This document shows positions 1 to 64,000 of a stretch of 64,000 nucleotides of DNA, one piece after another. Each line of letters begins with the position of its first letter. Position 1 is the stretch's first letter. A program made the translations under genes and the position numbers. Source of the DNA: a virus. The DNA is taken from positions 1 through 64,000 of the IMG/VR virus record IMGVR_UViG_3300042090_001278; one strand, 5' to 3'. Below the pieces are notes generated by a model. That model ran no database searches. It saw only the letters and a program-made list of their open reading frames with translations, and had not been told where the DNA came from.

Positions 1-2
1 AC

Positions 3-668
3 ATGTCCGACTCCGATCTTCGCGCGGCGCTCACGGAGGGCGCGAGTCGCCAGGAGATCGCGGCCAAGTACGGTGTGAATGTCAGCAATGTCGGGCGGGC
101 GATCAAGAAGATTCAGAATGGGACCAATAGGACGGATGGAACGGATACGGCAGGGCAGGGGACGCCGGAATCGATGGCGACACCCAATAATACACCCAAT
201 TACACCCAATTAACGCCAAATAGCACACCCAACGACACCCAACGACCATCGTCAGCACCCTTAAAGCCTCGAAAGCGCAGTCATAAACCTGTCGGCGGCC
301 AAACTCTGCCTCTACCGCCTCCACGGTCCTCTGACGGTCAACCGTCAACCTTGGCCGCCGACGAATTATCCATGTGGACCACTCATCTGAGCGGTGATGA
401 CAATTTCGCGCTGATTAACGACCTCCTCGATCGCAAAAAGTACCCGCTGACGGACACGAAAACGCGAATCCGCCTGATCGCGGAGCGGCGCAAACATATC
501 GACCTCGGCGTGCGCACGATGGAGGCGCTGTACCGGATACAGGAGACACGGGCCTATCAAGAGGACGTGCGAGCTTCCCTAGATGACCTCGAACCCAGCG
601 CGCGGGAGCAGTTCCTCGACACTATGCGTGTACGATCGGCTCGTCGACGAGCTGCTGGGTGGAGCTGA
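3..668 (+). CDS. small terminase subunit-like protein
   Basis: A 221-residue protein directly before the large terminase, the usual place of the small subunit, which recognises phage DNA and passes it to the packaging motor. The first 35 residues read as a helix-turn-helix (motif RQEIAAKYGVNVSNVGRAI). The C-terminal 100 residues are charged and helical. Between them lies a low-complexity stretch made of two repeats: a family A insert encoding NGTNRTDGTD (nt 111-160) and an irregular ACACCCAA tandem (nt 180-245) encoding Asn/Thr/Pro. The ATG is at the left edge of the window, so a longer N-terminus cannot be excluded. It overlaps the terminase start by about 40 bases. The role is inferred from position and HTH, not from a recognised family. 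Confidence 0.6.
   Translation: MSDSDLRAALTEGASRQEIAAKYGVNVSNVGRAIKKIQNGTNRTDGTDTAGQGTPESMATPNNTPNYTQLTPNSTPNDTQRPSSAPLKPRKRSHKPVGGQTLPLPPPRSSDGQPSTLAADELSMWTTHLSGDDNFALINDLLDRKKYPLTDTKTRIRLIAERRKHIDLGVRTMEALYRIQETRAYQEDVRASLDDLEPSAREQFLDTMRVRSARRRAAGWS
111..160 (+). repeat. family A repeat, in frame
   Basis: Copy of the 9-bp-periodic GGACSRATR repeat, starting with the typical ATTCAG-AATGGG head. It lies inside the small terminase gene and encodes NGTNRTDGTD without breaking the frame. Confidence 0.85.
180..245 (+). repeat. irregular ACACCCAA tandem
   Basis: About six imperfect copies of an 11-12 base unit ACACCCAAYNA inside the small terminase gene, encoding a TPN/TQ-rich linker. It is AT-richer than its surroundings. 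Confidence 0.7.
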
Positions 669-2352
669 GGCACGGTGGGGCGCTGGGCCCGATGTTGTCA
701 ACAAACCACTGATCGGTTCGGACATGCCGCGACGCGAGTGGCTCGCGCGCTACTACCCGCATGTGACTTATGCCGAGCTTGTGGCGCGCCACGAGGACCT
801 GCACGACTGGTTCGACAGTTTGACACGAGGTGTCAAGCCGGAGCCGGAAGTGCAGCCCTGGGCTCGCGGCAGCGGCAAAACGACGACCGGCGAGCTCGGA
901 ATGACGCGGGTCGGCGCGAAGCTTTCGCGCAGGTTCGGCCTCTATATCGCGCTCACGCAGGACCAGGCCGATCTGCACATTCAGACGATCGACGAGCACC
1001 TGGAGATTCTCGGCGCCGAGCCGCGCCTAAACCGCATGGGGCGGGCGAGAGGATGGCGGCGCGACCATCTTCAGACGGCCCACGGCTTCAATGTCGCGGG
1101 CTACGGCATGGATTCGGCGCTTCGCGGTATCAAGATCGGCTCGTACCGGCCGGATCTGATCTGGTTCGACGATATCGACTCGATCGACGACACGCAGGCG
1201 ACGATCGAGAAGAAAATCCGCGCGATCACGCTCAACATCCTGCCGGCGGGAAGCGTTGACTGCGCGATCATTTTCACCGGCAACAAGGTCCACACCGGCT
1301 CGATCATGAGCCGGCTGATCGACGGGCGGGCAAAGTTCCTTCTCAACCGGCGCGTGACGGCCGCGGTACCGGCGGTCGAGGATATGGAGCTTACGCCCTA
1401 CCTCGGCGAGAACGGGCTCGAGCAGTTTCATATCACCGGAGGCCGTGCGACCTGGCCCGGGGGGCAGCCGCTTTCGGTTTGCGAGGCTCAGCTCAACGAG
1501 TGGGGCTACCCGGCGTTCATGCGCGAGGCGCAGCATGATGTACGGGTCGGCGGCACGTTCTTCGCGCAGTTCGAGAATCGCGAGCCGTATGTCACCAATC
1601 CGAAGTTCAGTCCCGCAAATCCTCCGCCGACGTACTACCAGATTCGAGTTGGGCTCGACTGGGGCTACGCCGACCCGTACGCCTGGGTGATCGCGGCGAT
1701 CGACGAGACCGGGCGCAAGCATATCCTGGAGAGTCACGAAGAGACACTGCTCGACAACGACGTTCAGGCGCGTCAGCTCGCCGAAGCCTTGAAGCGCTGG
1801 GGTATTCCGATCGGCCGTCCGCACGTTATCGCGGACGCGACGATGTGGAACCACAAGACGATTAACGGCGTGCAGTTCCCTCCCGATATCGAGGCGTATC
1901 AGAAGGCCGGGTTCGACACCAGGCCGGCGGGGGCAGGCAAAGAGGCCGACAAGTTCCGCAACCGGGGCGTTCGCGAGGCGATCCGCGAGGATGGCCGGGG
2001 AATGATCGTTTACGCCGGCTACAACAGCCGGCTGATCGACTGCATCATGGGCGCCAAGCACGACACCAAGCCGGGCCGTGTCGAGCAGCTTCTTCACGAC
2101 GAGCACTCGCATATGTGTGTAGCCCTTGGCAATGCAATATCGACTTACGACACGCAGGCGCCGGAGCGTCCTCCCTCTGAGATGTCCCGCGATGAGCGCG
2201 TGGCGGCGGCGAGGGCGGAAACCGAGTTCGCGACACTGAAGGCCCGCAACGCGCGGCTTGGCATAGTGCCAAAGCTCGGCGAGGGTGGTCAGGTCGAGCG
2301 GGACGACGAGGGCCGCGTGATCTGGGAGCAGCGGAAGGCTAGAAAACGCTAG
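628..2352 (+). CDS. terL: terminase large subunit
   Basis: ATP-driven DNA packaging motor and headful nuclease. Visible motifs: Walker A RGSGKTT (nt 862-885), Walker B LIWFDDID (nt 1156-1180), then an RNase H-fold nuclease part starting with GLDWGYADPYAW (nt 1651-1687) and a second acidic motif VIADATMWN (nt 1828-1855). Length (about 574 residues) fits the family. The frame is open from 583, but the GTG at 628 gives the more protein-like N-terminus VYDRLVDELLGG and leaves only a short overlap with the small subunit gene, so I chose it. The next feature downstream is a tRNA on the other strand. Confidence 0.92.
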   Translation: MYDRLVDELLGGAEARWGAGPDVVNKPLIGSDMPRREWLARYYPHVTYAELVARHEDLHDWFDSLTRGVKPEPEVQPWARGSGKTTTGELGMTRVGAKLSRRFGLYIALTQDQADLHIQTIDEHLEILGAEPRLNRMGRARGWRRDHLQTAHGFNVAGYGMDSALRGIKIGSYRPDLIWFDDIDSIDDTQATIEKKIRAITLNILPAGSVDCAIIFTGNKVHTGSIMSRLIDGRAKFLLNRRVTAAVPAVEDMELTPYLGENGLEQFHITGGRATWPGGQPLSVCEAQLNEWGYPAFMREAQHDVRVGGTFFAQFENREPYVTNPKFSPANPPPTYYQIRVGLDWGYADPYAWVIAAIDETGRKHILESHEETLLDNDVQARQLAEALKRWGIPIGRPHVIADATMWNHKTINGVQFPPDIEAYQKAGFDTRPAGAGKEADKFRNRGVREAIREDGRGMIVYAGYNSRLIDCIMGAKHDTKPGRVEQLLHDEHSHMCVALGNAISTYDTQAPERPPSEMSRDERVAAARAETEFATLKARNARLGIVPKLGEGGQVERDDEGRVIWEQRKARKR

Positions 2353-2356
2353 GCGA

Positions 2357-2437
2357 TGACCACAGCAGGAATCGAACCTGCATGCCCGAGGGCGAAGGGG
2401 TTTAAACCCTCTGCGTCTACCGTTCCGCCATGTGGCC
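2357..2437 (-). tRNA. tRNA-Leu (anticodon UAA)
   Basis: Full cloverleaf on the minus strand: acceptor GGCCACA pairs with TGTGGTC (one G-T), D-arm GCG/CGC with loop GAACGGTAGA, anticodon stem GAGGG/CCCTT with loop TTTAAAC (anticodon TAA, reading UUA), a 4-bp variable arm GCCC/GGGC as expected for a class II tRNA, and T-arm GCAGG-TTCGATT-CCTGC. CCA is not encoded. UUA is rare in such GC-rich DNA, but TTA codons do occur in the phage, for example in the SGNH gene at 4208 and in the fibre C-terminus near 44441. Confidence 0.92.
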
Positions 2438-2630
2438 CATTCAACCGCGCTCGCTGCCGGCGATTAACCCTTTCCTTGATCGGCTCTCGTACCTAACCCC
2501 TTATCGAAGGGGTAACCTACCAAGGGTGATCGGATAGACTAGCGCTCCCGCTCTATCTGCGGGCAACCCGACCACGAGCACCGAGCGCGACTGCCGCAAG
2601 CATTGTAGCAGATTGGCCCATCAGCAAATC
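2438..2630. other. intergenic stretch with a short hairpin
   Basis: Together with the tRNA this is the 278-base gap between the terminase and the SGNH gene. It holds the perfect inverted repeat ACCCCTT-ATCG-AAGGGGT at 2496-2513 and, on the minus strand upstream of the tRNA, a TACAAT that could be a -10 box (around 2600). No gene was found. Confidence 0.5.
2496..2513. terminator. hairpin between terminase and SGNH gene
   Basis: Perfect 7-bp stem ACCCCTT/AAGGGGT with an ATCG loop. There is no T-run on either side, so it may be an RNA-processing or weak terminator hairpin rather than a classical terminator. Confidence 0.35.
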
Positions 2631-5087
2631 ATGAACCGACGCATTCTACTGACATTATCGCTTTTTGTCGCGCTGTTCCTGGCATGCGGCCGCGTGGCGC
2701 TTGCCACCGGCCCGACGCCGACATGGGTGAGCTTCGGCGGCTATGGAACGATCTCGTCGTTTTCGGGCACGGTGCCATCGTCCGGGTCGACGCCGGGTAC
2801 GAGCGGTTTCTACGTGCCGACAAACTTCGCGAGCGCGACGGCGGCGTCGATCTCGGCGAATAAGCTGTCTGTCACGCCGTCGCTGACCACGGCGGCGCCG
2901 TCGGCCTTTGCGTGGCGCGGGCAGCAGGAAGAGCCGGACTCGACCAGGCAGGACCAGGCGGTACAGGTTACGCTCCCGGTACCGTCGACGACGTCGACAA
3001 ATAGCCTCGTTCCCGCCATCGCGCTGCACTGCATAGACTCGACGGACTATTACGTTTGCTACATCAGGCCGTGGTACACGACGTCGCCAAAGATTTACGT
3101 TATCAAGGTGAGCGGCGGCGTCTCAACGACGCTCCTGAATGGCGCATCGGTTACAAATCCCTCGACCAACAATAGCTGCACTCTGTTTTTCGGGTGCGTT
3201 AAGAGCTCGGGCACAAACTACTTCTATGCCCAGGTCCAAGATGTGACGACGAGCACATCGCTCTACGGATCGACCACGGCGAGCGACTGCAACGATGCAT
3301 CGTCGGTGCTGGCCAATGGCTGCTCGGCGGTTGGCGCGGGCTACTACCTATCTCAACAGGCGGTAGCGTACTCGGCGTGGCAGCTCGAGTATAACAGCGC
3401 GGCATCGGCGGCAATATCGCCAACGTCGGAACCGACAACGACCAACCCGCAGTCGATCGCGGTCACGGGAACGTCGACATCCTACTCGAATGGCACGACC
3501 GGCTTTGGCGTGCTGAACTATGCAAGCGTGGCCGGTGCGCCATCGGTGGCATCGACAACGGTGTCGACCACGACGGCGGCGACGGTGTCTGTCGTGCCGG
3601 GGGCGACCGGCGGCTGCTGGATATTCGAGGAGACCGGCACGGCGGGAACGAGCGAGTTCCTCCTGAACGAGATATCGCCAACTTTTGCCGCGGCGACGTC
3701 GCCAACCACCAGCCCGCTCTATATCACGACGGGCTCGACCGGGAATGTGCTGACGCTGACCGGAACAGGCACGGCCTGGGCGGGGCAGGGGGCGACTCCG
3801 TTCGTGCTTGGGAACTCTCAGGGCGCGGCGGGGTCGATCACGGCTCAGTCGGTTACGAACAACACATCGATGACGGTGACGATAACCGCCGGGTCGACGG
3901 GGGGCGATATCGCGCTCACGGATCAGTACACGGGCGAGACGCTGAGTCTGTACGACATGGACATGGAGAACGCGGGCACGAGCTCCGCTCTCTACTTCTC
4001 GCCGAACTGGGTGCGCGGAGCGACGACGGCTTACTCGGTCTACAGCGGCGCGTATATCAAGGCCAATTTCACCGGCACGGCGCTCTCATTCACGACGGAT
4101 ACGACCGGAACCGGGCAGACGCAGGCTAACAACCCGCTTCTTTACTGGACGATCGATGGCGCAAACTACACGGCTCTCCAGGTGGCCGCATCGACGAACG
4201 TGACGGCGTTAGAGTCGACGGGACTTGTCCCTGGAAATCACGTTTTCCAGTGCGTTCTCAACGATTTTCCGCAAAATGCCCCCGATCGGTGGGCGACGCC
4301 GACCTACAGATGGATTTTCGACAATATCGGCTGTGACGGTACGTTTTCGCAGCCATCGACCGGGTTCTACGCGGTTCAAACGCCTATTCTGTACGTCTAT
4401 GGCGACTCGATTTGCGAAGGGAAAGTGATGGGGACCGATACCGGCTCCAGCACTGGCATTTCCTTTATCGATTCGATTGTGCAGGGTCTGGCGGCCGGCC
4501 TCGGGGCCGAGTACGCCAACTTCAGCTTCATTCAGCAGGGATATACGGTCGCCGGCAGCAATGGCGCGCCCCAGCTATCGGCTCCGGGATCGGAGACCAC
4601 ACTGGCATCGTCGTCGTGGTCGGGTTATGACGCAAACCACTCGCTGCTGACCAGCGGAACGTACACGACGCAGCCCACTTATGTAGTCTGCCTGATGGGC
4701 ACCAATGACGGGCCAACGTCGGGCTCGACGGAGCAGGCATCGGTGGCCGCGTGGCTGACCGCGGTCAGAGTCGCGGCGCCGTCGGCGTATGTTTTTGTCT
4801 GCTACCCCTTCGCCGGGATACAGGCGACGAACATCCTCGCGGCCTACAACACGTACCAGGTGGCAACGCCGGATTCGCGGGCCTTTCTGATCCAGACAAC
4901 GGCGATTCCGTACATGCCGGACGCCGGCGTGTCGGTGACGCTCTCGAGCGCGGACGGCACGCACCCCCGGCAGTGGATCGACGAGCTCGCGCTGGGGAAT
5001 ATTTTGGCGGCGATACAGGCGGACGTGACGACCGCGACGGCCTATCATGCCAGCGGTCGCGGTTTGAGCAGAAACGGAAAACGCTGA
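2631..5087 (+). CDS. secreted SGNH/GDSL hydrolase
   Basis: About 818 residues with a Sec signal peptide (MNRR, then a hydrophobic run ending VALA before TGP). The N-terminal half is Ser/Thr/Ala-rich and beta-like, possibly a lectin or LamG-type fold. The C-terminal third has the SGNH esterase blocks: VYGDSICEG (nucleophile Ser, nt 4396-4422), MGTNDGP (nt 4696-4716) and DGTHPRQW (catalytic Asp and His, nt 4954-4977). The likely role is removal of acyl groups from surface glycans or peptidoglycan. The frame also has a TTG at 2613; the ATG at 2631 starts the signal peptide cleanly. The stop overlaps the next ATG (TGATG), so the two are probably co-translated. A signal peptide is unusual for a tail enzyme, so it may act on the lysogen's own envelope. 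Confidence 0.82.
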   Translation: MNRRILLTLSLFVALFLACGRVALATGPTPTWVSFGGYGTISSFSGTVPSSGSTPGTSGFYVPTNFASATAASISANKLSVTPSLTTAAPSAFAWRGQQEEPDSTRQDQAVQVTLPVPSTTSTNSLVPAIALHCIDSTDYYVCYIRPWYTTSPKIYVIKVSGGVSTTLLNGASVTNPSTNNSCTLFFGCVKSSGTNYFYAQVQDVTTSTSLYGSTTASDCNDASSVLANGCSAVGAGYYLSQQAVAYSAWQLEYNSAASAAISPTSEPTTTNPQSIAVTGTSTSYSNGTTGFGVLNYASVAGAPSVASTTVSTTTAATVSVVPGATGGCWIFEETGTAGTSEFLLNEISPTFAAATSPTTSPLYITTGSTGNVLTLTGTGTAWAGQGATPFVLGNSQGAAGSITAQSVTNNTSMTVTITAGSTGGDIALTDQYTGETLSLYDMDMENAGTSSALYFSPNWVRGATTAYSVYSGAYIKANFTGTALSFTTDTTGTGQTQANNPLLYWTIDGANYTALQVAASTNVTALESTGLVPGNHVFQCVLNDFPQNAPDRWATPTYRWIFDNIGCDGTFSQPSTGFYAVQTPILYVYGDSICEGKVMGTDTGSSTGISFIDSIVQGLAAGLGAEYANFSFIQQGYTVAGSNGAPQLSAPGSETTLASSSWSGYDANHSLLTSGTYTTQPTYVVCLMGTNDGPTSGSTEQASVAAWLTAVRVAAPSAYVFVCYPFAGIQATNILAAYNTYQVATPDSRAFLIQTTAIPYMPDAGVSVTLSSADGTHPRQWIDELALGNILAAIQADVTTATAYHASGRGLSRNGKR

Positions 5088-6070
5088 TGAAAACGATCTC
5101 CTGGGCGAGCGCTCTGGCCGTTGTGGCCGCGGTGCTGGTCGCATCGCCGCTCTTTGCCGCCTCGATCGCGTACCCGTTTCGGATCACGGACAATAGCGGG
5201 TCTCTGGTTGCCGGCGCGACGGTGAAGGTCGGCTCGACAACGCTGACAAGCAATGTCGTGCCTGTGTCGTCGGCGACGACGACCACGGTGGGAACGACGG
5301 CCGGCGAATATGTGCTGGGGACCGGAGCGGTACCGGGCGGCTCGCTGACGGTGACGCTGATCGACTTTGGCACGGGCGACTATGACCTGATTTATGACCC
5401 GACCAGTCAAGGCGAGATGTACTTCCCGCTCGCCGTGACCAAGTCCGGATCGGTGATCACCGGTACGAACGGCACGCTGGCGCTGATCGCGACGAAGGAC
5501 AGTTCTTACATCCAGACGGCTCTTCCGAATGCGGCGCCGGCGGCATCGGGCGGCATTCCTACTGTCGGGACGAGCACGGGGCAGATTACGCCGGACGGTT
5601 CCGGGAACGTCTATGTCAGCAGCGGGACGGGAACTGGCCAGGTCAGCTTGTCGAGCGGAAAAGTGCTTCTGCAGGCGACACAGACCGGGGTCACGATACC
5701 GACCGTGACCGCGGTCGGCTCGGTCAGCGGCGCGGTTGGCTCGGTCACGGGCGCGGTCGGTTCGGTGACCGGCGGTGTCACGGTGGCATCCGGGTCGATA
5801 ACCTCTATCTCGACCGCGGACGCGACGGCTGTCGGGCAGCGGACGGCGGACGGCTTGGTGACTTTCGACGGCGCGCTTGCGATGCTGATCTCCTACCTCG
5901 AGGGGGTTGGCGCGAACTCGTATAACGCCGGCACTCTGACCCTGACATCGACCTACAAGCGTCAGGACGGGTCGACGACGGCCTACACGCACACGACGGT
6001 CCTCAACAGCGGCTCATCGGCGCCGACGCCGGCGAGCGCGGCTGGCTCGCTCGGAACGCTTCCGAACTAA
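5087..6070 (+). CDS. secreted repeat protein, virion or surface related
   Basis: 327 residues; start chosen at the ATG overlapping the SGNH stop, which begins a clear signal peptide (hydrophobic core, cleavage after LFA or FAA). The mature part starts with an Ig-like beta domain (SIAYPFRITDNSGSLVAGATV) of a kind seen in phage neck or fibre proteins, and has a central run VGSVSGAVGSVTGAVGSVTG, a repeat known from phage tail fibres. The C-terminus reads TLTLTSTYKRQDGSTTAYTH, also typical of structural proteins. Function not established; probably works with the SGNH hydrolase. Confidence 0.75.
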   Translation: MKTISWASALAVVAAVLVASPLFAASIAYPFRITDNSGSLVAGATVKVGSTTLTSNVVPVSSATTTTVGTTAGEYVLGTGAVPGGSLTVTLIDFGTGDYDLIYDPTSQGEMYFPLAVTKSGSVITGTNGTLALIATKDSSYIQTALPNAAPAASGGIPTVGTSTGQITPDGSGNVYVSSGTGTGQVSLSSGKVLLQATQTGVTIPTVTAVGSVSGAVGSVTGAVGSVTGGVTVASGSITSISTADATAVGQRTADGLVTFDGALAMLISYLEGVGANSYNAGTLTLTSTYKRQDGSTTAYTHTTVLNSGSSAPTPASAAGSLGTLPN

Positions 6071-6089
6071 CGTGCACGAGGGTGCAACG
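6071..6089 (-). repeat. GTGCAC palindrome, copy 1
   Basis: CGTGCAC-GAGG-GTGCA-ACG immediately after a stop codon. It is a reverse-oriented, slightly decayed copy of the perfect palindrome at 42201-42224. Confidence 0.7.
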
Positions 6090-6148
6090 CCCGACTGCCG
6101 TTTGAAGCCTCTCCCTAGGAACGCCGTCCGTCCAAAGCAGGTGCCAAC

Positions 6149-7420
6149 GTGGGTCTTGATGATGGACTGGGCGACGGGCTTGGCGACGGGCTCGGCGGTG
6201 GACTCACGCCTGGCGCCGGTCCCACGGGTCCGCCAAATGTCGCGGCAAATGTCGCTTACCTGGGCGTGACCCAGCAGTCGACGTCGACGCCCTACCCGCC
6301 GCCGGGATCGCTTGCGTTATTTGCGACCGGGAACCTGCTGTCCGACTTCCTGGTCGGCGACACGACGACCGGTTACACATCGACAAATGCGGCCGGCAAC
6401 ACGCTCGGCGATCTCAATCAGGTCTACGCACTGATCGATTTCGGCTTCACGGCCATCGCGATTTCGGCATGGGAGGTGGCGCTCGCGGTGTCGACGCTGC
6501 ACGGGAGCGTGACCGAGACGGGGCACGTGCGGCTGTGGTACTCGGACGACGGCGTTACCTGGACTCAGTACGATGACCACGGCGGCCTTGCGGCGACCTA
6601 CGCCGGTTCGTGGTCTCTGACGCCGGCGACGCATCGGTACTGGTGCGTGCTGGCGTCGATGGAGCTGTTCACGACCGGTGACCAGACCACGACCTACCTT
6701 TCCGATCTTCGCCTTTACGACGGCTCGGGCAACCTGATCCTCTGGCCGTCGGCTCCCAATGTGACGCTCTCGGCATCCCTGATCGTGCTTCTGCAGGGCC
6801 AATCCACAACGCTGACCTATACGGTCCAGGGCGCTCAGTCGGCGTCAATCAGTAATGGTGTCGGCGCGATCACCGGGTCAGGCTCGATCGTGGTGACGCC
6901 CGGTGTCGGGATCACCTACTACGTTCTTTCGGCGACGAACCAGGACGGGACGTCGACCACGGCGGTTGCGATATTCACGCTTCCGATCACCTCGTTTGGA
7001 GATTACACGATGTCAAATGTACAGGCTCCGAGCTATCCGCTCGCGCAAGAATATTATCCGTATCAGGCCGACAACGGATCGGACTTTTGGGGAAAGAATG
7101 GGCAAACCACGATCGCGCACAAGGTGATTCTGGCGACCACCGGGGCATCCCCAGTCAATGTCGTTCCGTCGAGCCCCGGCAAGCAGATCCGGCTGATCTC
7201 GTTCACGCTTGCGACATCGGTGGCCGGGTCGGTGCAGTTCCAGGACGAGGCGCCAACGCCAAATGTCATCGTCGGGGCCATCCCGATCGCGGCGAATACC
7301 GTCGTCTCGGTCGGCGGCAAGTACGGATGCGGCACGACGCTGATCAATGGTGCGCTCGATATCGTGGTGACGGGCGTGGCCGCGGCGGTCGGCGGGTTCC
7401 TCGTGTACTGCTACGAATAG
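6149..7420 (+). CDS. virion or secreted protein with discoidin-like and Ig-like domains
   Basis: 423 residues from a GTG start (weak upstream AGCAGG). The N-terminus has DDGLGDGLGDGLGGGL, an acidic Gly repeat. Residues about 65-200 resemble an F5/8C (discoidin-like) carbohydrate-binding domain (VRLWYSDDGVTWTQYDD, SDLRLYDGSGN). Residues about 205-280 read like the Ig-like module common in phage and cell-wall proteins (LLQGQSTTLTYTVQGAQSAS). The last 140 residues (from SNVQAPSYPLAQEYYPY) form a separate beta domain. Most likely a carbohydrate-binding virion decoration or fibre. It follows two secreted proteins but has no signal peptide itself. Confidence 0.7.
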   Translation: MGLDDGLGDGLGDGLGGGLTPGAGPTGPPNVAANVAYLGVTQQSTSTPYPPPGSLALFATGNLLSDFLVGDTTTGYTSTNAAGNTLGDLNQVYALIDFGFTAIAISAWEVALAVSTLHGSVTETGHVRLWYSDDGVTWTQYDDHGGLAATYAGSWSLTPATHRYWCVLASMELFTTGDQTTTYLSDLRLYDGSGNLILWPSAPNVTLSASLIVLLQGQSTTLTYTVQGAQSASISNGVGAITGSGSIVVTPGVGITYYVLSATNQDGTSTTAVAIFTLPITSFGDYTMSNVQAPSYPLAQEYYPYQADNGSDFWGKNGQTTIAHKVILATTGASPVNVVPSSPGKQIRLISFTLATSVAGSVQFQDEAPTPNVIVGAIPIAANTVVSVGGKYGCGTTLINGALDIVVTGVAAAVGGFLVYCYE

Positions 7421-7430
7421 GGTAGGTAGG

Positions 7431-7469
7431 ACTCAGGAATGGGTCTTATGGGACGTAGGGGACGTATGG
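7431..7469 (+). repeat. family A repeat
   Basis: Intergenic copy (CAGGAATGGG head and GGAC-type nonamers) directly followed by the family E palindrome at 7471. Confidence 0.85.
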
Positions 7470-7470
7470 C

Positions 7471-7498
7471 AAGCGTAACGCTTGACCCGTGATGGGGA
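7471..7498 (+). repeat. family E double-hairpin cassette, copy 1
   Basis: First hairpin AAGCGT-A-ACGCTT, then GA, then second hairpin CCC-GTGAT-GGG followed by GA. The GGGGAGA end lies 11 bases before the ATG at 7510 and can act as its ribosome-binding site. Compare copies at 8557, 18390 and 29663. Confidence 0.85.
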
Positions 7499-7509
7499 GA
7501 ATTTTGAGT

Positions 7510-8571
7510 ATGGCCGCACGCAAGGAAAAATCGCCGACCGACACGGCAGCGCTTTTGCCCGTGTCCCCGGTGCCGATGAAGATGCAGCTACCTATCTCGC
7601 CGGCGACTTTAGCGGAGACCTCCCCCCAGCCCCCTCCTCCAGAGGGGGAGCAGGAGCCGTTGGGCGTGCCGCACCCGACAGCCGTTCTGGCGCCGTTGGG
7701 CGTGCCGCACCCGACAGCCGTTCTGCCGCCGGCGCCTCTTCCCGAGACGATCTTCGCCTGGGACGTGCCGTGCGAGCGGTTCGGGTACACGCTGCGGATC
7801 GAGGCTCCGGCTCCGAATGTGCATGCGGCGCGCGAGATGGCGATGGCCTACCGCGTGCCCGACGATTCGCAGTCGGTCGCCGGCGCGCCGCATCATGTCG
7901 ACCCTCTGCGGTCGACCGAGGAGATCGCAAAGGGCCGGCCGCTGACTCAGCTCGAGGCGAACTGGGTCGGAACGACCCCGCCGGTGGTGGTCCGGCGGAC
8001 GGCGGACGTGACGCTCTCACATGAGGCGGCGCTATTGCATAACACCCGGCTGAACGCCGAGAATGTCGGGTATTTGTCGACGAAGGATCTGTTCGCGGAA
8101 CACGAGATCGACGTTTTTCACCCGCAAGTGTTTATCGACCGGGTCATGGCCGAGGCCTCGGCGGTGGTCAAGGCGGCGACGGACAAGAGAGAGGCGGAGG
8201 AACGGGCGCTGTGGCTCGTTCTGACGCGGCTTGAGAGAGAGTTTGCAGCCGCGATCGGGTCGAGCCGCTACGCGCCTCCGAAGGCAGCGGCGCTGGTCGA
8301 GCCGGACTATGCTGATTTGACGATCGTGGTGCATGGCGATATCGAGGAGAGCCGGAACAAGTTCCGCCGGCTGGCGTCGGCCAATTGGACCGTGGTTGAG
8401 CCGGGCGAGCCGTTGACCGAGGATGAGCAGACGGCGATGGAAATGCTGACAGCCGACGAGACCGGCTTCTTCGACACGTCGATTCGCGGGTTCATCACCG
8501 AGGACCAGGAGCGAGGCCTGCGGGCGCTGCGGGCGCGGTTTGCCGCGCTGTTCGGCAAACGTCACGTTTGA
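7510..8571 (+). CDS. hypothetical phage protein with repeat inserts
   Basis: 353 residues; the ATG at 7510 is the one served by the GGGGAGA of the upstream cassette. Residues about 30-80 are built from a family G hairpin (PPPPEGEQEP) and two reverse copies of family C, giving LGVPHPTAVLAP twice. The rest looks like an ordinary soluble protein with helical charged segments (FIDRVMAEASAVVKAATDKREAEERALWL is helical in pattern). I do not recognise a family. Position among structural genes suggests a virion or assembly role. The last codons GKRHV-stop are supplied by the next family E cassette. Confidence 0.75.
   Translation: MAARKEKSPTDTAALLPVSPVPMKMQLPISPATLAETSPQPPPPEGEQEPLGVPHPTAVLAPLGVPHPTAVLPPAPLPETIFAWDVPCERFGYTLRIEAPAPNVHAAREMAMAYRVPDDSQSVAGAPHHVDPLRSTEEIAKGRPLTQLEANWVGTTPPVVVRRTADVTLSHEAALLHNTRLNAENVGYLSTKDLFAEHEIDVFHPQVFIDRVMAEASAVVKAATDKREAEERALWLVLTRLEREFAAAIGSSRYAPPKAAALVEPDYADLTIVVHGDIEESRNKFRRLASANWTVVEPGEPLTEDEQTAMEMLTADETGFFDTSIRGFITEDQERGLRALRARFAALFGKRHV
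7618..7655 (+). repeat. family G hairpin repeat
   Basis: ACCTCCCCCC head followed by CCCCCTC-loop-GAGGGGG. The second copy at 51358 has a longer stem with a different loop (CCCCCTCC-TTCGCAA-GGAGGGGG). Confidence 0.7.
7656..7730 (-). repeat. family C, two tandem copies
   Basis: Two tandem 36-bp units in reverse orientation relative to those at 33264. Each encodes LGVPHPTAVLAP in this frame. Confidence 0.85.
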
Positions 8572-8583
8572 TCCGTGATGGAG
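8557..8583 (+). repeat. family E double-hairpin cassette, copy 2
   Basis: First hairpin AAACGT-C-ACGTTT and second hairpin TCC-GTGAT-GGA, both with base changes that preserve pairing relative to copy 1. The TGA at 8569 is the stop of the upstream gene and GGAGAGA precedes the next ATG (8596). Confidence 0.88.
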
Positions 8584-8595
8584 AGAATTTTGAGT

Positions 8596-8778
8596 ATGGC
8601 CGAGCCGCAGTTCATCATCCTGCTTGTCCTCCTGGCGCTGATCGCGATCGGGTCATGCGTCTCGGCGGTGTGCTGGGTGCTGTTTTATCTGCGGCTGGGC
8701 GGCGTGCCGCTGCCGGTGCTCGACTTTGAGATACGCGCCTTCAAGCGGCGTAGACAGAAGCGGTATTTGGGAATGTAG
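8596..8778 (+). CDS. small single-span membrane protein
   Basis: 60 residues: MAEPQF, then a hydrophobic segment of about 27 residues (IILLVLLALIAIGSCVSAVC...), then a basic tail ending KRRRQKRYLGM. Topology is probably N-out, basic tail in. The start is set by the family E cassette 12 bases upstream. Could be a lysis-related (holin-like) or host-modifying peptide, but there is no family evidence and the endolysin is far away (48 kb). Confidence 0.6.
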   Translation: MAEPQFIILLVLLALIAIGSCVSAVCWVLFYLRLGGVPLPVLDFEIRAFKRRRQKRYLGM

Positions 8779-8830
8779 GAGTGGCTAAGCATAAGTTCTG
8801 GTCATCCGTATACGGGCGTTTCAAGGTGTA

Positions 8831-8959
8831 TTGTCCGCGCGCCACTTGCGGTTCTATCCGTTGCCGCTGGAGCTCGGAAACGCGGCGGCCATGAAGCAAT
8901 ATCAGACCGCTTGCGCCAAGGACGAGCCAAAAGAGGAAGGCAATTATATACTTGACTAA
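8831..8959 (+). CDS. possible small protein, TTG start
   Basis: 42 codons starting TTG with a weak AAGG just upstream: SARHLRFYPLPLELGNAAAM, then KQYQTACAKDEPKEEGNYILD and stop. The amino acid mix looks protein-like and the stop falls inside the AT-rich palindrome at 8942. No family recognised; it may be a small phage protein. Confidence 0.4.
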   Translation: MSARHLRFYPLPLELGNAAAMKQYQTACAKDEPKEEGNYILD

Positions 8960-8979
8960 GCTTAGCCAAGTATATAATT
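8942..8979. repeat. 38-bp near-perfect AT-rich palindrome
   Basis: Arms AATTATATACTTG and CAAGTATATAATT flank a centre CTAAG/CTTAG; only one mismatched pair in 19. It stands out in GC-rich DNA and contains no T-run, so it looks more like an operator, a binding site or the remnant of a mobile element than a terminator. Confidence 0.8.
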
Positions 8980-9016
8980 ACCAAGAGGAAATTGTGTATC
9001 TCGGCCGCGAGGACGT

Positions 9017-9481
9017 TTGACAGTGGTTTTCGACAGCGACGCGCAGGCGCTGGCGTGCTGCCGTTGGTGGCAGCGCGTCTTGCGGCTTCAGGACTGGGAT
9101 GTCAGCGTGCGCATCGTGAGCAGCGCCGCGATGAAGACTCTTGACCGTGTCGGGCAGATCACGGAGTTCGCGGCTAAGAAGCTGGCGTGTATCGACCTGC
9201 TGAACGCGGCCGACTACGCATCGGGCGCTGACTTCTGCTCTCCGGAGCAGGACCACGAAAAAACGCTCGTGCATGAGCTTCTGCATCTGCACACGCTTGA
9301 CTGGCCGGGTAAGGATGATACCGGCGGCGCCACGAACGCCGAAGAGGTTTGTGTCGACACGCTCGCGAGGGCGCTGGTCGAGATGAAAAGGAAAAACGAT
9401 GGCCTACAACGAGAAAACCAAGCAGATGAAGCCGAGTCCGACAGCGCCGGCGGGCGCGAAAACGGCCGGTCCGAACGGTAG
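9017..9481 (+). CDS. putative zinc metallopeptidase
   Basis: 154 residues from a TTG (GAGGA upstream); a GTG at 9023 is the alternative start. Carries the zincin signature HELLH in LVHELLHLHT (nt 9271-9300) and a downstream acidic helix NAEEVCVDTLARALVEM. This layout is common in small phage-encoded zincins of unknown substrate. Its end overlaps the next gene by 83 bases. Confidence 0.7.
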   Translation: MTVVFDSDAQALACCRWWQRVLRLQDWDVSVRIVSSAAMKTLDRVGQITEFAAKKLACIDLLNAADYASGADFCSPEQDHEKTLVHELLHLHTLDWPGKDDTGGATNAEEVCVDTLARALVEMKRKNDGLQRENQADEAESDSAGGRENGRSER

Positions 9482-9623
9482 CTTTAGGATCGACGACAAG
9501 GAGCATGCGCGGCTTGCGATCTCCGGCGCGACGCGAAGCGAGCGCGCGGGGCATATCACGCCGGCGGTCGAGGCGACGGTCAAGGAAAAGGCTCGCGGCG
9601 TGCTTCACAAGGGCAAGAAGTAG
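9399..9623 (+). CDS. small conserved-type phage protein
   Basis: 74 residues, start ATG with AAGGA 9 bases upstream. The N-terminus is Lys/Pro/Ala-rich and disordered; the second half (RLAISGATRSERAGHITPAV and a basic end HKGKK) is compact and basic. No function recognised. It overlaps the metallopeptidase gene, so the pair is probably co-translated. Confidence 0.65.
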   Translation: MAYNEKTKQMKPSPTAPAGAKTAGPNGSFRIDDKEHARLAISGATRSERAGHITPAVEATVKEKARGVLHKGKK

Positions 9624-9627
9624 CGGT

Positions 9628-10149
9628 CTATCCCCACCGGCCTGAGCCCGAGATAACGTCCGGAGACGGCTTGTCGGTGATGTGGATTCCGGGCCAGTCC
9701 TTTGAGACTGGCGTCCGGTAGTCGGCGTCGCCGAAGCAAAGTGCGATTTCGGACATGTGGCGCAGAGTGCGCTCGAAGAAACCGGCGGCGTTGCCTTTGT
9801 CGTCTACGCCGTTTGGCCACATTTCGGCGTGAATGTCGATCATGCTGAAGCCGTCGCGCCTGGCGGTGCAAGCCGGGCATGAGGAATTAAAAGGCGGTTC
9901 TCTTCTCCGAACCGCGTCGAGCATGTTCGGACCCCATTCTACAAAGGTCACCTTGACAGCGGTGCTGGTTTCGACATAATCGGACAGCGAGGACACGGGT
10001 GATGGCGGCGGACTGACGGGTTCCGGTACCGCGCGGGCGAGCGCCCGACCTAGCACCCTGTGGACTTTGTCGCGGATTTCGCGCGTCCGGGATAGGCTGA
10101 ACGGTTGTGGACTGAAGCGGTCGTCGGACCTATTTTGCCTGAGTGCCAT
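9628..10149 (-). CDS. hypothetical protein, leftward
   Basis: About 173 residues on the minus strand in a stretch with no rightward gene. Start ATG 10149 chosen (AGGAG lies almost on top of it); a GTG at 10164 in frame is the alternative. The C-terminal 110 residues are well-mixed and protein-like, with a CPAC pair (SCPACTARRDGFSMIDIHAE) and EMWPNGVDDKGN. No family recognised. It is one of few leftward genes inside the virion block and may be a moron-type cargo gene. Confidence 0.6.
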   Translation of the reverse strand: MALRQNRSDDRFSPQPFSLSRTREIRDKVHRVLGRALARAVPEPVSPPPSPVSSLSDYVETSTAVKVTFVEWGPNMLDAVRRREPPFNSSCPACTARRDGFSMIDIHAEMWPNGVDDKGNAAGFFERTLRHMSEIALCFGDADYRTPVSKDWPGIHITDKPSPDVISGSGRWG

Positions 10150-10441
10150 TCTCCTATTATGCACGGATTCGGCGCAGGCCCGTTAGTAGACAAAATCCAG
10201 GCGACCCCAAAACACAAGATGTAGTGGCCAAGGATTCTCGCGTGGCGAGATTCGATGACCGTTTATGTGGCAAACGTCTCCTTTTCAGCCGCGAACGCGG
10301 TGCGATTCGATACCGGTTTTGCCCTCTGTTCGCCCATGCAACAGAACGAAAGTTATCGGTAGCAAACACTCACTGACACAGCGTCATTACAAAGTTATTC
10401 CACTCGACGACAAATTGTAATTGTCGTCGGCTCCCCTCACC
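10150..10441. other. divergent intergenic region before the portal gene
   Basis: 292 bases between the leftward gene and the portal gene, AT-richer than its surroundings, so it probably holds promoters for both. The clear element is the inverted repeat at 10405-10429. I see no convincing -35/-10 pair. Confidence 0.5.
10405..10429. promoter_or_regulatory. inverted repeat before portal gene
   Basis: Perfect 9-bp arms CGACGACAA and TTGTCGTCG separated by ATTGTAA, 12 bases before the portal ATG. Could be an operator or an RNA hairpin at the translation start. Confidence 0.6.
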
Positions 10442-12763
10442 ATGCCCGACATCATTGACAAAATCTCTGACGGCTTCAAAGCGGCCGTGCGCGCCATCAC
10501 GACTCCGGCTGTCCCGCTCTCCGACCCGGAGAATATCGACAGCCAGGTCGACCGATCGGACCTGAAGAAACCGGACTCTCAGCCGGCGGCCGGCGAGGCG
10601 CGCAAGCTGGTTGAGCTTGGCGAGGAGCGGTACGAGGAGTCGCGGCTTGGCCGGTGGCGCAGGAACGCCGACATCTTCACCGGGATTGCGCTGTTTCAGG
10701 GCAAGGCGTGGCTCGACTATGACGACGCGAGCGGCAGCAATATGCCGGTCAAGGGCGCGAACACGAACCCGGACTTCGATGAGAAGTTTGTCAGGAAGTC
10801 CGAGAATATCGTTCGCGTGATGGTCGAGCGGGCCGTGGCCAGGATCACGGCCGCCTATCCGGACGCATGGGCGGCGCCGCTGACGGACAGCGACAAGGAC
10901 AAGGCGGCGGCTCAGATCGCGCGGTCTGTCACGGCGCACTGTACGCGGCATACACACCGGCAAAGGCTGCTGCGTGACGCGATCCTCGCGATGCTGATCT
11001 CGACGACGGTCTTTATCGAGGTTGGCTGGGATCCGAAGGCGATGGCGGACACCGGAGTCCCGCAGCCGGACGGGTCGATCGAGTACCACGAGGCGCGGAT
11101 CGGCGATGTGGTCAACAACCTGATGCTCGCGATCGACGCCTATCCGGACCCGAACGCGGTGCTGACCGGAAACGGGATCCACGACGGGGCGTACTTTATC
11201 AAGCGCTGCATTCGGTCGGTGGACTTTGTCAAGCAAAAGTGGGGCAAGACGGTCAAGGCGACAACGACGAGCGGTACGTACGGCTCGCTCGAGCAGCGGC
11301 TCGAATGGCTGGCCGATGACCACGGCCGCGCGAACACGCGCAACAAGAACTGCACGGAAGTGACCGAGGTCTGGGAGAAGCCGCAAGACGACCTGTACCC
11401 GGAGGGCCGGTTCTGGGCCTACAGCGGCGACAAAACGCTGCTCTGGGCCGGGCCGTGGCCTTACGAGAAGAAGGACCGCTACCCGTTTGTCGCGATGCAG
11501 TATCAGACTAACCAAGCATCGATTTGGGGTCTGAACATGACGCGCGACCTGCGCGACGTGCAGATCAGCATCAACAAGCTGGCGACGTATCTCGCCGGCA
11601 GGCTCGAATGGGACCGACCGGTTCTGTTCAACCCGGACAATTCGCAGATCGCGCCGGATGATTTGATCAGCCCGCAGTACGCGCAGATAATCGGCTACAA
11701 GGGTGAGCAGGTGGGCGGGGCAAAGCCGACCTGGGTCTACCCGCCGCCGCCAGGCGACTTCTACTTCGCGCTGCGCAAGCAGCTCATGGACACGGCGGAG
11801 TTTATCGCCGGCGTGCACGATTTCAACTCGGATGCCGCGACGCCGCCGTCGAGCGGCTTCGAGTTCGAGCTGCGCCAGGAAGAGGACAAGAGCCGCCTGC
11901 GGCCGGTGATCGACCATATCAGCGAGTGCGTGGTTGAGCTGTACGAGTGGGATATTGCGCTCTACCGGCAGTATGGATCGTCGTTCCCGCGGCTGATGGG
12001 GATCGACGACAAGGCCGTGCCGACCAAATCGCTCGCGGGTCAGGGCGCCGCGGCATCGGCGATGGTCGATTTGCAAGCTCTGAAAGACGGACACTGCCGC
12101 GTTGTGCTTCAGCCGGGCAGCGGCGAGGCGAAACTGCCGGCCGCGCAGCAAGAGGAGCTGAACAAGTTTGTCGGTCTGATGGCGAAGGGGATTCCATCGC
12201 CGGTCCTTGAGTTCTACCTCGACGGCTGCACGTGGATACGCTCCGATGCCAATGTCGACCGGCTGATTGCGAACTACAAGTTGTATGAAGCCGCTCAGGC
12301 CCAGCAGCAGATGGCCATGCAGTCCATGAAGGGCGACCAGGCCCAGCAGCAGCTTCAAGCCAAGAACCAGGCCGCGCAGTCTCAGGCGAACATCCAGGTG
12401 CAGGCCGAGCAGGCCAAGGCCGCGATCGACGTTCACGCGCAGTCCCTCGAGCAGACCTGGCGGATGCAGGCGGACCAGGCGACCGAGAACGACCGGTTCG
12501 CGCACTCAATGGCGCTGCTACAGGCCAAGCAGAATACAGTCGTGCCGACCGTCTCGATCGCGGTGAAGGCCGACCCGACAGCGACCGCGAGCGCCGAGGA
12601 GAAGGCCGGACTCGAATCCTCCGACCCGGCGACGGTCAAGGCGATGCTGATGCCGCCGAAGCCGACGCTAGGGGCGTCGAGCGGTGCGTCGGACGGTGGG
12701 TCGAGCGGGTCGAGTAAGCCGGGACTGAAACCTGCGGCGAAGAGGAAACCTGATGCGAAGTAA
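10442..12763 (+). CDS. portal protein, P22 type
   Basis: 773 residues. Forms the dodecameric channel at one capsid vertex through which DNA enters and leaves. Sequence pattern matches P22-like portals: an N-terminal helical start (RYEESRLGRWRRNADIFTGI), conserved segments FVRKSENIVRVMVERAVARI, ISTTVFIEVGWDP and SIWGLNMTRDLRDVQISINK, then a C-terminal Gln/Ala-rich coiled coil (the barrel region) and a Ser/Gly tail. ATG 10442 chosen over a TTG at 10421, which lies in the inverted repeat. Length is close to P22 gp1 (about 725). The last bases overlap the next gene. Confidence 0.85.
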   Translation: MPDIIDKISDGFKAAVRAITTPAVPLSDPENIDSQVDRSDLKKPDSQPAAGEARKLVELGEERYEESRLGRWRRNADIFTGIALFQGKAWLDYDDASGSNMPVKGANTNPDFDEKFVRKSENIVRVMVERAVARITAAYPDAWAAPLTDSDKDKAAAQIARSVTAHCTRHTHRQRLLRDAILAMLISTTVFIEVGWDPKAMADTGVPQPDGSIEYHEARIGDVVNNLMLAIDAYPDPNAVLTGNGIHDGAYFIKRCIRSVDFVKQKWGKTVKATTTSGTYGSLEQRLEWLADDHGRANTRNKNCTEVTEVWEKPQDDLYPEGRFWAYSGDKTLLWAGPWPYEKKDRYPFVAMQYQTNQASIWGLNMTRDLRDVQISINKLATYLAGRLEWDRPVLFNPDNSQIAPDDLISPQYAQIIGYKGEQVGGAKPTWVYPPPPGDFYFALRKQLMDTAEFIAGVHDFNSDAATPPSSGFEFELRQEEDKSRLRPVIDHISECVVELYEWDIALYRQYGSSFPRLMGIDDKAVPTKSLAGQGAAASAMVDLQALKDGHCRVVLQPGSGEAKLPAAQQEELNKFVGLMAKGIPSPVLEFYLDGCTWIRSDANVDRLIANYKLYEAAQAQQQMAMQSMKGDQAQQQLQAKNQAAQSQANIQVQAEQAKAAIDVHAQSLEQTWRMQADQATENDRFAHSMALLQAKQNTVVPTVSIAVKADPTATASAEEKAGLESSDPATVKAMLMPPKPTLGASSGASDGGSSGSSKPGLKPAAKRKPDAK

Positions 12764-13190
12764 CACTGACGCCATGCCGGACCTTTCGGCCCTCCAGCCA
12801 ACTCGTCCGCCGAAGATGCACGCGATACGCGCGCCTCACCCGATGTCGCTTGAGGCGCGGCCGGAGCGGATCGCGCATCCGTCCGAGAAGGGCCGCGACA
12901 TGCTGGGTCGCCTGATGCCGGGCATGCGGCTGCCGGGGTCGGCGCCGCTGTTTCGGGCCGGAGGGCAAGGGCAGGGATTCAGGAATGGGACGAATAGCGA
13001 AGCCGGCGCGTCGAGCGCTACGCATCCGCTTAGGACGAATGGGACCAATACGACAATGCCGCGGACAGGACAATCGCGCGTCATGCCGCCGATCGCGGCA
13101 AGGTCGGCCAGGGTGGTCCCGCCGGCGGCGCCGACGATGGCTGCTCCGATGCCGCTGATGCCGGCGGGTCCGAGGAATCAGCCGTTTTGA
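12753..13190 (+). CDS. hypothetical protein, Pro/Met-rich, with nested repeats
   Basis: 145 residues starting 11 bases before the portal stop. Pro, Met, Arg and Ala-rich and probably disordered. About a fifth of it (nt 12977-13071) is repeat DNA: a family A copy split by a family B copy, encoding NGTNSEAGASSATHPLRTNG. The C-terminus is PMPLMPAGPRNQPF. No family recognised; position between portal and scaffold suggests head assembly. Confidence 0.6.
   Translation: MRSNTDAMPDLSALQPTRPPKMHAIRAPHPMSLEARPERIAHPSEKGRDMLGRLMPGMRLPGSAPLFRAGGQGQGFRNGTNSEAGASSATHPLRTNGTNTTMPRTGQSRVMPPIAARSARVVPPAAPTMAAPMPLMPAGPRNQPF
12977..13071 (+). repeat. family A repeat interrupted by family B
   Basis: Family A head ATTCAGGAATGGG and tail ACAATGCCGCGGACAGG are separated by a family B unit (12998-13031), with AG on both sides of the insert as in a 2-base target duplication. 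Open in frame throughout. Confidence 0.8.
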
Positions 13191-13197
13191 GACCCAT

Positions 13198-13252
13198 TGT
13201 CTGAACTGTGATTACGCTGATTGATTGATGGACTGTGATTTTTCGGAGACGG
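13198..13252 (+). repeat. family D intergenic repeat, copy 1
   Basis: Begins TTGTCTGAAC eight bases after a stop codon, continues TGATTACGCTGATT, and ends in TTTTTCGGAG. The most diverged of the full copies. Confidence 0.8.
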
Positions 13253-13311
13253 CCTAGGGCATTTGCCCCTGGCTCTGAGTTGCGGACTGACGATTTGGGA
13301 GATTTTAGACC

Positions 13312-14484
13312 ATGCCGACGATAGAACGACCCGATTTCAAGCTGGGTGTCGACACCCCGACCATGGACCAAGTGCCGCCCGAAGTTCGCGCACGCTTTGA
13401 AGGCAAGGAGTATGCGGCGCCGTTGGCCGTGCCGCACCCGACAGCGGTTCTGGCGCCGGCAGCTACCGCCGCGTCCGGCGAGGTAGCTCCACCGATCGAC
13501 GAGACCCCCGTGGTCGACCCGGAGATTGAGGCGCTCGCGCAGGCAGCCAAGTCTCAGGATCAGGAGCGGAATGGGACGGATACGACGGTTGCCAGGACAG
13601 AGCCGTCGACTGGCGCCAAGCCGGCCGATGTCGCGCCGGGGGCACAGCCGGCAGAGGGCGAGAAGCCCGCCGAAGCCGCGCTCACGGCGACCGACGAGAG
13701 ACTGAACCTGGCGCTGCGCGCGGCGGCGGATGCGATCGGTGTCACCGAGACCGATCCGGCCAAGCTCCCGGAGGCGATTATCGCGCGTCGGGCCGAGCTT
13801 GCTACTCAGCAGGTAGCGCTGGAAAAGCAGATTCAGGATCAGGCGGACACGGCCGCGCTTCAGCGGATCACGACGAATGCCGATCAGCACCTGCGCGAGC
13901 TGCTCGACCCGGTGGTGCGAGCAGACCTCGCCAAGGAGTTCGGTATCGAGGCATGGCCGGACAACTGGTGGGAAGCGGATGCCTGGAACGACCCTACGGC
14001 CGCGGACATGCTGGTGCGGCGCTACAACCAGATTGAGGGCGGCTACAAGATGCTGCCTCAGTACGAGAATGCGTACAATTCGTCGATCGCCCAGGGCCGC
14101 GCTCAGTACGAGGCCGACAGCGCGAAGGTTGGGGCTCTCGATACCAAGTACCCGCTGGCATCGAAGGACGTTGTCAACCACCTGCGGCGTCTCGGGATGT
14201 CCGCCGAGGGTCTCGACACGATCGCGCAGATCACGCATGCGAGCGCGCTGCGGGCGAGCGGATCGAGCGCTTCCGAGGTCGAAAGTCTACGGTCGCAGGT
14301 CGCCGGCCACGAGGCGGCGCTGCAGAAGGCGCGTGCTGAAGGCAAAACCGAGGGCTTGAAGGGTTCGATCGATATCGCGAACGGGAAGGCGATCCCGGCG
14401 ACGACGGGCCTCGGGGCATCGTCCGAGACGGCTCCGGGCAACCTCGACCGAGTCAACTGGTCGATGAAGCTGTTCGGGCATTAA
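13312..14484 (+). CDS. scaffolding protein candidate
   Basis: 390 residues, acidic, Ala/Glu/Gln-rich and largely helical, lying between portal and major capsid gene as scaffolds do. Scaffolds line the procapsid and are lost before DNA enters. The N-terminal quarter carries a reverse family C unit (PLAVPHPTAVLAPA) and a family A insert (RNGTDTTVART). The middle part (DNWWEADAWNDPTAADMLVR) is compact. The C-terminal region is Lys/Arg-rich helical, as in the coat-binding end of scaffolds, followed by NLDRVNWSMKLFGH. Assignment rests on order and composition. Confidence 0.65.
   Translation: MPTIERPDFKLGVDTPTMDQVPPEVRARFEGKEYAAPLAVPHPTAVLAPAATAASGEVAPPIDETPVVDPEIEALAQAAKSQDQERNGTDTTVARTEPSTGAKPADVAPGAQPAEGEKPAEAALTATDERLNLALRAAADAIGVTETDPAKLPEAIIARRAELATQQVALEKQIQDQADTAALQRITTNADQHLRELLDPVVRADLAKEFGIEAWPDNWWEADAWNDPTAADMLVRRYNQIEGGYKMLPQYENAYNSSIAQGRAQYEADSAKVGALDTKYPLASKDVVNHLRRLGMSAEGLDTIAQITHASALRASGSSASEVESLRSQVAGHEAALQKARAEGKTEGLKGSIDIANGKAIPATTGLGASSETAPGNLDRVNWSMKLFGH
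13425..13460 (-). repeat. family C unit
   Basis: One 36-bp unit in the reverse orientation, encoding LAVPHPTAVLAP inside the scaffold candidate. Confidence 0.8.
13567..13600 (+). repeat. family A repeat, in frame
   Basis: Short copy inside the scaffold candidate encoding NGTDTTVART. Confidence 0.75.
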
Positions 14485-14529
14485 GATTCAGGAGTGGGTC
14501 CAATAAGACGGGTGGGACCGATGGGGCAG
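14485..14529 (+). repeat. family A repeat
   Basis: Copy starting right after the scaffold stop codon (GATTCAGGAGTGGG head, ending GATGGGGCAG). Confidence 0.8.
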
Positions 14530-14718
14530 AGCGCCGACCCGGCCCTCTCCCACACTTTTCTCGCTTGACGCACAATTCCAAGCAGCCTAGCAAGTCCGGC
14601 GCGCCACCGTGCGCGTCCGGCACACTCGAACGCCGCCCAGGTGTGAACCACCATCGGCCGGCGTTCCCCCGCTTGATGCCAAATTCCAAGCGCCGCAGAA
14701 CAAGAAAGGTCTACCGAT
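14530..14718. other. gap before capsid gene with a short direct repeat
   Basis: Holds two copies of CGCTTGAYGCMMAATTCCAAGC-like sequence (near 14561 and 14673); in each, GCTTG and CAAGC can pair. An AACAAGAAAGG sequence about 10 bases before the capsid ATG is a plausible ribosome site. Confidence 0.55.
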
Positions 14719-15804
14719 ATGGCAGCGCCAACCGGTCCCTTCCTGTTTGAGGCGTATCTCCAACAGGTTAAGGACGCAGTTCCAAAAGCGATCTGGTGGT
14801 CGCTCATCGATGCGAACAGCATCTTCACGCATCTTCCGATGGTGACCGAGGGCACGTTGCTCAAGGTCGGCAAGCGCGTGATCGACAATCTTCCGAGCGT
14901 GCAGTACGTCTCGATCGGCCAGGAGCCGACAAACGAGGACTGGCAGCCTCTGGTGGACTTCCAGGAAGGCGTCGCACTGACGCGAAAGAACTTCCAGCTC
15001 GACCGCCTGTTCCTGACCGACAAGCGCTATCTCGGCAAGCCGACGGAGCTCCTGGTCAAGGCGTACATGAAGGCGCTCGCGTTCTCGACCGACAACTACT
15101 TCTACAACAACAACACCGTGAGCGGCCCGATCGGGGACGCGAACGGGTTTGTCGGTATCCGCTACCGGCTCCTCGACACGAGCGGGCCGCAGGGCTACTC
15201 GAAGTGGGGCTGTAACCCGGCCTGTATTTTCCCGTCGACGACCAACCTCTCGACGGCGGGACTGTCTGGCCCGGGCGCGATCAAGCTGACCGGCGATTGG
15301 GACAAGATGATCGACCACATGGACGGCGGCGAGGGTGACGGCATCCTTTGCACGATGTCGGCGCAGGCCTTGCGTCAGGTGGACAAGATCATCAAGACGG
15401 CGGGCACGGCGGGTGGTTTCACGATCACCAAGGACGGCTTCGACCGGACGATCCGCAAGTACCGCGGCATGGAAATCCAGCGCTGCGGCTACCAGGCTCC
15501 GCTTCCGGGCGGCCTCCAGATCGCTCCGATTATCTCGTCGAGCCAGGACCCGTACGGGTACCAGTCGGGCGACTTCCAGTACGCTCCGAACGGCAACTTC
15601 TACACGAGCATGTTCTACATGAAGCGTGGCGAGGACTACTTCACGGCGTGGCAAGCGGGCGATCCGTGGCAGATTGAGGAGCGCGTGCCCGGCACGCGGC
15701 AGACCTACCTCCTCCACGACCAGTCCTTCGGGATTTTCCAGCAGGACACCCGTGCTCTGGGAGTGACGTTCGGCGTGCAGTGCGACGGCACGACCGGCGA
15801 CTAG
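14719..15804 (+). CDS. major capsid protein
   Basis: 361 residues, no inserts of dispersed repeats, strongly structured composition with few low-complexity parts, placed after the scaffold candidate and followed by a strong terminator, as for the most abundant virion protein. It likely has the HK97 fold: an N-terminal helical arm (FLFEAYLQQVKDAVPKAIWW), an extended E-loop-like part (EGTLLKVGKRVIDNLPSVQY) and a long P-domain helix (KPTELLVKAYMKALAFSTDN). Assigned by position, length and pattern rather than a named family. AAGAAAGG lies upstream of the ATG. Confidence 0.8.
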   Translation: MAAPTGPFLFEAYLQQVKDAVPKAIWWSLIDANSIFTHLPMVTEGTLLKVGKRVIDNLPSVQYVSIGQEPTNEDWQPLVDFQEGVALTRKNFQLDRLFLTDKRYLGKPTELLVKAYMKALAFSTDNYFYNNNTVSGPIGDANGFVGIRYRLLDTSGPQGYSKWGCNPACIFPSTTNLSTAGLSGPGAIKLTGDWDKMIDHMDGGEGDGILCTMSAQALRQVDKIIKTAGTAGGFTITKDGFDRTIRKYRGMEIQRCGYQAPLPGGLQIAPIISSSQDPYGYQSGDFQYAPNGNFYTSMFYMKRGEDYFTAWQAGDPWQIEERVPGTRQTYLLHDQSFGIFQQDTRALGVTFGVQCDGTTGD

Positions 15805-15846
15805 ACGGCGTTCCGACAACGCGCTGAGTAAGACGGCTAGAGATGG

Positions 15847-15884
15847 GCGGCCTGGGGCGGATTTGCTCCGGGCCGCTTTTGTTT
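15847..15884 (+). terminator. rho-independent terminator after capsid gene
   Basis: Stem GCGGCC-TGGGGC pairing with GCTCCG-GGCCGC (two G-T pairs), loop GGATTT, followed by TTTTGTTT. Confidence 0.85.
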
Positions 15885-15911
15885 CGGTCGCGGAAAATAA
15901 GGTGAAATCAA

Positions 15912-16334
15912 GTGTTTGACACAACGGTAATCGCCAGCGCCACCTATATCGGGAGCGGCGTGGGCGCATGGCAGGACTCGGGCGACAGCCCGCCTGTCCT
16001 TGGCCTTTGGTGCCTCTTCAACGTGACGAATGTCCAGGGCATTCCGAACGTGCTTCTGGCTATCCAGTCGTCTCAGGACCAGGTGACGATCACGGACCTG
16101 GCCAAGAACGATGTCCAGGGCGGCCTGGTCAACGCGCCGGGGCAGTACCCGGTGCGCTTCTCGACCAGGAAGCGCTACTGGCGTCCGATCTGGACGTTCT
16201 ACGCGAACGATCCGGGCGGAACGAGCGGAAATAGCTCGAGCTCGTCCGCTCAGTCGGCGTTCTCCTCGAGCTCTTCGGGCGGCACGGCGGCGATCACCAT
16301 GTCGATCGGCGTCGCGCCGTCGATTAATGGCTGA
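15912..16334 (+). CDS. virion protein with poly-serine linker
   Basis: 140 residues from a GTG. The first 100 residues look like a compact beta domain (LGLWCLFNVTNVQGIPNVLL); then a poly-Ser linker with two runs of five serines (nt 16228-16285), then TAAITMSIGVAPSING. It sits between the capsid terminator and its own terminator, so it is a separate transcription unit or readthrough product. Possibly a head decoration protein. Confidence 0.65.
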   Translation: MFDTTVIASATYIGSGVGAWQDSGDSPPVLGLWCLFNVTNVQGIPNVLLAIQSSQDQVTITDLAKNDVQGGLVNAPGQYPVRFSTRKRYWRPIWTFYANDPGGTSGNSSSSSAQSAFSSSSSGGTAAITMSIGVAPSING

Positions 16335-16355
16335 TCTTTTCGGATAAAGCTAAAT

Positions 16356-16389
16356 GCGCGGGCCGTTTCTCCCGGCCCGCGCGATTTTC
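16356..16389 (+). terminator. rho-independent terminator
   Basis: Ten-pair stem GCGCGGGCCG/CGGCCCGCGC with loop TTTCTCC followed by GATTTTCC, 20 bases after the stop of the serine-rich gene. Confidence 0.85.
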
Positions 16390-16400
16390 CGGGGAACCCA

Positions 16401-16425
16401 TGGATTAGGATGATTTTTCGGAGGG
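16401..16425 (+). repeat. family D, 3' half only
   Basis: GGATTAGGATGATTTTTCGG followed by AGGG; supplies GGAGGG 9 bases before the methyltransferase ATG. The 5' half of family D is missing. Confidence 0.75.
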
Positions 16426-16435
16426 AACTGGGACG

Positions 16436-17056
16436 ATGACCTGGCAGCCGCGACTTACCTTGGCTCCCGATGCAACGATCGGCGAGTTTTTCGACATGGC
16501 GTCGGAGCCGGATATCTACGGCGACAGCGGCATCTGCCGTCATTTGCCGTATTTGAAGTCGCTGGTGGGGCTCGACGGGGACAAGATCGTCGAGCTTGGT
16601 TGTGGCGGGATGGATCAGTCGACGGTTGCGTGGCTTGCGGGGCTCAGTTCGGGGTACCAGTGTCGCGGGTCACTCACCTGTTACGACCTCTTGGAATACC
16701 CGGCGCTTCCCACCATTCGACAGTTTGCCAAGAGTTACAATATCGGCTTCGATTTCGTGCAGGGCTCCACGGCGACGTCGGAGCCGCGTAAGTCCGACAT
16801 CCTTTTTATCGACACTCTCCACGACGCGGACACGGTCCAGATTGAGCTGCGGCGTTTCGCGCCGCTGTGCTCTCGGCTGATCGTCTTTCACGATGTTGTG
16901 ACGTTCGGGCGGTCGGGCCAATTCGCCGGCGCGGATCGGCCGAACCAGGGGATCAACCTGGCGATTGCCGAGTTTCTATTCCTGAATCCGGAGTGGCGGG
17001 TCGAGAGATTTGTCGCGTTCGACAACGGGCTGCTGACGCTCAGAAAAGCGGATTAG
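16436..17056 (+). CDS. SAM-dependent methyltransferase
   Basis: 206 residues. Class I methyltransferase pattern: motif I VELGCGGMDQS (nt 16591-16623), the acidic DILFIDTLHDADTVQIELRR post-motif (nt 16798-16857), and RLIVFHDVV. The nearest type is the Methyltransf_24/CmcI-like group, often found with glycan synthesis genes. Two glycosyltransferase genes follow, so a glycan or modified virion protein is a likely substrate. Ribosome site comes from the family D fragment. Overlaps the convergent leftward gene by 4 bases. Confidence 0.75.
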   Translation: MTWQPRLTLAPDATIGEFFDMASEPDIYGDSGICRHLPYLKSLVGLDGDKIVELGCGGMDQSTVAWLAGLSSGYQCRGSLTCYDLLEYPALPTIRQFAKSYNIGFDFVQGSTATSEPRKSDILFIDTLHDADTVQIELRRFAPLCSRLIVFHDVVTFGRSGQFAGADRPNQGINLAIAEFLFLNPEWRVERFVAFDNGLLTLRKAD

Positions 17057-17505
17057 CCGACGGCGCTGCGGCTTTTGGTTCTGCCGACAGCTTTCCCTTC
17101 CCTGCGATAGCCAGCCATGGCGAACTGAGCATCGGGAAGGTTGACGAGAGGTGGCACGCGGTCGAAATCGGCGGGAGAGTTGATGCGGTTCTCGTAGAGC
17201 CAGTCGAGGAAAGGGCCGAACATCGGACAAACCCAGACCTTGTGCTTGTCGAGATCGTATTTAGCTCGGCCTGGCGGCGTGAATCGTGCGCCCTCACCGG
17301 TTTGTAGGTCCAGCACCCAATAACTGTTCGGATCGACCCCGCACGCCCACAACAGCGGCTTGCCGATTAGGAGAGCACTTTTGTAGACCTGCTCGGACGG
17401 ATCGGACCCGCAGAGCATGAACTTGCCCCAGTTAGACATGCCGTTAATGTCGCCCGGAACGGCGTCGCCCGGAACGTTGGTCACCTCAACGATTTTTGTT
17501 ATCAT
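17053..17505 (-). CDS. hypothetical protein, leftward
   Basis: 150 residues on the minus strand between the methyltransferase and the glycosyltransferases. Well-mixed and protein-like (LLWACGVDPNSYWVLDLQTG, VCPMFGPFLDWLYENRINS). No domain recognised. It is divergent from the next gene with only 20 bases between starts, so it may share its promoter region. Confidence 0.65.
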   Translation of the reverse strand: MITKIVEVTNVPGDAVPGDINGMSNWGKFMLCGSDPSEQVYKSALLIGKPLLWACGVDPNSYWVLDLQTGEGARFTPPGRAKYDLDKHKVWVCPMFGPFLDWLYENRINSPADFDRVPPLVNLPDAQFAMAGYRREGKAVGRTKSRSAVG

Positions 17506-17525
17506 CTCGGCTTGGATTTTACCTC

Positions 17526-18404
17526 ATGAAACCCTCCCCAACTCCCGCCGATGCAAAAGTAGGCATTTGTATCGCGACATATGGCAGCGTGCCATATGTC
17601 CACCTCGGCCTCGAGGCGCTTCATCGTCACGAAAACATGCTCATCCAGGGCTATGAGCATGGCACCCTCAGGCTTCTTGTCCATGACGACAGCAGCCCGG
17701 ACCAGGAAGCTCTGAAACGCCTTTGCGCGGACTACCTGGTCGCGCCCGACTTTGTGAGCACGGTCAGCCGGCGCGTGCCGACGATCGGGGACACGTCGGC
17801 CTTTGTGGAGGCGCTGAAGTGGGCCGAGCGCGAAGGCCTGGACGTCGTGGTCAAGTGCTCGCGGCGGATGATCCTGAACAAGCCGTGGGTAGCGGGCCTG
17901 GTCGAGCTGATGCACAACACCGGTTACGCGACGGCATCGGGCGCGTGCGCCTGGTACCGCTTCGGCTTCCGATCGGAGCTGGTGGCGATGCACGTGCGGT
18001 CGTGGATCGACAGCGGGGCGTGCGCGGAGATGGAGGCGTGCGTTCGCGAGAATCGTCAGCCCGATCCGCTGCCCGAGGCCTGGCTGCATCACCGGGCGCG
18101 CGATGTCCACCGGTTCGTGCATCCCACGGTCGAGTCGGCGAGCCACATGCAGGACGTGAATCATCCGGACTGCGATATGCTGGTTCGGTACGAGCAGGCC
18201 TATGTGCGATCGGACCACAAGGAGGCGTTCGCGGACTGGGCGCTGATGGGCCTTAGCCGGCGCGACCGCGTTCCGGGCGTGCTGTGGCACGATATCGACA
18301 CGCCGGCGGAGTATGCGGCGCTGTCGGCGGAGTTTGGCCTGCCGTACACGGCGGATCAGTTTGAGATTCGCGCCGACCACAACTGCGGCAAGCGTGACGC
18401 TTGA
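17526..18404 (+). CDS. family 2-type glycosyltransferase
   Basis: 292 residues. N-terminus VGICIATYGSVPYVHLGLEA followed by VHDDSSPD matches the nucleotide-binding start of GT-A family 2 enzymes (beta strand, then Asp-Asp). Later LDVVVKCSRRMI and HDIDTP could contribute metal binding. Between these lies a family H element encoding NMLIQGYEHGT in frame (nt 17635-17668), just before the DD motif. ATG 17526 chosen because the conserved strand follows directly. The last residues GKRDA and the stop come from the family E cassette. Acts with the next gene. Confidence 0.72.
   Translation: MKPSPTPADAKVGICIATYGSVPYVHLGLEALHRHENMLIQGYEHGTLRLLVHDDSSPDQEALKRLCADYLVAPDFVSTVSRRVPTIGDTSAFVEALKWAEREGLDVVVKCSRRMILNKPWVAGLVELMHNTGYATASGACAWYRFGFRSELVAMHVRSWIDSGACAEMEACVRENRQPDPLPEAWLHHRARDVHRFVHPTVESASHMQDVNHPDCDMLVRYEQAYVRSDHKEAFADWALMGLSRRDRVPGVLWHDIDTPAEYAALSAEFGLPYTADQFEIRADHNCGKRDA
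17635..17668 (+). repeat. family H hairpin repeat, in frame, copy 1
   Basis: CATGCTCA-tccagggcta-TGAGCATG hairpin followed by GCACCC; identical over about 32 bases to 53529-53561. Encodes MLIQGYEHGT. Confidence 0.9.
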
Positions 18405-18417
18405 CCCGTGATGGGGA
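18390..18417 (+). repeat. family E double-hairpin cassette, copy 3
   Basis: AAGCGT-G-ACGCTT, then the TGA stop of the upstream gene, then CCC-GTGAT-GGG followed by GA, 6 bases before the TTG start of the next gene. Confidence 0.88.
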
Positions 18418-18423
18418 AGTTCC

Positions 18424-19500
18424 TTGCACCCTCGCCGAATAGTCCTCGATCAGCGTCAGAGCGCGGGCGATGTCCTCGTGCTTACCGCCGCTGTCAAGGC
18501 ACTGCACGAATCGCAGCCGGGGATGTTCATCACCGATTATGTCGGGCATCACGGGCGCCTTTCGGACGGCAACAACCTCTTCGAGCATAACCCCTACATA
18601 ACGCCATTCTATGAAGGGCCGCCGCACGATGTGCGCAAGCACGTGGCGGCCGCTCAGTACGTGATGTGCGATTACGGCTACGGGTGCAACGGGGCCGGAC
18701 GCTCTTTCCACTTCCTGTACGGGTTCACGGAGTTCCTCTCGCGCAAGCTGGGCGTGCATATCGAGATGAAGGATTTCAAGGGCGATCTGTACCTCGAGGG
18801 CGAGGACCTGGAGCCGTGGCCGGGACTGCCGGCGACTTACGCGATTATCGACGCCGGCCACAAGGCGGACGTGACCGCAAAGCTCTGGAGTGTCTACCGC
18901 TATCAGGAAGTCGTGAACGCGACGAAGGATCGTATCGCCTGGGTGCAAGTCGGCAGCGCGGCCGACACGCACGCGCACCTAACGGGTGTCCACGATCTGA
19001 TCGGTCAGACGAACCTGCGGCAGCTCATTCGCGTGTTCCGCGGGGCATCGCTGGTGCTGACTCCGATCAGCCTGCCGATGCACCTGGCGGCGGCCGTGCC
19101 GATGATAGGCGATGGCAATAAGCCTGCGCCGGCCGATGTCGAGAAGATGCACGAGCGGTATGGTCAGAAGCGGGGCGCGGCGAAGGGCGAGCGCGGCAGC
19201 CCTGGCGACGATCCGCCCGCTTGCCGGAAGATTCGGCCGTGCGTGGTGCTGGCCGGACAGCGCGAGCAGCGGCAATGGGAGCTGTATCCGGGGCATGTGA
19301 TGCTCGGAACGGACGGCAAGCTCTCGCAGTGCCCGGTAGGTGTCGGCGATGCCTGCTGGCGCAACAAGACGGTGAAGATCGACAAAGACCAGTCGCTGTG
19401 CATGTCGGCGATGCTCGACGAGCAGGGCAAGCCGATGCCCGAATGCCTCCACCGTGTGAGCGTGGCCGAAGTGGTGCGCGCGATCGAGAGATTCCTGTAG
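18424..19500 (+). CDS. family 9 glycosyltransferase (heptosyltransferase-like)
   Basis: 358 residues from a TTG placed 6 bases after GGGGA. The N-terminus RRIVLDQRQSAGDVLVLTAA matches GT9/heptosyltransferases (Gly-Asp loop). The second domain has IAWVQVGSAADTH and then LIRVFRGASLVLTPISLPMHLAAA, the sugar-nucleotide-binding signature. The last 110 residues add a Cys-containing tail (PACRKIRPCVVL, QCPVGVGDACWRN) that could bind a metal. Known GT9 enzymes add sugars to lipopolysaccharide; here virion or surface glycans are equally possible. Translated in tandem with the GT2 gene. Confidence 0.75.
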   Translation: MHPRRIVLDQRQSAGDVLVLTAAVKALHESQPGMFITDYVGHHGRLSDGNNLFEHNPYITPFYEGPPHDVRKHVAAAQYVMCDYGYGCNGAGRSFHFLYGFTEFLSRKLGVHIEMKDFKGDLYLEGEDLEPWPGLPATYAIIDAGHKADVTAKLWSVYRYQEVVNATKDRIAWVQVGSAADTHAHLTGVHDLIGQTNLRQLIRVFRGASLVLTPISLPMHLAAAVPMIGDGNKPAPADVEKMHERYGQKRGAAKGERGSPGDDPPACRKIRPCVVLAGQREQRQWELYPGHVMLGTDGKLSQCPVGVGDACWRNKTVKIDKDQSLCMSAMLDEQGKPMPECLHRVSVAEVVRAIERFL

Positions 19501-19506
19501 GATTTA

Positions 19507-19560
19507 GGATTCAGGAATGGGACTTATTGGACGAATGGGACCGATGGGACCATGCCGCCG
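19507..19560 (+). repeat. family A repeat
   Basis: Intergenic copy between the glycosyltransferase stop and the connector gene, with full head and the CATGCCGCCG tail. Confidence 0.85.
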
Positions 19561-19588
19561 AATAGATATCTGACGAGGCGATTCCCCC

Positions 19589-20344
19589 ATGACCGGTAAT
19601 GACATCATTCAGTCGGGCCTCGTCAGACTTGGCGAGAGCCTTTCGACGGGTGCGCAGCAGCAGTCGATGCTATGGCCCGACCACGTGCGCTGGGCGGCGA
19701 ACCGGCTGGCGCGGGACACGTGGTGCCTGTACCGGCTGGCATCGACGGACATCCTGATGGGTCAGGGTGTCTACAAGATGCCGAAGCGCCCGTTCCGCGC
19801 GATGGCGGTGCTAGTCAAGGATGACAACGGCAATATCTGGCCGATCTCCGGGATCACGGCCGAGCAGGCGGACAGCCTCTACTACAACTGGCGGGCATCG
19901 CCGGGGTCGTCGCCGCCGGCGGGCCTGCCGTCAACAAGCGTGCCTCAGATTTACCAGGGCGTGCCGGTGCAGTATATCGACGATACCCTGGACACCCTCT
20001 GCCTCATTCCCATCCCGAACTACGGTGCCCAGGACGGCTTGATGGTGGCCGGCTACTACGGTGTCGACAAGTGGTGGGATATGAACGATGAATGCCCGCT
20101 CCCGGACGGCCATCAGCAGGCGGTGATCACCGGGGCTTGCTGGCAGCGGTGCGAGGAGATGCTGATGATCGACCCGCGCTACGCCGCTGTCCTTCCCAGG
20201 TATCAGTCCCGCTTTGAATCGGAGAAGCGTGACCTGTACCGCGAGTGCGTGGGGGCGATCGAGGCGCGGCGCGGCCAGGTGCCGTCGATGGGCAAGCGGA
20301 TGGGCGCGTACGGCCTCGGCTGGGGATTCTGGGGGGTGGCGTAA
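19589..20344 (+). CDS. head-tail connector candidate
   Basis: 251 residues, helical at both ends, with the start MTGNDIIQSGLVRLGESLST common to head-completion proteins of podoviruses (gp4-like or gp8-like adaptors). Placed after the capsid block and before the tail nozzle. Its stop codon overlaps the next start (TAATG), showing tight coupling. Function by position and style only. Confidence 0.6.
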   Translation: MTGNDIIQSGLVRLGESLSTGAQQQSMLWPDHVRWAANRLARDTWCLYRLASTDILMGQGVYKMPKRPFRAMAVLVKDDNGNIWPISGITAEQADSLYYNWRASPGSSPPAGLPSTSVPQIYQGVPVQYIDDTLDTLCLIPIPNYGAQDGLMVAGYYGVDKWWDMNDECPLPDGHQQAVITGACWQRCEEMLMIDPRYAAVLPRYQSRFESEKRDLYRECVGAIEARRGQVPSMGKRMGAYGLGWGFWGVA

Positions 20345-21090
20345 TGTCTACGTCGACGGACATTATCAACGCGGTCGAGACGTATCTCGCGCAGACAACG
20401 GCAATGATCGTGGCAGGTCTGCCCTCGGGCGGCGGCGAAAACGATGTCTACACGATCACGAGCAACAATCAGCTCCTCTTGTGGGCGACGGAGGGTCAGA
20501 ACCGGCTCGCAAGGCTTTGCCTGCCGGTCCCGGACACTGCGACGTTCACGCCGGCGACGTCGGGCCAATCCAGCGTGCCGTTCACGCAGATCGTGAGCGG
20601 GTCGGGGCGGGTGCTGATATCGCCGTCGCAGGTGTCGATCGGCAGCCGCAACCTCGTGACGGCCAACATGGGCTTTTTGATGGGGAACAACAACTGGTAC
20701 CCGACGCTTCCCGATGGAACGCCGACCGGTTGGGCGGATAACAATAGCGGGATCACGCTGTCGACCTACACGGGTCAGCCGACGTTCACGGCGACCGGCT
20801 ACTTTCTGCCGGCTCCGCTGACGATCCTGGGCCAGACGCTTGACAGTTATATCGACGACTACGCGATGCGGACGATCGCCTTCTATGTGGCGTGGATGGT
20901 CTGCGGCAAAAACCTGAACAACACGGTGCTGGCCGAGCGGCTGGTGCCGATGGGGAACGAGTGGGTCGGCGGTGTCAAGGAGATGTACGCGCGTCTGATC
21001 CAGGAGGATCCGACGATGGCGGCGTTCTACCCGCTGGAGCCGATCAACAGCCTGGTGCAGGTGACAGGTCAGGTCAAGGCCAGGACGTAG
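20344..21090 (+). CDS. second head-tail adaptor candidate
   Basis: 248 residues; ATG overlaps the previous stop. N-terminal helix MSTSTDIINAVETYLAQTT, middle beta-rich part, C-terminal helical part (SYIDDYAMRTIAFYVAWMVC and ARLIQEDPTMAAFYPLEPIN). The two genes look like a connector pair. The preceding in-frame extension to 20245 is a by-product of GC-rich DNA. Confidence 0.58.
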   Translation: MSTSTDIINAVETYLAQTTAMIVAGLPSGGGENDVYTITSNNQLLLWATEGQNRLARLCLPVPDTATFTPATSGQSSVPFTQIVSGSGRVLISPSQVSIGSRNLVTANMGFLMGNNNWYPTLPDGTPTGWADNNSGITLSTYTGQPTFTATGYFLPAPLTILGQTLDSYIDDYAMRTIAFYVAWMVCGKNLNNTVLAERLVPMGNEWVGGVKEMYARLIQEDPTMAAFYPLEPINSLVQVTGQVKART

Positions 21091-21158
21091 GGATTAGGAT
21101 TCAGGATTCAGGAATGGGACGAATAGGACGTAGGGGACGGATACGACAATGCCGCGGA
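21091..21158 (+). repeat. family A repeat
   Basis: Intergenic copy with duplicated head (GGATTCAGGATTCAGG) and the complete tail ACAATGCCGCGG. Confidence 0.88.
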
Positions 21159-21178
21159 AGTAGGAATAGGCGCACGCC

Positions 21179-21697
21179 ATGAGCAGTTCATCGTCATCGT
21201 CGGCAAGTGGTTCGAGCAGCTCGGGGGGCGTGCGGTCGCCGCTTTACTGCCGGCAGGGCGTGCGCCTGATTGAGCCGTCGCCAAAGACGATCGAGCAGTC
21301 GGTCGCCGGCGGCAACCTGTATGTGACGGTGACGATGCCGTTCGGCATTCTCAACAAGTGGCTGCCGCTGATGCCCTCGAGCGGGCCGGATGTGCTGGTG
21401 ATCAACTACGCAGACACGCTTGGCCAGGTCGGGATCGTGTCGCGAAACGTGACCTTCTGGATGTCCGACAGCGGGTATGTGTTCGTGAGCAGCGATGGGA
21501 GCACGCAGTTTTTGATCGGCGGGGTCGATGGGCCGTTCTTTGATGCGAACGCGCTGGCGGTCAACGCAAGGAATGTTACGGCTTTGGCCGCGGCGCTTTT
21601 GCCCTGCTGCAATCCGGCGCGGTACGACGCGGCGGTCCTGGTGACCGGGCAGGTGCGGCCGGTGACGTGGATTCATGACGGCGTGCTGCTGTCGTGA
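21179..21697 (+). CDS. virion protein with N-terminal serine run
   Basis: 172 residues starting with a serine-rich leader (MSSSSSSSASGSSSSGG) and then a compact beta domain (YVTVTMPFGILNKWLPLMPS, VTFWMSDSGYVFVSSDGS). Resembles a small head or tail decoration protein. The serine codons are mixed, so the run is not a simple DNA repeat. Confidence 0.62.
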   Translation: MSSSSSSSASGSSSSGGVRSPLYCRQGVRLIEPSPKTIEQSVAGGNLYVTVTMPFGILNKWLPLMPSSGPDVLVINYADTLGQVGIVSRNVTFWMSDSGYVFVSSDGSTQFLIGGVDGPFFDANALAVNARNVTALAAALLPCCNPARYDAAVLVTGQVRPVTWIHDGVLLS

Positions 21698-21700
21698 GGC

Positions 21701-21750
21701 TAGGACTTAGGAATGGGTCGAATGGGACTTAGGGGACGGATGGGACAGGA
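21701..21750 (+). repeat. family A repeat
   Basis: Fills the gap between two convergent genes (TTAGGAATGGG head, ending TGGGACAGG). Confidence 0.85.
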
Positions 21751-22047
21751 TTAGTCGGCGGTGGGGTCGATTTGAGGATAGTGCTGCCTGAACTCGGCCT
21801 CCGAGACTTGTTTGAAGCCGCTTGCCTTGGCGAACTTCGCGTAAGCGCCGACGAGCACGCCTACTTCAAACGTAAGCTCCTGCGGCATGTCGCCGAGGTA
21901 TTGAACTTCCGCTTTATCACAAAGCACTTTGACCGCGGAGATCAGTTCGTCGAGGCCAACGGCGGGGCCGTCTGTTTCGAGGTCGAGATAGCGGCTCATG
22001 ATTTGGCTCTCCTCTTCAGTCACGATGCGCAGGTTCTTTGCTCTCAC
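21751..22047 (-). CDS. small leftward protein, operon gene 4
   Basis: 98 residues, GTG start. Acidic, helical (RIVTEEESQIMSRYLDLETD and FEVGVLVGAYAKFAKASGFK). No family recognised. Last gene of a four-gene leftward cluster inside the virion block, typical of cargo genes. Confidence 0.62.
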   Translation of the reverse strand: MRAKNLRIVTEEESQIMSRYLDLETDGPAVGLDELISAVKVLCDKAEVQYLGDMPQELTFEVGVLVGAYAKFAKASGFKQVSEAEFRQHYPQIDPTAD

Positions 22048-22137
22048 GATTTGCCCCCGTGCCCGCGCTTGCGCCGCTTGAGACGCTTCGCGACGACGAT
22101 GGTCTGGTGGTGCTAGTCATTCGGGCGTGGCCTCTGC

Positions 22138-22437
22138 TCATCGCGCGGATACCTCGCCTTCGTCCTCGACCGGGCTGTACTTGCGCTCGAAAACGGCCTT
22201 TGGATTGACGTAGGCGTAGCCATCCTCCTGAACGACGTAGTAGTCGCCAGGCACGGGCATATAGCGGGCGACCATCGCTTCATCGATCTTCACGTTTTCG
22301 TGGCCGTCTAGGACGAGAGGCAGGTCGAACCAGTGCGCTACCACGGGATCTGTACGTCCTGGCGGATGGTAGACGGCATCGCCCACGGTCAGGATCAGGT
22401 AGGCGTCGACGATCTCCGGGTTAGCTCGATAGCGCAT
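22138..22437 (-). CDS. small leftward phage protein with PGDYYV motif
   Basis: 99 residues. Contains MPVPGDYYVVQEDGYAYVNP followed by FERKY, a pattern widely seen in small uncharacterised phage proteins. Overlaps the preceding gene of the operon by 17 bases. AAAGGCAGG lies upstream of the ATG. Function unknown. Confidence 0.7.
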   Translation of the reverse strand: MRYRANPEIVDAYLILTVGDAVYHPPGRTDPVVAHWFDLPLVLDGHENVKIDEAMVARYMPVPGDYYVVQEDGYAYVNPKAVFERKYSPVEDEGEVSAR

Positions 22438-22723
22438 GGATACCTGCCTTTCCCGGACGCAATCGGAATACGTGGATCATCTCGCCACCCTCGCGGACTG
22501 ACCCGATGAACTTGTAGTCCTCCGGGCGCTCGATCTTCGTGCCTGTCGTGATGGCCAGGAAGATTTCGTCGCAAAAATCGTACGAGTCGTCGACAAGCAT
22601 GTTGACGTAGATATCTCCCTGATAAACGTCAACGCTCAGAGTATCGCCGAACGCGGGAACTCCGACCGCCGTATGCAACGCACCGCTGGCGTGGGCGATC
22701 TTGTAGCTTTCGACCTTAATCAT
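22421..22723 (-). CDS. small leftward protein, DUF7352-like
   Basis: 100 residues. MIKVESYKIA, then VDVYQGDIYVNMLVDDS, YKFIGSVREG and MIHVFRL follow the layout of a common small phage family (two beta repeats, ending in HVF). Overlaps both neighbours; GGAGGG sits close to the ATG. Function unknown. Confidence 0.65.
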   Translation of the reverse strand: MIKVESYKIAHASGALHTAVGVPAFGDTLSVDVYQGDIYVNMLVDDSYDFCDEIFLAITTGTKIERPEDYKFIGSVREGGEMIHVFRLRPGKAGIHALSS

Positions 22724-23093
22724 CCCTCATACCCTCCGGGATTGCTTCGGCCGCTTGCCGCAGCTCGCGGAACACGCGGAACTCTTGCACGATCATGGCG
22801 ATGGCGCGGTCGTCGGTGAGGTTGAGGCGCTCGCGCAGGAAGTCGACGACGAAGCCATCGGCCAGGGCGCTGACGCTGGCGTTGACCAGATACTCGGCCT
22901 GGCGGATTGCCTCCTCGGGCGACATCTGAATCTCGACGGTGGCCGTGCGATCGGGAGATTGAGGTTCCTCCTCACCGTCGCGTGAGATGGGCTTGCCGGT
23001 GACGACGAGCCGGACCCACGGCAGGCCGGTTTTCACCCCTTGCATGCTGCCGACGAATATCCCGTGGTTGGCGTCGCTGCTTGGTTCTTCCAT
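22716..23093 (-). CDS. small leftward protein, operon gene 1
   Basis: 125 residues; N-terminal beta part (GLPWVRLVVTGKPISRDGEE), C-terminal helices (SPEEAIRQAEYLVNASVSAL, DDRAIAMIVQEFRVFRELRQ). First of four overlapping leftward genes; the promoter should lie in 23094-23151, where small inverted repeats AGAAGG/CCTTCT and AAGGA/TCCTT are seen. Confidence 0.65.
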   Translation of the reverse strand: MEEPSSDANHGIFVGSMQGVKTGLPWVRLVVTGKPISRDGEEEPQSPDRTATVEIQMSPEEAIRQAEYLVNASVSALADGFVVDFLRERLNLTDDRAIAMIVQEFRVFRELRQAAEAIPEGMRDD

Positions 23094-23151
23094 GAGCGCC
23101 TGTTAGCCAAATGAGAAGGGAAATCCTTCTTGGACAAGGAGTCCTTTCCCC

Positions 23152-24168
23152 ATGCGAAGATTCGCTTTTTCCAAAGCGGCAATTGCTCTGCTCGCTATTT
23201 CAGTTTTTGCCATTTTCGGCAAAAGCCCGGTCCTCGCGCAGCCGGTCTTTCCGCCGCAAGACGCGTGGAACGTGCCGATCGCGTCGGCGCCGGTCGACCC
23301 GATGTCGGCCACGTATATCGCGTATGCGGCCGCTCACGCGACAAGCTACGCCGGCGTGGTCACCGGGCCGAACCTTCACATCTGGAACGCGACGTGGTGC
23401 TTCATGGTGCCAAAGATCGGGCAGCCCACGATTGCGATTAGCCAGAAGGTTTCGTGGCACAGCTTCCCGACGCCCTGGCCGGTACCGCTGCCGCCCAGGA
23501 TACAGGCCGACGACGACGCGCACATGATTGTACTCGACCTCTGGAACCAGAAGCTGTACGAGAGTTACGACACGAGCTGGATTCCAGGAGATGGGACGAA
23601 TAAGACAAATGGGACGGATACGACAATTCCGCAGACTCTGATGGGGACGATTTCGGCGTATGGCGGGTGGGTTTTCGATCTGAGGCAGGCGAACGCGTGG
23701 CTGCCGGCGGGAACCGCGAGCGCGACGGCGAGCGGTTTGCCGGCGTATCCGGGGCTGATTCGATACCGCGAAGTCAACGACGGGCGGATCAGCCATGCGC
23801 TGTTCTTCTCGGTTCCGGCCGGCGTCGTTCAGCGATACGGCTTCGTGCGGCCGGCATCGGACACGGACCAGGCCGGCGACCCGCAGTCGGTCGACACGGT
23901 GGACGCGCTGCCGTATGGCGCACACCTGCGGCTCAAGGCGAGCTTTGACACGTCGAAGTGGCGCGGCAAGGAAGCCGTGACGGTTGCGAACGCGCTGAAG
24001 GAGTTCGGCTGCTACGTCGGTGACACGGGCGGCTATTTCGCGCTCCAGCAGTCGGTTGGGGCTTGGAACTATTACGACTTGCGGCAGCTAGGCGACCTGG
24101 CGATCACGGACTTTGACGTGGTGTCGCCGCCGGATGGAACGTCGCTGATGCGCGTTCCGGGGCATTAG
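23152..24168 (+). CDS. secreted protein of unknown function
   Basis: 338 residues with a clear signal peptide (cleavage after PVLA). The mature protein (FPPQDAWNVPIASAPVDPMS, DDDAHMIVLDLWNQKLYESY, GLPAYPGLIRYREVNDGRIS followed by HALFFSV, and LRLKASFDTSKW) follows the pattern of a bacterial secreted family that I recognise by layout but cannot name. A family A insert (GDGTNKTNGTDTTIPQ, nt 23584-23634) is spliced into it. Possibly alters the host envelope. Confidence 0.72.
   Translation: MRRFAFSKAAIALLAISVFAIFGKSPVLAQPVFPPQDAWNVPIASAPVDPMSATYIAYAAAHATSYAGVVTGPNLHIWNATWCFMVPKIGQPTIAISQKVSWHSFPTPWPVPLPPRIQADDDAHMIVLDLWNQKLYESYDTSWIPGDGTNKTNGTDTTIPQTLMGTISAYGGWVFDLRQANAWLPAGTASATASGLPAYPGLIRYREVNDGRISHALFFSVPAGVVQRYGFVRPASDTDQAGDPQSVDTVDALPYGAHLRLKASFDTSKWRGKEAVTVANALKEFGCYVGDTGGYFALQQSVGAWNYYDLRQLGDLAITDFDVVSPPDGTSLMRVPGH
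23584..23634 (+). repeat. family A repeat, in frame
   Basis: Inside the secreted protein gene; encodes GTNKTNGTDTTIPQ. Confidence 0.85.
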
Positions 24169-24174
24169 GACACA

Positions 24175-24230
24175 GGATTCAGGAATGGGACCAATAGGAC
24201 GAATTGGACGAATTGGACCATGCCGCGGAA
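24175..24230 (+). repeat. family A repeat
   Basis: Intergenic copy after the secreted protein gene, followed by about 150 bases with no gene. Confidence 0.85.
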
Positions 24231-24388
24231 ACGGCAGCCCGAGGGTGCTGCACGCCCTGCGCCGCGGAAACTAATCAGAAGGCCCGACCGCTTAGACTCC
24301 CGATGGGCCGAGCCTTCCTAACTTTACCGGTTCACACTGGCGTAACCCCTCCTTTTTCGATGTCGTTGACGGAAAGATACCCAATTCC

Positions 24389-24829
24389 ATGCCTGATATA
24401 CTGACGCCCGATACTCAGTACGCGATCCTCGAGGAGCGACTGACCGGCTACAAGCTGCTGATGGATCAGGGCTTTTTGGCGTCGAAGGAGGCGGTCGCCG
24501 CCGCTCTCTCCGCGCAGGACAAGGCTGTTTCGGCTGCATTCATGGCACAGGAGAAGGCTTCTGGGAAGGCTGAGGTAAGCCAGACGCGCGTGAACGAGAG
24601 CCTGAACGAGTTTAGAGGGGCGATGAAGGACCAGCAGTCGACTCTGATGCCTCGCGCCGAGACGGAGCTGCTGATTAAGGAAGCGCGGACGCAGATCGAT
24701 TCGCTGAAAACGCAGATGGTCGAGTCCGAGGGTCGACGGCATGGCCTCTCGGTCGGCTGGGGCTACCTGGTGGGCTCGATCGGTACGATTATGGCGGTTG
24801 TCATGGCGATCCACGCTTTGTTCAAATAG
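24389..24829 (+). CDS. coiled-coil protein with C-terminal membrane segment
   Basis: 146 residues: long helical, Ala/Glu/Gln/Lys-rich coiled coil, then GWGYLVGSIGTIMAVVMAIH and a short basic end ALFK. This matches a common phage type that carries one C-terminal membrane helix (GWGYLVG is characteristic) and is often guessed to be a holin or spanin-like protein. Weak ribosome site GGAAAG. Confidence 0.65.
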   Translation: MPDILTPDTQYAILEERLTGYKLLMDQGFLASKEAVAAALSAQDKAVSAAFMAQEKASGKAEVSQTRVNESLNEFRGAMKDQQSTLMPRAETELLIKEARTQIDSLKTQMVESEGRRHGLSVGWGYLVGSIGTIMAVVMAIHALFK

Positions 24830-24843
24830 TCTGTAGTCTCCCC

Positions 24844-25497
24844 TTGCTCTCCTTTCGCGATCGGGTTCGTTTTGACGCTGGCGCACCGTGGGTGCGATCG
24901 GCGGCGTTTCGGTATGCGCGGCCGGGCGGCCTTTCGCGGGCGGATTTGGTCGGCGCCGGCAATTTGGGGCTGGCCAGGGCAGTCGCGCGGTTCGACGCGG
25001 CCCGCGGAGTGGCGTTTCGGTCGTTTGCGATCGGACAGATTCGCGGCGCGGTGCTCGAGGAGATTCGCGGGTGGTCGAGGATTCCCAGATGGGCGGAAAA
25101 GGAAGATCGGAAGAATGGGTCGGATGGGACGCCAGGAGATGGGTCCAATAAGACGAATGGGACAAATACGACAATGTCGCCGAGGGGACAGGACCGGGGC
25201 AGTTTGCTGGCGGATGTGATGTCGGTGTGCGGTCCCAAGAGTATTGACGATGACGAGGATGGGCAGTCGGGCGACCTGACGGCCGCGCTGGCGCTGTCGA
25301 GGATCGAGAATGCCCAGCTTTGGGCGTGTGTCGACAGGCTGCTGCCTTCCGAGGCGCGGGTCGTGAGGATGCACTACCGAGACGGGATGACGTTCGCGCA
25401 GGTGGCCGAGGCGCGCGGTGTCTGCGAGGGCGCTGAGTACAAGATACACGCGCGGGCGATGAAGAAGCTGAGGCGGATGATCTCGGAGTCTGTCTGA
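24844..25497 (+). CDS. sigma-70 family RNA polymerase sigma factor
   Basis: 217 residues from a TTG. Region 2 is clear: LSRADLVGAGNLGLARAVAR, FDAARGVAFRSFAIGQIRGA, then VLEEIRGWSRIPRW. Region 4 is at the C-terminus: LLPSEARVVRMHYRDGMTFA, QVAEARGV, then AMKKLRRMI. The linker carries a long family A insert (KNGSDGTPGDGSNKTNGTN). The type is closest to FliA/SigB-like alternative factors. A phage sigma factor would redirect host RNA polymerase to phage promoters. The stop codon (25495) lies inside the family D repeat. Confidence 0.82.
   Translation: MLSFRDRVRFDAGAPWVRSAAFRYARPGGLSRADLVGAGNLGLARAVARFDAARGVAFRSFAIGQIRGAVLEEIRGWSRIPRWAEKEDRKNGSDGTPGDGSNKTNGTNTTMSPRGQDRGSLLADVMSVCGPKSIDDDEDGQSGDLTAALALSRIENAQLWACVDRLLPSEARVVRMHYRDGMTFAQVAEARGVCEGAEYKIHARAMKKLRRMISESV
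25111..25193 (+). repeat. family A repeat, in frame, long copy
   Basis: Inside the sigma factor gene between regions 2 and 4, encoding an Asn/Gly/Thr/Asp linker. Confidence 0.85.
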
Positions 25498-25545
25498 ACT
25501 CGGATTACGCTGATTGATGTGATTAGGATGATTTTCCGGAGACGG
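25491..25545 (+). repeat. family D intergenic repeat, copy 2
   Basis: TGTCTGA at its start supplies the stop codon of the sigma factor gene; ends TTTTCCGGAGACGG. Confidence 0.88.
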
Positions 25546-25670
25546 ACAGAAGCGGGCGTCAGACAGGAGCGGGCGTCCGTCGCCTCGTTCCTCGGCTTTG
25601 GAAGCCCCTACACGGATTAGACCCCCCTTGCCGCTTTTCCCCTTAAGGATTGAACTTCAAGTTCACCCAC

Positions 25671-35600: not shown

Positions 35601-38600
35601 GACAACGCCGATGACGCGCGCACGGTCGGCGCGCTGAAGAATATTGCCGAGGGGCAGGGCACGCCGTTCGACGCGGCGAAGCTAATCCGCGACGGCAAGA
35701 TCACTCCGCGGGAGATGGCCGACTACGGGATCAATCTCAAGGGGCAGATGGCCAGCCAGGGCGCGGCTCTGGCGAACCTTTCGCCATCGCTGTTTAAGAG
35801 CGCGCTGACCGATCCGGACAATATGCCTCTTCAGCGGGCCGTCCTGATTGGGTCGAAGCTGCCGGACCATGTCGACCAGGCGTCGCTTATCAAGATGATC
35901 GGCAACCGAAAGGTCACGAACAGCCAGCTTTCGGAGATGATCGACAGCGTGGCCGGAGCGCCTCGGCACACGACATCGGAAAACACGCTTTTCGGCGACA
36001 GCGAGACGACGCAGAACCTCGCTTGGGAGCGTGCATCGGTCGCGAGCCACATTTCCGAGACGCTGACAAAGGACGCATCGGCTCTTTCGGGCGCGGCATC
36101 GAACGCGGACCGGATCGAGCAGGTTCACGGAAACGCGATCGACGCGGACTCGACACGGGCGCTCGCGGACGAGAATCGATCGTCGGTTGGGATATTTAAC
36201 CGCCTGAAGAACAGTTCAGGCGAGGTTTCAGATATACTGAATACGGCAGCTCGCCGTCTAGCGAATAAGGAGAATGCGGCCCGTGTCAAATCAGACGCCC
36301 TCAAGCAATATCGCGCAGTCGCCGAATCATACACCCGTTCGACTTCAGGACGGCAGCCTGACACAGCGCCCGATGACGCCTCACGAGAACGAGTCGCTGA
36401 TGCAGGCGCTGGAGAAGTTCGTGAGGGGTCGACGGCTGAGGCGGGAGCGGGAAGCGCAGGCACCCTCTTCCAGCGAGCCGACCGCCGCTCCCCTGCCCCA
36501 CTAGTCCCGGTTGACATCCCGGCGCTTGACCTCACGGCCCGGCGCGCCGCCGCTAAGGCGACGGGGTCGATGTTCGACGAGATGCCGGGTAAGACGACCT
36601 TCACCCCACGCAATAAGGCAGTCGCTCCGCCGCGTCAGCTCGGGTTCGACCTCAGCGAGGAAGGCCCGACGCGCGAGGCTCGCGAAGGCACGGGCGAGAC
36701 GGGGACGCTATTCCAGCGTCGCGAAGGCTTGCCGCAGGTGGACGATCTCGGCTTTTATTCGCATGCCGAGCGCGTGGTCGAGCAGAAGATGGGCAACCGG
36801 ATGCCTGTCGCCGATCTTCGCAAGATGCTGACGGCAAACGGTGTCAAGCCCGACGAGATGCACTGGAGCGGACTGAACGACTTCCTCGACGCGGCGGGCG
36901 ATAAGCCGGTTGCGAAGGCCGACGTGCTCGATCGCCTGCGGCAGAACAACGTGCAGCTTTCGGAGGTGACGAAGGGCGGCGATACATCCGAAATAGATGC
37001 TCAAATTGAAGAATTGAGAGCAAGGCAAGATGCCGTTGATGACGATCTTAAGCCGCAATACGACGAGTTAGAGGATAACTATCACGCAGCCAGACGATCC
37101 GCGAGAAATAACGAAGATGAGGAAGAGGGCTACCATCAGTCACACGAGGCCGAACAAGATTATTTCGACGCGAAGTTGGCTCTCGACGAAGAAGCCGGAG
37201 AAAGATCGTACGAACACGAAATTGAAGGTCTGGAATCAGAAAAGCGGAAACTCGAAGAAACCAAGTACGGCCAGTACCAGCTTCCCGGCGGCACGAACTA
37301 TCGTGAACACCTGCTAACGCTGCCGCCAAACCTTCGGAGGACTGGGCCAAAGCTATCTGACGCCGAATCCGCCGAGATGCGCCAACTTACGGATGTCCCA
37401 TGGCGTTCGCGAACCAACGAGCAGCAGTCGCGACTTGGCGATCTTACAAAGCGATGGCAGTTGTCGCAAGCGCCCGACCCGTACAAAAATGGCGCTTACC
37501 GTTCCGCTCACTGGGACGAGCCGAACGTGCTCGCTCACATCCGCACGTCCGACCGCACGGGGCCAAATGGCGAGAAGATTCTCCATGTCGAGGAAGTGCA
37601 GAGCGACTGGCATCAGGCGGGGCGGAAGGAAGGGTACCAAGGTAATTCTGATGAAATCCGTAAGACTCAGACCGAGAGAGATAATGCAGAGAAGGCTCGA
37701 CTTGCGCATGTAGAACATCAACCACCGCTCAATATTAGATATGGGCATCCACGAGAGGCCGATGACAAAGCCGCCTACAACGGCGTTATGGATCAGTGGC
37801 GCGAACAGCATAGCGTCATTCTTGACAGGTTTTATGCAGCCGAAAGAAGTCTTAGTAACCTAAAAGCGGGCGTCCCCTCATCTCCCTTCTCGAAAACTTG
37901 GCACGAGCTAGCCGCTAAGCGCATCCTCAAGATGGCCGCTGACGGCGGTTACGACAAGGTCGCCTGGACGCCGGGCGAGGCGCAGGCGGATAGATATAGC
38001 CTTCACCATCAGGTAGACGAGGTTACCTACCACGAGGGCGAACAGACAGTCAAGGCTTACAAAAGCGGACGGCTGGAACCTGTCATTGAGAAGAGTGGGG
38101 TAAGGCCGACTGATCTTCCAGGCGTTATCGGCAAAGAAGCGGCTGATCGCTTGATGTCACAATCGGCACATGGTAACGGATTACGGTCTCTAGAGGGCGA
38201 GCAGCTCAAAGTCGGCGGCGAGGGCATGAAGGGCTTCTATGATAAGATGCTGCCCGACACCTTCAATAAGCTGGGCAAACGGTTCGGCGCGAAGGTCGGA
38301 GAGACAACGGTTTCCGCCGGCATGCAGGGAGATGTGCCGCTGCATTCGATCGACATCACGCCTGAGATGCGCAAGTCGCTGACGACCGAAGGTCAGCCGC
38401 TATTCCAGAAACAAGCCCCCCTTATTCCGCAGGGCTCTGTGTCCTTTGCGGACGACGGCCGCGCGATCGTGCGGCTCTTCAAGGCGGCCGACATCTCGAC
38501 CGTGGTGCACGAAGGCGCCCACATTTGGCGTCGCAACCTTGGCGCGACTGACCCGGACCTGCTTCGCCAGTTTGAGGATCACTACGGCGTCAAGGGCGGC

Positions 38601-41600
38601 AAGTGGGAAACGGAGCACGAAGAGAGCTTCGCGCGCGACTTCGAGCACTACGTCGCCGAGGGTCGCGCTCCGACGCGCGCCTTGCAGCCGGTGTTCGACA
38701 ATTTCCGCAAGTGGCTGACTTCGCTCTACAAGGGCGTCAAGGACTCTCCACTCGCTCGCAACATGACGCCCGAGCTTCGCGGACTGTTCGACAAGATGGT
38801 CGGCAAGGAAGATTGGGAGGGCGAAGGGCAGCCCAATGGCGCGCCTGGCTCAATGCCGAGCGAAGATTCAGGACGCCAGTCGGGTGCGGCACGCCCTGCG
38901 GATTCAGACCCGCTGAACCAGAGTCCGGGCGAAAAGTCGGATCGCCCTGCGGCGCAGGGCGTGCAGCAGTCGGATGCCCCTGGCTCAACGCCTGTCTACG
39001 GCGGCTCGATCAACCTCAGTCGTACCGGGCTATCGCCCGAGGCGAACGAACGTGTCAGTCAGGTTGCGAAGGAACTCGGGCTTGACAAGAAACCGGTCGC
39101 AACGGATGCCGACGCGCAGCGTGTCGCCACAGCCCTCAATCTCTCCTACGACGATGTGAAAAGCTGGACAAGGATGCAGAAGCGGCCGGGAGTGCGGCCG
39201 GCGTCTCCGGCCGATATGGAGATCGGCGCGTGGCATAAGGCGTGGGATTTGGCCGTGCGGAATCTCCACCACGCATCGGTCGAGGGCGTGATCAGCGCCG
39301 AGCGCGACATGAAGGACGCGGCCGAGGAAGCAAACGAGAACCCGTCGCCCGCAAACGAGAAGGACAGGACGGCAGCCAATGTCGGCTACGCGAGAGCCCT
39401 GGAAACACAAAAGGCGATGACCGAGGAGAACTCGGCGCTTGCGCGGATCAGCGGACAAGCCATACAGGGATACAATCAGATCGCGACGAATGTCCGCGGC
39501 GAGGGCTATCGGGCGGCGCTGGCATCGACCCCGACGATCGAAGAGGCGCTTGGGAAGCCTGCACAGACCGGCGTAAAGCCAGTGCCAAGCGGTCCAGTGC
39601 GTCCCGACGTTCCCAGGCCCGCGCGTGTCCGCACGGTCAGCGATGCCGACCTTGCGGCAAGTGTCGAGCAGTTCAAGCGCGCCGGCGGCGCGAGAGCGTT
39701 TGCCAATGTATCAGCCTCATCCGCCGAAACCCCTCCCCCGGACACTCTCTACCAGAGCAAGCGGCCGTCCGAGGACGCGGCGACCGAGGCGCTGGTCAAT
39801 ATCGGCAAGTACCATATCGAGGGCGGGTCCGGGAAGAACTTCGATACCTGGCGCGCCGCGGTCGAAAAGACGATCGGCGAGAAGCTGCCGGACACACAGG
39901 CGCAGTTTGCCTACGGCCTCGCAAAGCATGATCTTGTCAAGGATGTGCGGGAGAAGCAAGCGTCGGCTCTTACGCCGATATTCGTCGACCATCTCGGAGA
40001 CGAGCTCGGCAACAAGGGCGCGGGACGGTTCTTGCAGGACGTCGGCCCGGACATCCGCAATAAGCTGATCGCCGGCGTTACTAAGTTCACCCAGGCCGAG
40101 AAGGATGCCATCGGCGAGGCGTACGACAGGAATCAGCCGACTCGCAAGAAGCAGCCAAGCGCGACGGCTCAGACGATCGCTAAGCAGATCGCCGGCGATG
40201 TCAACGCGCCGAAGCTCGCGGCGCGTCGCAGCGCGGCGGCTCAGAAGTCAGCCGACGCGCGGCGGGCGTCGACAGACCTCGAAACGATCATCGGCGCGCG
40301 CGTGAAGGGCGGTAAGGTCGCGGCTAAGGCCGTGCTTGATGACCTTAGCAGCGATTCGCTCGGCAGATCGGCGATCGAGCAGTTGCAGAAGCCAGGCGAG
40401 GATTTGACGGACGCGGAAGGCCGCAGGCTTGCCGGCGCGATCGACACCTACCGGCGCACGACGCCCACCAAATCCGACCCCAACGTCATCGCGGCTCGCC
40501 TGACGCAGATCGTCACCGACGCCCGTCGCGGACGGCTCGGATACGACAGCCCGAAGGCCGCGGCCAAGACTCAGATGCTCTCCGATGTGAGCCGGCCGCT
40601 CGACGCCCTACCTAAAAGCGCGACTCAGGCAACGCGGGACGCCTTGCAGTCCAAGGTCGACGTGAAGGCAGCCGAGATCGGGCGCGACCTGGACGCTGTC
40701 GACGACCACGACTACCGTGGTATCGCCCGCGTGATGATGAAGCACGACTCGCTTGGCAGCCAGTACCAGCAGTATCTGCTTGGCAACATCCTGTCCGGAT
40801 GGGACACGGGCGAGAAGATACTCGTGGCTCACCCGGCGACAGTCGCGGCCGAGGAGATGCGGCGGTGGCTGTTCGGAGACCGCGCGGAAGTCGGCGCCGG
40901 CATTCGGGCGGGAATTGCGGGGGCCAAGGCTCGCGGGGTTCCAGAGGCGCGCATGATCCTTCGGGAAGGACCGACCGCGGCGACGCTGGCTGGTAAGTCC
41001 TGGTATCACGCAGCGGACGGGCGAATTCGCGTGGAGTCGAGGCTGGCCGCTCACCAGGCCGTACTACGGTTGCACTCGGCCTACTACCAGGTCATGCAGA
41101 CATACAACGTCGAGCGCGGCTTGCATTTGTATGCCGTCGAGGATGGCAAAGCGAGGAGTCTGTCCGGGCAGGACCTGGCCGATCATGTCGCCGATGTCAC
41201 TCTCCATCCCGAAAGGCATCGGGCGATATCCGAGAAGGCGATCAAGTTCGGAGAAGAAGAGACGCAGACGAATGTCAACGCGGCGGCCAGAGCAGCATCT
41301 GAGTTGCGCAGCCCGGTGCTGAAGTTTGCAAAGAGGGTTCTGCTTCCGGTCGCTAACCTGCCTCTTAACGCTCTTGGCCGAACTATCGAGATGGGAACCG
41401 GCATCCTGACGAACCGCGCGCTTGCGCGTATGTATGCGCATTTGCATCCGGACGCGACGGCCGAGGATGTTGAAACATATCGACAGAAGGTTCTGCACCG
41501 AGGCGTCATTGGGACCGGGATCGCGGCTGCCGGCGCGCTGGGAACAGCGGCCGGCGTGATCACGCCGCCCGATACTCGCCACGGCCGGTACACATCACGC

Positions 41601-42188
41601 ATCAAGCTGCCGTTTGGAAAGTCGGTGGATGTTCCGGCCGGCAATGTCGGCGCGATGCTCGACACAGGGAGCGTGCTCGAACAAGCCGTGAAAACGCATG
41701 ATTATGCGGGACTGCCCGGCAAGCTGGCTGCTCCCTACGCCGAGGAAAATCCGTACGGGCGAGCGCTCGAAACCGTATCCGGCCTGTACGACGCCGCGAC
41801 CGGTAAGGGCGGAACCGAGGGCGCGAAGGCGTCCAACACGGCGCTCGGCGGTCTCGCGGTCGAGCACCTGCCTCTGTCCGGGCTGACGGGCAATATCGGG
41901 TCAGCGATCGACGCGGCAACCGGCGGGGGCGTGCGCGGCGGCTCGATAAGGGCCAAGTCCGGACGCGTGCAGTCAAAGGGCGCGGGCACTTTCCCGCTTG
42001 GCGCGCGTGACTTCGTGTACAACGCCGAACCTGGCCTGAGACAGAAGATGCTCCCTCTCTCGCAGGATAAGCTCAATCACGGCAAGCCGTACCCGCAGTC
42101 GGTGCTGCACACGAACCAGACGATCTCCGCCGCGCAGCTCGACAAGGAACTGCGCGATACGCGGCGCAAGGAAAAGGCCGGTCGCTAG
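32655..42188 (+). CDS. giant polyvalent protein (3177 residues)
   Basis: Matches the known phage polyvalent proteins: very long, multi-enzyme, ejected with the DNA. In order: N-terminal motif LPAGLFDPD (repeated as LPQGLYDPS near residue 35 and LPAGLYDPD near 720); a Cys/His domain with GVQCGQYISN (Cys about 68) and NPAHQHFVLSY (His about 120) that could be an NlpC/P60 or CHAP-type hydrolase; four family C copies (residues 204-251); family A and B inserts (about 735-790); a ParB-like domain with TYVVNGHNRLAKAVKSG (about 955); a helical charged segment (about 1445-1530); an LPD-type domain with LHVEEVQSDWHQAGR (about 1645) and MAADGGYDKVAWTPGEAQAD (about 1755); a zincin with VVHEGAHIWRR (about 1952); long helical parts; a hydrophobic GVIGTGIAAAGALGTAAGVI (about 2950); basic C-terminus. 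Individual domain calls are by motif only. Confidence 0.85.
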   Translation: MPLPAGLFDPDAPTSTDTPPTSPAIGTTRASGLPQGLYDPSPTPLNVLPPVAQAMYNRVGKDATGVQCGQYISNQIASHGGGGTVSSYLSDPSNRVLPGPKGQLPDGTGVFFPSADGNPAHQHFVLSYTDSGGTPRALEDTQDGGGGGGQRSIRADRSLQQIAREHGTQPVYFKVPAGSVPSAPSGVTATADDIASAFSAPSPAPERLSGAARPAAPERQSGAARPAAPERLSGAARPAAPERLSGAARPAAPRASARLMADQFVNQAFAEPTPSVPQFITRPIPPVPGRMANDGYPTTQQVLNPAYKPQAPAPDPASIVPQGTKIIPVTGSPGYSRAQFPDGSHVIFGPKGQGNHTTVYRSMLDADNGITAQARHFAAGPQGGLIASATGRGVGLPTAPNDTPRPTTADQWSQMTYPQFLAHSAASGLNDLNQGVQNAASGAVRKLGASKAVAEDVGGAASAPIGIATFLPSLAANALDAGMSSGDATPGERASSAVNATVNSFTGGPIIGSAVKALGYLASGDARQYGDFNSALNQAIGQFGTDVVTHPLTAATLVALGSVHGKAIDAVNDAPIKVVSTLEDGWRTAARGAQLAGDKEAAATATAKASDMATARQWLQYKADQTAAGALTLSPKTWLAQARALPGDVRLAAENARIAARSTVEALTPASLADAAARGRALTPSTSSVSAPDVRPSTEQPSFLGKPVGAPLTDITRPRPPSGLPAGLYDPDATETNGTDRTDGTNNEGASSATHPLSEAGASSATHPLSEAGVTSATHPLSEAGPLSEAASSSVATARRGAVVKLATTRDVAEAVAAAHPDFTQDHIDSTKALFDIQARQWSERTGRPESEFVPSVFREVVKGEEPVERHPAAPGSTPVESPIATVPPADYNRANPNTTIPTSDIHADPARFQYKMGSGQGGVASSSDVAGAKVYNPNLAGVLDVWKDPADNQTYVVNGHNRLAKAVKSGAPSMDVRYMDADNADDARTVGALKNIAEGQGTPFDAAKLIRDGKITPREMADYGINLKGQMASQGAALANLSPSLFKSALTDPDNMPLQRAVLIGSKLPDHVDQASLIKMIGNRKVTNSQLSEMIDSVAGAPRHTTSENTLFGDSETTQNLAWERASVASHISETLTKDASALSGAASNADRIEQVHGNAIDADSTRALADENRSSVGIFNRLKNSSGEVSDILNTAARRLANKENAARVKSDALKQYRAVAESYTRSTSGRQPDTAPDDASRERVADAGAGEVREGSTAEAGAGSAGTLFQRADRRSPAPLVPVDIPALDLTARRAAAKATGSMFDEMPGKTTFTPRNKAVAPPRQLGFDLSEEGPTREAREGTGETGTLFQRREGLPQVDDLGFYSHAERVVEQKMGNRMPVADLRKMLTANGVKPDEMHWSGLNDFLDAAGDKPVAKADVLDRLRQNNVQLSEVTKGGDTSEIDAQIEELRARQDAVDDDLKPQYDELEDNYHAARRSARNNEDEEEGYHQSHEAEQDYFDAKLALDEEAGERSYEHEIEGLESEKRKLEETKYGQYQLPGGTNYREHLLTLPPNLRRTGPKLSDAESAEMRQLTDVPWRSRTNEQQSRLGDLTKRWQLSQAPDPYKNGAYRSAHWDEPNVLAHIRTSDRTGPNGEKILHVEEVQSDWHQAGRKEGYQGNSDEIRKTQTERDNAEKARLAHVEHQPPLNIRYGHPREADDKAAYNGVMDQWREQHSVILDRFYAAERSLSNLKAGVPSSPFSKTWHELAAKRILKMAADGGYDKVAWTPGEAQADRYSLHHQVDEVTYHEGEQTVKAYKSGRLEPVIEKSGVRPTDLPGVIGKEAADRLMSQSAHGNGLRSLEGEQLKVGGEGMKGFYDKMLPDTFNKLGKRFGAKVGETTVSAGMQGDVPLHSIDITPEMRKSLTTEGQPLFQKQAPLIPQGSVSFADDGRAIVRLFKAADISTVVHEGAHIWRRNLGATDPDLLRQFEDHYGVKGGKWETEHEESFARDFEHYVAEGRAPTRALQPVFDNFRKWLTSLYKGVKDSPLARNMTPELRGLFDKMVGKEDWEGEGQPNGAPGSMPSEDSGRQSGAARPADSDPLNQSPGEKSDRPAAQGVQQSDAPGSTPVYGGSINLSRTGLSPEANERVSQVAKELGLDKKPVATDADAQRVATALNLSYDDVKSWTRMQKRPGVRPASPADMEIGAWHKAWDLAVRNLHHASVEGVISAERDMKDAAEEANENPSPANEKDRTAANVGYARALETQKAMTEENSALARISGQAIQGYNQIATNVRGEGYRAALASTPTIEEALGKPAQTGVKPVPSGPVRPDVPRPARVRTVSDADLAASVEQFKRAGGARAFANVSASSAETPPPDTLYQSKRPSEDAATEALVNIGKYHIEGGSGKNFDTWRAAVEKTIGEKLPDTQAQFAYGLAKHDLVKDVREKQASALTPIFVDHLGDELGNKGAGRFLQDVGPDIRNKLIAGVTKFTQAEKDAIGEAYDRNQPTRKKQPSATAQTIAKQIAGDVNAPKLAARRSAAAQKSADARRASTDLETIIGARVKGGKVAAKAVLDDLSSDSLGRSAIEQLQKPGEDLTDAEGRRLAGAIDTYRRTTPTKSDPNVIAARLTQIVTDARRGRLGYDSPKAAAKTQMLSDVSRPLDALPKSATQATRDALQSKVDVKAAEIGRDLDAVDDHDYRGIARVMMKHDSLGSQYQQYLLGNILSGWDTGEKILVAHPATVAAEEMRRWLFGDRAEVGAGIRAGIAGAKARGVPEARMILREGPTAATLAGKSWYHAADGRIRVESRLAAHQAVLRLHSAYYQVMQTYNVERGLHLYAVEDGKARSLSGQDLADHVADVTLHPERHRAISEKAIKFGEEETQTNVNAAARAASELRSPVLKFAKRVLLPVANLPLNALGRTIEMGTGILTNRALARMYAHLHPDATAEDVETYRQKVLHRGVIGTGIAAAGALGTAAGVITPPDTRHGRYTSRIKLPFGKSVDVPAGNVGAMLDTGSVLEQAVKTHDYAGLPGKLAAPYAEENPYGRALETVSGLYDAATGKGGTEGAKASNTALGGLAVEHLPLSGLTGNIGSAIDAATGGGVRGGSIRAKSGRVQSKGAGTFPLGARDFVYNAEPGLRQKMLPLSQDKLNHGKPYPQSVLHTNQTISAAQLDKELRDTRRKEKAGR
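33264..33407 (+). repeat. family C, four tandem 36-bp units
   Basis: Four units GCGCCAGAACGGCTGTCGGG-... of exactly 36 bases, three identical and one with a single change, encoding APERLSGAARPA repeatedly (RQ in unit 2). Both orientations of this unit occur in other genes. Confidence 0.95.
34861..34893 (+). repeat. family A repeat, in frame
   Basis: In the polyvalent protein gene, encoding TNGTDRTDGTNN; family B units follow directly after its AATA. Confidence 0.8.
34896..35024 (+). repeat. family B, tandem 36-bp units
   Basis: One 33-bp and two 36-bp units plus an 18-bp part, each GAAGCCGGCGCGTCGAGCGC-type, encoding EAGASSATHPLS. Single units occur at 12998 and 47443. Confidence 0.9.
35263..35296 (+). 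repeat. family I unit, diverged
   Basis: GGCTGCCCCTGGCTCGACGC, encoding AAPGSTPVE; compare 38967 and 51257. Confidence 0.6.
38876..38911 (+). repeat. family C unit, diverged
   Basis: CGCCAGTCGGGTGCGGCACG followed by CCCTGCGG, encoding RQSGAARPA in the polyvalent protein. Confidence 0.7.
38967..38995 (+). repeat. family I unit, copy 1
   Basis: 29 bases identical to 51257-51285, encoding QSDAPGSTPV in the polyvalent protein. Confidence 0.85.
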
Positions 42189-42200
42189 ACAGCCCGCAGC

Positions 42201-42224
42201 GAACGTGCACCCTCGTGCACGTTC
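42201..42224. repeat. GTGCAC palindrome, copy 2
   Basis: Perfect 10-bp arms GAACGTGCAC/GTGCACGTTC with a CCTC loop, between the polyvalent and fibre genes. Confidence 0.85.
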
Positions 42225-42242
42225 ACCCCCACCCATCCCATC

Positions 42243-44900
42243 ATGGCAAGTATCCAACAATCGCGGCATTACCTACCGTCGCCAACGTATGCGCCGGCGC
42301 CATCGGGCACGGCGAGCGTTCCGGCGCCGGCGGCGGCTGTCTCCCCCACCCCATCCGGCGGCTCGCCATCGTCCGGGATCACGGTCTCGGACACGAACGG
42401 CAACTCGCTGTCGGCGGCGATCCTTCAGTTCATGGCCGGGTCGGTGGTCAGCCCGACCGGCGGGACGGTTCAGTACACGCTGCCAGTCGCCTCGACGGCG
42501 GCACCGGGGATCGTGGCGCTTTCGGGATCGACGCCGGCGGCTGAGACGTTCGGCGCGGCGGGAACTGCTGGCACGACGGGCGAGGCGGCGGACGCCGGCC
42601 ACGTCCACCCGATGCCGCAGATCCCGAACTACGCCCAGACGACCCCGGTCAATCACTCGATGTCCCCGTACACGGTTCTCTCGACGGACTCGGTTCTGCT
42701 TATAGACACGTCGGCCGGCGCGGTGACGATCAACATGCCGGCGGCGTCGGCACAGGTAGGGCGAATCATCGGCGGGGTCGTTCTGAGCGTGGCGAACGCG
42801 ATCACGTGGCAGCCGGCGGGCGCAGATACCATCCTTGGCCTCTCGTCGGTCACCGGCACCACTTTGTACGGGTTCAAGGCGTTTATCAGCGACGGCGTGT
42901 CGAACTGGGACTGGAACAATTACGCGAGCGGGCAGCAGTCGGCGGGCAACTTCTTCAGCGGGCCGGCGACGGGCGCCGCGGCGCAGCCCTCGTGGCGCGC
43001 TCCGGTCAACACCGATCTCGCGAGCGCCACGTTCGCCGCGGCGGGAGTGGGTCACGAGCCTGGCGCCGTGCCCGATCCGGGAGCGGCGGCTCACGGGACG
43101 CCCTACTACCTGGGCGACGACGCGGCGTTCCATGCGATTCCGTCAACGGGTGTAACCTCGGTCGCGACGACGGCGCCGATCACGGGCGGCCCGATCACGG
43201 GGACAGGCACGATCGGGGTTTCCGACTTCGTGGCAAGCGGTGCATCGCATGCCAGGGGCACGGTTCCCGACCCTGGGGCGTCGGCCGGGTCGACCCGGTT
43301 CCTGTGCGAGAATGCAACGTTTGCGGTACCTCCGACCGCGGCGGCAACTTACGGCTTCACGGCGTGGTCGAGCGCGGTAACTTACACGTACGCGCTCGGG
43401 ACGGTTCAGATAGTTACCGGCAGCGACGGTAACTTGTACGTTTGCCAGTCGACGAGCAGCAATGTCAATCCGACGACGGACGCCGGGGTTTACTGGAAGT
43501 TGTGGGCCTGTGTCGCAAGTTTGACGCTGGCCTGCGGCGGCAGCGCCACGCAGTTCCCGGACACGTTCGCGGCGAGCGGCTCGCCTGGCGGCGCGATGAC
43601 GCCGGGGATGCAGAACGCGGTCGCGTTCCTCCAGGCGGCGGGCGGTCCGGTGTCGGCGCCGATCGTGATTCAGCAGTCGCTCAACACGGCGTACACGTTC
43701 AGCGCGAACGCCAACGGCAGCACCACGACGATCAAGACAGCGACGAATATCCCCGTGGGTGCGTCGATCCTAGGCACCGGCGGGCACAACGTCGGCACCT
43801 TGAACACGGTTACGGTCAACACGTACTCGGCGGGAACTTACACGCTGACGGTTACGGCGATGACGTCGACGGTCAGCGGGGACACGTTCCAGTTCGCGCC
43901 CTACTATGGCACGTCGACGATCTCGATCAGCGGCCTCGACCCGGCGGTGAGCCAGCAGCTTACGATATTGGGGTCGACGAGTAACCCGGTGTGTCCGACG
44001 TTCTATCCGAGTCTCGCAACTGCCTCAAGTTCGTCTGGGTTGACAACTGGCAACTATTACAATATCGGCCTGACTTACACGTTCACGGATGCAAGCGGAA
44101 CGTCGAGAGAGACGATGGTCGGGCCAGTATCGCAGCTTCAGATTACGAGCGGAACAAATCGGTATCTGACTGTCGCCGGTTTTACGTTGCCGACCGGTGT
44201 TACCGGCGTCAATGTGTACAGCTACACGAATAGCAGCGCCACGACCTACGCAGGGATGTTTAAGCAGGGTTCCATGAGCGTGTCTGGCGGGGTCGCGTCC
44301 ACCTTCACGATGACCACCTACGCATCGAGCACGGCCGCTCCTACGACGGACGCGCCGGCTGCCACTTATCCATGCGCTATGATGTGGGGCGCGTCTACTG
44401 GCGTATCGATCGTTGGAATCCAGTATCTGAACATCAAGGGATTATATCTGCATGGGCCTGGTTCCAATAGCGGGTTGTTATTTAGCAATTGTGCGTTTTG
44501 TACCACGACCAACTGCGTATTGTCCAATTGGACGGAAAACTACGTCGCTACGAGCAGTCAGAAAATGACGGTGACCGGTTGCCAGTCCGACACGGCTGTT
44601 AATCGTGGTTATTATGCCGTCCAGTCATCCGATCTCACAATAGGTAGCTCAGTTGCTCTCACAACTGGGTATGGGGTCTACGGAAATACACTCTGCCAGG
44701 TGTCGTGCGCCGGTTTATGCGTGTCGAACTCCACCAATTACGGCTACGTTGCACTCAACGGATCACGACTTTTCGTCACTCCAACAAATCCTTCAGGAGG
44801 GGTCGCCATCCCCACATATGGCGCGGCTCAGGTGTCCAATTTTGCCGTCAATACAGGGCCGTCAAGCTCCACTTCTGGTGGAAGCTACATCCAGGATTAG
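42243..44900 (+). CDS. tail fibre or spike protein
   Basis: 885 residues. N-terminal part Pro/Ala-rich; residues about 260-380 contain two related fibre repeats (GHEPGAVPDPGAAAHGTPYY and SHARGTVPDPGASAGSTRFL) known from many phage tail proteins. The C-terminal 300 residues look like a right-handed beta-helix (GLLFSNCAFCTTTNCVLSNW, then CQSDTAVNRGYYAVQSSDL). From about 43990 on the DNA is AT-richer and uses TTA codons, suggesting an exchanged receptor-binding tip. The last 39 bases overlap the convergent acyltransferase gene. Confidence 0.78.
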   Translation: MASIQQSRHYLPSPTYAPAPSGTASVPAPAAAVSPTPSGGSPSSGITVSDTNGNSLSAAILQFMAGSVVSPTGGTVQYTLPVASTAAPGIVALSGSTPAAETFGAAGTAGTTGEAADAGHVHPMPQIPNYAQTTPVNHSMSPYTVLSTDSVLLIDTSAGAVTINMPAASAQVGRIIGGVVLSVANAITWQPAGADTILGLSSVTGTTLYGFKAFISDGVSNWDWNNYASGQQSAGNFFSGPATGAAAQPSWRAPVNTDLASATFAAAGVGHEPGAVPDPGAAAHGTPYYLGDDAAFHAIPSTGVTSVATTAPITGGPITGTGTIGVSDFVASGASHARGTVPDPGASAGSTRFLCENATFAVPPTAAATYGFTAWSSAVTYTYALGTVQIVTGSDGNLYVCQSTSSNVNPTTDAGVYWKLWACVASLTLACGGSATQFPDTFAASGSPGGAMTPGMQNAVAFLQAAGGPVSAPIVIQQSLNTAYTFSANANGSTTTIKTATNIPVGASILGTGGHNVGTLNTVTVNTYSAGTYTLTVTAMTSTVSGDTFQFAPYYGTSTISISGLDPAVSQQLTILGSTSNPVCPTFYPSLATASSSSGLTTGNYYNIGLTYTFTDASGTSRETMVGPVSQLQITSGTNRYLTVAGFTLPTGVTGVNVYSYTNSSATTYAGMFKQGSMSVSGGVASTFTMTTYASSTAAPTTDAPAATYPCAMMWGASTGVSIVGIQYLNIKGLYLHGPGSNSGLLFSNCAFCTTTNCVLSNWTENYVATSSQKMTVTGCQSDTAVNRGYYAVQSSDLTIGSSVALTTGYGVYGNTLCQVSCAGLCVSNSTNYGYVALNGSRLFVTPTNPSGGVAIPTYGAAQVSNFAVNTGPSSSTSGGSYIQD

Positions 44901-46181
44901 CGGCTTTGATGCTACCCAATCACGCAAGCGGCGGGTCGGTAGATCGATCAGGTGGTAAATTGCCACGGCCACAGCTAGGGATGCGATGATCGATAATGAC
45001 CCGTCGAGCGCGTATCCAAACATGGTCCGAAAGCCAAAAATGACGGCGAAATGCGATACGTAAAGCGGAAAGCTGATGTCACCTAGATAGGTGCAGAGCT
45101 TACGGAGCTTCGGTATATCTTGCATTTCGAGCAGGTGGACTGTGGCTATGGCCGCAAGGGCTAGGACGAAAAGCGGAACGCCACCGGCGAGGACTCCGAT
45201 CGTCAGGCCGATCAACAGCCCGCTCGCTTGCTGCTTCGTGATAGGCAGCTTATGACGCCAGAGCAGGAAACCTAGCAGCCATGGCCACCATGTCCCGAGT
45301 ACGCAGATCGGGCCATTGTGTGGGAATGTCGCGCCACTATTCAGCAGCGAATACGACCCCTGCGCGACCGCGCTTACGACCGCGAGGACTGCCAGCAGCC
45401 GGGTCGTCAGTTTCTTGAGGATCGGCGCGACGAAGTAGTAACACTCCTCGCAAGCAAGTGTCCAACCGGGGGCTATGGCTCCCGGAACAGCATGCGCAGC
45501 GAAGATGCCGATGAATAGTGCTGCTCCTAGATAATCCACTGGCGAGGAAGCGGGCGCGTGGAAATGGGCGCATATGGCGATAGAGATAGCCATCGACGCC
45601 CACCAGACAGGCAGGATGCGCCACCGGCGTCGTCGGTTAAAGCCCTCCGGTTCTCGGTCTATTGAGGCCGCGATACTGAAGCCGGAAATGACCAGGAAAA
45701 TGTTGATTGCGCCGAGCGAATTGACCCAGTTTAACAGGGTCATATTCGCGAATGTAACGCCGCCCTGCATGATGTGAGCAGCAACTACGTTGAGTGCAGC
45801 GACGAATCGGATCAATGAGGAACTTAACGCCCATCCCATCGGGCTTACCTTCGGCGCGAGCTTGCGATCTTCGGCCGCATTCAACCAACCCCACGCCTTG
45901 ACCGCGTACGGCTTGCCGATCCGCCACGCGGCCGGCCACATCGTCGGCCAGACGGCGGAAGCGAGCGCGACGGCGAACAGGGCGGCGAAACGTCCGATCC
46001 AGTCGAAGGCGTCAAGGCTCGACCCGGCGTGCTGAAACATGAGGTAGGCGGCTAGGGCCGACGCGAGGGCGAGTGTCAGCCATGCGAGGCGTGCCCATCG
46101 CCACGCGGCGGCGAACGCGGGCGTCAGGTCCGTCTTGAGGATACTTGCCGCGCTCTTTTTCGTTGTGCTAAAATGTGTCAT
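44862..46181 (-). CDS. membrane acyltransferase, OafA/acyltransferase-3 type
   Basis: About 439 residues with some ten hydrophobic segments. Family signs: SLIRFVAALNVVAAHI, INIFLVISGFSIA and LGDISFPLYVSHFAVIFGF. Enzymes of this type transfer acetyl or other acyl groups to surface sugars; phage-borne ones cause serotype conversion. The family's usual catalytic His corresponds to AAHI. ATG 46181 chosen, a second ATG 18 bases upstream is possible. Located right after the fibre gene, so it may hide the receptor the fibre uses. Confidence 0.82.
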   Translation of the reverse strand: MTHFSTTKKSAASILKTDLTPAFAAAWRWARLAWLTLALASALAAYLMFQHAGSSLDAFDWIGRFAALFAVALASAVWPTMWPAAWRIGKPYAVKAWGWLNAAEDRKLAPKVSPMGWALSSSLIRFVAALNVVAAHIMQGGVTFANMTLLNWVNSLGAINIFLVISGFSIAASIDREPEGFNRRRRWRILPVWWASMAISIAICAHFHAPASSPVDYLGAALFIGIFAAHAVPGAIAPGWTLACEECYYFVAPILKKLTTRLLAVLAVVSAVAQGSYSLLNSGATFPHNGPICVLGTWWPWLLGFLLWRHKLPITKQQASGLLIGLTIGVLAGGVPLFVLALAAIATVHLLEMQDIPKLRKLCTYLGDISFPLYVSHFAVIFGFRTMFGYALDGSLSIIASLAVAVAIYHLIDLPTRRLRDWVASKPLILDVASTRSGA

Positions 46182-46239
46182 CGGTGAAAGGTCCTTCATC
46201 GGTCGTGACCCCGGACTGTTTCCGCAGTCGCGGGGTCGA

Positions 46240-46464
46240 TTATTGTGCGGCCTCTTCGGCGGCGATCTCGTCGGCGTCAGCCCAAATCCTGCTGATTCGC
46301 CTAAATCCTAGCTTCTCCGCGATGCTTGGCCAGAGCTTGCCGTCACGCAAACAGTGCGAGACCATGGACGGAGAAACGTCATGCCGCGCGGCCCACCTTC
46401 TAAGGGAGCCGGCGGCTTCGATCTCGCCCCGGAGCTTCTCGATTATCTCAGCGTCGTTTAGCAT
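46240..46464 (-). CDS. HTH transcriptional regulator, small
   Basis: 74 residues; start chosen at MLNDAEIIEKLRGEIEAAGS because the promoter ends just before it. Contains a helix-turn-helix (SLRRWAARHDVSPSMVSHCL) of the type found in small phage regulators. The promoter directly upstream holds an inverted repeat that could be its own operator, implying autoregulation. It lies between the acyltransferase (same strand) and a divergent gene. Confidence 0.75.
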   Translation of the reverse strand: MLNDAEIIEKLRGEIEAAGSLRRWAARHDVSPSMVSHCLRDGKLWPSIAEKLGFRRISRIWADADEIAAEEAAQ

Positions 46465-46468
46465 GTAT

Positions 46469-46494
46469 ACAGTGTACCACACACTGCACACTGT
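46469..46494. promoter_or_regulatory. operator-type inverted repeat
   Basis: Perfect arms ACAGTGT (46469-46475) and ACACTGT (46488-46494), one over the -10 and one in the spacer next to the -35 of the HTH gene promoter. Confidence 0.7.
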
Positions 46495-46499
46495 GTCAA
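46471..46499 (-). promoter_or_regulatory. promoter of the HTH gene
   Basis: TTGACA (46494-46499), 17-base spacer, TACACT (46471-46476) on the minus strand. The ATG (46464) lies 6 bases past the -10, so the transcript would be leaderless. Confidence 0.75.
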
Positions 46500-46528
46500 A
46501 CGGTTCTTTTCCGAAAGTTGGGTATCTG

Positions 46529-47398
46529 ATGCTTAGGATCGACGCGCAGACGGCGCAGTCTATCACGGCGCTGCTGGTGGCCGTGGCGACGGCGGTGGCT
46601 CAGGTTGTGTCGCGCCGGCTGTCGAAGGGCGAGCATGCGGAGTCGATGGACAATATCCGGCGGATCGACGAGGCAGGCCAGGACCGGAATGGGTCCAATA
46701 GGACGGATGGGACGGATACGACAATGCCGCCGATGGGACAGGATATGCAACCGCTGCCGGGCGCGGCACGCCTGGTGAATATAGAGCAAGGAAATGTCAT
46801 GAACCTCTTTCAGCAGCTCACGCAGGACCTCTTCGGCACGGCGCGCGGGCAGGCAATCGAAAAGGCCGCGCAGCCGATTATAACGACCATCATCAACCCC
46901 ATCGCCGGGGCCTGGCTCAATCTTCAAGCGTCGAAATCCCCGACGCTGGCGACAATACTGGCCGACCTCGAATTGTCCGGTGGCCCGCTGTCGTCCATCG
47001 CCACCACGGATACGCTCTCGCAGGCGACCGGCAACGCCGCGAATGCCGCCGTGTCCGCTCTCACCAACCTGGTCACTTTGGAGCTTACGGGCAAGCCCGC
47101 CGCGCCGATCGGCACGCCGACCTTTGCGACATCGCCGACGGTGGCTCAGTTTTTGGCAATCGTGAACACGGCGCTGACGGCCACCGGCGCGACCGCGGCC
47201 GACGAGTCGGTGATCGACGCGGCCCTGACATCGGCGGCGTCGGCAATGGCGAATGTCAGCGAGGCCCAGGGCCTGGCCTATCTCAACCAGGAGCTGACGT
47301 CGATCGGGCTGCCGGCGGCGGATGATCCGACATTCGACGCGGCGCTGACGACGGCGTGGACCGAGGCCGGATACCCGGTTCCCGCGACCGTGTCGTAG
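46529..47398 (+). CDS. membrane-anchored protein, possibly two genes fused by a repeat
   Basis: 289 residues. The first 50 are a hydrophobic helix (SITALLVAVATAVAQVV) plus a charged part. A family A insert (RNGSNRTDGTDTTMPPMG, nt 46685-46742) follows, then from ATG 46799 (AAGGA 6 bases upstream) an Ala/Thr-rich helical domain of 199 residues (MNLFQQLTQDLFGTARGQ). The good internal start suggests that two separate genes are now in one frame across the repeat. A strong terminator closes the unit. No family recognised. Confidence 0.6.
   Translation: MLRIDAQTAQSITALLVAVATAVAQVVSRRLSKGEHAESMDNIRRIDEAGQDRNGSNRTDGTDTTMPPMGQDMQPLPGAARLVNIEQGNVMNLFQQLTQDLFGTARGQAIEKAAQPIITTIINPIAGAWLNLQASKSPTLATILADLELSGGPLSSIATTDTLSQATGNAANAAVSALTNLVTLELTGKPAAPIGTPTFATSPTVAQFLAIVNTALTATGATAADESVIDAALTSAASAMANVSEAQGLAYLNQELTSIGLPAADDPTFDAALTTAWTEAGYPVPATVS
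46685..46742 (+). repeat. family A repeat, in frame
   Basis: Encodes NGSNRTDGTDTTMPPMGQD between the two parts of the membrane-anchored protein. Confidence 0.88.
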
Positions 47399-47442
47399 TT
47401 GGGTATCCTGAGACCGCTTACCTGTCGATGCTGCTCATTGGC

Positions 47443-47476
47443 GATGCCGGCGCGTAGAGCGCTACGCATCCGCCTT
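47443..47476 (+). repeat. family B unit, intergenic
   Basis: GATGCCGGCGCGTAGAGCGC and TACGCATCCGCCTT, a single unit outside a gene with one change creating a stop. Confidence 0.75.
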
Positions 47477-47511
47477 GGGTACACTATGCCCGTGATCAGT
47501 TCTCGAATGTC

Positions 47512-47546
47512 CCGCCGTTGCCCTTAACCGGGCGACGGCGGTTTTT
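47512..47546 (+). terminator. rho-independent terminator
   Basis: CCGCCGT-TGCCC pairing with GGGCG-ACGGCGG, loop TTAACC, followed by six T. Ends the rightward gene and lies just before the end of the leftward lysis operon. Confidence 0.9.
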
Positions 47547-47558
47547 TGTCGTTTGGGG

Positions 47559-47834
47559 TCAGTCGATCTTCTCCGCCGGTGTCCACGAGAGCGATGCGCC
47601 GGCGCGCACGAGGTTGCCGCGCTTGTCGATGGCGGCGATGAGCACGCGCTGGCCGTTGTCCGGATTGCGGTCCCAAACCTTGCCGCGCTCGATGTCGATG
47701 ATGTGGATGCAGTCGCCGAGGAAGGCGCACGAGGCTCCGTAGGCCATGACGCGCGCGATCGTGTCGGCGTTGGGCGCGTAGGCGCGGCTGCCGAAGAACG
47801 AGCGAAGCCAGTTCCAGCTATGATCGAGGGGCAT
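47559..47834 (-). CDS. small leftward protein, lysis operon
   Basis: 91 residues, starting MPLDHSWNWLRSFFGSRAYA, overlapping the previous gene by 17 bases. Beta-rich with IHIIDIERGKVWDRNPDNG. No family recognised. Last gene of the leftward operon. Confidence 0.6.
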   Translation of the reverse strand: MPLDHSWNWLRSFFGSRAYAPNADTIARVMAYGASCAFLGDCIHIIDIERGKVWDRNPDNGQRVLIAAIDKRGNLVRAGASLSWTPAEKID

Positions 47835-48039
47835 TGTCGATCCTCTGTGCCGACAGGAGCTTGGCGGTCCAGGTTCGGCCGTCGAAGGAGAGCACATTGA
47901 ACTTCGCGCCGCAATTGGCGCACATGATGTTCAGCGCATCCCCTCCGCGTGGTCCCGCGAGGAACTGACCTGTTTGCCCGCAGTCCGGGCACTCCCCTCT
48001 TTCGAGCGCGGCTTGGTCGTCAGGCGTGCAGTCGGTCAT
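47818..48039 (-). CDS. zinc-ribbon protein
   Basis: 73 residues with CPDC (CPDCGQTGQFLAGPRGG) and CANC (MCANCGAKFNVLSFDGR), a four-Cys zinc ribbon. Start ATG overlaps the stop of the 18-residue peptide gene (ATGA), so it is translated by coupling. Confidence 0.75.
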   Translation of the reverse strand: MTDCTPDDQAALERGECPDCGQTGQFLAGPRGGDALNIMCANCGAKFNVLSFDGRTWTAKLLSAQRIDNAPRS

Positions 48040-48092
48040 TTGAACAGGTGCCTTATCGCTATGACGATCAAGGCTAGAATCAGCTTACTCAC
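48036..48092 (-). CDS. 18-residue membrane peptide
   Basis: GTG start, sequence MSKLILALIVIAIRHLFK. A hydrophobic helix with a basic end, too short for normal gene calling. It overlaps the endolysin stop by 4 bases (GTGA) and the zinc-ribbon start by 3 (ATGA), so both ends are set by translational coupling. Its place next to the endolysin makes a lysis role (holin or antiholin-like) possible; the end resembles the C-terminus of the membrane protein at 24389 (MAIHALFK). Confidence 0.62.
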   Translation of the reverse strand: MSKLILALIVIAIRHLFK

Positions 48093-48742
48093 CCCAGCAC
48101 CATCCTCTCCCTAAACTGCTCCACCGTCCCGAAGAACACATCGGCGTCCATGACGCCCGGCTCGTGCTCGACGCGCTCGGACTGCGAAAACTGCCAGATG
48201 TCGCACGGGGTGTCGGGCTTTTGGTCGCGGTAGCGGGCGAGCCAGAGGCGCGTGTGGCCGGCCTCGACGCTGGCGCGGAAGCTCGATTCCAGGTTGGCGA
48301 GGTAGAAGTCCTCTCCGCTGTAGAGCATCGGATACCGGCCGATGGCGGTGGCCATGTTCGTGGCGAAGCCCCAACTGTGCGGGCCGACGAGCGTGCCGCC
48401 GCTTTCGTTGTCGAGGGTCGGGACGATCATGCCGGGACCGGGCTTCATGATTTGGCGCGAGAAGCCGGCCTGGATGATGCTGTCGGCCCAGGGGTCGAAG
48501 TAGTGGAAGCCGCCGAAGAAGAAGTCGTCATGCTCGGCGCTGATGACGGCGGCTTTTGCCTTGAAGATGTCCCACTTCGAGTCGATCTGCGTGGCGCCGC
48601 CGGTGCACTTGGTGATGACCCAGCGGATGCCGGCGTCGTAGAGTTCGCCGAAGTCGACGTCGGCGGACCAGTGGCTAAGGTCGACGCCGGGGACAACGCT
48701 GGCCGGGTCGATGCCCGGCGGGAGGTTTAGGGTTAGGGACAT
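48089..48742 (-). CDS. endolysin, GH25 muramidase
   Basis: 217 residues. GVDLSHWSADVDFGELYDAG and WVITKCTGG are the family 25 lysozyme start, with catalytic-type Asp; FGGFHYFDPW, IVPTLDNESGG, RLWLARY and CDIWQFSQSE complete the fold. Cleaves the glycan strands of peptidoglycan at the end of infection. No signal peptide, so export must come from a holin; the 18-residue peptide downstream is a candidate. AAAGGAGT lies about 10 bases upstream of the ATG. Confidence 0.9.
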   Translation of the reverse strand: MSLTLNLPPGIDPASVVPGVDLSHWSADVDFGELYDAGIRWVITKCTGGATQIDSKWDIFKAKAAVISAEHDDFFFGGFHYFDPWADSIIQAGFSRQIMKPGPGMIVPTLDNESGGTLVGPHSWGFATNMATAIGRYPMLYSGEDFYLANLESSFRASVEAGHTRLWLARYRDQKPDTPCDIWQFSQSERVEHEPGVMDADVFFGTVEQFRERMVLG

Positions 48743-48767
48743 CGGAGAGGACTCCTTTCGGTGGCGT

Positions 48768-48810
48768 CAGGAATGGGAATGGGTCCAATAGGACGGATGG
48801 GACCTATGGC
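48768..48810 (+). repeat. family A repeat
   Basis: Copy between endolysin and the next leftward gene; it touches the last codons of the latter. Confidence 0.85.
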
Positions 48811-49010
48811 CGTCTAAGGGCCTCTCTTCTGTGATACTCCGCCCACCCCGCGGCGGTCAAGCGGTACCGGTCGAAAGCGCCGAGCGGCTCGATCAGTCCG
48901 CGGCGCTCCAGCGCGGGGACCGACTTCGCCGGGATGTTGGCTGTTATCCCTCGAGCCGCCAATATGCGCAGGCAGATGGCCTGCATTTCGGAGAGGCGCG
49001 GGTTAGTCAT
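48804..49010 (-). CDS. small winged-helix-like protein
   Basis: 68 residues: MTNPRLSEMQAICLRILAAR, then SVPALERRGLIEPLGAFDRY and RLTAAGWAEYHRRE. The RRGLI...RLTAAG pattern is that of a short winged helix. Starts ATGA on the stop of the gene before it. Perhaps a regulator. Confidence 0.68.
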   Translation of the reverse strand: MTNPRLSEMQAICLRILAARGITANIPAKSVPALERRGLIEPLGAFDRYRLTAAGWAEYHRREALRRP

Positions 49011-49630
49011 TTGGCGGTTCCTCCGGTCAGCATGCGGACGGCGTCGTTCAGGGCGTCGAGTTCGTCGACGGACACGTTGCCGTTGCCATGGATGCGCTTG
49101 AGAGCAACGGTGCGCAGAACCCCGACGTCCATATGCTCGTTGTCTTTGTAAGACACCCCGGCCATGGCACACAGCGCACGCCGCGCGGCCTCGGTGTTCG
49201 CTGCCGGTGACGGGAGCGCCTCGAAACCGGTGTACTGCTGGTCCGCCTCAGTGCATCCGTAGCGATCGACGGCGCGCAGCGCCTTCAGCGTCAGCGTGAT
49301 CGCTCGGAGATTGGACTTCCAGAGAACGTACCGATCGCACGCATACTGGAGCGGGACGCGGTGATTCTCCTGCCCTTTGACGGGATGCGAAAAGGAAAGA
49401 ATGACGCCGTTCGTGCCGCTTGGCTTTGCGGCCGAGATGGGCCATCCATCCGATCGCGCGTGAGTTTTGGGCCATGTCCCCTCGATCACGATGTCGGTCG
49501 CCTTGAGACAGTGTAGCTCGAACTCGAGCATCTCGATCGTGGCGGCGTACTCGGCTCTGAAGTCGTCGCGTGCATAGCGCGTGGTCGGCTTCCTGGGCCA
49601 TATGTCGAGCGGGCGATACTGGACTTTCAC
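49007..49630 (-). CDS. J-domain-like phage protein
   Basis: 207 residues. Contains ALRAVDRYGCTEADQQYTGF and EALPSP, a pattern common in phage proteins often annotated as J-domain-like, with VSYKDNEHMDVGVLRTVALK further on. It belongs to the early leftward operon. Function unknown. Confidence 0.65.
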   Translation of the reverse strand: MKVQYRPLDIWPRKPTTRYARDDFRAEYAATIEMLEFELHCLKATDIVIEGTWPKTHARSDGWPISAAKPSGTNGVILSFSHPVKGQENHRVPLQYACDRYVLWKSNLRAITLTLKALRAVDRYGCTEADQQYTGFEALPSPAANTEAARRALCAMAGVSYKDNEHMDVGVLRTVALKRIHGNGNVSVDELDALNDAVRMLTGGTAK

Positions 49631-49691
49631 GATGCCTCCCCTACCCTCTCGCGCGGCTGATTGCTACGATTCTGTCCAGGGGCGCCGAGAC

Positions 49692-49892
49692 TCATTGTTC
49701 TCTCGGGAAGCGCTTTTCCGCTTCGCGTACATGCCGCTCGTGTCTCAGCAGCTTGCGCAGAAGAGCGCTCAGTCCCTCTGGCTCGCCCTTGCCCCATTCT
49801 CCATCGTCAGGATCGAGCTCGACGGTGAACGTGCGTGTCACGATGCCGCTGGGCTTGGGACCAGGTCGGCGGCGTAGTGTTTCTTGTATCAT
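49692..49892 (-). CDS. small DNA-binding protein candidate (RHH-like)
   Basis: 66 residues: basic N-terminus TLRRRPGPKPSG, beta strand VTRTFTVELDPDD, then GLSALLRKLLRHERHVREAE. A beta strand followed by two helices and the position at the divergent control region suggest a ribbon-helix-helix regulator of the switch. Start ATG follows the -10 by 6 bases, a leaderless layout. The fold is inferred. Confidence 0.6.
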   Translation of the reverse strand: MIQETLRRRPGPKPSGIVTRTFTVELDPDDGEWGKGEPEGLSALLRKLLRHERHVREAEKRFPREQ

Positions 49893-49898
49893 GGATAG

Positions 49899-49928
49899 AT
49901 GATACCGTGATTTTTACAGAATTGTCAA
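49899..49928 (-). promoter_or_regulatory. leftward promoter
   Basis: TTGACA (49923-49928), 18-base spacer, TATCAT (49899-49904) on the minus strand, overlapping the ATACCGTGAT operator copy. Confidence 0.82.
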
Positions 49929-49972
49929 TATTAGTCAAAATAAGATTGACTAATACGTAATTATCACGGTAT
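49902..49972. promoter_or_regulatory. nested operators of the divergent control region
   Basis: Outer pair ATACCGTGAT (49902-49911) and its reverse complement ATCACGGTAT (49963-49972), each over a -10 box. Inner pair TATTAGTCAA (49929-49938) and TTGACTAATA (49946-49955). AT-rich in otherwise GC-rich DNA. Confidence 0.85.
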
Positions 49973-49975
49973 AAT
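49946..49975 (+). promoter_or_regulatory. rightward early promoter
   Basis: TTGACT (49946-49951), 18-base spacer, TATAAT (49970-49975). Drives the early operon starting at 50061. Confidence 0.85.
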
Positions 49976-49996
49976 TAGGTGTCAGTGAAAATTAAT

Positions 49997-50034
49997 CGAC
50001 CGCCGCGCAAGCCTGGATAGCAACGCGGCGGTCG
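49997..50034 (+). promoter_or_regulatory. leader hairpin of the early operon
   Basis: 11-bp perfect stem CGACCGCCGCG/CGCGGCGGTCG in the 5' leader, with a 16-base loop and no T-run. An AAAGGAG ribosome site follows at 50042. Confidence 0.75.
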
Positions 50035-50060
50035 GCCGATGCAAAGGAGTTTAAGCACCG

Positions 50061-50564
50061 ATGTCACATCTTAGCACGTTAGAGCCTATCACGCAAGAGG
50101 GCATTCACTCCCTCTACTCGGGCGGGGAATGCCGGACCTACCGGCTGCGGTCGCTGGTGGACTATGTCCACGAGCTTGACCGGTTGCAGTGCGCGGGCAC
50201 TGGTTTTGAGATTGACGACAGCCCGGTCGAGGTTCGGTTGTCCGAGAAGTCGGCGCGGCTGCTCGACCTGGCGCGGGTCGAATGCGAGCATCGAGCCGAG
50301 GCGCTGCGCTGGTTGTATGCGCCGAAGAGCCCGACAGCCCCGGAACTGCCCCCGCTCGATCGCACGAACTGGCTGACGCCGTTCCTCGCGCCGGTCGATG
50401 TCTCGGAGATAGGACGAATAGGACGAATTGGACCTATCGGACAGGATTCGGACGATGACCCGTGGGCGGGTGATATCGGCTGCGGTCATGGAGTTCGCGA
50501 CGAGTTCGGCGGCTGTCCTCGGTGCGACGAGACGAACTTTCAGAATCAGCAGGTGATGTCATGA
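50061..50564 (+). CDS. early protein with C-terminal zinc-binding motif
   Basis: 167 residues. Helical N-terminus (RLRSLVDYVHELDRLQCAGT), a family A insert read in a different frame from usual (EIGRIGRIGPIGQD, nt 50408-50445), and a C-terminus CGHGVRDEFGGCPRC. First gene of the early operon, behind a strong promoter and a leader hairpin. Function unknown. The stop overlaps the next ATG (ATGA). Confidence 0.68.
   Translation: MSHLSTLEPITQEGIHSLYSGGECRTYRLRSLVDYVHELDRLQCAGTGFEIDDSPVEVRLSEKSARLLDLARVECEHRAEALRWLYAPKSPTAPELPPLDRTNWLTPFLAPVDVSEIGRIGRIGPIGQDSDDDPWAGDIGCGHGVRDEFGGCPRCDETNFQNQQVMS
50408..50445 (+). repeat. family A repeat, in frame (alternative frame)
   Basis: Encodes GRIGRIGPIGQ, the one copy read in the GRI frame instead of the TNRTDGT frame. 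Confidence 0.8.
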
Positions 50565-51346
50565 CCTTCGTAATGGTTCCGGGCATCCCTGCCCGCGAGG
50601 AGATCAACCGTATATTGATGGCGCCGTTCGGTCGCGGCGACGTTCGCTTCAAGAAGGGCGATGGGTCGAAGTTCTACCCGTATTTCGATATCGAGAGCCT
50701 GACCGACCGGCTGATTGAGGCGACGAACAACTTCTACAACTTCGAGATCCAAAACTGGGAGTGGCGGGAACACTCCCTGGTGGCGTACGGCCATTTGGAA
50801 CTGCCCTGGCTCGGGAAGCGGGCCGGGATCGGTCAGCAAGAGCACACGAGCAAGCAGGGCAATGAGATGGGCGCGGACCTGGTCAAGGGAGTGCGGAGCG
50901 ACCTGCTGAAGAACTGCGCGCTGCTGTTTGGCCTGGGTCGTCAGGTGCGGCGTATGGACGCGATCAGCTTCGACCCGGCCGATCCGCGGTACGAGGGCAG
51001 GCTTGCGCAGTATCTCGAGTACTTCTTCCCGGAATGCCCCTCCGCCCCAATAATGGGGAACCCGGAACGGAATGATGGACCTGGCGATCGGTATGCACTA
51101 CCTCCCTACGTGGCCGACGAGGTCGGCGAGGCGGTTCGGGGCCGCGTGGCTCAGTCGGATGTCGCGGGGTCGGAGTACTGCCCGGCGTGCCATTCGCCGT
51201 TTGACTGGGACGGGAAGGCCTGCGGCGAGTGCGGGTTCGGGAAGCCTGTGCAACGGCAGTCGGATGCCCCTGGCTCAACGCCTGTGCCTACCGTGCTCAA
51301 CGGGCATCGCGTGGCGGCGGGGTCGAACGGGAGGGCGGCGGCATGA
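50561..51346 (+). CDS. Rad52/Sak-type single-strand annealing protein
   Basis: 261 residues, ATG chosen at the ATGA overlap. The core YPYFDIESLTDRLIEATNNF, WEWREHSLVAYGHLELPWLG, VGQQEHTSKQG-like segment (GIGQQEHTSKQGNEMGADL) and VRSDLLKNCALLFGLGRQV follows the Rad52 fold of phage recombinases, which anneal complementary single strands during replication and repair. The C-terminus adds a zinc ribbon (CPACHSPFDWDGKACGECGF) preceded by a family F insert (ECPSAPIMGNPE) and followed by a family I insert (QSDAPGSTPV). Confidence 0.75.
   Translation: MTFVMVPGIPAREEINRILMAPFGRGDVRFKKGDGSKFYPYFDIESLTDRLIEATNNFYNFEIQNWEWREHSLVAYGHLELPWLGKRAGIGQQEHTSKQGNEMGADLVKGVRSDLLKNCALLFGLGRQVRRMDAISFDPADPRYEGRLAQYLEYFFPECPSAPIMGNPERNDGPGDRYALPPYVADEVGEAVRGRVAQSDVAGSEYCPACHSPFDWDGKACGECGFGKPVQRQSDAPGSTPVPTVLNGHRVAAGSNGRAAA
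51037..51066 (+). repeat. family F repeat, copy 3, in frame
   Basis: Same sequence as 29724-29753, inside the Rad52-type gene, encoding PSAPIMGNPE. Confidence 0.88.
51257..51285 (+). repeat. family I unit, copy 2
   Basis: 29 bases identical to 38967-38995, encoding QSDAPGSTPV at the end of the Rad52-type protein. Confidence 0.85.
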
Positions 51347-51582
51347 TCTCAGAGAGGAACCTCCCCCCTACCCCCTCCTTCGCAAGGAGGGGGAGCCGGA
51401 TTCGGAGAAGCGCCGGCGGACGTCGAGTGTACGTCGTGACTGTCGTCTGCCTGTGCGTGACGCTCGCGGTGCTGCTGTGGGCCGTGTTCACGATGGGCGG
51501 GGCCGTTGCGAGGCAGACGGATGCGCGGGCTGTCGAGAGCGCGTATGACCTGGGGTCGACGGGTGCCGATAGGATTGTCTGA
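51343..51582 (+). CDS. small membrane protein with repeat-derived N-terminus
   Basis: 79 residues; ATG overlaps the previous stop (ATGA). Residues 5-18 (RNLPPTPSFARRGS) are the translated family G hairpin (51358-51395). A single membrane helix follows (YVVTVVCLCVTLAVLLWAVF). The stop codon (51580) is supplied by a family D repeat. Confidence 0.65.
   Translation: MISERNLPPTPSFARRGSRIRRSAGGRRVYVVTVVCLCVTLAVLLWAVFTMGGAVARQTDARAVESAYDLGSTGADRIV
51358..51395 (+). repeat. family G hairpin repeat, in frame
   Basis: ACCTCCCCCC head, CCCCCTCC-TTCGCAA-GGAGGGGG stem and loop. Compare 7618. Confidence 0.8.
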
Positions 51583-51630
51583 ACTCTGATTACGCTGATT
51601 AATTGATGAGGATGATTTTCAGGAAGGAAA
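51575..51630 (+). repeat. family D intergenic repeat, copy 4
   Basis: TTGTCTGA gives the upstream stop; GATTTTCAGGAAGGAAAC gives the ribosome site of the gene at 51632. Confidence 0.92.
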
Positions 51631-51631
51631 C

Positions 51632-51934
51632 ATGAAGATGGAAACGATCACGACGCGAGCGGCCACTTTTGAGGAACTGACGGGCCGAATGTTCGACATG
51701 TGCAAGACGATACTCGATGTCAAGGCTGCTCCAGATTACTGCCCTGAGTGCGGTTACGAGCCTGGCACGGAAGATGCTCATGGTTGCTGGAAGTGCGACT
51801 CGGAGGGGTACGCCGACCGGATGGCGAATTACGATGGGCCGTCCGACGAGGAGCAATGGAGCCACACCGAGGAGGCTTACGGCCTTATCCACGCTTCTCG
51901 CGAGCGAGAGAAAATCGCGCGAGGGCTGAAATGA
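51632..51934 (+). CDS. zinc-ribbon protein
   Basis: 100 residues with CPEC and CWKC (YCPECGYEPGTEDAHGCWKC). AGGAAGGA of the family D repeat lies 4 bases before the ATG. Stop overlaps the next ATG. Function unknown; one of many zinc-ribbon proteins in this operon. Confidence 0.75.
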   Translation: MKMETITTRAATFEELTGRMFDMCKTILDVKAAPDYCPECGYEPGTEDAHGCWKCDSEGYADRMANYDGPSDEEQWSHTEEAYGLIHASREREKIARGLK

Positions 51935-52130
51935 ACCACCAAATTCTGATCTACCAGTCCGAGCGGGGCGTCGAAAGTGTCGGCATTCCGGGCTCGTGGC
52001 TGTCGACGGCTGTCGACGGTCGATGTGGTGCTGGTCAGCGGCAGCGCCGAGCGCGAGACGCATGGCGACCAGGGCCACTACGTTGTCAGCCGGCCGCTGG
52101 TCGACGCGGAGGAGGAGGTCAAGCGGGCGG
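51931..52130 (+). pseudogene. frameshifted copy of the gene at 52761
   Basis: The start (MNHQILIYQSERGVESVGIP followed by GSWLST) is nearly identical to the gene at 52761, but CTGTCGACGG is duplicated in tandem (52000-52019), shifting the frame by one base. The old frame continues as VDVVLVSGSAERETHGDQGH after the duplication. The DNA identity ends around 52130. The open frame after the shift runs on into the next gene. Confidence 0.7.
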
Positions 52131-52194
52131 CGAGCGCGCCGGCGTGCTGGACGGAAGCGGTCGGGCTGGACGCACCCCGTACCTTGAGGCCCGC

Positions 52195-52455
52195 GTGCTG
52201 TCGATCCGGTTCCAACCGGACCAGAAGCTGCCGTTTCGATTTGTCCTGCAGAACGGTCCCGGCGAGACGATCGGCCGGGGCGCGGTGAAGCAAGCGCCGG
52301 GGACAACCTGGGCCACGGACCTGATGATCGCCCTGTCGCGTTGGGATATGCTGACGCTGATGGGCGACTGCCTCGACTACGTGCGTGACTGGGAACTGCG
52401 CCATTTCAAGGAGCGCCAGGCGGCACGGTCGATTACAAGGGTGCCGTCTGTTTGA
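52195..52455 (+). CDS. hypothetical protein, start uncertain
   Basis: 86 residues from a GTG with GAGG 5 bases upstream: VLSIRFQPDQKLPFRFVLQN, then ALSRWDMLTLMGDCLDYVRD and WELRHFKERQAARS. Reads as a real domain. The same frame is open back to 51931, so it could also be the C-terminal part of a product fused to the frameshifted copy. No family recognised. Confidence 0.55.
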   Translation: MLSIRFQPDQKLPFRFVLQNGPGETIGRGAVKQAPGTTWATDLMIALSRWDMLTLMGDCLDYVRDWELRHFKERQAARSITRVPSV

Positions 52456-52456
52456 G

Positions 52457-52513
52457 TTGTCTGAACTCGGATTACGCTGATTGATGGGATTGGGATGATT
52501 TTCAGGAAGGAAA
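52457..52513 (+). repeat. family D intergenic repeat, copy 5
   Basis: Starts 1 base after a stop; AGGAAGGAAAC precedes the ATG at 52522. Confidence 0.92.
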
Positions 52514-52521
52514 CGAGCGCC

Positions 52522-52764
52522 ATGAACGTGTACGACAAGGCCGAAGCCATTCTCTACGCTTGGGGTGAAGAGCGTTATGACATGATTGGTCTGCGCGGTG
52601 ACGGATCGGTGTACCCTTGCCGTGAGGATGACATTCCTCGCGGCGCGGTCGACGCATACCTCTCGATTGCCACTGAGGACGCCGTGATATTACTGGCGAC
52701 TTCAATTGAGCGCGGCTTCAAATACGGTCCAGACGATCCGTGGGCCGAGGAGCATCCGACATGA
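52522..52764 (+). CDS. small acidic protein
   Basis: 80 residues: MNVYDKAEAILYAWGEERYD, then AVDAYLSIATEDAVILLATS. Compact and acidic. Ribosome site from family D. Stop overlaps the next ATG (ATGA). Function unknown. Confidence 0.68.
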   Translation: MNVYDKAEAILYAWGEERYDMIGLRGDGSVYPCREDDIPRGAVDAYLSIATEDAVILLATSIERGFKYGPDDPWAEEHPT

Positions 52765-53123
52765 ACCACCAAATCGTGATCTACCAGTCCGAGCTGGGCG
52801 TCGAGAGTGTCGGCATTCCGGGCTCGTGGCTGTCGACGGTCGATGTCGTGCTGGTCAGCGGCGACGCCGAGCGCGAGAAGCACGGCGACCAGAGTCACTA
52901 CGTTGTCAGCCGGCCATATGTCGACGCGGAGGAGGAGGTCAAGCGGGCGGCGGACATCTACGCGAAGATCGCGGCGCTGCCGCCGCTGCCGCGATTGACG
53001 CACCATGCGCCGGGGGCGGTCCTGCGGCCGGACTGCTGCGCGGCGCACGGGAAGGAGTGGGACCGGAGGAACAAGGGAGAGTTCGCGGGGAATCGGATGA
53101 TTCAGGGAATCGTGAATCTATGA
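52761..53123 (+). CDS. small protein, intact paralogue
   Basis: 120 residues: MNHQIVIYQSELGVESVGIP, then DVVLVSGDAEREKHGDQSHY and YVDAEEEVKRAADIYAKIA, with two Cys (PDCCAAHG) near the end. The intact version of the frameshifted copy at 51931. Looks like a small phage regulator or adaptor; no family recognised. Confidence 0.68.
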   Translation: MNHQIVIYQSELGVESVGIPGSWLSTVDVVLVSGDAEREKHGDQSHYVVSRPYVDAEEEVKRAADIYAKIAALPPLPRLTHHAPGAVLRPDCCAAHGKEWDRRNKGEFAGNRMIQGIVNL

Positions 53124-53141
53124 CCCACCGAGCGGCGGAAG

Positions 53142-53205
53142 GTAGTCAGGGATTTGTGATTCCCTGAATTATTATCGATTCAGGGATTTACAAATCCCTG
53201 ACTAC
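53142..53205. repeat. large inverted repeat with nested hairpins
   Basis: Outer arms GTAGTCAGGGATTTGT (53142-53157) and ACAAATCCCTGACTAC (53190-53205) pair perfectly over 16 bases; the loop holds ATTCCCTGAAT and ATTCAGGGAT, which also pair. TCAGGGA/TCCCTGA words recur nearby (53102, 53806). Confidence 0.85.
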
Positions 53206-53215
53206 GTGTTAGAAT
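53187..53215 (+). promoter_or_regulatory. promoter within the inverted repeat
   Basis: TTTACA (53187-53192), 17-base spacer, TAGAAT (53210-53215). The right arm of the inverted repeat covers the spacer. The ATG at 53222 begins 7 bases after the -10, a leaderless layout. Confidence 0.72.
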
Positions 53216-53221
53216 GGCGTC

Positions 53222-53824
53222 ATGGATAAACGAATGCTCACACTCTTACAGTTGCATGCCGAGGTCGCGGAGAAGGTCGGGCCCGATGTGCCGATGATCC
53301 CGAGGTCGACTCTCTCCACGCTGATCGCCGGGAATGCGGCGTTTGCCAAGCTGCTCGGCCGTGATGGTAATCTGTACCCCGAGGCCGCTGTCGATCTGCT
53401 TGCGGCTGCGATCCCCCATGTCAAGGCGGGTGGTTTCAAGTGGTCACAGCTTCCGATGATTGTGGAAAGCATGGTCGGCAAGCCGGCGGTCGCCGGTGGG
53501 GGTCTGATGCGAAGGCAGCCGAAGCCGGACATGCTCATCCAGGGCTATGAGCATGGCACCCCGGCGCTCGCGGACAAGGAGACGATGATCGAGGTTGCCC
53601 AGGCTCAGTCGCTCTACGCGCGGCCGGCGGGCGAGATCGTCTTTGACGCCGAGGAAGCGGCCAGGTTCCTGCGCACGACGCCGCGGAAGGTCCATGCGCG
53701 TTTCAAGCCGTCGATCATACTTGGGCGCGGCTCGGCAAATCGCCGGTGGCTGCTCTCCGATCTGCTGCCTCGCGACATATTTCCCAAGGAATCCGAGATT
53801 CATGAATCCCTGACGGTAGGTTAA
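53222..53824 (+). CDS. DNA-binding protein candidate
   Basis: 200 residues. The C-terminal part (IVFDAEEAARFLRTTPRKVH and GRGSANRRWLLSDLLP) reads like an excisionase or MerR-type winged helix; the N-terminal 85 residues are a separate helical domain. In the linker lies family H (MLIQGYEHGT, nt 53529-53561). Its own promoter overlaps a large inverted repeat, suggesting autoregulation. Confidence 0.62.
   Translation: MDKRMLTLLQLHAEVAEKVGPDVPMIPRSTLSTLIAGNAAFAKLLGRDGNLYPEAAVDLLAAAIPHVKAGGFKWSQLPMIVESMVGKPAVAGGGLMRRQPKPDMLIQGYEHGTPALADKETMIEVAQAQSLYARPAGEIVFDAEEAARFLRTTPRKVHARFKPSIILGRGSANRRWLLSDLLPRDIFPKESEIHESLTVG
53529..53561 (+). repeat. family H hairpin repeat, in frame, copy 2
   Basis: Identical over about 32 bases to 17635-17668; encodes DMLIQGYEHGTP. 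Confidence 0.9.
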
Positions 53825-54076
53825 ATGAGCGCTCGCTTCATCGTTCGGAATGACGGTTTCGGCTGGCCGCGCGTGTTCGACACGGAGCGATGCCGGTTCG
53901 TTGCGGTGCGTACGGCGGCATCGCTGTTGCGTGCGGGCTCGTCGAGGGCCGGTGAGGCAACGCGGCTGGCCGATGAGGCCAAGCGACTGGCCGCTGTCCT
54001 GAACGGTCGCGGCGGGGCTGCGCCGGTTCGGGATATGTCGATGCCGGAGCAGCTCGTGTTGGGCGAACAGGATTAG
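53825..54076 (+). CDS. small protein
   Basis: 83 residues: MSARFIVRNDGFGWPRVFDT, then helix GEATRLADEAKRLAAVLNGR, end SMPEQLVLGEQD. Follows the previous stop without a gap. No family recognised. Confidence 0.62.
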   Translation: MSARFIVRNDGFGWPRVFDTERCRFVAVRTAASLLRAGSSRAGEATRLADEAKRLAAVLNGRGGAAPVRDMSMPEQLVLGEQD

Positions 54077-54116
54077 GAATGGGTCATAGGGGACTTACGG
54101 GGCGGATGGGACAGGA
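54071..54116 (+). repeat. family A repeat
   Basis: Begins in the stop codon region of the previous gene and ends in GGACAGGAGG, which may serve as ribosome site for the TTG at 54132. Confidence 0.85.
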
Positions 54117-54131
54117 GGAGGAGGGTCGACT

Positions 54132-54401
54132 TTGGCTACCTTGACGGCCAGGCCGTGTCCGATTTGCGAAGAGGCTATCACGGACGCGGACGTCGACGGC
54201 TTTCGACCGATGGCCCCCGGCCGGACCGCGCATGCGGCATGCCTGTTGCGGCTGACGGTCGGGTCGGTGGCGCATCAGGAAAAGCGGTGCTCGTGCTATG
54301 GCGGGCCGTCGCCGGAACGTCCGGACGACTTCTCGTTTCGCGAGGATGCGCTGGCCGCGTGGCGGCACTTTGTCGAGCACCATGTGGAGGAGGAGGTGTG
54401 A
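54132..54401 (+). CDS. small Cys/His-rich zinc-binding protein
   Basis: 89 residues, TTG start. RPCPICEEAITDADVDGFRP, then HAACLLR and HQEKRCSCYGG supply Cys/His pairs. The TTG is preceded by AGGAGGAGG. Stop overlaps the next ATG. Confidence 0.65.
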   Translation: MATLTARPCPICEEAITDADVDGFRPMAPGRTAHAACLLRLTVGSVAHQEKRCSCYGGPSPERPDDFSFREDALAAWRHFVEHHVEEEV

Positions 54402-54679
54402 TGGCCGTCATCATCCTGTGCGCCGGCGGGCCGCGCGGTCCATTTCCGCGATTTGACTCCGGGCGGTCGCTGCCGGCGTCGCTCAACCGATATCAGCGCG
54501 AGGCGCTCGTTCGGCTGGGCCTCGCGGTCGACATGATCCAGGAGGAGTTGGCGGATCGTGGTGCGTGCCCGGCCTGCCGTAAGCGCTACAGCCACAAGGA
54601 GGATTGCGCGCTGGTCGAGCTTGAGGCGGCGATGGACCATCTTGAGCTTGAGCTTGGGAGGCCGGACATTGTCCCATGA
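54401..54679 (+). CDS. small protein with CPAC motif
   Basis: 92 residues: helical, RYQREALVRLGLAVDMIQEE, with CPACRKRYSHKEDCALVELE forming a C-x2-C...H...C site. Start at the TGATG overlap. Function unknown. Confidence 0.65.
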   Translation: MAVIILCAGGPRGPFPRFDSGRSLPASLNRYQREALVRLGLAVDMIQEELADRGACPACRKRYSHKEDCALVELEAAMDHLELELGRPDIVP

Positions 54680-55106
54680 CCCTGCCCGCTATCCGCCCGA
54701 TTGGCCGGCGATCAGCGCTCGCATCAAGGAGCGCGACGGCTTCCGGTGCGCGTTCTGCGGGGCGCCGGATCGCGGGGTGGGGTACTTCGACGACAGCGGC
54801 GCGTTTGTCGAGGTCGCGCCGGCGGGCGACGCGGACATTCGGCGCGCGATCGTGGAGGAGCGATCACGCAAGGTGATCACGATTGTCCTGAGCTGCGTGC
54901 ATGTCCACGATAAGAATCCGATGAGCTGCGAGGATTCGAACCTGGCCGCGTGCTGCCAGCGGTGTCATTTGCGGCTCGACCAGGGCGACCACCTGGTCGC
55001 GGCGAGCCGTACTCGAGCGGCGAAGGCCGGCGCCGGGACTCTGGCGTTGTTCGGCGAGGATGAGGTCGGCGGCGCGGTCGCCGATCGGAAGTGGGGTGGG
55101 AAGTGA
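54669..55106 (+). CDS. HNH endonuclease
   Basis: 145 residues from a TTG overlapping the previous stop. RDGFRCAFCGAPDRGVG, then IVLSCVHVHDKNPMSCEDSN and LAACCQRCHLRLDQGDHLVA: the two Cys pairs and the central H(D)...N...H arrangement are those of HNH nucleases. Phage HNH enzymes act in packaging or as free-standing nucleases; this one sits in the early operon. The stop TGA overlaps the next GTG. Confidence 0.78.
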   Translation: MSHDPARYPPDWPAISARIKERDGFRCAFCGAPDRGVGYFDDSGAFVEVAPAGDADIRRAIVEERSRKVITIVLSCVHVHDKNPMSCEDSNLAACCQRCHLRLDQGDHLVAASRTRAAKAGAGTLALFGEDEVGGAVADRKWGGK

Positions 55107-55321
55107 GCGTTCGGAATGGGTCGAATAAGACGAATAAGACGGATATGACGGACATTGACCCCGCGTTGTGCTCAGGGCACACGGGGGTTTGTGATGGCCG
55201 AGCCCCTGTTCCTGTTCAGATTGGATCGGGCATACCTCACGCGAAGGTCTTTGACAAGCCTGTCCTGATGTGCGCGAAATGCCGGCATGTCATGCACGGG
55301 TCGTGGAGGTATCCCCGATGA
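55103..55321 (+). CDS. small zinc-binding protein with repeat-derived N-terminus
   Basis: 72 residues, GTG start at the GTGA overlap. Residues 4-16 are family A (RNGSNKTNKTDMTD). Then LCSGHTGVCDG, a hydrophobic middle and LMCAKCRHVMHGSW, giving possible metal ligands. Overlaps the next ATG. Confidence 0.62.
   Translation: MSVRNGSNKTNKTDMTDIDPALCSGHTGVCDGRAPVPVQIGSGIPHAKVFDKPVLMCAKCRHVMHGSWRYPR
55112..55151 (+). repeat. family A repeat, in frame
   Basis: Encodes RNGSNKTNKTDMTD at the N-terminus of the small zinc-binding protein. Confidence 0.82.
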
Positions 55322-55983
55322 TCGACGAGCCTTTCATTATCTGTCCGCGCTGCGCGCGGAAAAGCCATCACCCCAAGGACATCGAGCAGCGCTACTGCGG
55401 GTTCTGCCACATGTTCCACGAGCAGATGGACGTGGTGGCCGGTCCCGAGGCGCGGATGCCGCGGCGGGCTCAGTTCTGCCAGCCGCCGGAGCGGGTGCGG
55501 GAGATCCACGACCTGTTCAGCGCGATCATCAACGGCGATGTCCATGGGCCGACGATGTACCCCGAGGATGTAGGCAAGAGGATTATGCGCGACATGAGGA
55601 TTATGCGCGACATTTGCGCGTGGCTGCTTGGATACAACGAGGGAGTTGTGGTCGAGGACGCGCTGAAAGAGATGGCGGCGCTGGTTCGGAAGTCCGGCTT
55701 TGTGCCGAACATGGGCGGCATCCTCAGCGCTGTCGACCAGGGCCGCTTCGACGCCGGCGAGCCGATTCCGACTGGGGCGGCGGCGGTGGTCGACAGCGCG
55801 ATCGGGATGCTGCTGTCGGATGATGGGACCAGCAGGGCGGCCGGCCTCGCGCAATATGTGCCGGGTCTGAAAGCCGTGCGCAACGCCTTGATGGTGGTTT
55901 ACGGCATGGAAGTCGAGACGGCCGTGCCCCTGGGCGCGGCGCCGATTGGGCGCGGCGCTGCTGGTCCGGACACGGTGGAGTGA
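55318..55983 (+). CDS. zinc-ribbon protein
   Basis: 221 residues. N-terminal zinc ribbon CPRCARKSHHPKDIEQRYCG with FC, then a helical body. An 18-base tandem duplication (55579-55614) gives RIMRDMRIMRD. C-terminal part SAIGMLLSDDGTSRAAGLAQ. Function unknown; could be a DNA- or RNA-binding early protein. Confidence 0.68.
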   Translation: MIDEPFIICPRCARKSHHPKDIEQRYCGFCHMFHEQMDVVAGPEARMPRRAQFCQPPERVREIHDLFSAIINGDVHGPTMYPEDVGKRIMRDMRIMRDICAWLLGYNEGVVVEDALKEMAALVRKSGFVPNMGGILSAVDQGRFDAGEPIPTGAAAVVDSAIGMLLSDDGTSRAAGLAQYVPGLKAVRNALMVVYGMEVETAVPLGAAPIGRGAAGPDTVE

Positions 55984-55987
55984 GGAG

Positions 55988-56040
55988 TTGTCTGAACTCG
56001 GATTACGCTGATTTACGAGATTAGGATGATTTTCAGGAGT
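55988..56040 (+). repeat. family D intergenic repeat, copy 6
   Basis: TTGTCTGAACTCGG start 4 bases after a stop; ends TTTTCAGGAGTC, the ribosome site of the gene at 56046. Confidence 0.92.
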
Positions 56041-56045
56041 CAGAA

Positions 56046-56336
56046 ATGAGACTACGGATTACGCCGACTGAGGCTGTGCGCCGCGCGTTGATGTTGACTC
56101 GGTGGTGGTCGATGCCGGCGGCGGATGTGGCGATGGGCGCGCCTCGGTGCGTCGTCTGCGGCTGCACGTGGCACAATGCCTGCGTGGTGGCCTATGGCAT
56201 TCTCGAGGAGGGCGGCTGCTACTGGCCGGCGGGGTCGGACACGTGCAGCGCTTGCCTGGGCCTGACGCCGCGCGTGCGGCCGTGCATGCCCGTGCCGAGA
56301 TCGGTATCACACACGGCGACGGCGGGTGCATCGTGA
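56046..56336 (+). CDS. small Cys-rich phage protein
   Basis: 96 residues. PRCVVCGCTWHNACVVAYGI and CYWPAGSDTCSACLGL follow a pattern common in phage proteins (CxxCGCT...AC...C...CSAC), probably zinc-binding. Ribosome site AGGAG from family D, 6 bases before the ATG. Confidence 0.75.
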   Translation: MRLRITPTEAVRRALMLTRWWSMPAADVAMGAPRCVVCGCTWHNACVVAYGILEEGGCYWPAGSDTCSACLGLTPRVRPCMPVPRSVSHTATAGAS

Positions 56337-56531
56337 GTGACCCGCCGTCGCTTTTTGTATTTTTGCCGAACGCCGTCGAGGGACCGCGCGTGCAGGCACA
56401 CGCACGGGCCAGTGTCATTATACCCAAATAAGGATTCTGATTTGAAGCCGCCGAAGAATCAAACATTTGTGTGCCGCTAAGTGCGTGCGATTTGGGGTAT
56501 TGTAGTTTTCAACACCCCTGGCTGGAGACTC

Positions 56532-58049
56532 ATGCCCGACGACGACCTTGCAGGCACAAGGCGTGCTAACCCCACACCTGACGATAGTAATAGAGCAGCC
56601 GAATCGATTTCCCTCGAGGCGGTGATAGCTGTTTGGCCGACAGCGGTGGCGTCGACCTGCGGTAAGAAAAAACGGTCGGAGAGCTGGCTGAGGGACGCTA
56701 GGCCGGTGGGTGTCGATGGCAGCCAGATTGTGATCGGTCTGTTGACGGAGGGCGCGAAGGTCCATGTCGACAAGTTCCTCAAGCCGGCGCTAATTGCCGC
56801 TCTCGCGGAGCTGCTGCCGGAGGTTGGATCTGTCCGCGTGGTGGTGCGGGAGCCGGAGGTGCCTGGGATCGCGGTGGTCGGGCAGGCAATCCCTCCCGTG
56901 GCGCGCGGGCAAACGATCGAGGAGCAGAGCCAGGTCGTGGAGCGCGTGGCCCGCCGCCTGGTCGACGAGTCGGAGCGTTTCAAGCGCAGGGACGGCGGGT
57001 GTCCTGAGTTCTTCGTCTATCCGGTTTCGCTGATGTTTCCGTGGCGGGTGATTCGTGTCGCCAAGGACAAAGACGGGAACCCGATACCGCTGCAAAACCT
57101 CTGGTTCGGGCGGTCAGGCAGGTTTGTGCATGCAATCCACGGAGGCCTGGACAAGGACGGGAATCCGATGGGGATTCCGGGTCATTCGTTCCCGCTGCTC
57201 GTCGGGATTTGCCTGACGACGGAGTATAAGTATCCCCTGGACAAGGGCACGGTTGGGCCGCGCATCTGTCTGGGCGATACGCTGGCGGACTTTGCTAGGG
57301 CGTGCGGATACAAGGGCGCGTTTCGAGGCGAGAAGGCAAAACGGTTCCTGGAGCGGTTGTATCAGTATTTCGCTTGCACGCACAGGATTATCGAGTTCGC
57401 CACGGACGACGACGCGCTTGCGTTCTACAAGGAGATCACGGCGGCCGGTTTCGTCCCGAGCCGAGAGGAGCTTGCACAGAGCGGCAGACTGGCGAAGAGC
57501 GACGATCCGACGAAGGTTCACGATCCAGACTACACGATGATGGTTGTCGGTAGTCGCCGGCTGGCCGATTACAACATCTGGACGCAGGCGGACATTGCGC
57601 GAGACTGGAATGAGCGCGGGCCGTTCGGGTGGGTGGTGCTGACGGATGAGTATGTCACCAAGTTCGCGACGCACGGCGTGCCTCTCTCGACTCATGTGCT
57701 TGCCGCACTGCTCAAGAATGCGCAGGATGTCGCGCTGTACACGTACCTGACGCAGCGCGTGTTCCAGTTACGCAAAGAGGGCCACAAGTCCGTGACGATC
57801 CGCCTGAGCTCCTTCCAGGACCACCTGGGCATCAACCGGACGAAGGAGAATCGGCGGCCGTCCGGGATGATTAAGGCGATTCGCGAGCGCGTGGCTCCGG
57901 CCTGGGACGCGGCCGCGATGGCGATGGGCAAGCCGGAGTGCTGTTTCCGGTACACACTGGAGGAAGGGCACAGCCGTTTTGCGGCGCGAATCACGCTGTT
58001 CCCGACCCCTCCCCTGATCGACCGACCCGGTGGCCAGCCTCAAGATTGA
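56532..58049 (+). CDS. repA: plasmid-type replication initiator RepA with DnaA-domain-I-like N-terminus
   Basis: 505 residues; ATG chosen with GGAG 5 bases upstream. Residues about 35-105 (ESWLRDARPVGVDGSQIVIG, HVDKFLKPALIAALAELLPE, SVRVVV) follow DnaA domain I. From about residue 180: FPLLVGICLTTEYKYPLDKG, RICLGDTLADFARACGY, FLERLYQYFACTHRIIEF, then WVVLTDEYVTKF and LLKNAQDVALYTYLTQRVFQ match RepA_C-type plasmid initiators, which bind iterons and open the origin. A repeat array follows directly. DnaA domain I recruits DnaB-type helicase, so the fusion may load helicase itself. Confidence 0.8.
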   Translation: MPDDDLAGTRRANPTPDDSNRAAESISLEAVIAVWPTAVASTCGKKKRSESWLRDARPVGVDGSQIVIGLLTEGAKVHVDKFLKPALIAALAELLPEVGSVRVVVREPEVPGIAVVGQAIPPVARGQTIEEQSQVVERVARRLVDESERFKRRDGGCPEFFVYPVSLMFPWRVIRVAKDKDGNPIPLQNLWFGRSGRFVHAIHGGLDKDGNPMGIPGHSFPLLVGICLTTEYKYPLDKGTVGPRICLGDTLADFARACGYKGAFRGEKAKRFLERLYQYFACTHRIIEFATDDDALAFYKEITAAGFVPSREELAQSGRLAKSDDPTKVHDPDYTMMVVGSRRLADYNIWTQADIARDWNERGPFGWVVLTDEYVTKFATHGVPLSTHVLAALLKNAQDVALYTYLTQRVFQLRKEGHKSVTIRLSSFQDHLGINRTKENRRPSGMIKAIRERVAPAWDAAAMAMGKPECCFRYTLEEGHSRFAARITLFPTPPLIDRPGGQPQD

Positions 58050-58084
58050 TGCGCGGTCGTATGTTCGGAAATCTATCTTACAAA

Positions 58085-58107
58085 TGTACCTGCGACTCCC
58101 GGTAACG
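58085..58107 (+). repeat. single iteron-like repeat
   Basis: TGTACCTGCGACTCCCGGTA followed by ACG, about 35 bases after the repA stop. Possibly a RepA site for autoregulation. Confidence 0.75.
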
Positions 58108-58180
58108 TGATGAACACGTGCGGACACTTCGGATCATGTGTTCGTAAAAACCAGTAGAATGTATAACGGTCTTTCAGCGT

Positions 58181-58206
58181 AACAGCCCCGGAAACGGGGC
58201 TGTTTC
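58181..58206 (+). terminator. terminator after repA
   Basis: Stem AACAGCCCCG/CGGGGCTGTT with a GAAA loop, followed by TCC. Confidence 0.75.
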
Positions 58207-58220
58207 CACGACTCCCCTTT

Positions 58221-58390
58221 GCGTACCTCCGTCTCTCGCTAACGCCCTGCGTCTCTCGCTAACGTCCTCGGACTCCCGGTAACTCGGGCAAAAGCGTACC
58301 TCGGACTCCCGGCATGCGTACCCGCGAGTCCCGAAAAGGTGTACCCGCGAGTCTCGGTAACTCGGGCAAAAGCGTACCTGCGACTCCCAG
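58221..58390 (+). other. iteron array (replication origin)
   Basis: Seven copies of a GYGTACCYSCGASTCYCGG-type word (with TAAC after most). Core starts at 58231, 58251, 58271, 58304, 58326, 58349, 58382: spacings 20, 20, 33, 22, 23, 33, close to two or three helical turns, so all sites face roughly the same side. Directly downstream of repA, as in iteron plasmids. Confidence 0.82.
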
Positions 58391-58434
58391 GCTCTTATAA
58401 TCCGTAAATTCAGTAAGCTCTTCTTATAAGCGAG
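58391..58434. other. AT-rich patch next to iterons
   Basis: Contains CTTATAATCCGTAAATTCAG and CTTCTTATAAGCG; a possible DNA-unwinding element. Short inverted repeats CTTATAA/TTATAAG occur. Confidence 0.55.
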
Positions 58435-58641
58435 AGGCTCCGGAGAGGCGGGGCGGCGCGGACGCCGCGATCTTTTGCGGCGACTAACGTCGCGGAACCG
58501 GATTGGCTCTTTATGATTGCGGTTCGGGCCTGGATTCGCTTGCCGGTCGCCAGGACGGCTGCCGTTGGCGTCAGGAGAGGCGCTGCGCGGTCGCGACGGC
58601 GTGATCGACGCGATTATCAAGGTGGGCGTTTGCTCGCTCTC

Positions 58642-58671
58642 TTGACATCGTGGCGGGTCAGGGTGTAGAAT
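58642..58671 (+). promoter_or_regulatory. promoter
   Basis: TTGACA (58642-58647), 18-base spacer, TAGAAT (58666-58671). Confidence 0.75.
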
Positions 58672-58672
58672 G

Positions 58673-58712
58673 ATTTGGGGATTTGGGGATTTGGGGATTT
58701 GGGGATTTGGGA
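58673..58712 (+). repeat. five 8-bp tandem repeats, G-quadruplex motif in a leader
   Basis: ATTTGGGG four times and ATTTGGGA once, starting 1 base after the -10 box and ending 3 bases before the ATG. Four GGGG runs with ATTT loops fit an intramolecular G-quadruplex, in the transcript as well as in DNA. Confidence 0.9.
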
Positions 58713-58715
58713 TAG

Positions 58716-58916
58716 ATGGCTAAAGAAGAGCATCCAACAGATTTGCCGATCGTCAAGACCGATCGATATGGCCGGCCGACGCTGGGCGAGGTAGTCTCGA
58801 ATCGCTACTACAGCTTCGAGCTCCGCGCTGACGGCGTGATAATACTAAGGCCGCTTAGTATTACCGTGACCAGTAACGCTCCGGTGAACGGGGAGAAGTC
58901 GGGGGAATCGACGTGA
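58716..58916 (+). CDS. small protein behind the G-rich leader
   Basis: 66 residues: IVKTDRYGRPTLGEVVSNRY then YSFELRADGVIILRPLSI. The pattern (two beta strands around a turn) could be an AbrB/antitoxin-like fold, unproven. Within the gene AATACTAAG and CTTAGTATT form a perfect inverted repeat (58842-58863). The ribosome site can only come from the G-rich tandem. Stop overlaps the next GTG. Confidence 0.6.
   Translation: MAKEEHPTDLPIVKTDRYGRPTLGEVVSNRYYSFELRADGVIILRPLSITVTSNAPVNGEKSGEST
58842..58863. repeat. palindrome inside small gene
   Basis: AATACTAAG-GCCG-CTTAGTATT, 9-bp arms; the only AT-rich part of the gene. Confidence 0.7.
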
Positions 58917-59365
58917 GTCCGGAAGAATTGTTTGGTCACATTACTCATCTGGCTGAAAGCACGGCGGATATAAGCCCCTGTCATTCCTTGGTGTTTCGCG
59001 CGCTGATTGAGGTAATGAAGCCTGATGGCGATGAGGAATGCAGCCGGTTGGCTACTTGCGACCTGTACAACGCAGTGATTGCGCATTCAAAGCGTGCCTC
59101 GGCGATGCGTGCTCTCATGGCGGATGCGCGGAGTAATTCCCACGCGATGCACGAGGAGATGTCGCGGCTGATGTCGATGGGCGTTGAGTCGGGCGGATAC
59201 CTGCCGGCACGCGTTAAGGATGGTAGAGCCCTGTTGCATGTGACCTGGCTAGAGAAGGACGGAACTCCAATGGTTTCTCCTCCTGGGCGTCACGCTCCTT
59301 CGGTTACAGAATCAAGCGGCAATCGCGCCGATCGGCGGCGCGATCTTCGACGCTCGCGGAGGTAA
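58913..59365 (+). CDS. small helical protein
   Basis: 150 residues, GTG start in a GTGA overlap. Helical with Cys, HSLVFRALIEVMKPDGDEEC, ending in a strongly basic tail (NRADRRRDLRRSRR) that may bind nucleic acid. No family recognised. Confidence 0.62.
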   Translation: MSPEELFGHITHLAESTADISPCHSLVFRALIEVMKPDGDEECSRLATCDLYNAVIAHSKRASAMRALMADARSNSHAMHEEMSRLMSMGVESGGYLPARVKDGRALLHVTWLEKDGTPMVSPPGRHAPSVTESSGNRADRRRDLRRSRR

Positions 59366-59371
59366 CTGACC

Positions 59372-59569
59372 ATGACCGCGCACCTGTCGATGATGCAGCG
59401 GATCGACATGGCGAGGCGGCGAGCTCGGGAGGGCTGTAGCCGGCGTCGGCGGCGGCAGGTGTACTTGGATCGCAAGAAGCGCCGCGCGGTCATTCTGAGT
59501 ACGAGGGTTGAGTGGGTGTACAATCGCGAGACGGGACGGTATCGGCGCGTGGTATTGAAACGAACCTGA
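59372..59569 (+). CDS. small basic protein
   Basis: 65 residues with GGAGG 8 bases upstream. Arg-rich (ARRRAREGCSRRRRRQVYLD), probably nucleic-acid-binding. No family recognised. Confidence 0.6.
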   Translation: MTAHLSMMQRIDMARRRAREGCSRRRRRQVYLDRKKRRAVILSTRVEWVYNRETGRYRRVVLKRT

Positions 59570-59608
59570 TCTCTAATCGAACCAGCCGATCCGCTTCTAA
59601 TCGAACCA

Positions 59609-59635
59609 GAGCCCGCCGGCGTCGCCGGCGGGCTC
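59609..59635. terminator. bidirectional hairpin between convergent genes
   Basis: 13-base arms GAGCCCGCCGGCG and CGCCGGCGGGCTC around one base. A short direct repeat TCTAATCGAACCAG lies just before it (two copies). No T-run. Confidence 0.65.
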
Positions 59636-59689
59636 GATGGATTCTTGGTGGTGGCGGATGATCGAGAGTGACATCGTTGTGTCACTGGC

Positions 59690-59911
59690 TCAGATGATGC
59701 GCGAGGCGATCTCGGCTTGGCGGATGATGTGGCGGATGGTGGCGCCATTCTTGAGGCCCAGGCGCTTTCCCTCTGCCTCGACGAATTCGCGGAGGTCCTG
59801 CTCGAGACGCAGGCCAGCTTGCGCTTTGGTGGCCGGCTTGCGTTTGCGGCCGGCTCCAGGGCGCGCGCCGCCGCGCCCTGGTTTGGTCGTGCTTGTCGAT
59901 GGCTGGCTCAT
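59690..59911 (-). CDS. small DNA-binding protein candidate
   Basis: 73 residues. AT-hook-like, flexible N-terminus GRGGARPGAGRKRKP, then AGLRLEQDLREFVEAEGKRL and GATIRHIIRQAEIASRII, consistent with a ribbon-helix-helix or similar small regulator. ATG overlaps the stop of the large gene upstream (ATGA). Confidence 0.65.
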   Translation of the reverse strand: MSQPSTSTTKPGRGGARPGAGRKRKPATKAQAGLRLEQDLREFVEAEGKRLGLKNGATIRHIIRQAEIASRII

Positions 59912-61854
59912 GTGAGTTTGATCCCCTTGTACGCCGATCGCGCGGCGCTCTCGTCGTCGTAGGTCGTTGTGCGATCGTCAGCGTCGCCGTCCTCGCCCAT
60001 TGACCACCATCCCTCATTGACGAGCCAGAGCGTTTGGATCTCACCGTCTGTCGTGACCACTTCGAGCCTGTTGATCCGCTTGGTTGTGCCGCTGTTGCCT
60101 CTCGATTTCTCGGCTTCGTCGATCTTGGTATCCGATGTGACGGCCGCGATTTCGGGGCGCTTGGTCGTTTTCCTGATGGCCTCGAGTTTCCGGTCAGTTG
60201 CCGCAGCCGTCGCGCGGTTTCGGTAGGACTGCGCGGCGATCTCGATGTCGTCCTCGGTGAGGGTGCTGATGTCAATGAGTTTGCTGTAGCTGGTGTATCC
60301 GATCGACATCGAGGCAAATAGCCGGCCGTCGGGATGTCGATAGAAATGGGGGTAGGTGGTCGTGTTGTGCAGGTGCATGACGGCATCGGTGAGGTTGGGG
60401 TCGATGTCGGCACGTCCCAGGTGAGTGAGAATCGCGGGTTCGACGCCGGCGACCTCGGCGGCGGGCAGTTCGTAGCGCGCGTATTCGTCCCGGATCAGCC
60501 ACTCGGTTGATGTCGCGATGTCGATATATCGCTGCTGACCGTCGCGGTCGATCAGGTGCAGCCATGGATAATCATCAACTGGGATGTTACCGGCCGGGGC
60601 TCGCCTGCCGATTGCGCGCAGTACCTCGCGTGCTGCGTCGACCTCGCCGCGCAGCTCGGCCATGTGTCGATAGTGCTCGTTGGCCCAGGAGTCGATGACG
60701 CTCGCGGGTGCGTAGCGCGTCCCGGTTTGACGATCGAGAAAAACGGCCGTTCCGTCCGCGAGTTCGGCGCGCGCCGTTTCGGCGTCGGCCGTGGGCCAGT
60801 TGGTCCAGGCGTTCCATGTCATGAGGCTCGACGGTGGATGCATTTTGGTTGCGGTGAGGCGCGAGGTCGCGGATTCGAACGAGATTGTCGATACGCGGTA
60901 GGCGTCGAGGTCCGCGCGCCAGGTCGGAGCGACGCGGTCCATGAATGCCTGCCGCGCGTCGTCGAAGGGGAATCGGTAGCCGAGCCCGTGGCTGGTGTTG
61001 GTGTCGGCCCAACAGTCGCCGTCTGCGCTGTTGTTGTGGCAGTACCAGATGTAGCCGCCGGCGCCGTCGATGACCCATCGCGCAAATCCCTTGCCGTCCG
61101 GGTCCTCGATAACGATGCCCTGGAGTTTGTGGGCGTTGCCGTCGTCCGCGAATGAGTATTCCGCGCCCGATTCTTTCGTGTGTGCAAAAAGTTGATGCTG
61201 CTCGTCCCGGAGCGCTCTACGCTCGGCTTGCGCGGCTTCGCTGGCCAGGAGCGGGGCGGATTCTTCGTCCGTCGCGAGCCGAGCGGCGTAGGAATAGAGA
61301 TAGCCCTCCTCGTCGCCAACGCCAAACGACATGCCGTCCTCTCTGATGTACTGTGATGTGCAGTCGAGGATGACGACGATCTGACTTTCGTCGCGAGGAT
61401 TCCGCATGACCGTGCCGGCGGCGATGTAGTCGCCGCCGTAGTGCTCGCCGCGTGAGAACCGGATGGCGTCGGCCGGGACAGCGGCGGTCTGTGCGGCTGC
61501 CTCGCGGCGGATATCGTCCTTGGTGACGATCTTGCCCTTGCGTCCGCAGTTGGGGCAGAGTAGGTCGTTACCGGTGCGCACAAACACGCACTGGGAATAG
61601 GTCTCTGGCTTGTCCTTGTCAAAACCGGGGAGCTTTTTGCAGCAAACGCAGACGATGGGCTGGTTGGTGTAGCCACCGGTTTGCACTGGCTCTCCGCCAG
61701 GCTCGGCGGCGTCGAGGCGGATGGTTACATATTCACCGTAGGCCGAGGATGCCGATCCGGCCAGCTCCCAGCCGCTCGCCCCCTTGATGATCTCAGCGCC
61801 GGCTTTGTAGTTGCGACCTGTCCTTGCGCACGTTCCGCCAAATCTTGCTCTCAT
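59908..61854 (-). CDS. large zinc-ribbon protein of unknown function
   Basis: 648 residues. Two N-terminal metal sites: CARTGRNYKAGAEIIKG near residue 9 and VCVCCKK...CPNCGRKG (about residues 68-105). The rest is a mosaic of beta and helical parts (IWYCHNNSADGDCWADTNTS, LMTWNAWTNWPTADAETARA) ending in DDESAARSAYKGIKLT. Such long leftward genes with a zinc-ribbon start occur on plasmids and phages, but I recognise no enzyme motif. It is followed by an AT-hook protein gene. Confidence 0.72.
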   Translation of the reverse strand: MRARFGGTCARTGRNYKAGAEIIKGASGWELAGSASSAYGEYVTIRLDAAEPGGEPVQTGGYTNQPIVCVCCKKLPGFDKDKPETYSQCVFVRTGNDLLCPNCGRKGKIVTKDDIRREAAAQTAAVPADAIRFSRGEHYGGDYIAAGTVMRNPRDESQIVVILDCTSQYIREDGMSFGVGDEEGYLYSYAARLATDEESAPLLASEAAQAERRALRDEQHQLFAHTKESGAEYSFADDGNAHKLQGIVIEDPDGKGFARWVIDGAGGYIWYCHNNSADGDCWADTNTSHGLGYRFPFDDARQAFMDRVAPTWRADLDAYRVSTISFESATSRLTATKMHPPSSLMTWNAWTNWPTADAETARAELADGTAVFLDRQTGTRYAPASVIDSWANEHYRHMAELRGEVDAAREVLRAIGRRAPAGNIPVDDYPWLHLIDRDGQQRYIDIATSTEWLIRDEYARYELPAAEVAGVEPAILTHLGRADIDPNLTDAVMHLHNTTTYPHFYRHPDGRLFASMSIGYTSYSKLIDISTLTEDDIEIAAQSYRNRATAAATDRKLEAIRKTTKRPEIAAVTSDTKIDEAEKSRGNSGTTKRINRLEVVTTDGEIQTLWLVNEGWWSMGEDGDADDRTTTYDDESAARSAYKGIKLT

Positions 61855-62214
61855 GGTTGTCTCCTGTTGGTGTATGATCTAGATGTCCCTGTTGGGACCG
61901 CCGGGCTTGGCTTCTAAACTTGCCCGGCGTTTTCTCTTATGATTCATGTTACCACATTTCAAACGATATATCAATGATTTTTGTTAACATTATCAGCTCG
62001 TGATAATGCCCCTTTCCACGAGTGCGTATGCGCGCATGCGCATCGTTTCGCACAGGGTCAAGCATACTGATAATTTGATGCTCGGTTTTGGGCTGGTCTA
62101 AGATGGGATATGGACTGCTTGCGCGGATTTTCTGGGCGCGCCGGCGGCTGCAATTCCGGCGTTCGCGTGGCATCGAAACGCACAATGTGCGTTTCGATGC
62201 GTTTCGCACAGGGC
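61855..62214. other. control region with repeated GTTTCGCACA words, no gene
   Basis: 360 bases upstream of the large leftward gene. Holds ATTATCA-GCTCG-TGATAAT (61996 region), an alternating ATGCGCGCAT stretch near 62030, and GTTTCGCACA at 62045-62054, with two more copies at 62201 and 62221. AT-rich near 61950-61990. The promoter of the large gene should be here; I cannot fix it. Confidence 0.6.
62170..62200. promoter_or_regulatory. long inverted repeat (operator candidate)
   Basis: 13-base arms GCATCGAAACGCA and TGCGTTTCGATGC with a CAATG loop, followed by two GTTTCGCACA words 20 bases apart (62201, 62221). Confidence 0.75.
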
Positions 62215-62448
62215 CTAATCGTTTCGCACATTGAGTGCCGGGGACAGGTCCCTGATGGCTCGCTCGATCTGCTCGCCGTCCGTGGAGCCATAGGTCGCGA
62301 GGATGTCGGCGACCTCTTGCGAGACGCGCCCGGACTTGAGCACGCGGCAGGGAGCAGATCCCGCGGCCTTGCGTCCGCTGCCTGGCGTTTTCGGATCTCC
62401 GCGCTTCACTCCTCGCGGCTTGACGTCCTGACTGTTTACTCGTGGCAT
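62215..62448 (-). CDS. small regulator candidate
   Basis: 77 residues. Basic disordered N-terminus (VKPRGVKRGDPKTPGSGRKA), then VLKSGRVSQEVADILATYGS and GEQIERAIRDLSPALN, helical. A likely DNA-binding protein acting on the nearby GTTTCGCACA words; not proved. Confidence 0.6.
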   Translation of the reverse strand: MPRVNSQDVKPRGVKRGDPKTPGSGRKAAGSAPCRVLKSGRVSQEVADILATYGSTDGEQIERAIRDLSPALNVRND

Positions 62449-62479
62449 TGTGTTACCTTTCGCTAGTCATTCTACCGCG

Positions 62480-62511
62480 AAAAGAAAAGCCCGGTCAATG
62501 GGACCGGGCTT
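62480..62511 (-). terminator. terminator of the DUF932 gene
   Basis: On the minus strand AAGCCCGGTC/GACCGGGCTT with a CCATT loop, followed by TTCTTTT. Confidence 0.88.
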
Positions 62512-62523
62512 GAAGTCGACTGC

Positions 62524-63339
62524 TTAGGCGGTTTTGAGCTGCGCCATTTTCTCGGCGAGGGTCCAGAGTGCGCGGTTGAGCCGTACGTCCTGGTCGATGC
62601 CCTTGACCGGCCGGGTGGTGACGCGGCGGTAGTCGTGCTCTCGGCCGGCATGCGCGCTGAGCCCGCCCCGAATCGCGTTCTCTTGCACGCGGTTGAAGGT
62701 GTGCCAGAGATCATCCGCGCGGTCCTCGTTGCGGCGCGCACGGAGCATCTGGGCGGCCTGGATGGGGGTGTCTATCTTGCCGTCGCTGTCCGCGAAGCGC
62801 AGCTCGTGCGCGGCCTCGGCGAATACCTGCTGCTCGGGAGCCGAGAGCCGCAGGGCTTGCCAGTCCTGGGACACGTCGAGCGCCCGCGTCACGCCCTGCA
62901 TGACGCTGAAACTGCCCTCGATGACATCGTCGACCACGTTGCCGGTGTGCCGCACGCTGATCGATCCGCACATCGAGTCGGCGACGACCATACCGTTGAG
63001 GCACACGAGCCGAAATATCCCACCCATCAGCTTGTAGGCCGAGGTCCCGTCGTGGCTGTTGATGACAACGAGCTCGGGGACGCTGTCGCCGACGGCGACG
63101 TCCTGGGCGGATGCGTGGCGGAAGCGGAGCATGTGCTTTGTGAACTCCGACTTGCCTTCGATGCGCGAGCTGCTCTGTGTGGCGCGGACCGGCAGGAAGT
63201 CGTTTGCCATCAGGCCTTCGACGACGGTCGAGGTTGGAATGTAGGTGTAGCGGCTTGACCGGCTCTCGTGCGGCTGATCGGCGAATACGGATGGGGCGAT
63301 TGATCGAATGCTGTCCATGGTTAGCGTCTGCGTTCTCAT
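62524..63339 (-). CDS. DUF932 family protein
   Basis: 271 residues; ATG chosen with GAGGAG 8 bases upstream. SSRYTYIPTSTVVEGLMAND, FLPVRATQSSSR, FTKHMLRFR, then VINSHDGTSAYKLMGGIFRL and CLNGMVV match the DUF932 family, common on plasmids and phages, of unknown function. It has its own strong promoter with a short inverted repeat and its own terminator, so it is a monocistronic unit. Confidence 0.88.
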   Translation of the reverse strand: MRTQTLTMDSIRSIAPSVFADQPHESRSSRYTYIPTSTVVEGLMANDFLPVRATQSSSRIEGKSEFTKHMLRFRHASAQDVAVGDSVPELVVINSHDGTSAYKLMGGIFRLVCLNGMVVADSMCGSISVRHTGNVVDDVIEGSFSVMQGVTRALDVSQDWQALRLSAPEQQVFAEAAHELRFADSDGKIDTPIQAAQMLRARRNEDRADDLWHTFNRVQENAIRGGLSAHAGREHDYRRVTTRPVKGIDQDVRLNRALWTLAEKMAQLKTA

Positions 63340-63369
63340 TGTCGTTGTCTCCTCGGTTTGGTAAAGTTT

Positions 63370-63386
63370 GGTTACGTAATGTAACC
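63370..63386. promoter_or_regulatory. operator between promoter and DUF932 start
   Basis: GGTTAC-GTAAT-GTAACC inverted repeat just downstream of the expected transcription start. Confidence 0.7.
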
Positions 63387-63396
63387 TTACGATACC

Positions 63397-63425
63397 AGTA
63401 TAGCACCGATGAGTCGGGATGTCAA
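63397..63425 (-). promoter_or_regulatory. strong promoter of the DUF932 gene
   Basis: On the minus strand TTGACA (63420-63425), 17-base spacer, TATACT (63397-63402). Confidence 0.9.
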
Positions 63426-63470
63426 TAGCGTAACGTGACATTTCGCAAAATTACTGAAAATAGTTTCGTA

Positions 63471-63526
63471 ATTGCGTCTGACCGCAATAATTGCGTCTGA
63501 CCGCAATAATTGCGTCTGACCGCAAT
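63471..63526. repeat. three tandem 19-bp palindromic repeats
   Basis: ATTGCGTCTGACCGCAATA three times (the last lacks the final A); each is a palindrome ATTGCG/CGCAAT. A weak promoter-like TTGCGT-16-TACACT (63510-63537) overlaps the third copy. Operator or centromere-type site. Confidence 0.88.
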
Positions 63527-63751
63527 CCGGGTACACTCTGGTTGCATCATAGGGCGCCAGTTACGCGGCGTCCAATAGGACGCGCGCCGGTACGGGGTCT
63601 CCATCTCAGCTCAGCCCGGCGCGCGATCCTCAGAATCGGAATCGGAATGGGACGAATAGGACGTAGGGGACCGATACGACGCCAGTCGGGTGGTCACACC
63701 CTAACGGCGTTCCGACCATTCCGCCGACAGCCCGCACTCACAGGAGCCGCC
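63527..63751. other. leader region of the last gene
   Basis: No gene. Contains a GCGCGCCG/CGGCGCGC inverted repeat (about 63583-63624), a family A copy (63637-63683), and GGAGC before the TTG at 63752. Confidence 0.6.
63637..63683 (+). repeat. family A repeat
   Basis: Intergenic copy in the leader of the last gene. Confidence 0.85.
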
Positions 63752-64000
63752 TTGCCCGATTACGAGCAACCTGAGTTCGTCGACCATGGGCCGGCAGGCC
63801 GGTGCGACAACACGCCCTACGTCGACCGCGGCCGCTGGTCCGGGCCGAACAGCGCGATCGGGACCGCCGAATCCGATGACGAGCCCCCGTCGTCGACATA
63901 TCGCGATCGGCGCGGCGGCGACGGTCTGACGGAGTCCGGCCGGAGCGCGGCGACGACGCTCATCAACCTACTACGCGGTATCGAGCAACGTCTCGAGAAA
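63752..64000 (+). CDS. hypothetical protein, cut by the window edge
   Basis: At least 83 codons from a TTG with AGGAG 5 bases upstream: MPDYEQPEFVDHGPAGRCDN, then DRRGGDGLTESGRSAATTLI and NLLRGIEQRLEK at the edge. Hydrophilic, disordered start, helical end. Truncated on the right, so no function can be given. It lies behind the three palindromic repeats. Confidence 0.62.
   Translation, partial: MPDYEQPEFVDHGPAGRCDNTPYVDRGRWSGPNSAIGTAESDDEPPSSTYRDRRGGDGLTESGRSAATTLINLLRGIEQRLEK

Follow-up and report, generated by a model that had tools for sequence, protein, structure and literature searches.

Potential G-quadruplexes (G4s) are enriched near bacterial gene starts (PMC12563890), and translation of some genes of M. 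tuberculosis is inhibited when RNA G4s are stabilized (PMC10801317). In E. coli reporters, a G4 placed about 20 bp upstream of the start codon is reported to lower translation with transcription unchanged, and G4s more distant from the start codon to raise it (PMC11087576). Much of the evidence considered here on quadruplexes in bacterial 5′ UTRs comes from designed reporters. G-rich repeats on the non-template strand are also highly unstable when transcribed, with (G3T)8 in this orientation being 270–354 times more mutable than in the opposite one (PMC7023247).

Here, we analyzed a 64,000-nt window, which is part of a 67,202-bp virus record, in which the leader of a small gene consists almost entirely of a G-rich tandem repeat. 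We regard this leader as a naturally occurring example of an effect already known in kind and not as a new mechanism.

The octamer array and the gene it precedes

The order of elements at the locus was read directly. A −35 hexamer (TTGACA, 58642–58647, + strand) and a −10 hexamer (TAGAAT, 58666–58671, + strand) are separated by an 18-nt spacer and followed by G58672, the octamers, a TAG and the ATG at 58716. The two hexamers match the consensus of a sigma-70-like promoter at 11 of 12 positions and form the best promoter-type site in 57900–60000, where 2 sites were found against 0.8 expected. Tandem Repeats Finder returned five exact tandem copies of GATTTGGG at 58672–58711 on the + strand (period 8, 5.0 copies, 100% match). 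The same array can be phased as ATTTGGGG at 58673, 58681, 58689 and 58697, followed by ATTTGGGA at 58705–58712. An earlier note on this DNA had described five octamers spanning the distance from the −10 box to the ATG, and both direct reading and the repeat search confirm it: the array exactly fills the space between these two elements. Its G runs are GGGG at 58677–58680, 58685–58688, 58693–58696 and 58701–58704 and GGG at 58709–58711, with ATTT as the loops.

The array is far beyond chance. Its period-8 self-match run covers 32 bases, compared to a maximum of 14 in 30 simulated third-order Markov sequences of the record across all periods from 4 to 24. The two-unit word GATTTGGGGATTTGGG with up to 3 mismatches gave 4 overlapping matches, all at the array, where 0.39 were expected, and no further copies at up to 2 mismatches were found elsewhere in the whole 67,202-bp record. 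Repeats of other kinds occur in the same DNA. Tandem repeats of 36 bp lie within long coding sequences (7656–7731, 33264–33412 and 34899–35008) and encode peptide repeats, among them ERLSGAARPAAP and ASSATHPLSEAG. A 9-bp word of the GAATAGGAC/ATGGGACGA type forms short arrays dispersed at 19515, 21112, 23591, 24183, 25139, 50407, 55122, 63645 and other positions, often intergenic and sometimes within ORFs. A 27-base 9-mer repeat pattern, which was too specific, found no match in a genome scan.

The gene downstream, ORF66 (58716–58916, + strand), encodes an orphan protein of 66 aa and is coding by codon usage, with 1.3% of non-coding frames scoring equally high. It has no match in Pfam or NCBIfam, only a weak resemblance to a PHROG antitoxin (phrog_19414, E=0.035), and a predicted model of low confidence (pLDDT 69, pTM 0.34) that is too weak for a fold search; on these grounds, we rejected ORF66 as a recognized transcription factor. 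ORF150 (58913–59365, + strand), whose start overlaps the ORF66 stop (GTGA), is another orphan with an ambiguous codon score, no recognized family and a model of low confidence. The in-frame TAG directly before the ATG rules out the array as a coding N-terminal extension of ORF66. A 17-codon ORF, MIWGFGDLGIWGFGIDG (ATG 58670, stop 58721–58723), extends across the array into the beginning of ORF66, which its stop overlaps, ending 5 nt downstream of the first base of the ORF66 ATG. Because the ATG of this short ORF falls inside the −10 box, it would be missing from the transcript of the array promoter, and the ORF can be translated only from read-through transcripts.

The only Shine-Dalgarno (SD)-like sequence of ORF66 is formed by the GGGG of unit 4 and the GGG of unit 5 (58701–58711, + strand). 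Their anti-SD pairing was calculated at −5.5 kcal/mol for GGGG (58701–58704, 11 nt from the ATG) and −4.0 kcal/mol for GGG (58709–58711, 4 nt from the ATG), or −6.1 kcal/mol combined. These duplex energies, with no other SD present, support the claim of the earlier note that the repeat contains the only candidate ribosome site. Recognizable SD sequences were found at many clearly coding genes of the phage; the ORF66 energy is close to that of the replication initiator Rep (−6.4 kcal/mol), and many genes are stronger (−8 to −11 kcal/mol). As about 11% of random sites match or beat its pairing, we grade the predicted site as weak yet usable, within the range of this phage. The gene with its ATG at 13312 carries a single GATTTGGGAG in the SD position (13292–13301), which suggests by analogy a plausible unexpanded state, in which one unit could have been an ordinary SD before expansion.

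A probable plasmid-type origin beside the array

Judged by its gene content, the record is best described as a phage-plasmid, because matches to terminase, portal and major head protein occur together with a tyrosine recombinase (65730–66851), a plasmid-type Rep of the RepA_C type and iterons. Rep (56532–58049, + strand) has its own SD, GGAG, and its RepA_C match just exceeds the Pfam cut-off (PF04796, 27.4 bits vs 26). Eight degenerate iterons of ~20–23 bp, of the GCGTACCTGCGACTCCCGGTAAC type, follow at 58084–58394 (+ strand) as the probable oriV and end 0.3 kb upstream of the array. The array is unrelated to the iterons in sequence, which rules it out as part of them. The record also encodes a GH25 lysin and a sigma-70 family factor with regions 2 and 4 (24892–25497; PHROG sigma factor, E=4e-20).

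A single GATTTGGGG at 56489–56497 (+ strand), ~35–43 nt upstream of the Rep ATG, is a possible second copy of the array motif and possibly a chance match. The Rep leader further contains a 9-bp imperfect hairpin, GGGGTATTG/CAACACCCC (56490–56520), whose left arm shares bases with a GATTTGGGG and which lies just 5′ of the Rep SD. At 63469–63526, ~45 bp upstream of the strong promoter at 63425 (− strand) of a DUF932 gene, TAATTGCGTCTGACCGCAA is repeated in tandem as three perfect 19-bp copies that each contain a TTGCG/CGCAA inverted repeat; these are likely an operator array. Divergent, nearly overlapping strong promoters at 49880–49990 share palindromic sites and could constitute a lysogeny switch, and a promoter at 53187 sits within a long GTAGTCAGGGATTTGT/ACAAATCCCTGACTAC inverted repeat (53120–53220).

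Searches for relatives of Rep, ORF66, the head protein, the recombinase and a 648-aa protein in IMG/VR, INPHARED and PLSDB, as tested, returned none, nor did GTDB contigs, searched for Rep only. The array itself was not found in 2.9 million IMG/VR contigs. The sole relative found is a 15-kb record (L006), recognized via its terminase (73% identity); the 12 kb of it that we examined contain no such array, and its record has no ORF66 match. In the translation of its region 152–790, the terminase appears by eye to be interrupted by an intein-like sequence ending VSHNS, just before STTG (Walker A region).

Quadruplex potential and candidate roles of the leader

The earlier note had read the whole leader as a quadruplex motif. 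This holds for the non-template DNA strand, where the four GGGG runs with ATTT loops satisfy the quadruplex rule (at least 4 runs of at least 3 G, loops of 1–7 nt) as GGGG(ATTTGGGG)3 plus GGG. With a G4Hunter score of +2.08, the array ranks near the top of the record by magnitude, below −2.16 near 7616 and −2.12 near 51360, and is thus a prominent but not unique G-rich stretch.

For the RNA, the claim stands only in part. We folded transcripts with ViennaRNA, allowing quadruplexes. A transcript beginning at 58677 is predicted to form a four-tier quadruplex of −26.4 kcal/mol in the leader alone, and this fold is still favored when the transcript extends through 58800 (−50.5 vs −33.9 kcal/mol). 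From 58678, the leader alone has only a three-tier option of −7.7 kcal/mol, and with downstream coding sequence added, ordinary pairing wins and the minimum-energy fold lacks a quadruplex. A stable four-tier RNA quadruplex is, in these models, predicted only with transcription starting at or before 58677, the first G. With its first base only 6 nt past the −10 box, the first GGGG may be transcribed in part only. Because the −10 box ends at 58671 and transcription probably starts within 58677–58680, the RNA quadruplex hangs on one or two bases; the commonest start distance from a −10 box corresponds to 58678 or later. An ordinary hairpin in the leader was dismissed, its z-score of +0.78 being no better than shuffles, and no known RNA family matched the leader.

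Our tentative explanation, to which we give somewhat less than an even chance, is a leader expanded by slippage, in which the 3′ units also serve as the ribosome site and quadruplex folding damps translation. A single GATTTGGG word just before ORF66 would have been duplicated by slippage to five copies, leaving the transcribed leader with ~38 nt of G-rich repeat in which the last two units (GGGG/GGG) provide the sole, weak SD pairing. Stacking of the G runs as a quadruplex, either in the transcript or, while transcription proceeds, in the displaced non-template strand, would withhold the same Gs from the ribosome, and the outcome would be weak or tunable ORF66 expression in the phage-plasmid. 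The perfect 5 × 8 array lying exactly between −10 and ATG, its role as the sole SD with an energy near that of Rep, and the single-unit leader at 13312 are consistent with this reading, as is the strongly favored four-tier RNA fold if transcription starts early enough. Published work adds that a G4 near the start codon lowers E. coli translation (PMC11087576) and that the instability of transcribed G-rich repeats offers a route for both expansion and loss (PMC7023247). Against it, the predicted RNA quadruplex is weak from 58678 or later and loses to ordinary pairing, and the databases searched held no relative of the leader, Rep or ORF66 to show conservation. The sign of the effect is also uncertain, since G4s farther upstream can raise translation (PMC11087576).

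Expansion may instead have been neutral: a short leader with no regulatory role beyond a passable ribosome site would recently have undergone tandem duplication. We consider this rather unlikely, although the identical units are what one expects of a young array, the phage has other perfect or near-perfect tandem repeats (the 36-bp coding repeats among them), the array was not found in the 2.9 million contigs, and no sign of conservation emerged. Speaking against neutral expansion are the array's borders, which fall precisely at the −10 box and at the ribosome site, and a G4Hunter score among the record's highest magnitudes. The earlier note had instead seen a typical setting for phase variation, with slippage changing the leader length. 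In such a switch, unit number would control ORF66 expression via leader length, quadruplex number or translational coupling to the 17-codon ORF on read-through transcripts. In its favor, the repeat is short and perfect, instability of transcribed G-rich repeats is reported in E. coli (PMC7023247), the overlapping MIWGFGDLGIWGFGIDG frame would be sensitive to unit number, and a leader-peptide repeat switch at Streptococcus gallolyticus pil1 sets a precedent (PMC3894217). However, a phase-variable repeat alters the reading frame or the promoter spacing through its unit number, and here both stay unchanged, with the array outside the −35/−10 spacer and outside ORF66. The note had also pointed to a unit that is not a multiple of three; unit length modulo three is irrelevant to ORF66, because the array lies outside the ORF and the spacer and an in-frame TAG precedes the ATG. 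With only five units, a short ORF whose ATG is absent from the array promoter's transcript, and no second allele or second record of the leader in the databases searched (one record only), the typical phase-variation setting is not supported, and we judge switching of this kind highly improbable.

The octamers could also act as DNA sites. They may be direct-repeat binding sites, covering +1 to +35, through which a regulator such as a small ribbon-helix-helix (RHH) protein or ORF66 itself represses the ORF66 operon, perhaps coupling it to Rep expression or plasmid maintenance by analogy with the direct-repeat operators and centromeres of plasmids. At plasmid partition loci, the centromere is commonly made of repeats at the par promoter and comes with small repressor proteins (PMC5016525). 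Such a tandem operator is plausible because an exact GATTTGGGG lies near Rep and the phage's other strong promoters (at 63425, the 49.9-kb divergent pair and 53187) have repeats or palindromes; the array also sits 0.3 kb from the iterons. Yet the octamer is not palindromic, ORF66 belongs to no recognized DNA-binding family and has a low-confidence model, and the protein at 59690–59911 looks like an RHH protein by eye, with weak library matches. To our knowledge, the G-rich octamer type is unlike known RHH sites. No ParA-, ParM- or TubZ-type NTPase was recognized among the proteins scanned, a subset of the ORFs, and overall we hold the operator to be unlikely. Further from our preference, a strong promoter with downstream non-template G clusters might form an R-loop or hybrid quadruplex by the iteron origin that opens the DNA or primes replication. 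The distance of ~0.3 kb from the iterons, the strong G skew (+0.43 to +0.63) that the non-template strand shows locally and the established transcription-driven R-loop and G4 formation in such sequences (PMC7023247) fit this proposal. On the other hand, coding sequence with its own use for the leader begins 4 nt after the array, the record shows no overall skew minimum at this position, and canonical origins of the iteron and Rep type work without such a primer, leaving a replication role the faintest of prospects. A single element might be read at two levels, as an operator or R-loop/quadruplex site by the origin and as the entire leader at which ribosomes bind the mRNA of a small maintenance gene, which would tie that gene's expression to the replication state of the plasmid; this, too, strikes us as very improbable.

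A natural leader made solely of a quadruplex-capable repeat that encloses the ribosome site would offer a compact test of whether phages use such folds. If it is merely slippage-expanded, it illustrates how easily quadruplex motifs arise without function. The candidate is neat but mostly ordinary, and its interest is modest because its function rests on inference and no relatives were found to show conservation.

Comparison with known systems

Among described systems, par loci with direct-repeat operators and centromeres (PMC5016525) resemble the locus in that a small operon next to a plasmid origin carries tandem repeats at its promoter; the repeat here is G-rich and a putative binding site, and no partition NTPase was recognized among the proteins scanned. 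The pil1 GCAGA switch of Streptococcus gallolyticus (PMC3894217) has in common with the array a short tandem repeat whose unit is not a multiple of three, located in a leader that is transcribed. Its 22 units belong to a leader peptide that is translated and precedes a terminator, whereas the array promoter's transcript lacks a leader-peptide start and has no terminator between the array and the gene. The translation-enhancing 5′ UTR RNA G4 of Lee et al. 2024 (PMC11087576) also has G4-capable non-template sequence downstream of a promoter but, unlike the array, lies 43–46 nt upstream of the SD and has an effect opposite in sign to the damping proposed here. Engineered E. coli RNA quadruplexes at or near the SD (reporters of the Holder/Hartig type, per PMC11087576) similarly have G runs near the ribosome site or overlapping it. 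Those are designed inserts, whereas here a putative quadruplex, predicted from sequence, would be formed by a repeat that makes up the whole natural leader and the SD itself.
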